A DNA stretch of 52,450 nucleotides, from contig JAJRTN010000047.1 of assembly GCA_024278275.1 (NCBI GenBank), positions 1 to 52,450 on the forward strand, written 5' to 3'. Under the pieces are notes generated by a model. It had not been told where the DNA came from. It saw only the letters and a list, made by a program, of their open reading frames with translations, and did no database searches. The translations under genes and the position numbers were made by a program. The DNA comes from Candidatus Hydrogenedentota bacterium. GTDB lineage: Bacteria; Hydrogenedentota; Hydrogenedentia; Hydrogenedentales; JAJRTN01. Numbering within the stretch: position 1 is the stretch's first letter; the number at the start of each line of letters is the position of its first letter. Shown in pieces: positions 1 to 52,450 of the stretch.

Positions 1-215
1 CCTCCCAGAAAAACTGTGCCTCGCCAAATCAAATACCGCGAAAAACCAACAAAACCCGCTGCCGGACGAAGGAAGACTAACCGCGAGGCAACCGCGGAAG
101 CAAGGAGACATAGAAATTCACCTTTTTGGGACAGGCTCTAGCTACATGCCGGGTTCGCCGATCAAGACAGGTCCTTGAGGTGCCCCGAGATACGGGTACG
201 CAACATCCCCTTCCG

Positions 216-1748
216 TTACCGGATAAGATGAAGCTGGTATTCGCCCGTCAACATGTTGGACCCGGGATCCAGGTAAGGCACTTCCACCACGGCCAATGCT
301 CCACCATCGGGGCTGATATCGGCATTGGGAAACACCTTTCCGGCCACCTGGTAGTAATAGACCAGTTTCGACGAGCCGCCTCCCGGCCGGGCCGTGTCGA
401 AGAGCATCACGCCCGCGTCCTGCCCCTCTTCCCCGGCCTGTTCCGCACAGGTTATCACCCAGCGCCCGTCGGCGCTGGTCCAGAAATCCTGGCAGAAACG
501 TCCGCTGCGATAGCGCCACGCCACCTTCCCTTCCCGGTTCACGGCGTTGATGGTGTTGGCGCTCGGGTGCGGACCCGGCGGCGCGGTGACCTTCGCGCCC
601 GCCGCCCCGCCCGGCACGCTGGACTGGCCGGTTTGGAAGTACGCCATGCCATCGGGCGCCAGGCGCGTATACGTCGCCCCGGCACTGACCGGAATATCGC
701 CCATCATGACGGGCGCGCCGAAGGTGAAGGTATGGGTGGGTTTCACGCGGTCCAAATCGAAGAGGAACGAGCGTCCGTCGTAAGCGCCGATGGCCGCCCG
801 CCGTCCGCCACTCCCCACGGAGATGGAGTGCCAGAACCAAACGCGGTGGAAATAGGGCTTTAATGGCGCGAAAACATGGCGGCCCACTTCCCTGCCCGTG
901 GCGCCGTCCAGCACATAGAGGGCGCCCGTCTCATGGCCCGGACCGGCGGGCGCGTTCGACCCGACCTCCGTCGCCAGGGCCGCCACGCGCCGGCCACCGG
1001 GATCGGCGTCCATGTAGACCAGCGTCATGGGCAGCGGTCCTTCTTCCGGGTAGGCCCACTTCAACGTGCCATCGCGGGAAAAACGGTAGATCCGCGACCA
1101 CCGTTTCACGGCCCCCGGTTTTTCGTGGTCGCCCCACGAATGCAGGCCCAGGACCAATACCCCGCCGTCGTCGAGCGCCCGCAGGCGAAAACTCCCCGGA
1201 AGCTGAAAAAGCCAGTAGCGGTCGTTCTTGTCCGGCGCGGGGCTGGATTCCAGGTCATCCGCCAGCCGGTATTTCCAGAGGGTCTTACCCGTGCGTGCAT
1301 TGGCCGCGCACACCAAACCATCCATGCTCTGTTCGCCATAAAAAATCACTTGACCGTCCGGGGAAAAGTCCATGTTCTTAACCACCCCCTCGGCCACACG
1401 CCGTTCCCAGAAGGTTTCCCCCGTGTACACATCCATGACCTTCAGCCGTCCAAGAAAGGTAGCGACGGCCAGGCGTCGTCCATCGGGGGCAAACTTCACG
1501 AAAGTATCGGGCAGGGCACCGCCCTTGGCATGGAACCCCACATCGCCCAAAGGCACCCTGCGGATGACGCAGGGGGCGATGGCATCACCCTTTTTCGAGT
1601 GTGGCGTACGCACCGTGGCGGGCAGGCTCTTCACCCCTTCGGGGACCGGCCAGTCGGCGGCGGCCGCCACAAGGGCGACGGATACGAGCAGGAGCGTGAC
1701 AAGCGGGGTGGTTCGGAGCATGGTAGTGGGGGTGGTCCTATGGTTCAT
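216..1748 (-). CDS. Secreted WD40/PQQ-like beta-propeller protein
   Basis: A 510-residue protein with a hydrophobic signal peptide (about residues 10-31, ending in an Ala-rich cleavage region). The rest has repeated beta-propeller blades, for example VKFAPDGRRLAVATF, MDFSPDGQVIFYGE, ISVGSGGRRAAIGAY and DISPDGGALAVVEV. These alternate predicted strands with SPDG-type turns, as in WD40/PQQ-binding propellers. PQQ-like phrases such as NARTGKTLWKY and VNREGKVAWRY suggest a BamB/quinoprotein-like fold, but no dehydrogenase catalytic set is recognisable. It probably acts outside the cytoplasmic membrane as a binding or scaffold protein. A second in-frame ATG lies nine codons in and would also leave a full signal peptide. 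It is followed by about 215 bases to the window edge in which I see no gene. The substrate is unknown. Confidence 0.75.
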   Translation of the reverse strand: MNHRTTPTTMLRTTPLVTLLLVSVALVAAAADWPVPEGVKSLPATVRTPHSKKGDAIAPCVIRRVPLGDVGFHAKGGALPDTFVKFAPDGRRLAVATFLGRLKVMDVYTGETFWERRVAEGVVKNMDFSPDGQVIFYGEQSMDGLVCAANARTGKTLWKYRLADDLESSPAPDKNDRYWLFQLPGSFRLRALDDGGVLVLGLHSWGDHEKPGAVKRWSRIYRFSRDGTLKWAYPEEGPLPMTLVYMDADPGGRRVAALATEVGSNAPAGPGHETGALYVLDGATGREVGRHVFAPLKPYFHRVWFWHSISVGSGGRRAAIGAYDGRSFLFDLDRVKPTHTFTFGAPVMMGDIPVSAGATYTRLAPDGMAYFQTGQSSVPGGAAGAKVTAPPGPHPSANTINAVNREGKVAWRYRSGRFCQDFWTSADGRWVITCAEQAGEEGQDAGVMLFDTARPGGGSSKLVYYYQVAGKVFPNADISPDGGALAVVEVPYLDPGSNMLTGEYQLHLIR

Positions 1749-1900
1749 GATGCGTTACCGGGACATTGATACCCTGCTCATGGTCCCCGGTTCAAGCGGG
1801 AGCTTGTCCCTGCCAATATGGCGTGGAAACACCAGGTGACACCAATCGGGTCTTGTCGCGTGATCACGCGGGCATGACCACGCCCATGCCGTCGGGCGAT

Positions 1901-2755
1901 TCAAAGCCAGGTTCGGGTGAATTGATACAAACCCCGCAAAACGGACGTGTAGTAGATTTCGGATATATAAAGCCAAAACAGGACTTTGCAGAGGGTTACG
2001 GCCAGCACGCACGCGGCCAGCCCCGCCAGCACGCCCCATGCCGCCGGGGAAAGCCGTTCCTCGCGCAGGGTGGTGCGGGGGCGTCCGAAGGCGAAGCCCC
2101 GCGTGACAATGCTGATGGCGACTTCCTCGGAGCGGCGGATGGCCCCGGAAAGCACGGGACGCAGGCTGGCCACCTCGGTGGCGAGGGTGTCGCGAATCCC
2201 CCGGCGGAAGGGGCGGTAGCCTTTCATGGTCATGGCCCGCCGGACCGTGGCGAACTCGCCGGCCACGATGGGGATGAAGCGGATGGCGGAAACCGCCATA
2301 AAGGCCACGGAGAAGGGAACACGCATGGCCAGCAGGCCCCGGTAGAACTGGTCGGGCCGGGTGCTGAAGCAGATGGCGTAGCCCGTAAGGGTCACGGCGA
2401 TCATTCGCAGGGACTGCACGAGGCCGTAATACACACCTTCGCGGTATATATTCAGGCCGCCGGGCATGATGGCATTCGGGGGCAGCAGGGGGACCAGCAC
2501 GGTGCGGGGGTATTCCCCATAAAACAGCCCCTGGCTAAACATAACGCCCCATGCGAGAAGCGCAATGGAAATGAAGGTCAGCTTGAGTTGGAAGGCACTC
2601 GGACGGGCGAAAAGGTACACCGCCAGCCCCGCCAACGCCAGCAACCCGAGATAGGGAAGACTGTCGGCGAGCACCACGTGGATGGACATGGAAAAACCCA
2701 GCGCCATCTTGAGACGCCCGTCCACCCGGGCCAGTCCGTCGCCGTGCCGGTTCAT
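1901..2755 (-). CDS. ecfT: ECF transporter transmembrane subunit EcfT
   Basis: EcfT is the membrane scaffold of an energy-coupling-factor importer, linking the ATPases to the substrate-binding S component. The 284-residue protein has several hydrophobic segments (about residues 20-45, 55-75, 100-135 and 245-265). Between them is the cytoplasmic coupling region, with the family-typical A-R-x-MxMKGYRP and ISIVTRGF elements (Ala-Arg-Gly motifs that contact EcfA). I chose the ATG at 2755 because its ATGA overlaps the TGA of the upstream ATPase gene, which indicates translational coupling. A longer open frame to 2857 only overlaps the ATPase gene. It is the last gene of the S-A-T operon. The motifs make the assignment firm; the transported substrate is not shown. 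Confidence 0.88.
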   Translation of the reverse strand: MNRHGDGLARVDGRLKMALGFSMSIHVVLADSLPYLGLLALAGLAVYLFARPSAFQLKLTFISIALLAWGVMFSQGLFYGEYPRTVLVPLLPPNAIMPGGLNIYREGVYYGLVQSLRMIAVTLTGYAICFSTRPDQFYRGLLAMRVPFSVAFMAVSAIRFIPIVAGEFATVRRAMTMKGYRPFRRGIRDTLATEVASLRPVLSGAIRRSEEVAISIVTRGFAFGRPRTTLREERLSPAAWGVLAGLAACVLAVTLCKVLFWLYISEIYYTSVLRGLYQFTRTWL

Positions 2756-4362
2756 CGCAGTATCTCCGCCAGTTCGGCCACCTGGAGCGCCTTCACCCCC
2801 AGGCGGCGCGCGTAGACCTGCGCGCTGGTCGGGCGGATCCGGGCCGCACGCAGGCATGCCGCGTCAAACAGTACCTCCCGCGGCGGACCGTCGGCGATGA
2901 TGCCGTGATCCGCGAGCAGGACCACGCGGTTCGCGTGACGGGCCGCCGTGTCCACATCGTGGGTGCAGAAGACGAGCAGGTCCAATCCCGCCGCCAGGCC
3001 GTCCATCATGCGTTCAATCTGGTCGCGATCCTGCCCCGTGGTGGGCTCATCCAGCAGCACCACGCCGGGCCGCATGGAAAGGATGGAGGCCACCGCCGCG
3101 CGCAGCCGTTGGCCGCGGGAAAGGGCGAAGGCGGGTTCTCCGGTGTGCTGAAGCAGGCTCATCCGGTCCAATGCCGCCCTCGCCCGGCGTTCCGCGTCCT
3201 CCTGCGTCAGGCCCTGGTGTCGCGGGGCGAAGAGAGCCTCGTCCAATACGGTCAGCTGAAACAGCATCAGGTCGGGCTGCTGCACCATCAGGCCGATACG
3301 GGGCGGGGGCGCGGCGTGCCAGGCCACCGTCCCCGGCGCGGCGCGCAGGGCTCCGGCCAGCAGGTTCAGGAGCGTGGACTTCCCGGAGCCGTTGCCGCCC
3401 ATGAGGGCCACGCGGTCGCCGCGCCGCAGGTCGAGGTTGACCCCGTCGAGCACGGGATCCATGTGCCGCCCATAGGCGAAACGCAGGTCATGCAAGGAGA
3501 CCACCGGCTCCCGTGACGCGGCGTCGCCGGATGGGGGCGCCATGGGATGGCGCACTTCGAGCAAGGGCGCTTCCTCGGGCGCAAAGGGGCGCTCCCGCCG
3601 GCCAAGACGGCAAAAAAGGTCAGGCATGTGGGGCAGGGAAAGCCCCAGTTTCCGCAGGGGCGCCAGATCGAGAAAAGCCTGCTTCGCCGCCCAATCGCCG
3701 CGCACGCGCCCCGCCTCCATCACCACGACGCGGTCGGCGAGACGCGCCACCTCTTCGAGGCGATGTTCCACCACCAGCACGGCCTGGTCATACTCCGCCA
3801 TGAGCCGGGCCAGGGTGGCCAGGATCTCGTCGGCACCCTCGGGGTCGAGTTGGCTGATCGGCTCGTCAAGGAGCAGCACGCTCGGATTCATAGCCACGGC
3901 GCAGGCGATGACCAGTCGCTGCTTCTGCCCGCCCGAAAGGGTTTCCACGGGCTGGTGGCGTACCTCGGCCAGCCCCACCAGCGCCAGGGCCTCATCGATG
4001 CGGACCCCCATCTCGGGCCGGGGCACCGCCATATTTTCCAGTCCGAAGGCCACCTCGGTCTCCGGGGTCGCCGTACAGAGCTGGGTGTCGGGGTTTTGAA
4101 AGACCGACCCCACGAACCGGCATAACCGGTCCAGCGGCGTGGTGCGCACGTCGTGATCCACCACCCGGATGACGCCTTCGACGCGGGCGTCGCTTTCGTG
4201 GAGCAGCACGCCGTTGATACAGTTGATAAGGGTGGATTTGCCGCAGCCCGTGGGTCCGCTCACCAGCACCAGTTCCCCCGGCGCGACGTGGAGATCCACC
4301 GCCGAAAGGGTGGGTTCGACGCGGGTGCCGTAACGGACCGTGACCTGGCGCAAGTCAATCAT
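2752..4362 (-). CDS. ECF transporter ATPase, two ABC domains fused
   Basis: A 536-residue double ATPase that energises ECF transport. Domain 1 (about 1-240) has Walker A GPTGCGKST near residue 36, signature LSGGQKQR near 139, Walker B VLLLDEP near 164 and the switch His in VEHRLEE. Domain 2 (about 280-536) has Walker A GGNGSGKST near 320, a degenerate signature LSRGQRLR near 415, Walker B VLLDEPTTGQD near 437 and FCTHD. Fusing the EcfA and EcfA' halves in one chain is known from YkoD-type systems. The ATG at 4362 overlaps the S-component stop (ATGA), and the 3' end overlaps ecfT the same way. The same frame stays open upstream to 5220, but it is antisense-independent shadow of the S-component gene and is rejected as an N-terminal extension. 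The LSRGQ signature makes the second site potentially asymmetric. Confidence 0.9.
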   Translation of the reverse strand: MIDLRQVTVRYGTRVEPTLSAVDLHVAPGELVLVSGPTGCGKSTLINCINGVLLHESDARVEGVIRVVDHDVRTTPLDRLCRFVGSVFQNPDTQLCTATPETEVAFGLENMAVPRPEMGVRIDEALALVGLAEVRHQPVETLSGGQKQRLVIACAVAMNPSVLLLDEPISQLDPEGADEILATLARLMAEYDQAVLVVEHRLEEVARLADRVVVMEAGRVRGDWAAKQAFLDLAPLRKLGLSLPHMPDLFCRLGRRERPFAPEEAPLLEVRHPMAPPSGDAASREPVVSLHDLRFAYGRHMDPVLDGVNLDLRRGDRVALMGGNGSGKSTLLNLLAGALRAAPGTVAWHAAPPPRIGLMVQQPDLMLFQLTVLDEALFAPRHQGLTQEDAERRARAALDRMSLLQHTGEPAFALSRGQRLRAAVASILSMRPGVVLLDEPTTGQDRDQIERMMDGLAAGLDLLVFCTHDVDTAARHANRVVLLADHGIIADGPPREVLFDAACLRAARIRPTSAQVYARRLGVKALQVAELAEILR

Positions 4363-6218
4363 GGGCGCACCTCCCGGAGGCTTCGGCCCAGCGACCGCCC
4401 CAGCCAGACCCCCACGCAGGTGTAGAGGAAGCCCGTGATCGCCACGTTCATGACGATGAACCAGGGCGCGTAGAAGAGTCGGTAGAGCACCGCGAAGAGG
4501 GCCAGGTTGGTGAAGGTGGCGGCCGCGTCGGCGAAGCCCAGCGCCAGCATCATGGGCAACAGGGCGGGCGGCTTTCCCGGGCCCGGATGGAAACGGGTCA
4601 CGCCGAAGGCCAACAGGAAGATTTCCCGGAAGGCCAGGGCCGACCCCACGAAGAGCAGGTCGGCCAGGCCGAAGGTGCCGAACATGATGCCGCCCATGAG
4701 GTAGGAAATAACGCCCGCGATGGTCATGGCCCCCACGCGCGGCACGAGATAGAGGATGGCCGTCACGATGAGGTAGGTGAGCACTTCCGTGAGAAAGCCG
4801 CCCACGAGACAGTTGAACGGCCCGAGCAGGGCGTAGAGCACGGAAGACACCCATCCACCCGCGAAGGACAGGCAGAATTGAAGCGAACCCAGCAGGGAGA
4901 GCAACACGAGGGTGCGCACGCCGAAGGAACGCACGAGGCGCTGGTAGAAGATCAGGCATCCGCCCAGCCACAGGGCGATGAGCGCGGCCACACCCGCCAC
5001 CCACAGGGTGAGCCAGGTCTTGGTCCGCACGATAGCGAAGGGACGTTCCTCCTCCAGCAGGACATGGTCGGAGCCCAGCGCCGTGACCCGGATGCGACGC
5101 AGGTACTCGCCGGCGGGCGTATCGGGCGCCACGTAAACCGGCAGCACGCATCGCCCCGTTTCGCCCGCTCCCACGCGGAGGTAGGCCACGGTGCGGTTCG
5201 TCCCGCCCCCGGCGTCCCACGTGGGCGGGTCAAAGAAGCGGGATTCACGGCGGGTCGCCGGGTCGAGCCCCTCGCCCGCGATGAGCAGGGTAACGGGGTA
5301 ATTCCCGCCGTTCTTCACGTCGATGCGCTGGAAGGTATAGGCCTCCGTCGCTTCATGACCCATGGGGCGGATGCCCACCCACGAAGCCAGGCGGCCCCAC
5401 ACGCGGTTGGGCATGACCACCTGGTCGCGGGGCCGGCCCGTCTTCACGTTGCCCAGGGCATCCGTGGGCATGTCCCACGCCGCCAGGCGTATCGTTCCGG
5501 CCTCCAGGGCCGCGGGCTCGAAGCTCAGGTGAAAGCGCTCGTCGAAATCATCCGACGAGACCCGCACCATGACCTCGCCACCGGGCAGGGTCTTGCCCAT
5601 ACGGAGCCGCGCCGTGTACATGTGCTTGTCGAACTCGAAGGACAGCGCTTCATCCGCCGCGTCCCAGGCCTGGGAGAGGTCAGCGCCGCCCATATCGCCC
5701 GTCACCTCGCTGTGAACATCCACCGCCAGGTCGGGCCGGTCGTCGGAGAGCTTCTCGATCTCGAGCATAATATCGAGCGTCTCACCCGGACTCACCCGGA
5801 CGGGGACGCGGTGTTCCCCGGTTTTGGGAAGAGGATCCCGCAGGATCACTTCGGTGGGGGGCTGCCCAAGAGGGGCGTGGAGGCGCAACGCGAGGAGAGG
5901 CGGACTTTCCGGCGCGCGCACCTCGGCCTCGCTCCCCGCGTCGGTTCTTATCCGGTAAACGGAGCCCGGGGTCCAGGAAAAGACCAATTCAGCCGTATCC
6001 CGTCCGTGGGCTTTTCCCGTTGCCAGCAGGAGCCCTCCCGCGTCAAGGACGCGCACTTCCATCGCGCCGCCGAGGTGGGTTACACGCAGGGCGCCTTGGG
6101 GCGTGAAGGCCGCGGCGAGTTCGACTGATCCGGGGGTGCTCGCACAGCAACGAAGAAGCCCCACCACACCCACAAGGATCAGCAGAACCAGCCCGGTGGA
6201 AATGATGGACCGCTTCAT
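4359..6218 (-). CDS. ECF S-component-like permease with large N-terminal extracytoplasmic domain
   Basis: A 619-residue protein that opens the ECF operon. Residues about 6-26 form a signal or anchor segment ending in Cys-Cys, possibly a lipobox-like site. Residues about 30-395 are beta-rich and resemble Ig/NEW3-like sandwiches (for example VPVRVSPGETLDIMLEIEKL and LPVYVAPDTPAGEYLRRIRV). From about residue 397 to the end are six or so hydrophobic segments, including GFLTEVLTYLIVTAILYLV and IAGVISYLMGGIMFG, as in ECF S components of about 180-200 residues. Ordinary S components lack such an ectodomain. Its position, coupled directly to EcfA and EcfT, supports a substrate-capture role. No TPP- or cobalamin-type riboswitch is visible in 6219-6383, so the substrate is open. 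The S-component call is inferred from topology and context. Confidence 0.7.
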   Translation of the reverse strand: MKRSIISTGLVLLILVGVVGLLRCCASTPGSVELAAAFTPQGALRVTHLGGAMEVRVLDAGGLLLATGKAHGRDTAELVFSWTPGSVYRIRTDAGSEAEVRAPESPPLLALRLHAPLGQPPTEVILRDPLPKTGEHRVPVRVSPGETLDIMLEIEKLSDDRPDLAVDVHSEVTGDMGGADLSQAWDAADEALSFEFDKHMYTARLRMGKTLPGGEVMVRVSSDDFDERFHLSFEPAALEAGTIRLAAWDMPTDALGNVKTGRPRDQVVMPNRVWGRLASWVGIRPMGHEATEAYTFQRIDVKNGGNYPVTLLIAGEGLDPATRRESRFFDPPTWDAGGGTNRTVAYLRVGAGETGRCVLPVYVAPDTPAGEYLRRIRVTALGSDHVLLEEERPFAIVRTKTWLTLWVAGVAALIALWLGGCLIFYQRLVRSFGVRTLVLLSLLGSLQFCLSFAGGWVSSVLYALLGPFNCLVGGFLTEVLTYLIVTAILYLVPRVGAMTIAGVISYLMGGIMFGTFGLADLLFVGSALAFREIFLLAFGVTRFHPGPGKPPALLPMMLALGFADAAATFTNLALFAVLYRLFYAPWFIVMNVAITGFLYTCVGVWLGRSLGRSLREVRP

Positions 6219-6383
6219 GCCTCCATTCTAACGTGCGCCATGGCCGTAACCCAAGAATGGGACGGTCTCTTCCGCGCGTCCGTGCAAGCGGGACAGCCGG
6301 GAGGGGGGACCACGTGGACATAGTGAACGAAGCAGACTGGATTTCCGTCCACAAGGTCCATCCTGGTGGGCTTATCCCCTGTC

Positions 6384-7607
6384 CTACCCTTCCCCGACGA
6401 TGCGGGCGGTGTGGGTGGTGATGACCAATTCTTCGTTGGTGGGAATCACCAGGGCCTTGCAGGTGGAATCGTCGGTGCTGATGTTTTCGGCATTGACCGC
6501 GTTGCGCGCTGGATCGACATGGCAGCCCAGGAAACCGGCGTTCTCAAGAATACGGGCACGGAGGGCGGCATTGTTCTCGCCAATCCCGGCTGTGAAAACA
6601 ATGGCATCGGCGCCGCCGAGCACCATGGCATAGCTGCCGATGAAGCGGGCGATACTGTAGCAGAACATGGAAACGGCGAGTTGGCAGTCCCGGTCGCCCT
6701 CATCGGCGCGCTTGAGAATATCGCGCATGTCGTTCTGGCCGCACACGCCGAAAAGCCCACTCTTTTTGTTCATGAGCGTGTCCACTTCGTCTACGTCCAT
6801 ACCCAGTTCTTTGATCATGAAAAGGGGGAGGTAAGGATCGAGGTCGCCCGTCCGGGTACCCATCATCACGCCGCCCAGGGGCGTGAGACCCATGCTCGTC
6901 TCGATGCACCGGCCACCCTTCACCGCCGAGATACTGCACCCGTTACCCAGGTGACAGGTGATGATCCGCGTGTCCTCGGCGGGCATGTCCAGCACCTTGA
7001 TGGCCTGCTCGGAAACATAGCGATGGGACGTGCCGTGAAAACCGTATTTTCGGACGCCATGGTCCCTGTACAGGGCCGCGGGAATGGGGTAACGGTAGGC
7101 GTGGGCCGGAAGGGAAGCGTGAAAAGCCGTGTCAAAAACGGCGACCTGCGGCACGCCGGGGAACACCTCCTGGCAGGCCCGGATCCCTTGCAGCGCGGGC
7201 GGGTTGTGCAGGGGCGCCAACTTACAGCACTTCTCGATACCGGCGATCACCGCCTCGTCGATAAGGGTGGACTGGGAGAATTCCTCGCCGCCATGGACCA
7301 CGCGGTGGCCGATGCCCGCAATCTCGGAAAGGTCATCCACCACGACACAGCGATCGCTGACCAGGATATCGCAGATGGCCGCGATGGCGGCCCGGTGGTC
7401 TGGGATGTCCAGGGTACCCGGCGTTCCTATCCGGTGTACGGCGCATGTTGCGTCATGCTCCAGGCAGCATTCGCACTTGATGTTGGCGTTCTTACTCCCC
7501 ACGCGTTCCACCAGCCCCTTGGTCAGTTCCTTCGCGTTTCCATCGTGGCAGGCGTAGACACTGTACTTGACCGAAGACGAACCCGTGTTGAGAATCAGAA
7601 CCTTCAT
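6384..7607 (-). CDS. ackA: Acetate kinase
   Basis: Acetate kinase interconverts acetyl phosphate + ADP and acetate + ATP. The 407-residue protein begins with the diagnostic nucleotide-binding motif LILNTGSSSVKYSVY. It contains GHRVVHGGEEF, the family signature around GFHGTSHRYVSEQA and TCHLGNGCSISAV, the MGLTPLGGVMMGTRTGDLDP stretch, and a C-terminal VFTAGIGENNAALR. Length and motif order match the ASKHA family. I chose ATG at 7607, where the family N terminus begins; the open frame upstream to 7721 overlaps pta and carries no homology. It lies 47 bases downstream of pta on the same strand, a standard fermentative or acetate-overflow operon, and ends with TAG. Confidence 0.96.
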   Translation of the reverse strand: MKVLILNTGSSSVKYSVYACHDGNAKELTKGLVERVGSKNANIKCECCLEHDATCAVHRIGTPGTLDIPDHRAAIAAICDILVSDRCVVVDDLSEIAGIGHRVVHGGEEFSQSTLIDEAVIAGIEKCCKLAPLHNPPALQGIRACQEVFPGVPQVAVFDTAFHASLPAHAYRYPIPAALYRDHGVRKYGFHGTSHRYVSEQAIKVLDMPAEDTRIITCHLGNGCSISAVKGGRCIETSMGLTPLGGVMMGTRTGDLDPYLPLFMIKELGMDVDEVDTLMNKKSGLFGVCGQNDMRDILKRADEGDRDCQLAVSMFCYSIARFIGSYAMVLGGADAIVFTAGIGENNAALRARILENAGFLGCHVDPARNAVNAENISTDDSTCKALVIPTNEELVITTHTARIVGEG

Positions 7608-7654
7608 GGCCACTTTTGAAATCCTCGCTTTGTGGCACCCGCGCGCCACCCGTG

Positions 7655-8653
7655 TTAACGCATCATACGCCGCTGGATAATGGTAATAGCGCTCACGCCC
7701 ACGATGTCGGCCACGCTGCAACCCCGCGACAGATCGTTCACGGGAAGACGCATGCCCTGCATCACCGGGCCATAGGCCTCCGCGCCGGCCAGTCGCTGGA
7801 CCATCTTGTAGCCGATATTGGCGGAATTGAGATCAGGAAAAATAAAAATCTTGGCCTGGCCCGCCAAGGGACTGTCCGGAGCCTTGGACGCGGCAACCTT
7901 GGGAACGAAAGCGGCGTCGAACTGCAATTCCCCATCTATCACCACCCCCAGTTCGGGGGAAAAACGTTCGGCGGCGCGTTCCTGCGCGATGCGCGTGGCC
8001 TCGATGACCTTTTCGGTCGTGGCGCTCCTGGCGGAGCCCTTGGTGCTGTAGGACAACATGGCTACTTTGGGATCGATACCGAAAGCGATGGCGTTATGGG
8101 CGGTGGAAAGGGCGATTTCCGCAAGCTGCTCCGCGTCCGGGTTTTCCACCAACGCGCAGTCGGCGAAAAGATAGGTGGTTTCCCCAAGAGTCATGAAAAA
8201 GAAACTCGAAACGATGGGACAGCCCGGCGCGGTCTTTAGAATCTGAAGTGCCGGCCGGAGCGTGTTGCCCGTGGAATGGCAGGCCCCCGCGACCAAGCCG
8301 TCGCCCTTGTCCTTGTAGAGCATCATGACGCCATGGGCGAGGGGATCCAGCATGACCTCACGGGCCTTTTCCATGGTCATGCCCTTCTTCTTGCGCAATT
8401 CAAAATAGGTCTTGACGTATTCATCGAGCCATGGCGCCTGGGCGGGATCAGTCAGATCGAACTCGCGGGTAATGCCCAGGGCTTCCATCTTTTCGGCCAC
8501 AACCGCCCGGTCACCCACGAGCGCCACCTTGGCGATGCCCTGTTCCTCTATCCGCACGGCAGCCTGGAGCGTTCGGTCGTCCTCGGCCTCGGGAAGAATC
8601 ACGGTTCCCGGATTGCGTCGGGCATTCTTGATGATCTGGTCGATGAAAGCCAT
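7655..8653 (-). CDS. pta: Phosphate acetyltransferase
   Basis: Pta transfers the acetyl group of acetyl-CoA to phosphate, feeding AckA for substrate-level ATP synthesis. The protein has 332 residues, the short form without the N-terminal DRTGG/P-loop domain of the enterobacterial enzyme. Recognisable stretches are VILPEAEDDRTLQAA, MLDPLAHGVMMLYKDKGDGLVAGA, PKVAMLSYSTKGSA and KIFIFPDLNSANIGYKMVQRLAG, which holds the CoA/phosphate-binding region. It ends in VVSAITIIQ-type sequence followed by TAA, so TAA functions as a normal stop here. It is the first gene of the pta-ackA operon and diverges from the acyl-CoA synthetase at 9009. Confidence 0.95.
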   Translation of the reverse strand: MAFIDQIIKNARRNPGTVILPEAEDDRTLQAAVRIEEQGIAKVALVGDRAVVAEKMEALGITREFDLTDPAQAPWLDEYVKTYFELRKKKGMTMEKAREVMLDPLAHGVMMLYKDKGDGLVAGACHSTGNTLRPALQILKTAPGCPIVSSFFFMTLGETTYLFADCALVENPDAEQLAEIALSTAHNAIAFGIDPKVAMLSYSTKGSARSATTEKVIEATRIAQERAAERFSPELGVVIDGELQFDAAFVPKVAASKAPDSPLAGQAKIFIFPDLNSANIGYKMVQRLAGAEAYGPVMQGMRLPVNDLSRGCSVADIVGVSAITIIQRRMMR

Positions 8654-9008
8654 GCGTCAAGCCTCAATGGTTTGCCGGTTGCCCCACGCGAAACACGCGG
8701 ATACGCGGCTGCCCTAATCGTAACCTTTCACGGCGCGCGCCACGCACGAAGATCCCTCTCGTGAAATCATGGGCCGGTTCCGATTCACCCTGGATGGCGT
8801 GAAAACACCGCGCCATTCCACCTTCGGTCATGGGCGGGCCCGCCGCCGCCAGGAGGGGCCGCCGCATGATTAAGCGCCACGACGGGGCCAACATTACTCC
8901 TTTTTTCGGCCTCCATTCAAGGACTTTTCCGGGGTGAACGGCAAGGCCTTGCCGGGGATGTAAGCGAGGACGTATCATATGCTATAAGGAGGTTCCGCAC
9001 ACGTCCGG
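8654..9008. promoter_or_regulatory. Divergent intergenic region pta / acyl-CoA synthetase
   Basis: No coding region is supported in these 355 bases. Toward the + strand gene there is a candidate sigma70-type promoter: TTGCCG (8949-8954), an 18-base spacer and TATCAT (8973-8978). A strong SD TAAGGAGG follows at 8985-8992. A second SD-like AGGGAGG sits at 9022-9028, inside the longest frame of the downstream gene. The hexamer match is moderate and the promoter is inferred by eye. Confidence 0.35.
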
Positions 9009-11816
9009 GTGTGTTCCTCCCAGGGAGGATACAGTCTCTTGCAGGCACGACAACCCAACGGGGCCGGTTCGCCGCATTCCGCCGAAGCACCACGCGTCGA
9101 ACACTTCGATTTTTCCTCGTCCGATGATCGTTCCGGTCCTCTATCCATGTTGTTCTCTCCCCGGGCCGTCGCGGTAATTGGAGCCACGGATTCCGCCGAC
9201 AGTAACGGGCGAACGGTACTCTGGAACCTGGTGAGCAATCCCTTCGGGGGCACCGTCTACGCGGTCAACCCGAAGAGACACAGTGTGCTGGGCATCAAGG
9301 CCTATCCCGATCTTGCCTCGCTCCCCGAGCCGATTGATCTCGCCGTGATCGTTTCCCCGGCGCACGAAGTGCCGACGATCATCCAGGATTGCGCGGCGGC
9401 AAAGGTGGGGGCCGCCATCATTATGTCGAGCGGATTCGCGGAGTGCGGCCATGAAGGGGCGCGTCTCCAGGAAGCCATGATGAAAGAGGCCCGCCGTGGC
9501 GGCGTGCGTGTCCTCGGTCCAAGCTCTTTCGGTGTCATGTGTCCTCCCGCGGGTATCAGCGCCAGCGTGGCGGCGGCACCCGCCCGGGCGGGAAGCGTCG
9601 GCTTCATCAGCCAGAGCGCGGCCCTCTGCGCATCCATCCTGGACTGGAGCTTTCGGGCCAGTTTGGGGTTCAGCGCTTTTGTATCGGTAGGCGCCATGGC
9701 GGACATCGCCTGGGGCGACCTCATTTACCATCTCGGCGACGACCCCGCGACACAAAGCATCGTCATCTACATGGAAACCATCGGCGACGCGCGGGCCTTT
9801 CTCAGCGCGGCCCGCGAGGTGGCCCTGAGCAAACCCATCATCGTGTTGAAGGCCGGTCGCACCGAGGCCGCCGTCCAATCCGCCATTTCTCACACGGGCG
9901 CGCTCGCGGAAAGCGACGAGGTCACCTCCGCGGCGTTCCGCCGGAGCGGCGTGCTTCGCGTGGACGACATGGAAAGCCTTTTTTACATGGCCGAGGTGCT
10001 GGGAAAGCAGCCGAGCCCCAGGGGACCACGCCTCACGGTGATCACCAACGCGGGCGGTCCCGGCGTGTTGGCCACGGACGCACTCATCGCGGGCGGCGGA
10101 AAGATCGCCGAGCTTGAGAAAGAAACGGTCGCCGCCATGGACGAACTTCTCCCGCCCCGGTGGATGCGCCGGAACCCGGTCAACCTGCAGGCCGACGCCA
10201 CGCCGGAGCGCTACAGCCAGACCCTGGCCCTGGCCCTGGAGGATGAAAACACCGACGGGGTATTGCTCATCCTCACCCCCCGCACCGCCACCGACCCCAC
10301 GAAGACGGCGGAGGCCATTCGGGAATGTGCCGGACTGGGACGCAAACCCGTGCTGGCGAGCTGGATGGGCGGCGCGGATGTGGCCTTCGGCGCGTCGCTG
10401 CTCAGTGACGCCGGAATTCCGACCTTCTCCTACCCCGATACGGCGGCCCGCGTCTTCAACTACATGTGGCGCTACAGTTACAATCTGCGTGGCATCTACG
10501 AGACGCCGGCCCTCGCGGCGTCCCGGCACGAAACCGAGCCCGACCATGGGCGGGTGGAGAGCATGATCCAGTTCGCCCTCGAAGGAGGGCGTGACGCCCT
10601 GGCGGAACATGACTCAAAGGAATTGCTTTCCGCTTACGGTGTTCCCGTGGTGGAAACGCAGGCCGCCCGAAGCGTGCATGACGCCCTGGTTGCCGCTGAT
10701 GATATCGGCTATCCTGTCGTCCTCAAGCTCTGTTCCGACACCATCGCGCACAAGAGCGACGTAGGCGGCGTGCAGCTCAACCTGAACGACGGCGACGCCG
10801 TGCGCCGCGCCTTCGATACCATCGAAACCAACGTCGGGGAACGGGCCGGCGAGGAACACTTCCAGGGCGTCACCGTGCAGCCCATGATCCAGGCCAACGG
10901 CTACGAGGTCATCCTCGGAAGCGCCATCGATCCCCAGTTCGGCCCCGTACTCATTTTCGGCGCCGGGGGGCAATTGGTCGAGTACATGCGTGACCGCGCC
11001 CTGGCGCTGCCACCGCTCAACAGTACGCTGGCCCGACGCATGATGGAGCAGACCAGTATCTTCCGCGCCATCCAGGCAGGCTGGGGCGGTGCCGCCATCG
11101 ACATCGCACGCCTGGAAGAATTGCTCGTGCGCTTCAGCTATCTCGTGGCCGAGCAACGCTGGATCAGCTCGGTGGACATCAATCCCCTGCTGGTGGGCCC
11201 CGATCGTCTGATCGCCCTGGACGCGGTGGTGGCTCTCCACCCGCGGGACACGAGGGCCAGCGGTTTCCCGAGACTGGCGATACGGCCTTATCCGTCGGAG
11301 TATGTGTCGAGTTGCACGCTCAAAAACGGAGACACGGTGACCTTGCGTCCCATCCGGCCCGAAGACGAGCCCCTCATGGTGCGCTTCCACCAGACCCTTT
11401 CCAACGACACCGTCTACTACCGCTACCTCGGTCTGCTGGCCCTCGATGAACGGATCCGGCACGAGCGCCTGGTCCGTCTGTGTTTCATCGACTACGACCG
11501 GGAACTGGCCCTCGTGGCGCAACAGGAAGATCCCGAAAGCGGGGAGCGGGCCATTCTGGGCATCGGCCGTATCATCCGCATGCACGGTTCAGACGATGCT
11601 GACTTCGCCGTCGTCATCAGTGACGCCCGGCAGGGCCTGGGACTGGGCACGCATCTGCTTAAGCGGATGATCGAGGTGGCCCGCAGCGAGGGCATCGCCC
11701 GGCTTCACGGTGATGTGCTGCCCGAAAACCGGGCGATGCTGGCACTCTGTGCCCGCCTCGGTTTCCGGGAACACCGCAGAGAACGGGAAACGGTGACGGT
11801 GGAGATGACCTTGTGA
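9009..11816 (+). CDS. ADP-forming acyl-CoA synthetase fused to GNAT acetyltransferase
   Basis: A 935-residue fusion. Order: CoA-binding Rossmann domain (about 47-170, starting [14 protein letters not shown]); succinyl-CoA-ligase-like domains carrying His295 in [13 protein letters not shown], the phospho-histidine position of ADP-forming acetyl-CoA synthetases; ATP-grasp domain (about 535-765, [21 protein letters not shown]); then a C-terminal GNAT domain (about 778-935, [19 protein letters not shown] acetyl-CoA loop). The architecture matches Pat/PatZ-type protein acetyltransferases. In PatZ the synthetase domain is reported to lack the catalytic His, which is kept here, so acyl-CoA/ATP interconversion remains plausible. 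The start is uncertain: GTG at 9009 lies 16 bases from TAAGGAGG, while an in-frame TTG at 9039 has AGGGAGG 10 bases upstream. The 3' end is duplicated downstream (12628-12702). Confidence 0.9.
11683..11816 (+). repeat. Direct repeat copy 1 (3' end of GNAT domain)
   Basis: Two blocks of this gene tail recur downstream. The 20 bases 11683-11702 equal 12628-12647. The 57 bases 11760-11816 equal 12646-12702 except for one base (c at 11810, g at 12696). The roughly 57-60 bases between the blocks are absent from copy 2. This copy encodes the real C terminus of the acetyltransferase domain. Confidence 0.92.
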
Positions 11817-12682
11817 GCAAACCGACCACGAGGAATGGGCCGGTTGTTGTACGTGGACTCATTGAGGATTTTCGGGTTATCCACGGCGGCTCACCACCAT
11901 GGGCGTGGCCGTTCGTGCCCTCCGTCCCTTTCGTGGGAAAAAGATACAAGCCTGGGAAGGGATTCTTTATCTATGCGTCCGCCGAGAATCTCTCATGGCT
12001 CAATAGACAACGTGTGCCAGGCCGTTTCGTGGAGACGCGGGCCTGGAATCGTTATCGCGTCGTCTATGAAGAAAAGGGGAAAGAGAATGGCGACTTCTTC
12101 CCCGATGTAGGCATCGCACCGGTGAACCACGGGGGATTACTGGCCGCCGGACTTTTTCTTTCAGAATCTTTGGGCCTGCCGGCGAAGGCATGTCCCCGCG
12201 AATTCCTCGAATACATAGCGGTAACCAACTGGTGCAAGTTTACGGTGAAAGGTGAACGAAACCGGGATTACCTCGGGCACAGGCAATACATGCTTCCCTC
12301 TCTTCCGTTTGTGATCAGTGAACTTTCGCGATTACGGCCCCGGGTCGTGCTGATTCCCAAAGGGATCATGAATTTCCCGGTATTCGCCCGCGCCATGCAG
12401 GCGGCATCACCGGGTACGGAATTTCTCGCCGCTTATCAATTCAATGCAACCGTTGTGAACTGTCACTTGGGCGATTACCAGGAAGCGGGGGCGAGACTGT
12501 CCATAAGCTTCGAAGGATCGTCTCTCGCGCGGTGGATGGATAATCTGGCCAAGGTGCCTCGCGGTCATGCCTGGCGCTACATGGCCTATCTTGATTCCAT
12601 TGCCTCTGCCATTCCACCGCCCGGCACGCAGCGAGGGCATCGCCCGGTTTCCGGGAACACCGCAGAGAACGGGAAACGGTGA
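11813..12682 (+). CDS. Protein of unknown function, possibly uracil-DNA-glycosylase-like fold
   Basis: A 289-residue frame beginning with a GTG that overlaps the preceding TGA (GTGA). I do not recognise a family with certainty. The middle has the sequence shape of UDG-superfamily proteins: an AVTNWCKF-type strand followed by [23 protein letters not shown], comparable with 'TN-x-K ... E-x(n)-L-x-P-x-V-I-x-x-G'. A convincing catalytic motif is not visible, so this is a weak suggestion. Base composition is clearly more A/T-rich than the flanks. The last 15 or so residues are read out of frame through a duplicated piece of the upstream GNAT gene, so the natural C terminus may have been lost or replaced. 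It may be an inserted or horizontally acquired gene. Confidence 0.5.
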
Positions 12683-12702
12683 CGGTGGAGATGACGTTGT
12701 GA
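12628..12702 (+). repeat. Direct repeat copy 2 (deleted duplicate of GNAT gene tail)
   Basis: This is a near-identical duplicate of 11683-11702 plus 11760-11816, joined across a short shared CGG, with the intervening bases missing. It includes the original stop region TTGTGA (12697-12702). It overlaps the 3' end of the preceding frame in another reading frame. A duplication flanking a compositionally different gene suggests an insertion that rebuilt the target gene end, or an incomplete tandem duplication. Confidence 0.9.
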
Positions 12703-12705
12703 ATG

Positions 12706-12732
12706 GTGGACCCAGTGGACGGAGTGGACCCG
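12706..12732. repeat. 9-base tandem repeat (GTGGACCCA-type, 3 units)
   Basis: Three consecutive 9-base units, GTGGACCCA, GTGGACGGA and GTGGACCCG, lie immediately after duplicate copy 2. Related GTCCACT-type words occur in the mutL linker (50660-50700) and near 6310-6350, so this looks like a dispersed low-complexity family. Confidence 0.6.
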
Positions 12733-12948
12733 GCTATCCATCCACCGGTCCATAAAGTCCAACATCACGCTCCGTCTTGGCTTCCGTGTCTCCCATCCCG
12801 GAATTGAAGTTTGTATCTTCTCTTCTTTATGCTCAGGGAATGTTTGCCGGCCCGGAGTAAAGGACCGGCACTTCGGCGTGCGTGGCTGGCGCGTATCGCC
12901 AGGTCATTATCCGCGTTGGCAACCCAAATTTCGACTGGAGTGTGTAGC

Positions 12949-14343
12949 ATGAGCAAGAACCGAATTTCCCGCCGTGATTTCCTGGCCGCAACCACCACGA
13001 CGGCCGCCTTCGCCGTAACGGGCTGCGCCACCAACACCGCCCGCGTGGTGCCCGGCAAGATTTCTCCCAATGAGAAGTTGAATGTGGCCGCCATCGGTGC
13101 CGGGGGCAAGGGGCAGAGCGACATCCTCGGTACGTCCGCCGAAAACATTGTCGCCCTGTGTGATGCCGACTGGCGTGAAGGCGCCAGCGCCCACGAGACC
13201 ATGTACCGCGCGAAGAAGGGCGGCCACAATCCCAGGCAATACACCGACTATCGAAAGATGCTCGAGGAGATGCCCGAGATCGACGCGGTGAACGTATCGA
13301 CGCCGGACCACACCCATGCGCCCGCGGCCTACATGGCCATGAAGCTCGGCAAACACGTTTACGTGCAGAAACCCCTTACCCACACCGTTGCCGAAGCCCG
13401 TCTCCTGCGCGACACCGCCCGCGAGATGAAGGTGGTGACACAAATGGGCAACCAGGGCCATTGCGGCGACGGCGTGCGCGAACTCTGCGAGATGGTCTGG
13501 GCGGGCGCCATCGGCGACATCACGGAATCCCACACCTGGACGAACCGCCCCGTCTGGCCCCAGGGCTTCACCAAACCCCTGAAAAAGGAAGACATCCCGG
13601 AGGGACTTGATTGGGACGTATGGATCGGGACCGCGCCCATGCGCGATTTCAACGGCGGCTATGCGCCTTTCAAGTGGCGCGGCTGGTGGGACTACGGTTG
13701 CGGCGCCCTCGGCGACATGGCCTGCCACATCATGGATCCGGTCTACTGGGCTCTCCAACTCTACAAGGCCAAGACCTTCACCGTCGAACTGGTCTCGCAG
13801 GACGGCTACTTCTATCCCCAGAGTTTCCCCCACAAGTCCGTCATCAAGTACACCTTCCCAAAACGGGGCAAGATGCCCGCCGTCGAAGTTTACTGGCATG
13901 ACGGCGTGAAGGACGCCCCCGTGCGGCCCGAAGGCGTGCCGGCGGACGAGAAACTGGGCGATGGCGACAACGGATCGCTCTTCATCGGCAGCAAGGGCTT
14001 CCTTACGACCGGTTGCTACGGTGGAAACTCGCGCCTGGCACCTGCGTCGCTCATGAAAGACTATACCAAGCCCACGCCGTATCTCGAGCGCGTCCCGGGT
14101 GAAAACCCCCACACCAACTGGACCAACGCCATCAAGAATGGCGTTCAGGCGGCCTCCAACTTCGATTACGCCGCGCCTTTCTCCGAAATGGTGGTTTTCG
14201 GCAACATTGTTCTTGCCACGGGACGTCCACTCGAATATGACCGGACCAAGATGCTCATCACGAACGACAAGATGGCCAACGCCATGCTGAGCAAAGAGTA
14301 CCGCAAGGGCTGGGAGCTGCCCGTGCGCAAGCCTTCCGTATAA
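12949..14343 (+). CDS. Tat-exported Gfo/Idh/MocA family oxidoreductase
   Basis: A 464-residue NAD(P)-dependent sugar oxidoreductase-like protein. The N terminus has a twin-arginine signal (SRRDFL near residues 8-13), then a hydrophobic stretch ending VTGCATN, which resembles a lipobox. The Rossmann domain starts at LNVAAIGAGGKGQSDIL. The usual EKP motif is VQKPLTHT (about residues 138-145), a variant common in secreted members of this family. The C-terminal alpha/beta substrate domain is complete. I chose ATG at 12949 because the Tat motif follows directly; the open frame upstream to 12811 is not protein-like. It stands alone on + and ends with TAA and a strong terminator. The substrate is probably a sugar or cyclitol; whether it is an active dehydrogenase outside the cytoplasm is unknown. 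Confidence 0.88.
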   Translation: MSKNRISRRDFLAATTTTAAFAVTGCATNTARVVPGKISPNEKLNVAAIGAGGKGQSDILGTSAENIVALCDADWREGASAHETMYRAKKGGHNPRQYTDYRKMLEEMPEIDAVNVSTPDHTHAPAAYMAMKLGKHVYVQKPLTHTVAEARLLRDTAREMKVVTQMGNQGHCGDGVRELCEMVWAGAIGDITESHTWTNRPVWPQGFTKPLKKEDIPEGLDWDVWIGTAPMRDFNGGYAPFKWRGWWDYGCGALGDMACHIMDPVYWALQLYKAKTFTVELVSQDGYFYPQSFPHKSVIKYTFPKRGKMPAVEVYWHDGVKDAPVRPEGVPADEKLGDGDNGSLFIGSKGFLTTGCYGGNSRLAPASLMKDYTKPTPYLERVPGENPHTNWTNAIKNGVQAASNFDYAAPFSEMVVFGNIVLATGRPLEYDRTKMLITNDKMANAMLSKEYRKGWELPVRKPSV

Positions 14344-14360
14344 CCTTCTCCGAAACCAGG

Positions 14361-14397
14361 CGAGGGCTCCGGCTCGGGCCGGGGCCCCCGTTTTGTT
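14361..14397 (+). terminator. Rho-independent terminator after Gfo/Idh gene
   Basis: A 12-base-pair stem (CGAGGGCTCCGG / CCGGGGCCCCCG, two G-U wobbles, 6-base loop CTCGGG) is followed directly by TTTTGTTT, 18 bases after the TAA stop. Confidence 0.8.
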
Positions 14398-14427
14398 TCT
14401 CGACGGCTGTTCACCGACCACCGGGCA

Positions 14428-14506
14428 CGTCATCCCCACGCACGCGGGGCTCCATCCCTATCCTTGCTGCTATCGTTTAATGGATTCCCGCTTCCGCGGA
14501 AAACGG
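14428..14506. repeat. REP-like double stem-loop, copy A
   Basis: This resembles the element at 16111-16196. It has GTCATCCCCACGCACGCGGGGCTCC (imperfect palindrome), then about 25 bases, then TGGATTCCCGCTTCCGCGGAAAACGG. Its layout CGTCAT...hairpin...TGGAT...hairpin...ACGG matches copy B, with diverged arms. It lies between two convergent genes. Confidence 0.55.
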
Positions 14507-14566
14507 TTTGGAAGCTAATCAAGCGGGCTGCCGGCGGAGGAAAGGATAGCCGAGGGTAGAACGGCC

Positions 14567-15919
14567 CTATTCCCCTTTGTGCAGGATCTTCCCCCGGTAA
14601 CCGGGCGCCTTTCCCTCGCGCTTCTTCCAGCGCCAGCCGTCGGGGGTTGCGGCGTTGTCACGGATGACCACGGAGCCGTGGGTATTCTTTTCAATACGTT
14701 CCCTGCCGGCAATAAGGTTTCCGGTAATGATGGCCCGTTCCACGTTTTCGCCCAAACGCACCTGGGGCTTGTCTTCCATGAACTCGCACCCCCGCACGAG
14801 AATTGAGCCGCCTTTCACATCCAGGGAGACCATGTCGGGCCGGTTGACTTTATTGCCCCGGCCCCATTGCATGAAGGTGCAATCGCTGAACCCCACCGTG
14901 CCGTATCCATCCACCACGGCGTTCCGGTTCGAGGGGCCCCAGAAGGCGCAGTTCGAGAAACGGATGGTGCCCTGGTGGCTCTTCTCGACGCGAATCATGG
15001 TGGGGTCGGGCCCCCGGAAGGAAACGAACTCGCCGTTCGTGATAAGGATGCCCATGGGCGCCGTGTCCTCCACGAGAACGGCCGTGTAACAGTCATCCGC
15101 GCCGATGCCCAGGAAATTGCCGTTGGCCGCGCCGTGCTCCGTCTTGCTGAATTGGTAGCCCACGTTGTAACCGAAGCAGAAAGTGTTGAGCACGTAGTGC
15201 CAGTCGGTCTTGCCGAAGTAAAAACCCACGCCGTGCTGCTGCTGCCACTTGAAAATGGGCGTGTTGTGGGACCACCAGGGGTTCCAGTGGACATTCTCGA
15301 TCCGGCCGATGTCGTAAATAAGATCCACGTAGATCCCCATGTGGATGGGCTGGCCGTGGACGTTGCGGATGAGGGCGCGCTGATTCCTGCTCGCGTCGAT
15401 GGCATCATAGGGGTTCAATAACTGCACATCCAAAACAGCGGGATTGTTGCCCCGCATCTGGATGGTCCACGGGTACGGCATGGGCTCCTGTGCCTTTGGG
15501 TCCTGCGCGGGGTAGTGAATGGTCACCCCTTGCAGCACGCTGTTAGTATCGAGCAGGATAAAGGGCGTGCCCTCGGTGTCGCCCGCCCCCGCGTAGGGCT
15601 CCAGCACACTTCCGTAAACCGGCTTCTCATCCGTGTTGTCCCGGATACCGGCATGGGCGGGCGCATAGGCGAAGGTGCCGCGCAGTGCAACGTTCTTGGG
15701 AACCCGCAGGGAGCCGTCGAAACGATAGCGTCCCGTGGGAATGGCCACCTCGCCACCCCGCGCGGCGCCCGCGGCATCCAAAGCCTTCTGAAACGCGGCC
15801 GTGCAGTCCGTTTCACCACCGGCCACCGCGCCATAATCGGTCACCGTGAACGTGGATGCCGCCGCCTCGCCTAAACCCAGGATCATTGACCCAACCAGAA
15901 CTGCCGCAATCAAATTCAT
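14567..15919 (-). CDS. Secreted pectate-lyase-3-like right-handed beta-helix protein
   Basis: A 450-residue protein with a signal peptide (about 1-21, ending EAAAS). The domain start is typical of the pectate lyase 3 family: FTVTDYGAVAGGETDCTAAFQKALDAA, then GGEVAIPTGRYRF and a parallel beta-helix rich in GVTI, IRNV, GTIRFSNCAFWG and VGFSDCTFMQWG rungs. Such proteins cut or bind acidic polysaccharides outside the cell; the exact substrate is not predictable. A good SD (AAAGGAG, about 10 bases upstream) supports the ATG at 15919. It converges with the Gfo/Idh gene, with a terminator and REP-like element between them. Confidence 0.82.
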   Translation of the reverse strand: MNLIAAVLVGSMILGLGEAAASTFTVTDYGAVAGGETDCTAAFQKALDAAGAARGGEVAIPTGRYRFDGSLRVPKNVALRGTFAYAPAHAGIRDNTDEKPVYGSVLEPYAGAGDTEGTPFILLDTNSVLQGVTIHYPAQDPKAQEPMPYPWTIQMRGNNPAVLDVQLLNPYDAIDASRNQRALIRNVHGQPIHMGIYVDLIYDIGRIENVHWNPWWSHNTPIFKWQQQHGVGFYFGKTDWHYVLNTFCFGYNVGYQFSKTEHGAANGNFLGIGADDCYTAVLVEDTAPMGILITNGEFVSFRGPDPTMIRVEKSHQGTIRFSNCAFWGPSNRNAVVDGYGTVGFSDCTFMQWGRGNKVNRPDMVSLDVKGGSILVRGCEFMEDKPQVRLGENVERAIITGNLIAGRERIEKNTHGSVVIRDNAATPDGWRWKKREGKAPGYRGKILHKGE

Positions 15920-16308
15920 GCATTGCTCCTTTCAGCGGTTTGCCTCTCGCGGGAGAAAGAAAGCCACATTATGCGGCACGAATGCAAACAAGCGCGGGCC
16001 CACCCCCCACTCCGAAATCCTCCCCTTGGGTGCGGCAGTCCAAAATGTGTAGAATAACCCCTTACCCGTGAGGCCCTGTACCAATGGTCACAGGAATGTG
16101 TTTACCCCTTCCGTCATTCCCGCGAGAACGGGAATCCTCGGAAAAGGTTAAGCTGTCGCCCCCTATCATGGATCCCCGCTTTCGCGGGGATAACGGTTGT
16201 TCGTGACACGGACGGCCGTGGCGATGCTTGGTTCCGGCCAATCCGGGTTAGGTCTATGAAGCGGGTGAACGGGGTCGGATGGCTCCGGCCCTACCACCAG
16301 GAATACTC
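15920..16308. other. Intergenic region with REP-like element
   Basis: This is a 389-base gap between the divergent beta-helix gene (-) and the transglutaminase-like gene (+). It holds the AAAGGAG SD of the former near 15929-15935, a REP-like double hairpin at 16111-16196, and the region before the + gene. No conserved open frame is evident. Confidence 0.6.
16111..16196. repeat. REP-like double stem-loop, copy B
   Basis: Two hairpins lie in tandem. The first is CCGTCATTCCCGCGAGAACGG plus GAATCC (arms ATTCCCG/CGGGAAT). The second is ATGGATCCCCGCTTTCGCGGGG plus ATAACGG (arms ATCCCCGC/GCGGGGAT, with TTTC at the turn). The sequence resembles the widespread ATTCCCGC-AAA-GCGGGAAT class of bacterial dispersed repeats. 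Confidence 0.75.
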
Positions 16309-17148
16309 ATGGTCAACACCAGCGATCTCCCCCACCTTCTTCACTTGCTCGATGATCCCTCACCGGTCGTCCAGGCCGAAGTGGCCAAGGCGTTTTCCGC
16401 CTTCGGCGGCAAACTCGACGCGGCGCTCGACGCACTGGCCGACCCGCCCCCAACCGTTGATCGGCGGGCTATTGAACAACTCATTCTTGGTTATCGTCGC
16501 ACCTGGCTGGAGAAGGCGTGGCCCACGTGGTACGGCCTGGAGGACGATCTCGAACGTCTCGAAACGGCCCTGAGCCTCATCGCCCGCTTCCAGAGCGGTC
16601 CCGAGATCGGGAATGCCGCCTCCGAATTGTTGGACCGTCTCGCCGAGGATTTCGAGCGCCGCCCGGGAGAACACGACGCCGTGGCCCTGGCCCGGTTTCT
16701 CTTCACCGAACGCGGTTTGTCCGGCACGCGCAGCGACTACTACCGGCCCGAAAACAGCAGTATTGTCCACGTGATCCGGCGGAAAGAGGGCATCCCCATT
16801 ACACTTGCCTGTGTCTACATCCTCACGGGAGATCGCGTGGGGCTCGAAATCGGCGGCTGCAACTGGCCCAGCCACTTTCTGGCGAGAACCTATGTCAACG
16901 GTACGCTGACCCTGGTGGATTGCTTCAACGGCGGGGAATGCACCGACATCGACGCCTTTCTCAAAACCCAGGGGCCTTCGCGCGAAGCCGCCCGGACCCT
17001 GTTGGGCGACGAAGCCCCCGTGGAAGTCATTGTGAGTCGCGTACTTAACAACCTCATGCGGGCCTACCGCCGGGCGGGCAATCAGGAAGATTGTGATCTC
17101 ATCGGTGTTTTACGACGCGATTTGAACCAGTACCTTAAGACCCGCTGA
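16309..17148 (+). CDS. SirB1 family transglutaminase-like protein
   Basis: A 279-residue cytoplasmic protein of the SirB1/transglutaminase-like superfamily. The first 90 or so residues are helical (HEAT-like, LLHLLDDPSPVVQAEVAKAF). The conserved core follows: ALARFLFTERGLSG, YYRPENSSIVHVIRRKEGIPITLACVY, GLEIGGCNWPSHFLAR and VDCFNGGE. The Cys, His and Asp of a transglutaminase-like triad could correspond to Cys in ITLACVY, His in WPSHFL and Asp in VDCFNGG, but their order differs from a classic triad and activity is unproven. I prefer ATG at 16309 (CCAGGAA about 5 bases upstream); ATG at 16279 in the same frame is possible. It is the first gene of a co-directional run to 19738. Confidence 0.78.
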   Translation: MVNTSDLPHLLHLLDDPSPVVQAEVAKAFSAFGGKLDAALDALADPPPTVDRRAIEQLILGYRRTWLEKAWPTWYGLEDDLERLETALSLIARFQSGPEIGNAASELLDRLAEDFERRPGEHDAVALARFLFTERGLSGTRSDYYRPENSSIVHVIRRKEGIPITLACVYILTGDRVGLEIGGCNWPSHFLARTYVNGTLTLVDCFNGGECTDIDAFLKTQGPSREAARTLLGDEAPVEVIVSRVLNNLMRAYRRAGNQEDCDLIGVLRRDLNQYLKTR

Positions 17149-17282
17149 CGCGACTGACCCCCGTACGGTCGGGACCCGGCCTGGCATACTGCGCGCTTGA
17201 TCCGGCCGGCCCGCGCGGCGTAGGTTATGCGCCGGTTTCCTTGTCGGACAACAGTGAAGGCGACGGTGGAAAGGCATGCGCC

Positions 17283-18161
17283 ATGAATGAGCTTCCCCGC
17301 ACCCGGATAGAGGGGTTGTCCATGCCCCGGCTGATCATCGGGACCAACTGGTTCCTGGGCTGTTCCCACCAGAGCAAAGCCCGGGACCGCCACATCCTCG
17401 AAACGGTGGACGAAGCGCGCATGGCGGATATCATCGAGGTGTTCATGCGGGCCGGTGCGGACGCGGTCTATGGGGTCCACCCCCATGCGGCCCACCTCGA
17501 AAAGGCCATCCGCACGGCGGAAGACCGTACGGGTCGGGCATGCATCCGCATCGCCATCCCTATACTCAACGTGGCGGACGGCCCCGATGCGCTGTCAGAA
17601 ACGAAAACACTGCTGGATGAGTACGCGGCGTGCGGCACGCAACTGCTCATGCCCCACCAAGCCTCGACGGACGCGCTGGTGGATCGCCGCGCACGGCGTA
17701 TCACGAACATGGACATCTACGCGAGGATGATTCGCGAACGGGGCATGATCCCCGGCCTGAGCACGCACATGCCGGAAACCATTCCTTACGCCGACGAATC
17801 GGGCCTGGACGTGGCGACCTATATCCAGATCTACAACAGCGCCGGGTTCCTCATGCAGGTGGAGGTGGACTGGGTGCAGCGGATTATCTGGGAAGCGAAA
17901 AAGCCGGTGATCACGATTAAGCCGCTCGCGGCGGGCCGGTTACACCCCCTGGCGGGCCTGGCCTTTTCTTGGGCCACGTTGCGGGAACAGGATATGATTA
18001 CCGTGGGTACGCTCACGGCGGATGAAGCGGCGGAGGTGGTGGAGTATTCTTTCGCCTTGTTGGAAAAGCGGAAACCGGACATGGATTTGCAGCGCACCCG
18101 CAGCAAGCAGTACCTGGATGGGAAAGAAAACGCCGCGGCGGCGGAAAGTGAAACAGGCTGA
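17283..18161 (+). CDS. TIM-barrel protein, function unknown
   Basis: A 292-residue protein with an alternating beta/alpha pattern: RLIIGTNWFLGCSH, ADAVYGVHPHAAHLEKAI, RIAIPILNVADG, GTQLLMPHQASTD, MIPGLSTHMPETI, VDWVQRIIWEAKKPVITIKPLAAGR and ITVGTLTADEAAEVVEYS. It resembles aldo/keto-reductase-like or aldolase-like barrels, and the C-terminal MITVGTLTADEAAEVV recalls the end of AKR domains. No catalytic tetrad is certain. ATG at 17283 is chosen because the open extension to 17241 adds low-complexity residues only. The stop is 3 bases from the flavodoxin start, so the two are probably co-translated and may act together. I do not assign a reaction. Confidence 0.6.
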   Translation: MNELPRTRIEGLSMPRLIIGTNWFLGCSHQSKARDRHILETVDEARMADIIEVFMRAGADAVYGVHPHAAHLEKAIRTAEDRTGRACIRIAIPILNVADGPDALSETKTLLDEYAACGTQLLMPHQASTDALVDRRARRITNMDIYARMIRERGMIPGLSTHMPETIPYADESGLDVATYIQIYNSAGFLMQVEVDWVQRIIWEAKKPVITIKPLAAGRLHPLAGLAFSWATLREQDMITVGTLTADEAAEVVEYSFALLEKRKPDMDLQRTRSKQYLDGKENAAAAESETG

Positions 18162-18164
18162 GCG

Positions 18165-18677
18165 ATGCACAGGATCGGTATTTTTTACGGAAGTTCCACG
18201 GGTAACACGCAACACGTTGCCAAGATGATCGGCGCGGCCTGGGACGGTGAATCGGTGGACGTGCTGAATGTCCGTAAGGCCGACCCGGCTTTGCTGACGA
18301 GTTTTGACCTCATCATTCTCGGCACCTCGACCTGGGACGACGGACAACTGCAGGACCATTGGGCCCGCTTCATCAGGAAGCTCGACGCGGCTCACCTGGA
18401 AGGCAAGAAAGTCGCCATCTTCGGCCTGGGCGACCAGGCGGGATTCCCTGATCAGTTCGTGAACGCCATGGCCGTGCTGGATGAAAAGGCACGGGCATTG
18501 GGGGCCGAGGTGCTTGGCGCATGGCCCACCGAGGGCTATACATTCAAGAAATCGAAAGCGGTCTCCAATGGAAAGTTCGTCGGGCTGGCGCTTGACCAGG
18601 ACCGGCAACGGAACCTGACGGAGGAACGAATACAGCGTTGGGTGGCACAGCTCAAGGAAACATTGGGCTGGGCATGA
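18165..18677 (+). CDS. fldA: Flavodoxin, long-chain type
   Basis: A 170-residue FMN-binding electron carrier. The phosphate loop YGSSTGNTQHVAKMI is at residues 8-22. FMN-contacting loops include LGTSTWDDGQLQDHW and FGLGDQAGFPDQFVNAM, and the 20-residue insertion (GAWPTEGYTFKKSKAVSNGK) of long-chain flavodoxins is present. It sits 3 bases after the TIM-barrel gene and overlaps the longest frame of the next Gfo/Idh gene, implying one operon. Flavodoxin typically replaces ferredoxin in reductive reactions; its partner here is not evident. Confidence 0.93.
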   Translation: MHRIGIFYGSSTGNTQHVAKMIGAAWDGESVDVLNVRKADPALLTSFDLIILGTSTWDDGQLQDHWARFIRKLDAAHLEGKKVAIFGLGDQAGFPDQFVNAMAVLDEKARALGAEVLGAWPTEGYTFKKSKAVSNGKFVGLALDQDRQRNLTEERIQRWVAQLKETLGWA

Positions 18678-18706
18678 TCGGCTTCAGGGCCGGGAGGAAC
18701 CATTCG

Positions 18707-19738
18707 GTGGCGAAACGTAGTGGCAAAGACCCCATTCGCGTCGGGGTGATTGGTTACGGCGCGTCTTTCAACATGGGCCGGGCCCATCTCACGCAGATGA
18801 AGGCGGCGGGTATGAAACCCGTGGCCATGGCCGAACTGCTCAAAGATCGGCGCGAAGCGGCCGCGGCCGACTTCCCCGGCATCGAGACCTACGGGTCCGT
18901 GGCCGCCATGCTCAAGAAATCGGACGTGGAACTCCTGGCCATTATCACCGAGCACTACAAGCACGCGGCGTTGGCCGTGCAATGCCTGAAAGCCGGCCGG
19001 CACGTGGTTTGCGAAAAACCTTTCGCCGTGACCACCGCGCAATGCGACGCCATGATCGCGGCGGCACGAAAGAGCAAGACCCTGCTCTCGACCTACCACA
19101 ACCGCCACTGGGACGGCTGCATTCTCCAGGCCATGAAAACCATCCGGTCGGGGGCCATCGGCGAAGTCGTGCGCGTGAAGGCCCACATGGCCAACTATGA
19201 GCAACCCGCCGACTGGTGGCGTTCGAGCAAGCGCATCTCCGGGGGCGTGCTCTACGACTGGGGTGTTCACCTGCTGGAGTACACCCTCCAGATCATGAAC
19301 GCCAGGATCACCGAGGTCTCCGGATTCGCGCACCGGGGGTTCTGGGCGCCGAAAACGGCCTGGAAAAAGGACACCGTCGAGGACGAGGGTTTCGCCGTGG
19401 TGCGCTTCGCCAACGGGACCTTCGCAACCCTCTGCATTTCCAGCATGGACGCCAAGCCCAGCCCCTATTGGCTCGAAGTGACCGGCACCCAGGGTACCTA
19501 CTCCTTCGATTACGGGCGGTGGGAATTGATCACCCCGGGCAAGGGCGAAACCGTCACGCGCAGCGGCAAGAACCCGCCCGACGAGGGGCAGCGTTTCTAC
19601 GACAATATCGCCGCCCACCTGATGAAGGGCGAAAAACTGGTTATCACACCCGAATACGCCCGTCGCCCCGTGCATATTCTTGATCTCGCCTGCGCCAGCG
19701 CCGCCAAAGGACGCACGCTCAAGGCAAAATACGGCTGA
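18707..19738 (+). CDS. Gfo/Idh/MocA family oxidoreductase
   Basis: A 343-residue cytoplasmic NAD(P)-dependent oxidoreductase. The Rossmann start is IRVGVIGYGASFNMGRAHL; the conserved VCEKPFAVTTAQCDAMI carries the catalytic Lys of the EKP motif. The C-terminal domain has GGVLYDWGVHLLEYTLQIM, with the DxGxH metal/substrate motif. I chose GTG at 18707 because GGGAGG lies 9 bases upstream and this start places the GxGxxG at the usual distance. An ATG at 18674, overlapping the flavodoxin stop (ATGA), is the alternative. It is the last gene of the 16.3-19.7 kb run. The substrate is likely a sugar or inositol derivative. Confidence 0.88.
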   Translation: MAKRSGKDPIRVGVIGYGASFNMGRAHLTQMKAAGMKPVAMAELLKDRREAAAADFPGIETYGSVAAMLKKSDVELLAIITEHYKHAALAVQCLKAGRHVVCEKPFAVTTAQCDAMIAAARKSKTLLSTYHNRHWDGCILQAMKTIRSGAIGEVVRVKAHMANYEQPADWWRSSKRISGGVLYDWGVHLLEYTLQIMNARITEVSGFAHRGFWAPKTAWKKDTVEDEGFAVVRFANGTFATLCISSMDAKPSPYWLEVTGTQGTYSFDYGRWELITPGKGETVTRSGKNPPDEGQRFYDNIAAHLMKGEKLVITPEYARRPVHILDLACASAAKGRTLKAKYG

Positions 19739-19953
19739 TCATTCGCCGCGCCGGACATCCGCCCACGCGAACGCCCGGGCAAGGCGGCCCCAAGAGGTAA
19801 CCGTTAAGGGAGTCCGATGCCTTCGGGACACGGCGCGACCGTCTGGCCGCAACCAGGGGAGGTGCAAACCGTTCACGGCGCAGAGGCTTTCCTGGATCTG
19901 GATGTGGCACAGCCGCCCCGTGCAGGCCGTGCCCCGGCGATGGGAGTAACGTC

Positions 19954-22038
19954 ATGCCGCGTATGAACAGAAGGTGGATCGTGGTGGCGTGCGTGTTGCC
20001 CTTCGCCCTGTTGGGGCGGCCCGGAATGGCTGCGGACTTGCGGGTGTCTGTTGTATCTCCTCGGGTTGGTCTTCTTTTTACGGACGACGAAACGCCTGAT
20101 GTGCGCGCACTGGTGGAGAACGCCCCCGGACCGGTGACCTTAGCCTGGCACGTTTGGGAGACGGAAGGACCCTGGCAACGCGAAGGCCGGATGGATCTTC
20201 CCGTGGAGCAGGGGCGTGGCGAACAATCCATCCCCCTGGGACTTCCCGGGCGCGGCCATTACACACTTTCCCTTCGGGCCGTGTCCGGGGCGGCGGTGGC
20301 CGCGGCGAAAACATCCCTGGGGATCGTGTTCCCGCCGGCCCCGACAAACGCCGGCGCGCCGTGGGGTATCTTTCATATTCCCAATCCCATCGGGGACCCG
20401 GACGATCCGCTGGGCGCCAGGGCCGCGGCCCAAAGCATGCGTTTGCTGGGGGCTTCGTGGGCACGGCTCAATTTCTGGAACCAGTCCTACGATGGCATCG
20501 ACATAACGAGGAAGGACGGTCGAATCGCCGTCAAGGCCGATACGGGGCGATGGAAGACCTACGCCCGCGCCTTGCGCGACGAGGGGATTCACATCATGGG
20601 GGAGATTGCCCAGTGTCCCACGGTGCTTTCTTCACGCCGGGAGGACATGGCCCGCAAGCCCGAGATGGGGCCCCTGGCGAACCGGACGAAGCCCCGGGAC
20701 TATGCCGAATGGGACGCCCTGATGACGGCCCTTGCCGCGGATTTCAAGGACGAGATCGAGGTGTGGGAGATCTGGAACGAGCCCGATGACCGGGATGGCT
20801 TCTGGGTGGGCACGGCGGAGGAATTCGCCGAACTGGTCCATCACACCAGCACGGCCCTGCGCCGGGGGAATCCCGACGCGCGGATCGCGTGCAGCGGCTT
20901 CGTCGAGTCCTGGGACTTCGCGGACCGCCTCCTGACCCTGGGCGTGGGCAAGGACATGGACATCCTGTCGGTTCACTACACCAACCACGACCCCAGGGGA
21001 ATCGAACGCTGGAAAGCCGTCCTGAAGAAACATGGCCTGGACATGCCCCTCTGGAATACGGAGGAGCGGGCCGAAGTACCACTGGAAAACCTGGCGGCAG
21101 AAATGCCCGTAACCTTCAAGTTTCTCCACGTGAACATTGGTTATGCGGCGTACCGCCCCCTGGTGAACAAGGATTTCACGCCCAATCCCTCGGCCCTGTG
21201 GTTCGCCACCGGGGCGCACTGCCTGGGCGATGCCGCTTTCGTGCGCCGAATTGAGGGACTGCCCGCCTACGATGGGTACCTCTTCCGCCGGGGTGAGGAG
21301 GAGGTCGTGGCTTTTCAAATTCAACCCTACCACGATATCTTTGGTCCCGAGACCGTCACCGAAGCCATGCTTGCCGTGGATCCCCTGGAGACCGGTGTGC
21401 CGCCCACGCTCACGGACCGTTTCGGTCGGTCGCGCACCGTGGTGGTCACGGACGGAAAGGCCCGGGTGTCCTTTGACGCCGGCCTCATGTTCCTCAATGG
21501 CGCGCGCCGGGTCGAGGTGTTGCACGCGGAGGCGGGGCCCCCGAAGCAGGCACGCACCTTCCTCTTCGAAGCCGAGGCGGGACGCACGACGGCGGGCTGG
21601 ACCGTCTCGCGGCGTGACGCCTATTCCGGCGGCTCTTTCGTTCAGATCTGGACGGATGAAGAACCGGGCGCCAGGGGACACGCCGTGGAAGTGGACATGG
21701 CCGTCCCCGAGCCGGGCCGATACGACGTGTTTTTCTCGGGTAACCGGCTGACCCGCCTGGGCACGCCGCGCAGCATTTCCTCCTTTACCTGGACCATCGA
21801 CGGGGGCGCACCCCACCTCGTGGACCAGGCCACGCCGGGAATGCCCAATGTGGCCAACGCGGGCGACGGGCTGTTCAGGATCGGGCAGGTGGACCTGGCG
21901 GCGGGAAAGCATCGCTTCGTCCTGCGCCTGGCCGTGCGCCGCGAAACGCCCGACACCCATTACGCGCTCTGGTTCGACGCCGTCGTGTTGCACAAGGTTG
22001 GGGATGGCGCGGGGGATTCGAGGAGCCGGGGACGATGA
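19954..22038 (+). CDS. Secreted clan GH-A-like glycoside hydrolase with C-terminal CBM-like domain
   Basis: A 694-residue protein with signal peptide (about 1-26, ending GMAA). A short Ig-like domain follows (about 27-120), then a TIM-barrel glycosidase region. That region has WARLNFWNQSYDG and the acid/base motif VWEIWNEPDD (Glu near residue 275), then MPLWNTEERAE (Glu near 368 as candidate nucleophile). The pattern fits GH39/GH5-like clan A enzymes. Residues about 540-690 form a beta-sandwich like a CBM35 (FLFEAEAGRTTAGW, GRYDVFFSGNRL, GKHRFVLRLAV). The last four bases overlap the sulfatase start, so the two are co-translated, consistent with attack on a sulfated polysaccharide. The family number is an inference from motifs. 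Confidence 0.75.
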   Translation: MPRMNRRWIVVACVLPFALLGRPGMAADLRVSVVSPRVGLLFTDDETPDVRALVENAPGPVTLAWHVWETEGPWQREGRMDLPVEQGRGEQSIPLGLPGRGHYTLSLRAVSGAAVAAAKTSLGIVFPPAPTNAGAPWGIFHIPNPIGDPDDPLGARAAAQSMRLLGASWARLNFWNQSYDGIDITRKDGRIAVKADTGRWKTYARALRDEGIHIMGEIAQCPTVLSSRREDMARKPEMGPLANRTKPRDYAEWDALMTALAADFKDEIEVWEIWNEPDDRDGFWVGTAEEFAELVHHTSTALRRGNPDARIACSGFVESWDFADRLLTLGVGKDMDILSVHYTNHDPRGIERWKAVLKKHGLDMPLWNTEERAEVPLENLAAEMPVTFKFLHVNIGYAAYRPLVNKDFTPNPSALWFATGAHCLGDAAFVRRIEGLPAYDGYLFRRGEEEVVAFQIQPYHDIFGPETVTEAMLAVDPLETGVPPTLTDRFGRSRTVVVTDGKARVSFDAGLMFLNGARRVEVLHAEAGPPKQARTFLFEAEAGRTTAGWTVSRRDAYSGGSFVQIWTDEEPGARGHAVEVDMAVPEPGRYDVFFSGNRLTRLGTPRSISSFTWTIDGGAPHLVDQATPGMPNVANAGDGLFRIGQVDLAAGKHRFVLRLAVRRETPDTHYALWFDAVVLHKVGDGAGDSRSRGR

Positions 22039-23699
22039 AAAGGTGCAGCAGGCGGGACGTGTTGCGCTGGGCCGGCCTGGGCATGGCGATGGCCTGCATG
22101 GCCCCACGGCTCCGTGCGGAGGAATCGGTATCTTCGCTGGCCGGACGGCGCCCGAACATCATCCTCATTCTCTCCGATGACCAGGGCTACGGCGACGTGG
22201 ACCGCCACGGTCATCCCTTCCTCAAAACGCCACGCCTGGACCGTATGCATGACGAGAGCCTGCGCTTCTCGGATTTTCAGGTCAGTCCGTATTGCGTCCC
22301 CACGCGGGCGGCGCTCATGACCGGCATCAACCCGGCCAAGTGCGGCATCACCGGCTGCCGCTGGCGCCTCACGCCCACCCTGACCACCATCGCCGACGTG
22401 CTTCGTTCCGCTGGATATGCCACCGGTATTTTTGGAAAGTGGCATCTTGGCTATTACGAAAAATACCGTCCCGAGCGGCACGGTTTCGACGAGGTGTTTG
22501 TCTTCGGCGGCGGCGCGCTCGGCTCGCCCTATGGCGATTTCCCCGGCAACCGTTACTTCAACCCGGTCATTTACCACAACGGCACGCCGGAGGAAACCCG
22601 GGGCTTCTGCACGGATGTCTTCTTCGGCCAGGCGCGGCGCTGGATGCAATCGGTGCGCCGGGAGAAGCCCTTCTTCACCTATCTCGCGCCCAACGCGCCC
22701 CACGAGCCCTTCGTCGCGCCCGGGGAAGATGCCCAACCCTACCGTGACCTGGTCAGGAAGTTTCCCAAGAACCCGTCGTTTTTCGGACAGGTGATCGACT
22801 ACGACAAGATGGCCAACTACTACGGCATGATCGCGAACCTGGACCGTAACGTGGGGCGCCTGCTCGACTCCCTGGCAACGTGGGAGATCGAACGGGACAC
22901 CCTTGTCATCTACATGAACGACAACGGCACCATCGTGGGCGGCGGCTACTGGAACGCCGGCATGCGCGGCAGCAAGGCCACCGTCTACAACGGCGGCACC
23001 CGCGCCATGGCCTTCTGGCGCTGGCCGGGCACGCTCGAAAACCGGACCGTGACGGAACTCGCCGCCCATCTCGATGTGTTTCCCACGCTGGCCGCGCTGG
23101 CGGGAGCATCCATTCCCCCCGACGTGGCGGCGCAACTGGATGGGCGCAGTCTGCTGCCGTTACTGGAGGACGGCGCGGCCCCGTGGCCCGACCGAATGCT
23201 CTTCGACCACCAGGGCACGTGGCGGCAGGGGAACTCCGCCCCGCACATTCAGTCCGCCTGTACCATCCGTTGGCGGAAATACCACCTTTTGCGGAACACC
23301 CGCGTTTGCGCCTCCAATTGCCCGCTTTGCGGCACCGTCCTTAACCTGGTTTTCGGCGGCAGGGACGAGAACCTCGACCACGATTGGGAACTCTACGACC
23401 TGCTTACCGACCCGGGCGAGCGCAACAACATTGCCAGGGAGAAACCGGCGATCACCGCCAAACTCGCCAAGGCCTACGATGCCTGGTGGCAAAGCGTTCA
23501 GCCCTACCAGGGCGACGACACGCCGCCCGAGGGCCACACCAACCCCTTGCCTTTCCCCGCCCTTTACTGGAAACACTACCAGGGACCCGGCCCCAACAAT
23601 GTCCCCCCGCCGGAAGGCTTCTTGGCTTCGGTCACGGCCCGGCCCGGTACCGGAGATCTCCCGGAAGGCGGGACGCCAGGGGACCCATGGGACAAATGA
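22035..23699 (+). CDS. Tat-exported arylsulfatase-type sulfatase
   Basis: A 554-residue sulfatase. The N terminus is a Tat signal (SRRDVLRWAGLGM). The catalytic domain starts with the metal site ILILSDDQGYGDV. The formylglycine motif is CVPTR with Cys87 (C-x-P-T-R, the aerobic FGE or anaerobic anSME substrate type; no such maturase is in this window). Further metal or sulfate residues lie in GKWHLGYYEKY, NAPHEPF and the DNGTI stretch. The late segment ASNCPLCG holds an extra CxxC with no obvious role. The start overlaps the glycosidase stop (ATGA). Together they suggest desulfation and hydrolysis of a sulfated glycan in the periplasm or outside. The gene ends just before a REP-like hairpin. 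Confidence 0.92.
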   Translation: MKRCSRRDVLRWAGLGMAMACMAPRLRAEESVSSLAGRRPNIILILSDDQGYGDVDRHGHPFLKTPRLDRMHDESLRFSDFQVSPYCVPTRAALMTGINPAKCGITGCRWRLTPTLTTIADVLRSAGYATGIFGKWHLGYYEKYRPERHGFDEVFVFGGGALGSPYGDFPGNRYFNPVIYHNGTPEETRGFCTDVFFGQARRWMQSVRREKPFFTYLAPNAPHEPFVAPGEDAQPYRDLVRKFPKNPSFFGQVIDYDKMANYYGMIANLDRNVGRLLDSLATWEIERDTLVIYMNDNGTIVGGGYWNAGMRGSKATVYNGGTRAMAFWRWPGTLENRTVTELAAHLDVFPTLAALAGASIPPDVAAQLDGRSLLPLLEDGAAPWPDRMLFDHQGTWRQGNSAPHIQSACTIRWRKYHLLRNTRVCASNCPLCGTVLNLVFGGRDENLDHDWELYDLLTDPGERNNIAREKPAITAKLAKAYDAWWQSVQPYQGDDTPPEGHTNPLPFPALYWKHYQGPGPNNVPPPEGFLASVTARPGTGDLPEGGTPGDPWDK

Positions 23700-23795
23700 G
23701 ACCCATGAATGCGCCGTGATTTCCGTTCACAACCTCGGTCGGTGGACCCGGGTTGCCTGATCTCGTTGGAGTCCGGCCTGGTGCTTCCCCCCCCA

Positions 23796-23826
23796 CCGTC
23801 ACTCCCGCGAAAGCGGGAATCCACGG
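23796..23826. repeat. REP-like stem-loop, copy C (single)
   Basis: A single perfect hairpin, CCGTCACTCCCGCGAAAGCGGGA plus ATCCACGGG, with arms TCCCGC/GCGGGA around GAAA. It matches the first hairpin of copy B (16111-16137). It lies between the convergent sulfatase and RNA methyltransferase genes. Confidence 0.7.
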
Positions 23827-23893
23827 GAAAGGGCAGGACACTGCCCGCTCCGCTCCCCCATGGCCGCCCGCATGGGTACGGAAACGCGTCCCC

Positions 23894-25099
23894 CTATTTG
23901 CGCCGCCGTAATGACGCCACCACCTCCACGTGCCTGGTATGGGGGAAAAGGTCGAAACCCCGCATGGATATAAGTTCGTGGGTTTCGAGAAGTTCGGGCA
24001 GTTCCCGCGCCAGGATCTTGGGGTTGCACGACACGTAGAGCACGTTTTCCGGCGCCAGTTCCTTCAAACGCCGGATCGCCTTGGGCACCAATCCCGACCG
24101 CGCGGGATCCAACACTATCGCGGCCCCCTCCGCCAATCCCTCCGTTTCGACAAGCCGCCGCAGGTACTTCTCCACCTTCTCCGTGATAAACGCCACGTTC
24201 TCAATTCCGTTCCGGCACGCGTTCTCCCGACCATCCATGGAAGCGGCCTCAACGCTCTCCACCGACCACACCTGGTCCACGAGGTCCGCGCAACTGAAGG
24301 CGATGCCCCCCATGCCGCCGTACAGATCGTAGAGGTGCGTGGGTTGAACGGCATGAACCCACGCCCGGATCGCGCCGTAAAGCAACTCCGTGGCGGCGGG
24401 GTTGGTCTGGAAAAAACTCATGGGCGAAATCTGGAAGGAAAGATCCACCGTGCCGTCGCCGTCGGGAATACGCATGTGCTCCCCAATGGTGGGCGCACCG
24501 TACAGCAGTTCCAGATCTTCCGCAAAGGCCACGTCGGCCAGGCTCTCCGAAATGCCCCGGTAGATGCTGTCCGCCCCATAGGTTTCCCGGACCACCTTCA
24601 CGAAGGACGCCGCGTCGAAAGGGCCGGGACAGGTGAGCAGCACCACCATCCGCTCCCCCGAGCGTTTCCCGTCGCGCACCAGCAGATTGCGGAGGAAACC
24701 CTGCTTCCGCTTGGCGTCGAAGGCCCGCAGGCCCGCGCCCCGGTACCAGGCGCGCACTCCCGCCATCAGCTTGTCCAACCCCTCGGGGCCGATGCGGCAC
24801 GCCTCGATTTCCAACGGCCAGTACCACCGCCCCCGCTTCTTAAAGCCCAGCACGGTCTCCCGCTCGAAGTCCTTGGGGGGCGGTGTCTCGTAGCGCTTGG
24901 GCGCGAAAGCGGGATCCACCTTGTTGCGGTAGTGCCACACAACCGGCGAAGGCGTCACCGGGATGGCTTCCCGCCAGACGGTCGCGAAAAGTTCCCGCAA
25001 CAGGACTTCCTTGGCGGACACTTGAGCAGGGTAGGACAGATCCTGCGACTGACAGCCGCCGCAGTCACCGAAATAGGGGCAAAGGCCGGATGGGGACAT
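23894..25099 (-). CDS. RNA 5-methyluridine methyltransferase, RlmD/TrmA family
   Basis: A 401-residue SAM-dependent rRNA or tRNA m5U methyltransferase. The N terminus carries the Fe-S cluster cysteines CPYFGDCGGC (residues 7, 13 and 16) with a fourth Cys near residue 107 (IEACRIGPEG). No TRAM domain precedes it. The SAM-binding motif is LYDLYGGMGGIAF, followed by QVWSVESVEAA. The catalytic motif is VLDPARSGL, then LYVSCNPK (Cys near residue 357). Family members methylate U1939/U747 of 23S rRNA or U54 of tRNA; which target applies cannot be told. It is 18 bases downstream of the HAD gene on the same strand. Confidence 0.9.
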   Translation of the reverse strand: MSPSGLCPYFGDCGGCQSQDLSYPAQVSAKEVLLRELFATVWREAIPVTPSPVVWHYRNKVDPAFAPKRYETPPPKDFERETVLGFKKRGRWYWPLEIEACRIGPEGLDKLMAGVRAWYRGAGLRAFDAKRKQGFLRNLLVRDGKRSGERMVVLLTCPGPFDAASFVKVVRETYGADSIYRGISESLADVAFAEDLELLYGAPTIGEHMRIPDGDGTVDLSFQISPMSFFQTNPAATELLYGAIRAWVHAVQPTHLYDLYGGMGGIAFSCADLVDQVWSVESVEAASMDGRENACRNGIENVAFITEKVEKYLRRLVETEGLAEGAAIVLDPARSGLVPKAIRRLKELAPENVLYVSCNPKILARELPELLETHELISMRGFDLFPHTRHVEVVASLRRRK

Positions 25100-25117
25100 C
25101 GTGTTTTGTTGCGCGGA

Positions 25118-25855
25118 TTACGAAAGCAACAGGGCTTCGAGTTCGCACAAATCCTTTATGGTTGCGTCCGGCTCCAGGTCACCGGGCTGTCGTTCAAAGG
25201 TTTCCGGGGTTTCCCAGCGGCGCATGTGGATGGCCTGCATGCCGGCACGCTTGGCCCCCTGAATGTCCGCGAGCCAGTTATCCCCCACATAGACCACCTC
25301 GTGTGCCTTTCGCTCCAGTTCTTCAAGCAACCTGGCGAAAACCATCGGGTGGGGCTTGCAGTAGCCCAAATCGCCCGACACCACGACACTCTTGAAGTAC
25401 CGGCGGATGCCCGAACGGTCGATGCTTTCCCGGATCGCCGGGCCGTCGGGATAGTTGGAAAGGAAGCCGAGTGCATAGCGCTTGCCCAGGGATTCGAGCA
25501 GCCACGCCACGCCATCAACGGGCCGAATCACCGCCAGAAAAGCCTCGTGGCGAACACGAAGCAGGTCTTTCAGCACCGCGTCATCCGGCGTGATGCCGTA
25601 GAGCGTTTCCACCAGTTCAACCGTGATCTCCGCCAGGTCGTTCTCGCGGTATTCGGGCGGGTTACCCGCGTAAGGCCGGTAGCGCGTCCGCTCCCGGTGC
25701 TCGAAAAACAGTTTCCGGTCGGCCGGACCGAAGTGCCCCTCCACGGCGGCAAGCAGTTGCTCGCCATAGGCGGCCAGGTCCTCCCGGCGGAAGGGTACCA
25801 GCGTGTTGCCATAGTCAAAGGCGACTGCGCGTATCGCGTGAATATCCAGGGACAT
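25118..25855 (-). CDS. HAD-superfamily hydrolase-like protein
   Basis: A 245-residue HAD-like protein. Motif I is AFDYGNTLVPF: the nucleophilic Asp is present but the second Asp (+2), the usual acid/base of phosphatases, is Gly. Later motifs are SNYPDGPAIRES (motif II), Lys in YCKPHPMVFARLL (motif III) and YVGDNWLADIQGAKRAGM (motif IV). An inserted helical cap lies between. Activity may be weak or not phosphatase. ATG at 25855 is taken because the HAD motif follows at once. It is the probable first gene of a pair with the RNA methyltransferase. Confidence 0.82.
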   Translation of the reverse strand: MSLDIHAIRAVAFDYGNTLVPFRREDLAAYGEQLLAAVEGHFGPADRKLFFEHRERTRYRPYAGNPPEYRENDLAEITVELVETLYGITPDDAVLKDLLRVRHEAFLAVIRPVDGVAWLLESLGKRYALGFLSNYPDGPAIRESIDRSGIRRYFKSVVVSGDLGYCKPHPMVFARLLEELERKAHEVVYVGDNWLADIQGAKRAGMQAIHMRRWETPETFERQPGDLEPDATIKDLCELEALLLS

Positions 25856-26016
25856 GGGGCGGGTGTACTCCAGTGGGTGCTTACGTGGATCATACCGCAG
25901 CGACCGCCTCGCCCACCACAGGCGGACCGGACTTGAACCCCGCGCACGGCGTGAAAGGACAGCCCCGTCTACACCCGCCACGCGAAGGGTGACCTTGGCC
26001 CATGCTGTTTACAATA

Positions 26017-26880
26017 CTATTCACGCGATCCTTTTACCATCATTGCGATGGCACGCAAGGTGTCGGCATGGGTGGATACAAAGTCTTCATCGAGGATGAA
26101 CCTGAATTGTCTCTGCTTTCGGGTAAACGAAATATCGGCATCATCCAATAACGTCCCTACTTCCTCGGCCCTATCGTCGGCGACCTGAAATCCCAACAGG
26201 GATTTTTCTCCTTTACGCTTTCTCATCCAGAAGTGATTCCTGAAGGAATTCTCCCCGGCTTCGCTTAGTGCGATGTACTGCTGAAGGTATTTCAGTGTGA
26301 TACCACGATAACACCCTTCAATGGCCTTCGCCAGCGCCTTGGCGGTGCCCACCGTGGGCGCGGACCTTTTCAGCCAGTAGGCTTCGTCATAGACACGTTC
26401 AATGCCAGCACCATCTTCGACCTCCTCGTATGTGTCGAGGATCTTGGAAAAATGAAGACACATCCGCCCTTCGCTTGCCACCACGTTCACTTGGATGGCG
26501 ATGATCGGAATGGATTGGCTCAGTAACTGTATTACGTTGAAAAAGCGTTTTGTGACACACTCCGCCACGAGCACGGCGTAGTGCTGGCGTTGCGGCCATC
26601 GCCGTTTTTCGTTATCCCAATACTCGATGGTTCTGATAATGTGAGACTCATCCGTCTCCCCGAGCATGACCTCGACTTCGTACATGGAATCGTCTTCGGG
26701 ATTCTTGAGGAGGAGGTCAAGGCGGCCACCGGAACCCTGGACGCGCTCCTTGGCCACGGCCTCCAGGTCACCCAGGCCCAAACACGCAGGATTGTCGTAG
26801 ATCTGGTCCTGAAGCCAGTATTCGTTCAACCCGCACTCTCGTATACTGCGCGTTTCCGCTATTGGAATGTCCATCTTCAC
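26017..26880 (-). CDS. PD-(D/E)XK nuclease-like protein
   Basis: A 287-residue protein of unknown role. The first 110 residues look like a PD-(D/E)XK core: an early Glu in LEAVAKERV, then GGRLDLLL with the Asp, then YEVEVMLGETDESHIIRTIEYWD with the E-x-E/K strand and the helix that follows. The order matches NucS-like and other nuclease domains. The third residue is Glu-Val-Glu rather than Glu-x-Lys. The C-terminal half is charged and helical without recognised motifs. Base composition is lower in GC than neighbours, so transfer is possible. Start: GTG at 26880 or ATG two codons in (26874), both with a G-rich SD. No partner methylase or toxin/antitoxin gene adjoins it. Confidence 0.6.
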   Translation of the reverse strand: MKMDIPIAETRSIRECGLNEYWLQDQIYDNPACLGLGDLEAVAKERVQGSGGRLDLLLKNPEDDSMYEVEVMLGETDESHIIRTIEYWDNEKRRWPQRQHYAVLVAECVTKRFFNVIQLLSQSIPIIAIQVNVVASEGRMCLHFSKILDTYEEVEDGAGIERVYDEAYWLKRSAPTVGTAKALAKAIEGCYRGITLKYLQQYIALSEAGENSFRNHFWMRKRKGEKSLLGFQVADDRAEEVGTLLDDADISFTRKQRQFRFILDEDFVSTHADTLRAIAMMVKGSRE

Positions 26881-27080
26881 CCCACCCCGTTCTTGCCATC
26901 CTCAGCTTTGCGTGTTCAGCCTTGTTTTTTATCCTGCCCCATCCAGGCTTTACCAATCAAATGTGGCGCCCGTGGCACCCTCCCCTTTGATCTCGATTTG
27001 ACCCAGTTGCGACATGGGGCTAGGATCGCCACCGTAAGTTGCCATTCTTTCCACCACCGTCTTCATAGGAGGCCCCCCCC

Positions 27081-27965
27081 ATGACCATGGAAATCACCCT
27101 TGAAAGCGCGCGCGCCTTGCTGCCACCCCGGCCCAAAGAGGGGCACAAGGGAACCTTCGGTCATGTTTTCATCATCGCCGGGTCACGGGAATTCACCGGC
27201 GCGGCGAAGCTGACCTGCCATGGCGCGGGACGGTCCGGCGTGGGGCTGGTCACCCTGGGCGTGCCCTTTCCCCTGGGCGATGTCGTCGCGGCGGGTCTGC
27301 TGGAGACCATGTCCCTGCGCCTGCCCGCCACCGAGACGGAGGCCGTCGCCCAGGATGCCCTCGAAAAGGCCCTGCGCTTCTCCGAGGACAAGCAGGCCGT
27401 GGTGCTGGGGCCCGGTATGTCACGCCACGAGGATACCGTCGCTTTTGTCCATGACTTCGTGCCCGCCTGTCCCGTGCCCCTGGTGGTGGATGCGGACGGA
27501 CTGAACGGGTTGAGCGAAAACATGGCCGTTCTCGGCGACCGGACCCTGCCGACCATGCTCACGCCCCATCCGGGCGAAATGGCGCGTCTCACGGGGCTGT
27601 CAACCGCCGAAGTCCAGGCGGACCGTTCCGGGACCGCTTCGGCCCTGGCCCGTGACCGCAATGTCACGGTTGTGCTCAAAGGCCATCGCACTGTCGTGGC
27701 CGCGCCGGACGGGCGGGTGGCGGTGAACACCACGGGCAACAACGGCATGGCCTCCGGCGGCACGGGCGACGTACTGGCCGGACTGCTCGGCGGACTGTTG
27801 GCCCAGGGCATGGAACCCTTCGATGCGGCCTGCCTCGGGGTTTTCGTTCATGGCCTCGCGGGTGACCAGGCCGCCGACAGCTTCACCGCCCGGGCCATGG
27901 TGGCGGGCGATCTTCTCGACATGTTGCCCGAGGCGTGGATAATCCTGGAGGGTATCGACCCGTGA
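27081..27965 (+). CDS. nnrD: ADP-dependent (S)-NAD(P)H-hydrate dehydratase
   Basis: A 294-residue protein of the YjeF C-terminal (ribokinase-like) family that repairs hydrated NADH/NADPH using ADP. Motifs: GHVFIIAGSREFTGAAKL, VVDADGLNGL, MLTPHPGEMARLTG, VVLKGHRTVV and NTTGNNGMASGGTGDVLAGLLGGLLAQ (about residues 215-240, nucleotide and catalytic Asp). The N-terminal epimerase (NnrE/YjeF-N) domain is absent, so the epimerase must be elsewhere. SD GGAGG is at 27068-27072. It overlaps thiL by four bases (GTGA). Confidence 0.92.
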   Translation: MTMEITLESARALLPPRPKEGHKGTFGHVFIIAGSREFTGAAKLTCHGAGRSGVGLVTLGVPFPLGDVVAAGLLETMSLRLPATETEAVAQDALEKALRFSEDKQAVVLGPGMSRHEDTVAFVHDFVPACPVPLVVDADGLNGLSENMAVLGDRTLPTMLTPHPGEMARLTGLSTAEVQADRSGTASALARDRNVTVVLKGHRTVVAAPDGRVAVNTTGNNGMASGGTGDVLAGLLGGLLAQGMEPFDAACLGVFVHGLAGDQAADSFTARAMVAGDLLDMLPEAWIILEGIDP

Positions 27966-28939
27966 GCGGCCTGGGCGACATCGGCGAGTTCGGCCTCATC
28001 GCGCGGCTGACCCGGGGACTGCCCGTCTCCGGGGCCGTGGTGGAGGGTATCGGCGACGATTGCGCCGTCCTGCGTTGTGGCGACCGGCTGCTCCTGGCCA
28101 CGTGCGATGCTTCGCTGGAGGGGATTCACTTCAGCCGCCGCCACGCCACACCGAAGGACATCGGCTGGCGTGCCGCGGCCTCCGCGCTCAGTGATATCGC
28201 CGCCATGGGAGGAAAACCCACCTTTGTGCTGGTCACGCTGGCTTGCCCCGCCGATATCTCCCCGGATTTCATCGAGGATGTGTACCGGGGCTTGTCCGAG
28301 GCCGTTCACGCCACCGGCGCCGTCATCGTGGGCGGCGACACCACCGGCACGAAGACCGGCCTGGCACTCGATGTTACCGTGCTGGGCGAAGCCACCGGGG
28401 GGCGCCCCCTTCTGCGACGCGGCGCACGGCCCGGCGACATCGTGGTCGTTACCGGTTATCCAGGTGCTTCGGCGGGTGGACTCGCCGCCCTGCAATGCGG
28501 CGTGGACGCGCCGTAACTCGTTTGCGCCCATCTCCATCCCGAGCCGCGTATCGCGGCAGGGCAATGGCTGGCCCGACGCCCCGAGGTCCACGCCCTGATC
28601 GACATCAGCGACGGCCTGGCGCAGGATACCGGGCATGTGGCCCGCGCCAGTGGGCTGACCATCGAAGTGGAGAGATGCGCCATTCCCGTCCATCCCGCGC
28701 TCCGCGAATGGGCGCAACAGTTGAACCTGGACCCCGTACAGGTCTCGCTCACCGGGGGCGAAGCCTACGAATTGGTCTTTACGGCCGCCGCCGACGGAGC
28801 CGGGACATTGCTCGCTGACTTCCTCGACACGTTCCCCAACCTTCTCGCCGCCCGTGTTGGCCGATGCACGGCGGGCGCCGCCCGTGTCCTCGTGGACGGC
28901 CGGGAGGCGGCGCACGGCGGCTTCGACCATTTCGGGTAG
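27962..28939 (+). pseudogene. thiL: Thiamine-monophosphate kinase gene interrupted by one in-frame TAA
   Basis: ThiL phosphorylates thiamine monophosphate to the diphosphate cofactor. The frame starts at GTG 27962 (SD GGAGGG nine bases upstream, overlapping the nnrD stop). It reads GLGDIGEFGLIARL, GIGDDCAVL, CDASLEGIHFSRR, ALSDIAAMGGKP and VGGDTTG, then hits TAA at 28514-28516. The same frame continues without any shift: LVCAHLHPEPRIAAGQWL, LIDISDGLAQDTGHVA, LTGGEAYELVFTAAADG, to TAG at 28939. Both halves together give about 325 residues, the normal length. The family motif GGEDYEL reads GGEAYEL here. It may be a recent nonsense mutation, a base error or readthrough; the first 184 residues alone would lack half the active site. 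Confidence 0.88.
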
Positions 28940-29129
28940 CCTTTTCGCGACCATTGGTAAAGGCCTTCAGGAGAAGGGGCCAATCTCTCATGGTCATTCG
29001 AATGCTGGCGCAAAACGGTCTGGCATACGAATGGGCGACCATGGGATGGGAAGCGTAATCGCGGCGGCCGGCCTGTGGGAAACCGGTCGCGATCGCTCAC
29101 AGGCCATTGCCGTGTCGTTATTTCGACTC

Positions 29130-30194
29130 TCACGGCGCGCCGGGTGCGGGGGGCACGGGCACGTCGGGAAGTTCACGGACGAGTTGGTCGAAAAGGGGCT
29201 CGTGGGGCAACTCGGTCATGGGCAACGCCACGCGGCGGCGCTGAAGACTGCTCAGGCAAATGCCCATGGCGGCCTCGAAGCCGTGGTAGGTGCGCGCGCC
29301 GTTGCAGAAGTGTTCTTTTTTCGGGTCGTCCAGCCAGCGGGCCAGTTCCCGCAGGTAGGGCGGTGTGTCCCACAGGGGAAAGAACATGCCGGGCCCCGAA
29401 ATGCGACGTCCAGAGCCTTTCGTGACGGCCTCCCAGCCCTTGCCCAGGATAACCCGCGCATAACCCAGGGAGCCGTGGATGGTGATGGAGTCATTCACCC
29501 AGAACATGGGCGGCTCCAGGAAACTCGGCGCGAGAGGGCCGCATTCGAGGATGCCGTTGACTCCGTTGGCGAAGTGGAGCTTGGCGAAAACGTAGTCCGG
29601 CGAAGGGTGGTTGTCGGCGAGGTGGTCCTTACCCGTCACCTGTCCGAAAACCCAGTCGATGGCTTCGCCGCCGTTGAACCACTGCATGTAATGAACCTGG
29701 TGCGTGCCCAGTTGGAGCAGCCAGGATTGGGCGGTGGCGTGGATGGTGTGGATCTCGCCGATTTCGCCCGCGTCGATGAGCTGCTTCACCTGCGCGAAAT
29801 GGCTGCCGTACATTTGAGCGTGGGCCACCACCGTCTTCACCCCCGCCGCCTCGCAGCGGTCATGGATTTCCCGCGCCTCCTTGAGGGTAAGTGCCATGGG
29901 CTTCTCGTAGGCGATGGCCTTTACGCCGTGTTTCAAACCCAACTCGATGAGAGGCAGGCGGATGTGGGGCAATGTGGCAAAGCAGAAGATGTCCGGCTGG
30001 GTCTCCGCCATCATTCGCTCGGCATCGGTATACGTACACTGAACATTGTAACGCCCGGCCACCTTCGCCAGCCGTTCCCCGTCCGTATCGCACAGCCCCA
30101 CCAATTCGAAGCGGTCGCTGTTGAAGGTGAACCCATGGACATGATCGTCTCCGCGCGGGCCACAGCCCACGACGGCCACCCGGTAGCGTTTCAT
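29130..30194 (-). CDS. Gfo/Idh/MocA family oxidoreductase
   Basis: A 354-residue cytoplasmic oxidoreductase. The Rossmann start is YRVAVVGCGPRGDDHVHGF; the EKP motif is AYEKPMALTLKEAREI (about residue 98). The C-terminal domain has TAQSWLLQLGTHQVHYMQWFNGG, holding the conserved His pair. I chose ATG at 30194 because of SD GGAAGGGAAA just upstream and the immediate Rossmann strand. The frame is open to 30407 but that part crosses the regulatory region. It is divergent from the amidase gene, with dyad repeats between the two. Sugar substrate unknown. Confidence 0.88.
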   Translation of the reverse strand: MKRYRVAVVGCGPRGDDHVHGFTFNSDRFELVGLCDTDGERLAKVAGRYNVQCTYTDAERMMAETQPDIFCFATLPHIRLPLIELGLKHGVKAIAYEKPMALTLKEAREIHDRCEAAGVKTVVAHAQMYGSHFAQVKQLIDAGEIGEIHTIHATAQSWLLQLGTHQVHYMQWFNGGEAIDWVFGQVTGKDHLADNHPSPDYVFAKLHFANGVNGILECGPLAPSFLEPPMFWVNDSITIHGSLGYARVILGKGWEAVTKGSGRRISGPGMFFPLWDTPPYLRELARWLDDPKKEHFCNGARTYHGFEAAMGICLSSLQRRRVALPMTELPHEPLFDQLVRELPDVPVPPAPGAP

Positions 30195-30532
30195 GTTTCC
30201 CTTTCCTTCCGTCGTTGTTGGTTCCCTGAAAGCGATTATGGAATATGCGCGGTCTCCGCGCAAGTGGCACAAGCGCGACAGGTATTGCGTGTTATACAAG
30301 CAGCCCTTCGCGGCCCCTCTTGTCCATTTGCACGGAACTTCAAGGCAGGGCCCAATTATCATCCCGAACACCGGCGGGCACCGGAGGAAATCGATATTCG
30401 GGGGCAATACACAACATATTGTGTATTATAATGTCTCCATGCTACGATATGTAGCATGGTGTGTGTTTTGTGCGCTCCCCGGAGGTTTTGCGCACCCGTC
30501 GCACGGTTGGCTGAACAGAGGTCTCCCATCAC
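30195..30532. other. Divergent intergenic region, A/T-rich centre
   Basis: This is a 338-base gap between the Gfo/Idh gene (-) and the amidase gene (+). Most of it is ordinary GC-rich sequence. From about 30390 to 30475 it becomes A/T-rich and holds two dyads plus a TATAAT at 30427-30432. TTATAA is itself symmetric, so the hexamer reads on both strands. No coding region is supported. Confidence 0.6.
30406..30459. promoter_or_regulatory. Two adjacent operator-like inverted repeats
   Basis: Dyad 1: AATACACAA (30406-30414), CATA, TTGTGTATT (30419-30427), perfect 9-base arms. Dyad 2: CCATGCTAC (30437-30445), GATAT, GTAGCATGG (30451-30459), perfect 9-base arms. A TATAAT box lies between them. The placement in a divergent region suits binding sites of dimeric repressors; no T-run follows, so they are not terminators. 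Confidence 0.6.
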
Positions 30533-32374
30533 GTGTTGAGCCGTGTCCGAATAGGCCGGTGTCCCGGTATGCTCCTGTTGTGGTGCGCTTTTCTGGTGGG
30601 TGTCGCCCATGGGTCGGTGGTGGTGCAGGAACCCATTGCCGAGGGCGTGGTGGCGGGTATTCAGCGGGGCCGCGTGCTGTACCTGGATTGTCGCCCCCCG
30701 GAGGGTGACGCGGCAAAAGCCTTTTTCGCGCGCTACCTGGCGGAGCCGGAAAGGTGGACCGACTACCGTGGTCGGCTACGCGTGGCCATCCCCTTCAACC
30801 GCCTTAACGACAAGACCCGGCGCGCCGTGCTGGAGGCCATCTTCCCGGCCGACTACGTGGACGAAGACGGCTGGTGGCACACGGTGCTCTTCAATGACGA
30901 GCGGGGCGTCGAAACCCTCTGGTCCCTGTCGGAGTGGCTCACCGGACTGGGCACCCGTCACCGGGAGATACTCGCCGACGAACACAACCGGGGCATGGGA
31001 GAAGACTTGACGGTGGGACAACGGATCCTCGTGCCCGCCCGTTTACTCCTGCCCATCATGAAGGTGCCTTCTCATCGGCCCGCGCCGGCGCCGGCCCCCG
31101 AAAGGAAACCGACAACGGCGCCGGCCGAGGAACACTCCGGACCGAAGTCAAAACCCGGGAAGGCGTCCCCGCCGGAAGAAAAAAGTCCCCCCGTGAAAAC
31201 GCCCTCCGAAGACGAGAAATCCGCGCCCGTCCCTCCCGGCGCGCCACCGTTAAGCTATGACGCGGATACCGGGGGAACCTACGCCGTGTACCATATGCGC
31301 AAGGGGGAAGCCCTGTTTTCTTCGGTGGTGGCCCGTTTCACGAGTGTTCGCAACAAGAAGGACATGCTTCGGGCCTGCGAAACCATCATGCGTCGCAGCG
31401 GGATCCGGGACGACCGCGATATCGACGTGGGGGCGCGCATCCTGATCCCCATCGAGCTCTTGTCGGACCGGTACCGGCCGAAAAGCGCCGAAGCACGAAA
31501 ACCCCACGAGGCGGTACGGCCGCCCGAAGAAGACGTGGTCAAGCGCGATCTGGAGGGCATTGTAATCATGCTCGACCCGGGTCACGGTGGGCGCGATCCG
31601 GGAGCCATGCACTCGGCCTCGAAACTCTACGAGGACGAGATCTGCTATGACATCGTATGCCGTATCAAGAAGATTCTCGAACGCGATACGGGCGCATCCG
31701 TCATTCTCACGGTCGAGGACCCCAGCCAGGGCTACCGGACCAGTGAGCGCTCCACCTTCACCCACGATGAAGACGAACGCCTCCTGACCACGCCTTTCTA
31801 CGACAACACCAACGACTCGGTCTCGGCCAGCCTGCGATGGTGCCTGGCCAACGCCGCCTATGAACGCCTGGTCAAGGAAGGCGTGGACGAACGGAAGATG
31901 CTCTTTGCGTCGGTCCATTGCGACTGGCTCGACCGGGGCAAAATGCGGGGGGCCATGGTTTACGTGCCCGGCGCGCGCTACAGCGTGGTCAAGTATCCCG
32001 TGCTCACCAAGGCCGTGTACCGCCGCTACGCCGAGTCGAAAAACCGCAAGGTGGAAACCCCGTCCCGGGCCACGCGCCAACGCAACGAAGCCCTGTCCCG
32101 CGACTTCGCCAGGACACTGCTGGCCAGCATTGCTTCCCACCGCCCGCCCCTGAAGATTCACCGCGACAACGAACCCATTCGCAACGTGATCCACAACGGC
32201 GGAAAAAGTTACGTGCCCGCCGTCATCCGGTACAACAAGGTGCCCACCCGCGTGCTGGTGGAAGCGGCCAACCTCAGCAACAGCACCGACCGCCGGCGCG
32301 TGGCCGACCCCAAGTGGCGCCAATGGTTCGCCGAGGCCTTCGTCGATGCCGTGAAAACATACTTTGCCCGGTGA
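30533..32374 (+). CDS. N-acetylmuramoyl-L-alanine amidase (Amidase_3) with N-terminal LysM-like regions
   Basis: A 613-residue secreted cell-wall hydrolase. Signal segment: about residues 13-27 (MLLLWCAFLVGVAHG). Two LysM-like segments follow, each ending in a typical 'DLTVGQRILVPARLLLP' or 'DIDVGARILIPIELLSD' strand (about residues 155-180 and 290-318). Between them is a Pro/Lys/Glu-rich linker of about 65 residues. The Amidase_3 catalytic domain starts near 342, with zinc ligands in MLDPGHGGRDPGA (His), YEDEICYDI (Glu) and FASVHCDW (His), and the catalytic Glu in RVLVEAANLSN. The start is GTG at 30533 (AGAGG upstream) or ATG at 30569, both leaving the signal intact. It probably cuts peptidoglycan cross-bridges during division or remodelling. 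Confidence 0.86.
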   Translation: MLSRVRIGRCPGMLLLWCAFLVGVAHGSVVVQEPIAEGVVAGIQRGRVLYLDCRPPEGDAAKAFFARYLAEPERWTDYRGRLRVAIPFNRLNDKTRRAVLEAIFPADYVDEDGWWHTVLFNDERGVETLWSLSEWLTGLGTRHREILADEHNRGMGEDLTVGQRILVPARLLLPIMKVPSHRPAPAPAPERKPTTAPAEEHSGPKSKPGKASPPEEKSPPVKTPSEDEKSAPVPPGAPPLSYDADTGGTYAVYHMRKGEALFSSVVARFTSVRNKKDMLRACETIMRRSGIRDDRDIDVGARILIPIELLSDRYRPKSAEARKPHEAVRPPEEDVVKRDLEGIVIMLDPGHGGRDPGAMHSASKLYEDEICYDIVCRIKKILERDTGASVILTVEDPSQGYRTSERSTFTHDEDERLLTTPFYDNTNDSVSASLRWCLANAAYERLVKEGVDERKMLFASVHCDWLDRGKMRGAMVYVPGARYSVVKYPVLTKAVYRRYAESKNRKVETPSRATRQRNEALSRDFARTLLASIASHRPPLKIHRDNEPIRNVIHNGGKSYVPAVIRYNKVPTRVLVEAANLSNSTDRRRVADPKWRQWFAEAFVDAVKTYFAR

Positions 32375-32551
32375 CAGACCGGCGCCGTATCCCTTCACGG
32401 AAAGCATGCCCCGCCAACAGGGCACTCCATGGTGAAACGCGGCCCGCTTCCGTCAACGGACAAGCGCCCGCTTGTCCGTGGGCCAATGGAAACCCCCGGC
32501 GCGTGCCCTGTACAATGGGTGCTCTCCCAGCAAGTCACCGAAAGGACGATT

Positions 32552-33364
32552 ATGTTCTCCGCGTATATGCTGCACGGCGTACCGCCCGTCATGTTCTGGA
32601 CCTTCGTTGGTGCCGCCGTCGTCATCCAGGGCGTCAGCAAATCCGGCTTCGGGGGCGGCGCGGGAATCTTCGGGCTGCTGCTCATGCTGCTGGTCATGGA
32701 GGTGGACAAGGTGGCTGCCACGCTGCTGCCCCTGCTCATCCTGTGCGACATGAACGCCATCTACCATCACCGGCGCAACGTGAATTGGGTGAAACTGCGC
32801 GCCATCTACCTGCCCGCCATTGCGGGTATTGTCCTCGGCGCGCTGGTGTGGTGGAAGCTCGGCCAGGACCAGGTGGCCACCTACAAGAACTACATCAAGT
32901 GTTTCGTCGGAGTCATCGGGATTGTCTTTGGTCTCTACATCCTGGCAAAGGATCGCTCCCTGAAATGGGTCGAGCACCATCACGCGGGCGCCAAGACCGC
33001 CCTCGTGGCCGGTGTGGCCGCGGGTTTCACCTCCACCATCGCCCACGCCGCCGGGCCTATTGTCAGCCTCTTCATCTTCTCCCAGGGCCTGGGCAAATCC
33101 TTCTTCGTGGGCACCGTGGCCTGGACCTTCGCCTTCATCAACCTCACCAAGCTCCCCTTTTACGTTTACGTGGGACTCATCGACACCCATGTGCTTTTCT
33201 TTGGTGCCTGCCTGGTGTGGCTCATCCCCATCGGCTCCTGGCTTGGCAAGTGGATGCACCACCGTATCCCCGAAATATGGTTTAATCGCGTTATTATGGC
33301 GTTGACCCTGGTTTCCAGTGTCCACGTTATCTGGAAAACGGGCGTGCTTCAACGGCTTTGGTGA
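32552..33364 (+). CDS. TSUP (TauE/SafE) family membrane permease
   Basis: A 270-residue membrane protein with about eight hydrophobic segments. It starts with VMFWTFVGAAVVIQGVSKSGFGGGAGIFG, the first TSUP repeat with its Gly-rich motif. The second repeat is seen at TALVAGVAAGFTSTIAHAAGPIVSLFIFSQG. Family members export or import sulfite, sulfoacetate or other organosulfur anions. ATG at 32552 has SD AAAGGA at 32541-32546; the upstream open frame is not protein-like. It lies 178 bases after the amidase and 20 bases before the DUF5916 gene. The nearby sulfatase makes a sulfur-compound substrate attractive but unproven. Confidence 0.85.
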   Translation: MFSAYMLHGVPPVMFWTFVGAAVVIQGVSKSGFGGGAGIFGLLLMLLVMEVDKVAATLLPLLILCDMNAIYHHRRNVNWVKLRAIYLPAIAGIVLGALVWWKLGQDQVATYKNYIKCFVGVIGIVFGLYILAKDRSLKWVEHHHAGAKTALVAGVAAGFTSTIAHAAGPIVSLFIFSQGLGKSFFVGTVAWTFAFINLTKLPFYVYVGLIDTHVLFFGACLVWLIPIGSWLGKWMHHRIPEIWFNRVIMALTLVSSVHVIWKTGVLQRLW

Positions 33365-33384
33365 AACGAAAAAGGGGAACTTGA

Positions 33385-35493
33385 ATGTTCCAGCGGGAAC
33401 GAATCGCGCGCCTGGTGGTGGTTGGGGCGGCCGTGTTCACCTGGACCACCGCCCGCGCCACGGCACAGCCGGACAATCAACGGGAACCGGCCTCACCCAC
33501 CATGCCCGCCGTGCGTGCCGAAGAGCCGCCGATGCTGGACGGACGGATGGATGATCCCTGCTGGGCCAACGCCCCCGAGGTTTCCGGATTCACCGAGTTC
33601 AAAACGGAAAAGCCCGCCGTCGAACAGACCCGGGTACGCCTTCTCTATGACGACCGGTTCATCTATGTCTTCTTCACTTGTCTTGAACCCGAGCCGGAGA
33701 AGATCCTCGCCTCGGTCCGTAAATACGACCGGAAACTACGGGGCGATGATTATGTGGAGTTGATACTCGACACCTTCCACGACCGCCGGGGGAAGTATGT
33801 CTTCATGACCAATACCCTGGAAACACGCTACGATGCGCGGGGCGATGTCTTCGGCTGGAACCCCTCGTGGGACTGCGATTGGAAGGTGGCGTGCCAGGTC
33901 GAGAAGGACCGGTGGTGCGCGGAGATGGCCATCCCCATTGACGCCATGCACTTTAACAAGGGTGAAAACATCACTTGGGGTGTAAACTTTCACCGCAGCG
34001 AAAAAGGCCGGGAAGAGGAAAGCTTCTGGTCCTTTCACCCCGATTACGTCCTGGCTGCCCGGGCCTGTGGGGATCTTGTCGCTCTCAACCTCTCCAAGGT
34101 TCCCGTAAACCGCCGTCCCCAATTCGAGGCCTACGTGAGCGGCACCTATAGCCAACTGGCGGGAAACACCGAAACGGCCACGGGCATCGACACCTCCATG
34201 CGGCTCACGCCCCACATCATCACCGACTTCACCGTCAACCCCGATTTCGGCCAGGTCGAGGCCGACGCCGATGATATCAAACTGCGCGACACGGAACGCT
34301 TTCTTCCCGAACGCCGCGCCTTTTTCAAGGAAGGCGCCGAATTGTTCAGCACGCCTTTCACCGTTTACTACAGCCGCCGTTTCTTCGACATTGACTGGGG
34401 CGCGAAGATCACCGGCGTGGGCGATGGATGGCGATTCGGCCTGATCGATGTGAAAGGCAATATCCGGCGCGGCGGAACGGCACGCGAGGGAAACTACACC
34501 GTGGCCCGGGTCATACGAAACGTAGGCGAATCTTCCCACCTGGGCGCCATCCTGGCCAATTCCGACCGCGACGACGGATACAACCGCACGGGCGGCCTTG
34601 ATGCCAAGCTGCGCTTGACCGATTACATGAGCTGGAGCAGCCAGGCCCTCGGACTCTGGGATGCCGAAAAGGTGACTTATGTCGACGAAGAAGGCGAGGA
34701 GTATACCGTGGTGGAGCGCCACGACGGTTATGCCGCATTCACCAAGCTGAGCTACGACAGGCAACCCCTGGAATGGCGCGTCGCCCTGATGGATATCTCG
34801 AAAGACTTCGTGCCGGACCTGGGTTTCATACGCCGCCGCGATCTTCGGGGCGGAAGCCTCGACATCACCCTGGAAGACGATGTCAATGAGGGAACGCTCA
34901 AGAAATGGTTTCTCGACGGCGAGTTCGATTTTCACCAGGACCACATGGGAAACACCACCCTGCGCGATTACGGCCTTGCCGCGGGACTCCATTTCCGCAA
35001 GCGAATCAAGATAAGTGTCTCCCGAAGCGAAGAGTACCACCGTCCCTACAACAACAACCGCACCAGCGTTCACCTGGCTTACAACCTGGAAGACCCCTGG
35101 CATTCCATTTCCGGCACCTATACCCATGGCTGCTTCCAGGAAGTGCCCTACGACCAAGTCTCCATCGACAAACCCTTTCGCATCGGCAAACGCTTCACCT
35201 CGTCCTTCAAGGCCAATCACCGGTGGGAGTATCCCAAGGGAGTAGACGAGGAGGGCTACGACCTGGAGGACCGGACCATCTGGTTGTGGCGCTGGGTCTC
35301 GGAATACACCTTCAAGTGGGACGCACGCACCAAACTCACCATTGAAAACACCAACCAAAACCGGCACAACATCACCCTCTTCTTTTCCTGGTATCCCGAT
35401 GACAGCACCGACTTCCACATCGTGGCCACGGCTGCGAGAAGCGGCGAAGAAAGCGAGCATGGAATCTTTACCAAGCTGGTAAAACGGTTCTGA
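33385..35493 (+). CDS. DUF5916 outer-membrane beta-barrel protein with CBM9-like domain
   Basis: A 702-residue protein with signal peptide (about 1-28, ending TARATAQ). Residues about 40-225 resemble the carbohydrate-binding family 9-like domain: PPMLDGRMDDPCWANAPEVSGF, RLLYDDRFIYVFFTC and WCAEMAIPIDAM. The DUF5916 signature is in FTVNPDFGQVEADADDIKLRDTERF followed by LPERRAFFKEGAELF. The rest has alternating amphipathic strands and ends in Phe, as outer-membrane barrels do. SD AAGGGG is at 33372-33377. It probably binds or passes saccharides at the outer surface; no direct function is known for the family. Confidence 0.82.
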   Translation: MFQRERIARLVVVGAAVFTWTTARATAQPDNQREPASPTMPAVRAEEPPMLDGRMDDPCWANAPEVSGFTEFKTEKPAVEQTRVRLLYDDRFIYVFFTCLEPEPEKILASVRKYDRKLRGDDYVELILDTFHDRRGKYVFMTNTLETRYDARGDVFGWNPSWDCDWKVACQVEKDRWCAEMAIPIDAMHFNKGENITWGVNFHRSEKGREEESFWSFHPDYVLAARACGDLVALNLSKVPVNRRPQFEAYVSGTYSQLAGNTETATGIDTSMRLTPHIITDFTVNPDFGQVEADADDIKLRDTERFLPERRAFFKEGAELFSTPFTVYYSRRFFDIDWGAKITGVGDGWRFGLIDVKGNIRRGGTAREGNYTVARVIRNVGESSHLGAILANSDRDDGYNRTGGLDAKLRLTDYMSWSSQALGLWDAEKVTYVDEEGEEYTVVERHDGYAAFTKLSYDRQPLEWRVALMDISKDFVPDLGFIRRRDLRGGSLDITLEDDVNEGTLKKWFLDGEFDFHQDHMGNTTLRDYGLAAGLHFRKRIKISVSRSEEYHRPYNNNRTSVHLAYNLEDPWHSISGTYTHGCFQEVPYDQVSIDKPFRIGKRFTSSFKANHRWEYPKGVDEEGYDLEDRTIWLWRWVSEYTFKWDARTKLTIENTNQNRHNITLFFSWYPDDSTDFHIVATAARSGEESEHGIFTKLVKRF

Positions 35494-35834
35494 CTACGTA
35501 CCATTTGCGAAAAGACCGTTTTCAGCGAGAAACCCCACCTGCAGGATGACACGTGATAAGGTTCAAAACCTCACCAATTATTTGACTTTGTCTGCCTATC
35601 CTGCGACGATAAAGGTGTTCCCGTGGGCCGTGCCAGGTATCTCCATGAACCCACACGGCACAGGGGCGGAGGGGACGTTTCGCGGCACGAACCCGGTTGC
35701 AAAGTATGGGATCCGCCGGATTCCGATAAAAAAGGTTATGGTCAGCATCCGTGTTTTCCAGGCACGGGGCGGCACGGTTTTTCACATGCCGCGCGGGGAA
35801 CAGGCCCGGCGCCAACGACCGAAGGAGAAATATC
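35494..35834. other. Intergenic region before rubrerythrin
   Basis: This 341-base gap is moderately A/T-rich at 35510-35620 (TTGACT at 35582-35587 could be a -35 box but no good -10 is spaced correctly) and carries the rubrerythrin SD AAGGAGAA at 35822-35829. I see no convincing gene, PerR/Fur box or terminator. Confidence 0.5.
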
Positions 35835-36335
35835 ATGAGCAGCACGGACAATCTTAAAGCCGCTTTCGCCGGGGAAAGCCAAGCCAACCGCACCTACCTC
35901 GCTTTTGCAAAGAAGGCCGAAAAAGACGGCTTCCCCCAGGTCGCACGGCTGTTTCGCGCCGCGGGCGAGGCGGAAACCATTCATGCCCACGCCCACCTGC
36001 GTGCGCTGGACGGCGTGAAGGACACGGCGGAGAACCTCGGCGTGGCCATCGCGGGCGAGGCCCACGAGTTTCAGAGCATGTACCCCGGCTTCCTGGCGGA
36101 AGCGAAGGAAGAGGGCAATAAACGCGCCGAGATCTCTTTCCGAAACGCCTTGGCCGTGGAGAAGATTCACCACCGCCTCTACTCGGAGGCCCTGGAAGCC
36201 GTGAAGAACGGGGTTGATCTGGAAAACGCCACCATCCATATCTGCCCCGTCTGCGGCAACACGGTCATCGGCGGCGTGCCGGACAAGTGCGAGATCTGCG
36301 GCGTGGCCGGCGCGAAGTTCATCGAGATCACCTGA
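35835..36335 (+). CDS. rbr: Rubrerythrin
   Basis: A 166-residue non-heme di-iron peroxidase. The four-helix domain has AFAGESQANRTYLAFAKKAE, AAGEAETIHAHAHL, AIAGEAHEFQSMYPGF and EEGNKRAEISFRNALAVEKIHHRLY, carrying the E-x(2)-H type metal ligands. The C-terminal rubredoxin-like knuckle is ICPVCGNTV...CEICGV. It reduces hydrogen peroxide, taking electrons via rubredoxin. ATG at 35835 has SD AAGGAGAA; the longer frame is non-homologous. It is followed by a stem-loop and then by a rubredoxin-containing glutamate-synthase-like gene and bacterioferritin, a coherent oxygen and iron defence group of an anaerobe or microaerophile. Confidence 0.95.
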   Translation: MSSTDNLKAAFAGESQANRTYLAFAKKAEKDGFPQVARLFRAAGEAETIHAHAHLRALDGVKDTAENLGVAIAGEAHEFQSMYPGFLAEAKEEGNKRAEISFRNALAVEKIHHRLYSEALEAVKNGVDLENATIHICPVCGNTVIGGVPDKCEICGVAGAKFIEIT

Positions 36336-36347
36336 TCGGAAATCCGT

Positions 36348-36373
36348 CCGGCCCGCGTCACGACGCGGGCCGG
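36348..36373 (+). terminator. Perfect 12-bp stem-loop between rubrerythrin and rubredoxin-GltS genes
   Basis: CCGGCCCGCGTC and GACGCGGGCCGG form a perfect stem with a two-base (AC) turn, starting 12 bases after the stop. The sequence after it (GCCTCTTCC) is only weakly T-rich. It could therefore be a partial terminator or an mRNA-processing or stability element rather than a full stop. Confidence 0.55.
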
Positions 36374-36404
36374 GCCTCTTCCTACCACCGGGGAGACATT
36401 CGCC

Positions 36405-37913
36405 ATGACCACCCAAGCTCCTGTGCGCTGGGTCTGCACCATTTGCGGCTATGTTCACGAGGGACCGGAACCCCCGGAAGAATGCCCCGTGTGCGATGCC
36501 CCGGCGGGCCTTTTCGAGGCGGAAGAATCCGTCGATGCTCCCGCCAAAGGCTGGCTCTGCACCGTGTGCGGCTATGTCCACGAGGGACCGGAGCCGCCGG
36601 AGGAGTGCCCTGAATGCGGCGCAACGGCGGATCTCTTCGAGGAAGATACGCCGCCGTCTCCGGAAACCACCGCGGCCGCGCCGTCCCTGGACACCTATCT
36701 TTCTGAATGGACCCGGACATCGGACGACTTCGAAAACAAGTACGCCCTTATCCACGACCTCGCGATCACGGGGAAGAGCGCCTCTTCCGCCATGCGCACG
36801 CAACGCGCCTTCCCCGGCTGGGATACAGTGTTGTTCAAAGGCGGCCAGCTTCATCGCCTGCCCCTCAACGAAGACGAGCCGGTCAACACCCGGACCATCA
36901 TTGGAGCCGCCTCGGAGAAGCCCCTTGAACTGACCATGCCCTGCTACGTGTCCCACATGTCCTTCGGCGCCCTGTCGAAGGAAGCGAAGATCGCCCTGGC
37001 ACGCGGCTCGAAGCAGGTGGGAACGGCTATTTGTTCGGGCGAAGGCGGGCTGCTGCCCGAGGAACGGGCCGAGGCCGGATGTTACATCTACGAACTCGGT
37101 ACGGCCACCTTTTCCCACCGCGACGATGCAATGCGCCAGGCCGATGCCGTGGAGATCAAGATTGGCCAGGCCGCCAAGCCCGGCATGGGCGGCCACCTGC
37201 CCGCGGAGAAGGTCACCGAAGAGATCGCCCGGGTTCGCGGGCTCACCCCCGGGCAACCCTCCATCTCCCCCGGCCGCTACACGGGCATGAACACCCCGGA
37301 AGACCTGGCGAAAGAAGTCGTCCGCGTCCGCGGCATTGTCGACGGCACGCCGGTAGGCATCAAGATCACGGCAAGCCATATCGAGGAAGACCTGGCCGTC
37401 GTGCTGGCGGCTCAGCCCGACTTTATCACCATTGACTGCCGGGGCGGGGGCACGGGGTCCGCGCTGAACTACATCAAGGACAACGTCTGCCTGCCGCCCA
37501 TCTTCGCCATACATCGGGCACGGAAGTTCCTCGACGCCGCCGGAAGCCGGGTTACCCTTTGCGTCACCGGCGGCTTCCGCGACAGCACCGACATCGCCAA
37601 GGCCCTCGCCATGGGCGCCGATGCCGTCGCCCTGGCCACGGCGTCGTTGATCGCCATCGGCTGTCAGCAGTATCGTATCTGTCACACGGGAAGATGTCCC
37701 GTGGGTATCACCACGCAGGACCCGGTTCTTCGGGAACGGTTCAACATCGAGGCATCGACCCAACGTTTCGTGAACTTTTACACCGCCACGCGCCGTGAAC
37801 TGGAGAACATCACCCGTATCAACGGGCGTACCCGGGTGCAGGACCTGGATGTATCGGACCTTGTGACCCTGAGCAACGAAGTATCGGCCAACACGAACAT
37901 CGAACACGCGTAA
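36405..37913 (+). CDS. Double-rubredoxin / glutamate-synthase (FMN) domain fusion protein
   Basis: A 502-residue fusion. Two tandem rubredoxin-like knuckles open it: CTICGYVHEGPEPPEECPVC (about residues 11-30) and CTVCGYVHEGPEPPEECPEC (about 52-71). They are offset by exactly 41 residues (123 bases) and similar in DNA, so this is an internal duplication. From about 130 a glutamate-synthase-like TIM barrel follows, with SHMSFGALSKEAKIALARG, EVKI-type EIKIGQAAKPGMGG, TIDCRGGGTGSA and VTGGFRDSTDIAKALAMGADAV (FMN site). Then comes CQQYRICHTGRCPVGITTQ, the 3Fe-4S ligand pattern. No amidotransferase domain is present, so ammonia-dependent synthesis or another FMN reaction is possible. Its neighbours suggest electron supply to rubrerythrin or from a ferredoxin, which is inference. 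Confidence 0.88.
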   Translation: MTTQAPVRWVCTICGYVHEGPEPPEECPVCDAPAGLFEAEESVDAPAKGWLCTVCGYVHEGPEPPEECPECGATADLFEEDTPPSPETTAAAPSLDTYLSEWTRTSDDFENKYALIHDLAITGKSASSAMRTQRAFPGWDTVLFKGGQLHRLPLNEDEPVNTRTIIGAASEKPLELTMPCYVSHMSFGALSKEAKIALARGSKQVGTAICSGEGGLLPEERAEAGCYIYELGTATFSHRDDAMRQADAVEIKIGQAAKPGMGGHLPAEKVTEEIARVRGLTPGQPSISPGRYTGMNTPEDLAKEVVRVRGIVDGTPVGIKITASHIEEDLAVVLAAQPDFITIDCRGGGTGSALNYIKDNVCLPPIFAIHRARKFLDAAGSRVTLCVTGGFRDSTDIAKALAMGADAVALATASLIAIGCQQYRICHTGRCPVGITTQDPVLRERFNIEASTQRFVNFYTATRRELENITRINGRTRVQDLDVSDLVTLSNEVSANTNIEHA

Positions 37914-37948
37914 CACCCCGGCGGGAGCCGGAGAAGGAGAACACCGTC

Positions 37949-38449
37949 ATGCACGAGAAAAGTATTGAACTGCTCAATAAAGCCGCCGCGGACGAACTGG
38001 CCGCCGTGCATCAGTACATGTATTTCCACTTCCACTGCGACGACCAGGGACTGGATCTCCTGGCCGGTCTTTTCAAACGCACGGCCATCGAGGAAATGCT
38101 TCATGTCGAAAAGCTCGCCGAACGCATCCTCTTCCTCAAGGGGGACGTAAAAATGGAGATTGCGGCCCCCACGGAGCCGGTCCGGGACGTGAAGGCCATG
38201 CTTGAAATGGGCTGTAAAATGGAGGAGGCCAGCGCCCGGGACTACAACCTCTGGGCCAATGAATGTTCCGCCAACGCCGACTCCGCGTCGAAAAAAATCT
38301 TCGAGGAACTCGTCCTGGACGAGGAGCGTCACTTCGATCAATTCGATACGGAACTGGGGAACCTGGCGACCTACGGCGACAAGTATCTCGCCATGCAATC
38401 CATGGAACGGAGCAAGAATATCGGTGCGGGCGGCGGTCCCCCCGCGTAA
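37949..38449 (+). CDS. bfr: Bacterioferritin
   Basis: A 166-residue heme-type ferritin that stores iron and oxidises Fe(II). Ferroxidase ligands are in ADELAAVHQYMY (Glu), IEEMLHVEKLAERILFL (Glu and His), SARDYNLWANEC (Glu) and LDEERHFDQF (Glu and His). The heme-ligand Met next to the central Glu (EEM, like Met52 of E. coli Bfr) is conserved. The SD GAAGGAGAA lies just upstream. It is 35 bases after the rubredoxin fusion gene, probably the same transcript. Confidence 0.93.
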   Translation: MHEKSIELLNKAAADELAAVHQYMYFHFHCDDQGLDLLAGLFKRTAIEEMLHVEKLAERILFLKGDVKMEIAAPTEPVRDVKAMLEMGCKMEEASARDYNLWANECSANADSASKKIFEELVLDEERHFDQFDTELGNLATYGDKYLAMQSMERSKNIGAGGGPPA

Positions 38450-38522
38450 ACACGGCAAAGCCCCACGTCACCGTCCACCAGGCTCGCCCCCACCTCGCGG
38501 CACAACCATCGGAGTAAACACC

Positions 38523-39347
38523 ATGATCACCCTGGGCGCCAATACGGTCCTCTTTGGCAGGGAAAGTCTGCGCACCGCGCTGGAACAACTGAAATGGGCG
38601 GGATACGACGGAGCGGAAATCTCCGCCCTCGACGGCGTGGGCGCCTTCGGCGACCCTCTCGGTGAGCACCTTCACCTCGACCGCTGGGCTTCGGAAGCCA
38701 CCGAAATCAAGGAGCTCGTGGAGGAAATCGGCCTGCCCCTCACGGCCATGGAAGTGGGACCCCTTGACGAGACTCGCGTGATGCAGGCCTTCGAGGCGGC
38801 CCGGGAAATCGGCATTGGCGTGGTGAACATCGGCCCCTCGGGAAAAAACGGCGTGCCGGAAGACCTCGCGGCCTGCATTGACCGCATGGCCAGGCTCGCC
38901 GCCGAAGGAGAAAAGGCGGGCGTCACCCTCTGTGTCAAGGCCCATGTGGGCGCCTCCATCGACAACACCGAAACCACCCTCAAAGCCATGGCCGAAATTG
39001 ATTCGCCCGCCTTCGGCATCGACATGGACCCCAGCCATATCCACCGCAACGGCGAGGTGCCCAAGGAAGCGCTCAAACAGGTCATTTCCCGCGTGAAGCA
39101 CGTCCACATCCGCGATTGCTTCGGCCCCGGTCCCGCACCGGGCGCACCGGAGATACAAACCTGCGGCCGCGGCGACATTGACCTCATCGGTTATTGCCAG
39201 GTCCTCGTCGATGCGGATTACGACGGTCCGGTCAACGTGGAAATCATCGGTGGGTCGGCTTACGACCTGGTCCAATGCGCCAGCATCGCCGCCGAGAACC
39301 GGGGCTATCTCAACGCCTGCTTCAAGGCCTGCCAGACACGGACGTAA
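38523..39347 (+). CDS. Sugar phosphate isomerase/epimerase (xylose-isomerase-like TIM barrel)
   Basis: A 274-residue TIM-barrel protein of the AP-endonuclease-2/xylose-isomerase-like superfamily. It starts ITLGANTVLFGRESLRTALEQLKWAGYDGAEIS. Metal-site residues are likely in MEVGPLD, CVKAHVGASIDN, FGIDMDPSHIHRNGE, KHVHIRDC and VNVEIIGG. ATG at 38523 (GGAG about 9 bases before) begins the barrel; the upstream open frame overlaps bfr in another frame. It follows bfr by 73 bases. It resembles isomerases paired with Gfo/Idh oxidoreductases in sugar catabolism; three Gfo/Idh genes are in this window. Confidence 0.85.
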   Translation: MITLGANTVLFGRESLRTALEQLKWAGYDGAEISALDGVGAFGDPLGEHLHLDRWASEATEIKELVEEIGLPLTAMEVGPLDETRVMQAFEAAREIGIGVVNIGPSGKNGVPEDLAACIDRMARLAAEGEKAGVTLCVKAHVGASIDNTETTLKAMAEIDSPAFGIDMDPSHIHRNGEVPKEALKQVISRVKHVHIRDCFGPGPAPGAPEIQTCGRGDIDLIGYCQVLVDADYDGPVNVEIIGGSAYDLVQCASIAAENRGYLNACFKACQTRT

Positions 39348-39349
39348 CG

Positions 39350-39392
39350 GGACGAACACGGACCGCCATGGTTGTTCCGTGTTTGTCCTTTA
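39350..39392 (+). terminator. Terminator after sugar isomerase gene
   Basis: GGACGAACACGGA (39350-39362) pairs with TCCGTGTTTGTCC (39376-39388) over 13 positions with one G-U wobble and a 13-base loop, followed by a short T run. It begins three bases after the stop codon. Confidence 0.7.
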
Positions 39393-39444
39393 CCTCCACG
39401 GGCCGGGTTGGCCATGATGCGCCGGTGGAAACCGGAGAATGCTC

Positions 39445-40629
39445 ATGAAAACCCTCTCGTTTGTCGTGGCCCTCGTGCTGGTTGTCCTTTCCGCGCGGGC
39501 CGATGACATCCTCTACCTGACCAATGGCGACCGCCTTACGGGGCGGGTCCTGGAAATGCGGGAGGGCCGCCTGTCCTTCGTCACCACTTACGCGGGCAAC
39601 CTCTCCCTCGATTGGGCCGCTGTGGCGCGGGTGGAAACGGTGGATGCCGCCTTCGTGAAGCAGGGTGAGAAGGCCGTGCTGCGTGGCCGCCTTGTTCCAC
39701 GCGGGGACAGGCAGGGCGTTGAAACGGACCAGGGCTGGCAGCAACTGAACCTCACCGCCGTCACCGGCGTAACCCGGGAATCCGACCCGCCCACGCCGGC
39801 GGCCTCCCCCTGGAGCGGCACGACCACGGCCGGTTTTACGCTCCGCTCGGGCAACACGGACACCTTCGATGCCGCCGTCGCCATCGAAGCAAAGCGCGAG
39901 GACGAACGCAATACCCTCACCCTGGGCATCGGGGGCGCCTATGGGCAAGCGGAGAACGTCCTCAACACACGCCGCCACACGCTCACCGCGAAGTGGCAGT
40001 TCTATCCCACCGACCACCTATACCTCTTCGGCCAGGGGCTCGAGGAACAGGACGACGGCCGAAAGCTGGATCGGCGCGTCCGCGTCACGGCCGGACTGGG
40101 CTACGACTTTATCGACGGCGACCGCACGAAACTCTCGGGCGACCTTGGCCTCAGCCACACGTGGGAAAACTGGGCGGCCTACACACCCGCGGAACGCGAT
40201 GTCGCGCGCGACACGGTCCGAACGGCCGGAAGGGCACGGCTCCATACGCTTACCGCCAGTTTGTCCGACGGGTCCATCGCGCCGACCCTTCAAACTGCCC
40301 GTGACCTGCTGGGATCGGTGCTCGACATTCGAAAGCCCCTTCGCGACGCCGAGACCCGGTCAGAACGATACCTGAATGTTCAGTTGGGCCTATATTTCGA
40401 AAGAAAAGTCCTCGAACACAGTGTGCTCTCCGAGAAGATTACCATGCATCCCAGCCTTGAAAACGCAGGCGAAGTGCAACTCAACGCAAAGCTCGCATTT
40501 GTCACTCCCCTGCGCGAACACCTGGATCTCCAGATCGCCCTGGAAAGCGCTTTCGACAGCACCGCCGACAAAAGTGACGTGGATGCCTGGGACCATACCT
40601 TTATCACCGGATTGCGGTACGCTTTCTAG
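39445..40629 (+). CDS. DUF481-type outer-membrane beta-barrel protein
   Basis: A 394-residue protein with signal peptide (about 1-21, ending SARA). A small beta domain follows, DILYLTNGDRLTGRVLEMREGRLSF, the motif that precedes DUF481. From about 130 it consists of alternating strands: GTTTAGFTLRSGNTDTFDAAVAIEAKR, HLYLFGQGLEEQDDG, GLGYDFIDGDRTKLSGDLGLSHTW and a C-terminal FITGLRYAF ending in Phe. DUF481 proteins (YdiY type) are presumed salt-stress or outer-membrane barrels; function is not known. Start: ATG at 39445 with GGAG seven bases upstream; ATG at 39439 is too close to that SD. Confidence 0.85.
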   Translation: MKTLSFVVALVLVVLSARADDILYLTNGDRLTGRVLEMREGRLSFVTTYAGNLSLDWAAVARVETVDAAFVKQGEKAVLRGRLVPRGDRQGVETDQGWQQLNLTAVTGVTRESDPPTPAASPWSGTTTAGFTLRSGNTDTFDAAVAIEAKREDERNTLTLGIGGAYGQAENVLNTRRHTLTAKWQFYPTDHLYLFGQGLEEQDDGRKLDRRVRVTAGLGYDFIDGDRTKLSGDLGLSHTWENWAAYTPAERDVARDTVRTAGRARLHTLTASLSDGSIAPTLQTARDLLGSVLDIRKPLRDAETRSERYLNVQLGLYFERKVLEHSVLSEKITMHPSLENAGEVQLNAKLAFVTPLREHLDLQIALESAFDSTADKSDVDAWDHTFITGLRYAF

Positions 40630-40727
40630 GACGGGAAGTCAACAACAGCCGCGGCCCCGGCAAAACGCTCTTTCGTGTTTGTCCGTGCCCCTCCCGGCAC
40701 GTCTCGCCCGCCACAGCCACCACGCAC

Positions 40728-40759
40728 AAAAGGGCCGGGACGCCATCGGCGTCCCGGCC
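40728..40759 (-). terminator. Terminator of the decaheme cytochrome gene
   Basis: GGCCGGGACGCC and GGCGTCCCGGCC form a perfect 12-bp stem with an ATC loop (40733-40759). On the minus strand it is followed by CTTTT, about 30 bases after the cytochrome stop. It may also stop transcription from the convergent DUF481 gene. Confidence 0.75.
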
Positions 40760-40788
40760 AGAAAAACCATACGTTGCGATAACGCGCC

Positions 40789-42648
40789 CTATTCCGCGGC
40801 CGGGAAGTTGTGGCAGACACTGCAATCGAGGCCCTTATCGTCCACGTGCTTGTCGTGGACCGCGATAAACAGTTCTTCCGCCGACCACTCATCCGAGTAG
40901 TCCGCATGACAGGTGGCGCACAAGTCCGGGTTGTCTTTAACACGATATCCCAGTTTGTCAAAGTCAATCCGGGTGCCGCCGAAGTGACATTCCGCACAAC
41001 CCAAGGCATTTGCCACGGGCTGCACTTCATGGAAGATGCCCATCCAGCGCTCGGTCCGCACGTTCTCATAGGCGCCTTCGCCCGGTGCAAGCGGATTGCC
41101 CGAAACTTTCGCCCCCACCCGGATGGTCGCGTCGATCACTTGCGCATCCGTGGCCCCTTCGAGCCAGGGCACGATGGTCGGCGTTTCCGCGTTGGGGTCG
41201 AACGCCGCATGCTGGAAGAGAACGCCCATCTTCAAGCCAATAAGCGAATCATCGTCGGTCCGCTTGGGCTGCAAGGCTTCATGCACCTTGAAGGGGAAGA
41301 TTTTAGCGCCGGCCGTCAGTATGTCACCATTGGGCGCCGCCATGATCACGTTACCAGAGTCCGGGTCGGTGACCACGGAATCACCAAAGAAACTGATGAA
41401 GGAGGTGCCGTCCCAGAAACGGTACTCGGGCACCACGTTGCTTTCCCGCGTGATGACAGGCTCATAGAGCTTCTTGTTTTCGAGGAACTCAATGGCGGTG
41501 AAATCGCGGAACATATCCGTGCCCGAAGCACCCCTGGCGAAGGTGGGTATGTGACAGACCGTGCAATCCACCCGCGCCAAGTGGGCGTTCAGCCGGTCGC
41601 TCTCGTGCGGCGCGGCATCGTGGCAACTGGTGCAACGCAGGTTCACATCGCTGTCCGTGGGGCGCAAGTCCGCGCCCTGGCCGGCGATGCGGTGCGCCTC
41701 CACCGTGTGGCAATTGATACATTCAAGACCCACGCCGCCATTGGCCGCGGCCGCCAAATGCACGTCGAAGTCACTCGTCGCGTTATAATGTTCCGGCTCG
41801 ATGTCGCCGCGTTTGTTGTTTGGGCCGCCACCGGCGTAGGCATGACAATTCAGACAAGTCGCGCTTGAAGATTTGACCACATCGGTAATCGCTTCCACGA
41901 GGGGTACCGTCATGACATCTTCATCCGGGACAAACCCAAGCGACTCATCCTCGAATTTCGCCACTTTCCGCTTGTACTTGGGACCATGGCAAACCAGGCA
42001 GTCGATATTGTCAAGCTGGGCCTGGTTCACATCAAGCGCGGGCTTCGCGCCCATCCCCACGTGGCACTTGGCGCAACCTCCGCTGACCTTGTCCCCGTCC
42101 GCGTTGGTCAGGATACCAATGAAGTTGATCGCCGGGTAGGTGCAGAAACCATTCATGCCCACCATTTTGCCGCCCGTCGGGCTGTCCCACTGATAGTGGA
42201 TCGAAGCGTGAACCTCTTCCGCTTTGCCCGGATGACAGGGCGCGCAGGTCTTGCTTCCCTCGTAGGTCGTGTATCGGCCCGCGTGTGACGGCAACTGGAC
42301 CTCCGGTTCCGTTACGGTGACACACATATACCCCCCCACCCCGCTTACTACATCCGTGGCGGTGATCAAGGCCGTTCCCGCGCCAACGCAGTTCACGGTG
42401 ACCGTGGCCCCGCACTGCTTCGCGCTGATGTTCAGCACATGGTCATTGTTCACCGTCCACGTGAAAACTGCATCCGCCGCCCTGGAGGACGTGGCCGTGA
42501 ACGTAACCGTGTCGCCTACCTCGAATACCGTGGCGTTCGCCGTCACCGTCACGGTTGTCACGGGCGGCGTGGGACACCCCGCGAGTACCCCCGCCATCAA
42601 CACCGTCACCAAGAGCGGCCAAACGCTCTTTCCCTGGACTCTACCCAT
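40789..42648 (-). CDS. Decaheme c-type cytochrome lipoprotein with N-terminal Ig-like domain
   Basis: A 619-residue predicted lipoprotein: signal with lipobox LAGC at Cys25. Residues about 30-115 form an Ig/Big-like domain (VTVTANATVFEVGDTVTFTATS). Ten CxxCH heme motifs follow between about 136 and 615: CAPCH, CAKCH, CLVCH, CLNCH, CINCH, CTSCH, CTVCH, CAECH, CATCH and CSVCH. Seven lie in the first half and three near the C terminus, separated by a long heme-free stretch (about 380-540). The heme order recalls multiheme families such as octaheme tetrathionate/nitrite/hydroxylamine-type reductases, but no active-site CxxCK is seen. It likely carries electrons in the periplasm or at the cell surface. 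It stands alone, with its terminator at 40728. Confidence 0.93.
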   Translation of the reverse strand: MGRVQGKSVWPLLVTVLMAGVLAGCPTPPVTTVTVTANATVFEVGDTVTFTATSSRAADAVFTWTVNNDHVLNISAKQCGATVTVNCVGAGTALITATDVVSGVGGYMCVTVTEPEVQLPSHAGRYTTYEGSKTCAPCHPGKAEEVHASIHYQWDSPTGGKMVGMNGFCTYPAINFIGILTNADGDKVSGGCAKCHVGMGAKPALDVNQAQLDNIDCLVCHGPKYKRKVAKFEDESLGFVPDEDVMTVPLVEAITDVVKSSSATCLNCHAYAGGGPNNKRGDIEPEHYNATSDFDVHLAAAANGGVGLECINCHTVEAHRIAGQGADLRPTDSDVNLRCTSCHDAAPHESDRLNAHLARVDCTVCHIPTFARGASGTDMFRDFTAIEFLENKKLYEPVITRESNVVPEYRFWDGTSFISFFGDSVVTDPDSGNVIMAAPNGDILTAGAKIFPFKVHEALQPKRTDDDSLIGLKMGVLFQHAAFDPNAETPTIVPWLEGATDAQVIDATIRVGAKVSGNPLAPGEGAYENVRTERWMGIFHEVQPVANALGCAECHFGGTRIDFDKLGYRVKDNPDLCATCHADYSDEWSAEELFIAVHDKHVDDKGLDCSVCHNFPAAE

Positions 42649-42928
42649 GTTCTACCACCTTTCTCCGGCCGGTATCCCGGTTCGGACGCTGCGCCGCCGC
42701 ATGACGCAGTGCGCTGGCAGAAGTACCAAGCGCCCCAAGTCTTCATTGTCAAACATGGAAAGTGTAGCGGCTCCGGCGCAGGCAGACAATGGATGAATCT
42801 ACGATTTCCAGCATTTTTCTATTGTCTTTGTCCGCGGCACGCTCCTTCGGGATGTGAGACGGCAAAACATGCTCCCCCATGACCGCGTGGAACGGTTATG
42901 TGTGTGGATAGGGCATGGCTCCCCCCGT

Positions 42929-45900
42929 TCACGGGTTTCCGGCGGACGCCACGGGCGTGATCACCACCTCCCCCTTACCATCCAACGGCACCTCGCAGGC
43001 GAAGGGAGCGTGCCGGGTCTCGCCCCCGACCACGAAATCGTAGCCCCCCTCCCTAGCTTCACAACGCACGTTCAGCGATGTCTTCGACGCTTCGAAGGTG
43101 AAGTAGTCGCCGTGGTAGAGGATGTTTTCGGCGCGGATAAAAGGCTGCGCTTCGGGAATGCGGGGCGTGAGATGAAGCCCGTCGGCTTTCGCTTCGGCGC
43201 CGAGGAAGCCGTAGAGCAGCACGCCGCCCAAAATGGCCGTCTCGGGAAACTCGAAACTGAGCACGCCCGTGCCGCCCGCCGTGCCGCCGCCCTGGATGGA
43301 ATCGCCTGTGTAGAGGCGCTTGCCACCGCAGAGCCGGTCAGGCTCGGCGTAACGCCGCAGCAGTGCCAGAAGCCGCGCATAAGCGTCGTCCGCGCCCCGG
43401 GTCATGATCCGCGCACGAAGGTCATAGTAACTTTCGTAAAGATCCGCACCGCCATTCTGGATCTGGTCGCCGAAGGGATAGGCCTCGTAGCGTTGGTGCG
43501 CCGCCCACCAGTCCGGGTTGTCGATGGTGGTGGTGCGTGGCCCAAAGCCGAAGTGGTAAATATCCTGTCTGCGCGTGCCGTCGGGGTAGATGGACACGCC
43601 TTCGTCCAGCCAGCGGAGCACGGCCTCCGCCTGTGCCGGCGACGCCAGGCCCACTTCCACGGCGAGGGTGTTCACGAAGGAGAAACCGTAGTCATGGGAG
43701 GCGCCGGTGGCGTCAATACAGCCCACGTAGCGTGACGCGCCGTCGAGATGGCCGTCCACCGTCCAGAAGACCTCGTTGTACCGCGCCCGCACCCTGGGCA
43801 TGAGGGCCTCCCACTGTTCCGCGCGCGCAGGGTCGCCGTAGGCCCGCTCCAACCCGGCCATGGCCCGAAGGGAGGCGTAGAACCAGGCGTTCGTGTAGGC
43901 GTCATAGTAACCGAAAGGCAGGATATCGTAGTAATTGTCCCCCACCGTGACGCCGGTAACACCCGAATGATCCCGGTCCCCCGCCTTGCCGTCCAGGAGG
44001 AGGAGGTGTTTTTCCCGGGCGTTGAGGATATCCATCTGGTAGGCCATCTCGCGCCGGGCGCGTTCGATCCAGTCCCAGCCATGGCCGTTCTCCGTGGCCT
44101 TGCCGCCCAGGGCGGTTCGAAGGGTCGAAGCGCGCCAATAAAGGGGCGCGCCGTTGCCCCGCGCTTCCACGGTGTAGGCTCCCGGGGATAAATCGGCGCG
44201 AATCTCAACGTCACCGATGTCCTTGGGCAGGGCATCGCTCACCCGGGTGGCGGCCACCTCTTTGCCCGAAGCATTCACGATGCGCACGGTGAGGGAAGGA
44301 TGGCGCCGGTTTCCCGTGGCGACCGCCACCCGATACCCCGGTACGGGTTGATTGCCGTGAAACAGCCCCGAGTCCCCGTCCTCTTTTTTCCAGGCCATGC
44401 CCCACACGCCGCCTGTCGCCTCTTTGCCGGGCGCGGGCGGTTTCGGCCGGTCCACGACCAGGAGCGCCTCCGTCTCCGCCGGTTGCGGGGCTTTCAGCGT
44501 GACGAAGCCGTACTGGTTGTCCGGAACGCTTTCGATGCCCATCTCCCCCAGGGGCACTGCGGCGAGGCTCGACGCCAGGTCCCCACGCCAGGGCAACACC
44601 CGAACCCGCAGACCGCTGCCTGGTTTGGCCCAGCAGCACAGCCGCACGCCCACGGTATCGAAGGGTTTTTCCGCGCGGAAGCGCTGGGCCAACCGGCCTT
44701 CCGGGAGCGTCGAAATCATGAAGGGATGGGAGGCACGCCCCCGGTCATCCTGATCCTTCGCGAGGTCCGGCACACTCGCTTCATCGAAGCGCGGGTCGGG
44801 CCGGGGAACATTCATGTGCAGCAGGAGCCGGTCGATGGGTTGGTCAATGCGGAAGGGCTGGGCCAGGACCGCGCCTTCCCGCAACCGCACCTGCCGCTGG
44901 TCCACGTCCTGCGCGAAAACTGTTTGGTCCGCTTTCATGCCGCGCAGGACGAAGTCCATCCCCGAGATGGCCTCGTATTCCCCGGTCCACAGCAGGTAGG
45001 TGGCCGCGCCGAAAATGTGCATGGCGTTGATGCCGAAGTGGCGCGTGTCATAGCCGCCGGGGAAAGGCCAGCCCGGTTGGTCGCCCCACGACCAGGCATA
45101 GCCGTCATGGCCGTAGCCGTCGTCGGACACCACTTGGCTCGCCACGGCGTTTCGGCTCTCGGTCCGGTAGGGCGCATCCACGTAAGCATGGCCCAGGGGT
45201 CCCCAGGCGGCCCAGGCGGACACACCATGCCCGCCGGGATACCAGAAGGTGGCGTGCAGGTAGAATTGGTCAAACAAGGTGTTCAGGGGCACTTCGCCCC
45301 CCGTGCTGGTCTTCAGCACAGGACTGGCGCCAAAGCGGAAACGGGGCAGCCGCGCGCCGTTCTCAAGGACAATGCCCTTGGATCCGTCATAGGGTTTCAA
45401 CGTGAAGACGCCCCTCGGGGAGGTAAAAACGGCTTGGGCGTACCCATCCTCGAATCCGAAAACCACGCTTCCGCCGTCGCCGTAATCCAGGGAAAGCTCC
45501 GTGCCGTCGGCGGTGAGAATGATGACGGTGCGGCCGCCCGGATTGCTCAGGGACCAATGGAGCTTGCCGGGATCCATGCGCTTCATGGATTCAATGGTGT
45601 AGGTGTGGCCCTTCGCGCCTGAAATGAAGCGCAACAGCGCGGGGTGGTCCTGCCGTTCCGCGCGCCGGGGCACGCCGTCCACCAGCCCGTCATAGGTCGT
45701 CCCGGTGAGCCGGTCGTAATAGCCGTCCGGCCCGAGGTCGATGCGCCAGGTCAAGATGACCGGCCCCTTGCTCCCCTCGGAAGGCCATATCCGCAGGGTA
45801 TCCCCGTCGAATGCGGCGGCCACGACCACGGGCGCGCTCTCCCGGGTGAAACGCAGGGGGCGAAAGACCAGGTTTCGGCCCAAGGCCCCGCCGGCCTTCG

Positions 45901-46042
45901 TAGCCATGTGCAGCGATTCCACGGTGCCGTCCCGCAACACCACGTTCCAACAGGCGTTTTTCATGACGACCGCCTCCCCGGCCCGCGCCAGCGTACCCAT
46001 CCCCGAAAACAACGCGATAAGGACAACCAGGAAAAGTCTCAA
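42929..46042 (-). CDS. Secreted large glycosidase, six-hairpin (alpha/alpha)6 type
   Basis: A 1037-residue protein with signal peptide (about 1-21). N-terminal half: beta-sandwich regions (about 25-280). C-terminal half (about 650-970): an (alpha/alpha)6-barrel-like domain with VTGVTVGDNYYDILPFGYYDAYTNAWFYASLRAM, VGCIDATGASHDYGFSFVNTLAVEVGL and RYEAYPFGDQIQNGGADLYESYYDLRARIM. Candidate acids are Asp in VGDNYYD and Glu in LSFEFPE or LYESY. A short beta domain ends it. The architecture fits six-hairpin glycosidases (GH63/GH78/GH94-like clans); the family is not certain. It is 83 bases downstream of the GH116-like gene on the same strand, so the two probably share a transcript. Confidence 0.7.
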   Translation of the reverse strand: MRLFLVVLIALFSGMGTLARAGEAVVMKNACWNVVLRDGTVESLHMATKAGGALGRNLVFRPLRFTRESAPVVVAAAFDGDTLRIWPSEGSKGPVILTWRIDLGPDGYYDRLTGTTYDGLVDGVPRRAERQDHPALLRFISGAKGHTYTIESMKRMDPGKLHWSLSNPGGRTVIILTADGTELSLDYGDGGSVVFGFEDGYAQAVFTSPRGVFTLKPYDGSKGIVLENGARLPRFRFGASPVLKTSTGGEVPLNTLFDQFYLHATFWYPGGHGVSAWAAWGPLGHAYVDAPYRTESRNAVASQVVSDDGYGHDGYAWSWGDQPGWPFPGGYDTRHFGINAMHIFGAATYLLWTGEYEAISGMDFVLRGMKADQTVFAQDVDQRQVRLREGAVLAQPFRIDQPIDRLLLHMNVPRPDPRFDEASVPDLAKDQDDRGRASHPFMISTLPEGRLAQRFRAEKPFDTVGVRLCCWAKPGSGLRVRVLPWRGDLASSLAAVPLGEMGIESVPDNQYGFVTLKAPQPAETEALLVVDRPKPPAPGKEATGGVWGMAWKKEDGDSGLFHGNQPVPGYRVAVATGNRRHPSLTVRIVNASGKEVAATRVSDALPKDIGDVEIRADLSPGAYTVEARGNGAPLYWRASTLRTALGGKATENGHGWDWIERARREMAYQMDILNAREKHLLLLDGKAGDRDHSGVTGVTVGDNYYDILPFGYYDAYTNAWFYASLRAMAGLERAYGDPARAEQWEALMPRVRARYNEVFWTVDGHLDGASRYVGCIDATGASHDYGFSFVNTLAVEVGLASPAQAEAVLRWLDEGVSIYPDGTRRQDIYHFGFGPRTTTIDNPDWWAAHQRYEAYPFGDQIQNGGADLYESYYDLRARIMTRGADDAYARLLALLRRYAEPDRLCGGKRLYTGDSIQGGGTAGGTGVLSFEFPETAILGGVLLYGFLGAEAKADGLHLTPRIPEAQPFIRAENILYHGDYFTFEASKTSLNVRCEAREGGYDFVVGGETRHAPFACEVPLDGKGEVVITPVASAGNP

Positions 46043-46125
46043 GGTATCATCCCTTCGATGAATGGAATTACTCTTGTCATCTCGAACGTACCCGTGGGCG
46101 ATTTGCCCACGGGAGCGCCATGCAC

Positions 46126-49100
46126 TCAGGACAACACAATCCGCGCCGACAGGCGGTCGCCCGCTTCCAGGTTCAAGCGCTCCGGGAACGAGATGACAAG
46201 ACCGGCGCCGGAGCTTTCAAACGCGCTCTCCACGCGGCCGCCGTTCACGGACAGTTCCGCCTGCCGGACCCGCCTTCCCCCGGGGGTCTCGAAGGACAAT
46301 CGCGTCAGCGCCAGTTTGCCCCACCGGATTTCAAGGGCTTCCTCCTGGCGGTCGGCCGCCCGGGTTTGTTCGAAAACGCACCAGCCCTCGGCGGTGGTCA
46401 CCACCGTCTTGAATCGTTCGGGATTGATCTTCGGCGCGAAGCCAAGATGACCTTTCGGGCCGTGGTAGGTGAAGCCCGCCAGCGCCAGATACACGCCCCA
46501 ACTCGCCATGGCGCGGGCGTAATGATCGCCGCACTCGATCTCGTTGTAGGGGTTGTACAGTTCGGGCTGGTAGCGGTCGTGGATGGCCCGGCAGAGGGCC
46601 AACCCTTCCTCGACACGCCCCTCCCGGACCAGGTGTCCCGCCACCTGGTACTCAATGCCGGTCCAGACCTCGTTCTTGTACACCGTGCCGTTGGGCAGGT
46701 AATCGCCCTTCGGCCAGGTGCAGGTGAAGAGGCCCGCCTGCCCCGGCGAAATGAACCAGCGGAAGGGCTTGTGCTTGTCGTTGTAAGGCGTCACGTCGGG
46801 CGCCCAGTTATACTTCCAGACCGCGTCCACGGCGGACTTCACCGCCTTTTCCGGGTAGAGGTAGCCCAACCCCACCTGGTGCGCCCAGCCCTGCCCGAAG
46901 AGCTGATCGCTCAAACAGCCGTCCTTGTACTGATGCTCCGGGTACTTTTCCAGGTCCACGTCCTGGGTGAAGTACTCGCCGTTCCACAATCGTTTCATGG
47001 TGAGCTCGCGGCCGCTCTCGTAAACGGCGCGCGCGTGTTTCGCGAAGGCCTCGTCACCCATTTCCAGGGCCATCTCCTCGCCCGCCCGCAGCGCGGCGAG
47101 ATACAGCGACCCCACGAAGGTATTCGCACCGTGGTAGTTGATGTCATAGGTGTTGTGCTGGGTGTTCTCGATAAGCCCGTCGGCGTTGTTGTCCTGAGCG
47201 ATGGAATACTCCAGGGCCTTCTTGATGCGCGGCCACATGCGTCGGAGGAACGAATCGTCCGCCGACATGAGATGTTCGCGGTAGGCCTTGAGAATGGTGC
47301 CGCACTGGCCGTCCGCCGCGTAATTGTCGTCGCTCCGGAAGCCCACCAGCCCCGTGTCGAGGTGAAAACCGCCGCCCTCTTCCCGGGCACTGAAGTCTTG
47401 CAGTTCACGAATGCTCCGCGTGAGGGAGGGGAAAAGCCGCGCGTGGGCGTGGGCGTAGTTCCACACGTGGGTGCAGGTACCGTCGCAACAGGCCACCCCC
47501 TCGAAGGCCCAGAAACGGCGGTTGCCCCACCATTCGCAGGTGCCCGTGGCCAGCGTGGAAACCGTCGAATGCAGGCGGTCAAGAAGCCAGTAGGGAAGGG
47601 TGCTGTCGCAAAAGGTATCGCGCCACCGTCGCGTGTCTCCCACGAGGCGGTCAAAGTGTTCCCGCGTGTAGGCCGCCACCGCCCCCGCGTCCGCGAAACG
47701 GGCGGCATAATAGTGACCTTGTCCATGACGCTGGTTGGGAAAATGCCACGCCAGGATGAAAGGCACCGTGGCCGACGCGCCCGGCGCCAGGTCCAGCCGC
47801 GCCGGCGAAAGCTCCCCAACGCGCCGCGCATCGAGCGGGTATTCATCCGTTTCCTTTACCGCCATACCGCCTGGAGCATCACGCAGGACCGAGCTTCCCG
47901 GCCGCCCACAGACCAGGGCCATGGAGCCAAAGTCGTGGGCACGCTCCAACACCGAAGGCACGTTGCCCTTCCGGGCCTGCCCGCTGAATTCGATGTGATC
48001 CACCAACACATGGCCCCAGGGCCCCTCGGCCGCATCGACGATTCGGATCGCGCCTTGCTTCCCGCGCAGATCGTCCACGAACCAGCTTTCCCACCGGAGC
48101 GCCTCCGTGTTGCGCCCCGTCGCGGTCCGCACCGGTTTGCCGTCCACTAGGAGCTGTACGCAGGTGGTGTCATCGAAATTACCGCCCCCCACCAGCAGGT
48201 TGATGAAAGGCTTTTCGATGGTGAAATCCGGCGAGGTGAGGGTGCCCACCGTATCGTCGCCCCCCTGGAAGGTGTTCACCAGTCCCTCGCCCAGGAAACC
48301 CCGCACCGGCTGCTGGTTAGGCAACGTACCTTTTACCGGGCCGACGCCCATCGCCTTGCCGGTTGCTTTCCACTTGCCATAACCCTCGCCCTCGAAATCC
48401 TCAAGAACAACGGTTCCCTCCGCCGCCTCTTCCTTGCCCGTGGCGCGGGCGCCGTGAACCAGGGTTATCCACCCGTCGCCCTCGCGGAAGGAGGTCGTCC
48501 GCGTACCCGAGGCATGGTCACCCACGGATTTGGCCACGGGATTCTCCAGCCACCCCGTAAGAGAGACACCCACCGGCGTATCCGACGTGTTCTCCACGGT
48601 AATGTGGAAAAAGGTGGCCGGGAGGGCCGAGTCGTCGTCATTCAGGGGAATGAAAGGCGAAAAAGCCTCCAGCGTCACCCGCACCGGGCAATCGGGATCG
48701 CGATAGGTCACCGTTCCGATGGGGTACTCCCCCTTGAACACGATGTCACGGAATCCGTCCCTGTTGAGCGATCTCGTCACCGGACCATCCGCCGTTTCGT
48801 ACCGAAGGGAAAATCCCTGCTCCACCGGTTTGGCGATGCCCCGGTGCTGATAGGTAGAGCTCGTGCCCGCCACCCAGTTCGACGCCGCGTCGTTCATGAT
48901 CTGCCAACACCCCAGGGTGCCGTCGCCACAGAGGTAGAGCTGGCCCGAACCGATGCCGCCGCAGGGCATGCCGATATTTTCCAGGGCCTGGCCCGAGTAC
49001 ACCTCTTTCGTGCCCCGGGCAAAAAGCGCTCTTACCCACTCCGCCGCCAGTTGCTTGTCCGCGGGCACCAGGTGCCCCGCCGCCGCGTCCGCCGCAACGA

Positions 49101-49260
49101 AGGGTCCGGCCATGGCCCGCGCCGGTCTTCCCAGGGAGGTGGCCAGCAGCCCCAGCCCGGCGACCTTGAGGAACTGCCGGCGCGGGATTCGTCCCGTGCA
49201 GTCGCCGCCGCATTGGCAGGATGTCCTCACCGATTCCCGGTTTGCTTCCAAGTCTTCCAT
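46126..49260 (-). CDS. Tat-exported GH116-like beta-glucosidase/glucosylceramidase family protein
   Basis: A 1044-residue protein. A Tat signal (IPRRQFLKVAGLGLLATSL, about residues 24-45) follows a Cys-rich N-terminal tail with CQCGGDC. The beta-sandwich domain begins AGGIGSG-like, IGMPCGGIGSGQLYLCGDG, typical of the GH116 N terminus. The C-terminal (alpha/alpha)6 domain has FWAFEGVACCDGTCTHVWNYAHAHA (about residue 590, candidate nucleophile Glu in AFEG), DNNADGLIENTQHNTYDINYHG (about 690, candidate acid/base Asp in NTYD) and GIEYQVAGHLVREG. GH116 usually spans about 800-950 residues; an inserted domain near 250-420 explains the extra length. ATG at 49260 is chosen because AGGGGAA lies just upstream. 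It may cleave beta-glucosides or related glycans outside the cytoplasm. Confidence 0.82.
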   Translation of the reverse strand: MEDLEANRESVRTSCQCGGDCTGRIPRRQFLKVAGLGLLATSLGRPARAMAGPFVAADAAAGHLVPADKQLAAEWVRALFARGTKEVYSGQALENIGMPCGGIGSGQLYLCGDGTLGCWQIMNDAASNWVAGTSSTYQHRGIAKPVEQGFSLRYETADGPVTRSLNRDGFRDIVFKGEYPIGTVTYRDPDCPVRVTLEAFSPFIPLNDDDSALPATFFHITVENTSDTPVGVSLTGWLENPVAKSVGDHASGTRTTSFREGDGWITLVHGARATGKEEAAEGTVVLEDFEGEGYGKWKATGKAMGVGPVKGTLPNQQPVRGFLGEGLVNTFQGGDDTVGTLTSPDFTIEKPFINLLVGGGNFDDTTCVQLLVDGKPVRTATGRNTEALRWESWFVDDLRGKQGAIRIVDAAEGPWGHVLVDHIEFSGQARKGNVPSVLERAHDFGSMALVCGRPGSSVLRDAPGGMAVKETDEYPLDARRVGELSPARLDLAPGASATVPFILAWHFPNQRHGQGHYYAARFADAGAVAAYTREHFDRLVGDTRRWRDTFCDSTLPYWLLDRLHSTVSTLATGTCEWWGNRRFWAFEGVACCDGTCTHVWNYAHAHARLFPSLTRSIRELQDFSAREEGGGFHLDTGLVGFRSDDNYAADGQCGTILKAYREHLMSADDSFLRRMWPRIKKALEYSIAQDNNADGLIENTQHNTYDINYHGANTFVGSLYLAALRAGEEMALEMGDEAFAKHARAVYESGRELTMKRLWNGEYFTQDVDLEKYPEHQYKDGCLSDQLFGQGWAHQVGLGYLYPEKAVKSAVDAVWKYNWAPDVTPYNDKHKPFRWFISPGQAGLFTCTWPKGDYLPNGTVYKNEVWTGIEYQVAGHLVREGRVEEGLALCRAIHDRYQPELYNPYNEIECGDHYARAMASWGVYLALAGFTYHGPKGHLGFAPKINPERFKTVVTTAEGWCVFEQTRAADRQEEALEIRWGKLALTRLSFETPGGRRVRQAELSVNGGRVESAFESSGAGLVISFPERLNLEAGDRLSARIVLS

Positions 49261-49549
49261 CTTTCGCTTCCCCTGCGATGGGTTGGGGCTTCGTATACGA
49301 ACGGAAGTCTGGCAGACAAACGGGAGGGAGTCAAGGCCATCGATCAGCATTGTGATATGGAGGAGCCTTTTGACGTGCCATCCGTCGTGAGAGGGAGCGG
49401 AGAGGAACGAAAGGTGAGCGACGGTACGCAGGGCGGGGAGACCGGGGAACCGGCCACCATGACGATACGACCGCCCCCGCTATTCCCCGCGTTTCCCATT
49501 CCCCGTGCCGCTCGTTTAGAATGGTGAACAGGGAGATGAAGCGCACACC

Positions 49550-51382
49550 ATGAGTACGGCCGTGGACATAGCCCCCATCCGGGTGCTGCCCGATGACGTG
49601 GCGAACAAGATCGCCGCGGGCGAGGTGGTGGAGCGCCCGGCGTCGGTGGTAAAGGAACTGGTGGAAAACGCCCTGGACGCGAAAGCCACGCGCATCGTGG
49701 TGCGCGTGGTGGCGGCGGGGCGGCGCCTTATCGAGGTGGTGGACAACGGCCACGGCATGTCGGAACAGAACGCCCTCCTCGCCATCGAGCGTCATGCCAC
49801 GAGCAAGATTCGCACGGCGGCCGACCTGGAAAACGTGGGCACCATGGGCTTCCGCGGCGAGGCCCTGGCCAGCATCGCGTCGGTGTCGCGCTTCGAGTTG
49901 GTCACCCGGCGCACCAGGGATGAATCCGCCACGCGCTTGCGGATCGACGGCGGGATCCTCCGGGGCGTGGAACAGACCGGGGCACCCGTGGGCACGCGCA
50001 TCACGGTGAACCGGCTCTACTTCAACACGCCCGTGCGCGCCAAGTTCCTCAAGGGCATCACCACGGAGCTGGGCCACTGCATCGACATCGTGCAGCGTCA
50101 CGCCCTCGCCCGGACGGGCGTGGGTTTCCAGTTCCTCCACAACGACAAAACCCTCCTCGACATCCCGGAACACGCCACCCTTCGAGAACGGGTGGCCCTC
50201 ATCTGGGGCCTGAACTTCGTCAAGGACATGATCGAAATCGAAGGCGAACAGGCGGGCTTCCGCGTGCGCGGCATCATCGGCCAGCCGGGCCTCACCCGCG
50301 CCGCCCGGTCTCACCAGTTTTTTTTCATGAACGGACGCCCCGTGGTGAACCGGTCCCTCCAATACGGATTCGAGGACGGCTACCGCGGTCTCGTCACCGT
50401 GGGACGCCGGCCCGTGGGCGTGGTGTTGCTGGAGGCCCACGCCCGCTTCGTGGACGTGAATATCCATCCTACGAAACGAGAAATTCGTTTCCGCGATGAA
50501 CGGGCCGCCCGCGACGCCGTGCGTGACGTGGTGCGCCACCGCCTGGCCACCTTCGCGCCGCGTCCCGCGGCGGTGGAAGCGCCCGCCCCCGATCCCCAGG
50601 AAGACTTCCTAGCGCCACCCGCGGCCCTGGAAGAGCACACCGCCACCCGGAATGAACCGTCCACTCCCCCCACCCTTCCCACTTTGTCCACTCCATCCGC
50701 CGTGCCGGAGCCCCCGCCACCGCTCCCGCCACGACAGGCCGATTTCGCGGATGAACCGGTGGAAGGCGTGGCCCCGGCGGCGGTTTACGAGGGCTACCTG
50801 CCCGAGACCGAAGCGCCCATGCAGCTCTTTGACACCTACCTGCTGGTCCCGAGCGACGACCGCCTGCTCATCATTGATCAGCATGCCCTGCACGAGCGAC
50901 TCAACTACGACAGTCTCCTGGAAGAACTCAAGGACCAGGGCTACGAGTCGCAACAACTCGCCGTACCCATCGTGATCGAGGTGGCCCCGGCGCAGGTGCG
51001 GCTCATGGAGCGCAATCTCGATCTCTTCGCCAAGCTGGGTATCGAGGTGGAGCCCTTCGGCGGCAACAGCTTCCAGGTCACCTCCATCTGTCATCTCTAC
51101 GAGGAATCGCGCATCAGCGACACCCTCTACCGTATCCTCGACGAGATAGGCCAGGGCGATCTCTTCGACCGGGAAGACCTGGTGGTGGACATGCTGCGCC
51201 TGGCATCGCGGGCCTGCAAGGCCTCCGTTCGCGCGGGCGACCGGCTCACCCCCGAGGAACGGCGCGTACTCCTCGAAGGTTTCCGCCGGCTCCGCCCGCC
51301 ATACACCTGCCCCCACGGCCGCCCCATCATTACCGAACTCACCCTCCGCCAAATGGAGAAGAGTTTTCGCCGGGTCCAGTGA
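49550..51382 (+). CDS. mutL: DNA mismatch repair protein MutL
   Basis: A 610-residue GHKL ATPase that couples mismatch recognition to strand incision. Motifs: IAAGEVVERPASVVKELVENALDA (N-terminal ATP site with catalytic Glu), VDNGHGM, ATSKI and GTMGFRGEALASIASV. The linker at about 350-400 is Pro/Thr-rich. The C-terminal domain carries IIDQHALHERLNYD near 443 (DQHA-x2-E-x4-E metal motif with Asp at the last position), ACKASVRAGD and TCPHGRPI, the other endonuclease-associated motifs. It is therefore probably a nicking MutL, as in bacteria lacking MutH. No mutS is in the window. It is 210 bases upstream of miaA. Confidence 0.95.
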   Translation: MSTAVDIAPIRVLPDDVANKIAAGEVVERPASVVKELVENALDAKATRIVVRVVAAGRRLIEVVDNGHGMSEQNALLAIERHATSKIRTAADLENVGTMGFRGEALASIASVSRFELVTRRTRDESATRLRIDGGILRGVEQTGAPVGTRITVNRLYFNTPVRAKFLKGITTELGHCIDIVQRHALARTGVGFQFLHNDKTLLDIPEHATLRERVALIWGLNFVKDMIEIEGEQAGFRVRGIIGQPGLTRAARSHQFFFMNGRPVVNRSLQYGFEDGYRGLVTVGRRPVGVVLLEAHARFVDVNIHPTKREIRFRDERAARDAVRDVVRHRLATFAPRPAAVEAPAPDPQEDFLAPPAALEEHTATRNEPSTPPTLPTLSTPSAVPEPPPPLPPRQADFADEPVEGVAPAAVYEGYLPETEAPMQLFDTYLLVPSDDRLLIIDQHALHERLNYDSLLEELKDQGYESQQLAVPIVIEVAPAQVRLMERNLDLFAKLGIEVEPFGGNSFQVTSICHLYEESRISDTLYRILDEIGQGDLFDREDLVVDMLRLASRACKASVRAGDRLTPEERRVLLEGFRRLRPPYTCPHGRPIITELTLRQMEKSFRRVQ

Positions 51383-51505
51383 CCCCGGGTGAAAGAAAGC
51401 AAGGTGGACAACAGACAGAAGATCTCTCACGAGTACGTTCCGCACTTGCCCCCCCCGCGTGTTTCGTGGGTATCTTGCAACATCATGGCCCGATAAACAG
51501 AAGAT

Positions 51506-51541
51506 GCTTCCAGCCTCTTTCAAAGCGGCTGGAAGCCGCTT
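51506..51541 (+). promoter_or_regulatory. Mutually exclusive hairpins upstream of miaA
   Basis: GCTTCCAGCC (51506-51515) is the exact reverse complement of GGCTGGAAGC (51527-51536). The overlapping AAGCGGCT (51523-51530) is the exact reverse complement of AGCCGCTT (51534-51541) with a GGA loop. The two stems share bases and cannot coexist. This is the geometry of an attenuator or switch, about 50 bases before the miaA ATG. It could equally be a dispersed palindromic repeat. Confidence 0.5.
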
Positions 51542-51591
51542 CTACATTGGGAGTAGCTCCCGTGAACGGTTACCAATGTTCCTCGCCCCCC

Positions 51592-52450
51592 ATGGCTCCG
51601 GTGCCGGTTATGGCCGTCGTCGGGCCCACGGGTTCGGGAAAAACCGGGCTCGCCATCGAAGTGGCGCGCCGGCTGGACACGGAAATCGTGTCGGCCGATT
51701 CCATGCAGTTTTACCGCCACATGGCCATTGGAACCGCCGCCCCCACCGAGACGGAACAGGCCGCCGCGAAACATCACTTCGTGGGCTTCCTCGAACCCGA
51801 CGAGGAAATGGCGGCGGGACGCTATGAAATGCTCGCCCGGGAGGTGGTGCGTGACCTGAACGCGCGGGGTAAAATCGCCCTCGTCGCGGGGGGCTCGGGC
51901 CTCTACGTGAGCGCGGTCATCGACGGTATCTTCGACGGTCCCACGGGTGATTCGGAACTCCGGGCGCGGCTGCGACGCGAGGCGGAAACGCGAGGAAACG
52001 CCGCGCTCATGGCACGTTTGCGCGAAGTGGACCCGGCCTACGCGGCGGGACTCAGCAGCGAGAACGACCTGGTCCGCGTCGTCCGCGCCCTGGAGGTGTA
52101 TGAGACCACGGGACGGCCCTTCTCGTAACTCCACGCCGAGCACCGCGCGCGGGTCGCGCCCCTGCCCGCCGTGCAGGTGGCCATCGATTGGGACCGTGCC
52201 GTGCTTTACGACCGCATCAACCACAGGGTAGAGCAGATGATCGCCGAGGGGTGGGTGAACGAAGTGCGCCATCTCCTGGCGCAGGGTTATGGCCCGCAGA
52301 TCGAGCGGCTGAAGGCCCTGGGCTACCGGGAAATCATCGCCCACCTGCGGGGCGAAAAAACGCTGGAAGCCGCCGTGGAAGCCACCAAGATGCACCATCG
52401 CCGCTATGCCAAGCGGCAGCTTTCCTGGTTCCGGGGCGACGCCCGGATCC
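51592..52450 (+). pseudogene. miaA: tRNA dimethylallyltransferase gene interrupted by one in-frame TAA; 3' end beyond window
   Basis: MiaA adds the dimethylallyl group to A37 of tRNAs reading UNN codons. The frame from ATG 51592 has VVGPTGSGKTGLAIEVA (P-loop), VSADSMQFYRHMAIGTAAP, GGSGLYVSAVIDG, NDLVRVVRALEVYETTGRPFS, then TAA at 52126-52128. In the same frame it goes on: LHAEHRARVAP, VLYDRINHRVEQMIAEGWVNEV, IERLKALGYREI and AKRQLSWFRGD, to the window edge. Only the stop breaks a normal MiaA. The family commonly has Glu or Gln-like residues at that place (TGxPxS-E-x-H). So it may be a nonsense mutation, a base error or readthrough; without readthrough the product would be 178 residues and lack the C-terminal domain. 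Confidence 0.9.

Follow-up and report, generated by a model that had tools for sequence, protein, structure and literature searches.

A gene body with a predicted uracil-DNA glycosylase-like fold, inserted behind a host stop codon at junctions suggestive of template-switching repair

Introduction

Template switching mediated by microhomology is described by the MMBIR model (Hastings et al., 2009; PMC2621351), in which a return behind the point of collapse gives rise to a duplication and stretches from elsewhere appear at the junctions (PMC2621351). The locus described here lies in a 52,450-nucleotide stretch of DNA from a Hydrogenedentota bacterium (the window, in which positions are given unless stated otherwise). 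It resembles that model (PMC2621351) in its local duplication, in the omission of bases at a 3-nt microhomology and in a short stretch from elsewhere at one junction, and it differs in that the organism is a bacterium, the templates would have included a whole foreign gene body, the product is an open chimeric gene and a single event is supposed.

When bacteria acquire genes with neither homology nor a mobile element to help, the way in which they do so can seldom be read from sequence, whereas here scraps of the donors, the duplication and the reading frame can all still be read. The locus reads as a rare bacterial gene capture by way of messy DNA repair rather than through a mobile element's enzyme, in which the start and stop of the foreign gene (termed X below) come from scraps of two host genes. 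The predicted fold of X brings in a second described system, Brig1, an anti-phage DNA glycosylase of 261 aa with a uracil-DNA glycosylase (UDG) fold (PMC11078745).

Results and discussion

A duplicated gene end flanks a chimeric open reading frame

The features of the locus, with the basis for each assignment, are as follows.

9009–11816 (+): intact acyl-CoA synthetase (NDP-forming)-GNAT gene, the receiving locus (Pfam ATP-grasp_5, Succ_CoA_lig, Acetyltransf)
11678–11816 (+): repeat copy 1, the native 3' end of the GNAT gene (sequence comparison)
11813–12682 (+): chimeric ORF X of 289 codons, made up of a GNAT-derived start, a patch, a gene body and an out-of-frame GNAT tail (ORF list, sequence)
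11813–11815 (+): GTG start codon of X, overlapping the GNAT stop (sequence; the only sensible in-frame start)
11817–11850 (+): 34-nt filler patch, a near-copy of G000:C125:14790-14823 (own-genome BLAST, alignment, simulated genomes)
11851–12622 (+): captured body of gene X, with a UDG-like predicted fold and without native start or stop (homology, AlphaFold model)
12623–12644 (+): repeat copy 2, piece 1, corresponding to GNAT 11678–11699 (sequence comparison)
12645–12702 (+): repeat copy 2, piece 2, corresponding to GNAT 11759–11816 (sequence comparison)

Orthologues of the synthetase-GNAT gene are found in most genomes of the phylum, and many of them align through the last residue. Self-comparison of the window shows that the 3' ~139 bases of this gene (11678–11816) are repeated at 12623–12702, minus 57 internal bases. 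The repeat comprises a 58-nt block (11759–11816 and 12645–12702) that is 98% identical, with one mismatch (ACC/ACG), and a 29-nt block (11678–11706 and 12623–12651) of 93% identity. When the two copies are aligned as one repeat unit, 57 nt are missing from copy 2 between CGG microrepeats, one at each breakpoint of the omission, and 2 mismatches occur over ~80 aligned bases. Against its own genome the repeat block gives a BLAST E-value of 9e-22 and is therefore not a chance similarity. The right end of both copies is exactly the TGA stop codon of the GNAT gene.

A preliminary description of this DNA had recognised a duplicated gene tail around a more A/T-rich gene, and both parts of that description are borne out. 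Its single mismatch in the main block was correct; the repeat starts ~5 nt earlier than it stated, because the 29-nt block extends to 11678. The 870-base, 289-codon frame at 11813–12682 is as first described. The end of the GNAT gene, TTGTGA, provides the start of X, and the last residues of X are the GNAT tail of copy 2 read out of frame, up to a TGA at 12680–12682. With a start that overlaps the GNAT stop and a stop situated in copy 2 of the GNAT end, X has neither a start nor a stop of its own. The part of X that is homologous to its relatives spans residues ~13 to ~267, and full-length relatives stop where the homology stops.

The core of X (11849–12613) has a GC content of 55.0% and a GC3 of 0.60, the lowest GC3 in the neighbourhood, whereas the neighbouring genes range over 59.5–64.8% and 0.72–0.80, respectively. 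The genes around X are housekeeping or metabolic. As had been reported from inspection, no transposase or integrase was matched among the window proteins that were scanned, a part of the window's ORFs that includes the insert and its neighbours. It had also been predicted that an empty site in related genomes would show the GNAT stop followed directly by the sequence now found downstream of the repeat. X is absent from the GNAT loci retrieved from relatives, but the downstream GFO/IDH/MocA gene is absent there as well. Elsewhere in the window, a 287-aa ORF at 26017–26880 (-) has a GC3 of 0.64, lower than in most other parts of the stretch, and matches nothing in Pfam.

The left junction carries a scrap of another host gene

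When the segment 11813–12705 was searched against its own genome, the only match beyond the repeat was to contig C125 (14790–14823, 91% identity), from which the patch departs by 2 mismatches and the lack of one nucleotide, a T. Starting directly after 11816, the last base of the repeat, the patch occupies precisely the interval up to the start of homology to X relatives. On C125 the matching site is where an unrelated gene of 130 aa begins; this gene is kept in relatives at 57–60% identity from residue 2. Because relatives share this gene from residue 2, we take it to be native on C125, and C125 to be the source of the patch. The two have DNA in common and are read in different frames.

The patch scores 45.5 bits, compared with a best score of 40.1 in 30 random 5.35-Mb genomes simulated to match the genome in size and 5-mer composition. 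Its shortness weighs against it, and its BLAST E-value of ~1e-4 applies only to the search of this genome; a stronger argument than the E-value is where the patch lies, at the junction. Restoring the T of the source gives VSKPTSR followed by a stop (TAA) in the frame of X, so the present open frame depends on the deletion. This dependence would fit selection to keep the frame open, although it is no proof of it.

Origin of the insertion

We consider it on the whole probable that a horizontally acquired, UDG-fold-like gene body was inserted behind the GNAT stop through illegitimate repair in which synthesis switched templates, as in MMBIR, presumably in a single event. Synthesis would have departed from the GNAT end, next copied ~34 nt of the unrelated host gene on C125, then copied the foreign X gene, and finally returned to the sister copy ~139 nt behind its departure point, with 57 nt skipped at the CGG microhomology. 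The flanking duplication would exist because the return fell behind the departure point, and the outcome would be a new chimeric ORF, beginning with a GTG that overlaps the GNAT stop and ending at a stop in duplicated GNAT sequence read out of frame. A templated stretch from elsewhere, as expected at an MMBIR-like junction, is present in the 34-nt C125 patch (11817–11850). Microhomology could be judged at two of the junctions: it is 3 nt (CGG) at the internal skip and at most the GTG at the left junction, the latter weighing against the model.

The main rival to template switching is a staggered break with fill-in, in which X was ligated into a break with an overhang of ~139 nt to leave a duplication of the target-site type, copy 2 later lost 57 nt and the likeness to C125 arose by chance. 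Such a break would require a single insertion and would account for a direct repeat flanking the insert with copy 1 intact. However, an overhang of 139 nt would be unusual, and the scheme gives no reason for a likeness to another host gene that begins at the exact junction base and spans the leading 34 nt of the insert. We regard it as unlikely.

An incomplete tandem duplication, proposed in the preliminary description, would have doubled the gene tail and X in tandem, with most of the second X then deleted. The direct orientation and similarity of the repeats fit this idea, but X is present in the genome as a single copy, and the deletion would have to end exactly at a stop codon and be joined by an internal deletion. 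On its own, duplication also leaves the arrival of X and the patch unexplained, and we judge it quite improbable.

Similarly small is the probability that we assign to an assembly artefact or chimeric contig, which comes a little lower again. The assembly is a draft of 200 contigs, but the two repeat copies are not identical (2 mismatches and a deletion), nor is the patch identical to its source (again 2 mismatches and a deletion), which speaks against an artefact because an artefact would copy exactly; moreover, the chimeric ORF is open. It had been suggested that relatives carrying the gene without the repeat would refute the preliminary reading. Such relatives exist (L040, L041 and L042), all in unrelated neighbourhoods, and it follows that the repeat is no part of a recurring element; the repeat itself is not disproved.

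Least likely of all is a site-specific element that inserts at the GNAT 3' end and brings a replacement end: the preserved GNAT end with the displaced end downstream, and the occurrence of one X relative with a tyrosine integrase near a presumed tRNA-Ser 3' fragment, would suit it, but no recombinase was matched among the window proteins scanned, the insert's only gene lacks a start and a stop, X relatives elsewhere have no flanking repeat, and the left end of the insert is host DNA. The preliminary description was right about the insertion of a foreign gene at the 3' end of another and about the duplicated tail flanking it; an element that brought a replacement end by means of a dedicated recombinase is unsupported, since no recombinase was matched among the proteins scanned and what lies at the left junction is a fragment of a different, unrelated gene of this genome.

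X is predicted to adopt a UDG-superfamily fold

Searches of Pfam, NCBIfam, PHROGs and PADLOC with X gave no match, nor did a search of Pfam with its relatives. A sequence-profile search of the PDB found no UDG chain, and the PDB sequence matches to X were rejected as chance. An earlier structure predicted from 4 sequences was poor (pLDDT 58) and its fold matches were set aside. An AlphaFold2 model of X built from six sequences reached a pLDDT of 82.6 and a pTM of 0.83. When this model was compared with the PDB using Foldseek, ranks 1–21 and most of the top matches were UDG-superfamily chains (SMUG1, UdgX and family-4 enzymes), with a best E-value of 2.7e-3, at a TM-score of about 0.3–0.4, probabilities mostly of 0.7–0.95 and TM-scores of 0.19–0.44 overall.

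Two residues, N139 (in VTNWCKF) and H218 (in VNCHL), are invariant in 6 relatives. We take them to be placed where the base-reading Asn and the catalytic-loop His are expected, a structural equivalence that we infer. X is like SMUG1, UdgX and the family-4 UDGs in that these are its best structural matches and perhaps in its invariant Asn and His; it is unlike them in having no Pfam match, in carrying YASAEN in place of the usual GxxPG-type motif and in its low TM-scores. The model suggests that X has a UDG-superfamily fold and is a distant cousin of the uracil-DNA glycosylases, which is likely but unproven.

Relatives of X are sporadic and occur in mobile or defence settings

Relatives were sought with a nucleotide pattern encoding YASAEN[LF]SW. 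This identified proteins from a member of the Phycisphaerales (53% identity), another planctomycete (49%) and a Lachnospiraceae genome (29%), together with a truncated copy in Hydrogenedentota. Pattern matches at L039 and L043 were set aside as chance, L045 was left out because it lies at a contig end and could not be checked, and G155/L055 was rejected as too weak a match. A profile search of 392 genomes of Planctomycetota, the phylum of L041, added two further relatives at 36% and 35% identity. The family occurs sporadically, in 2 of 68 genomes of the phylum of X and in 4 of the 392 (one of the four being weak), and no relative was found in the phages, plasmids and viral contigs searched. 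The truncated copy (L008:1181-1564 (-)) is the only one in the phylum beyond X. At the point where its homology to X breaks off there is a perfect 23-nt inverted repeat (1205–1267), resembling a small hairpin element.

The settings of these relatives are mobile (satellite-like) or defence-related. At L041/L056 a tyrosine integrase and a D5-type primase lie alongside the X relative, next to an Rfam match that we read as a tRNA-Ser 3' fragment; direct repeats around the L041 element were sought and none was found. The satellite-like element at L056:3372-9647 consists of the tyrosine integrase, the D5 primase, an HTH-like protein and the X relative. At L040/L057 a D5 primase, an HTH_17 protein and a weak FokI-like nuclease match are near the relative. 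Near the L042 relative lies a kinase with a likeness to PD-T4-6 models, although this match may simply reflect kinases in general. At L053:16-6584 a BrxH-like helicase, a 927-aa SIR2/LmuA/ThsA-like protein and an X relative lie in a row, possibly an uncharacterised defence locus. A defence-island setting is seen for this one relative, and the window itself is housekeeping.

Compared by description rather than by sequence, X and Brig1 (PMC11078745) are alike in their similar length, UDG-like predicted fold and sporadic occurrence, and in that one X relative adjoins SIR2 and BrxH-like genes; they differ in that relatives of X are mostly from Planctomycetota and several are in satellite-like elements. 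By this analogy X, if expressed and enzymatically active, would most likely be a DNA-base glycosylase that serves in conflict with foreign DNA and works like Brig1. X directs attention to an as yet undescribed UDG-like family with members in satellite-like elements and in a defence island; a Brig1-like anti-phage activity of this family can be tested directly. We advance only tentatively, and as rather doubtful in its full form, the idea that X is the founding member of a hitherto unrecognised family of mobile base glycosylases with a UDG fold and an anti-phage role, and that the locus is a traceable bacterial case of a functional, translationally coupled gene built by template switching from a foreign body and two host scraps.

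A structured RNA upstream of some X relatives

A folded RNA of ~125 nt lies just upstream of the X relative and is common to L041:7099-7223 (-) and L040:5747-5870 (+); it is also present at L062-L091. This RNA is no part of the X insertion finding: the RNA occurs neither in the window nor elsewhere in that genome, a match at 3380–3506 (E 0.14) being treated as chance. No match to it was found in Rfam 15. The RNA covaries strongly, with compensatory change in 32 of 45 pairs and 199 such cells compared with 47 after shuffling. Downstream of many of the copies come CGGCGCTCC and a T-run. The model has matches in 27 of the 392 planctomycete genomes, with up to 6 copies in each, and these are in the leaders of diverse genes, several preceding genes for GYF or zinc-ribbon proteins.
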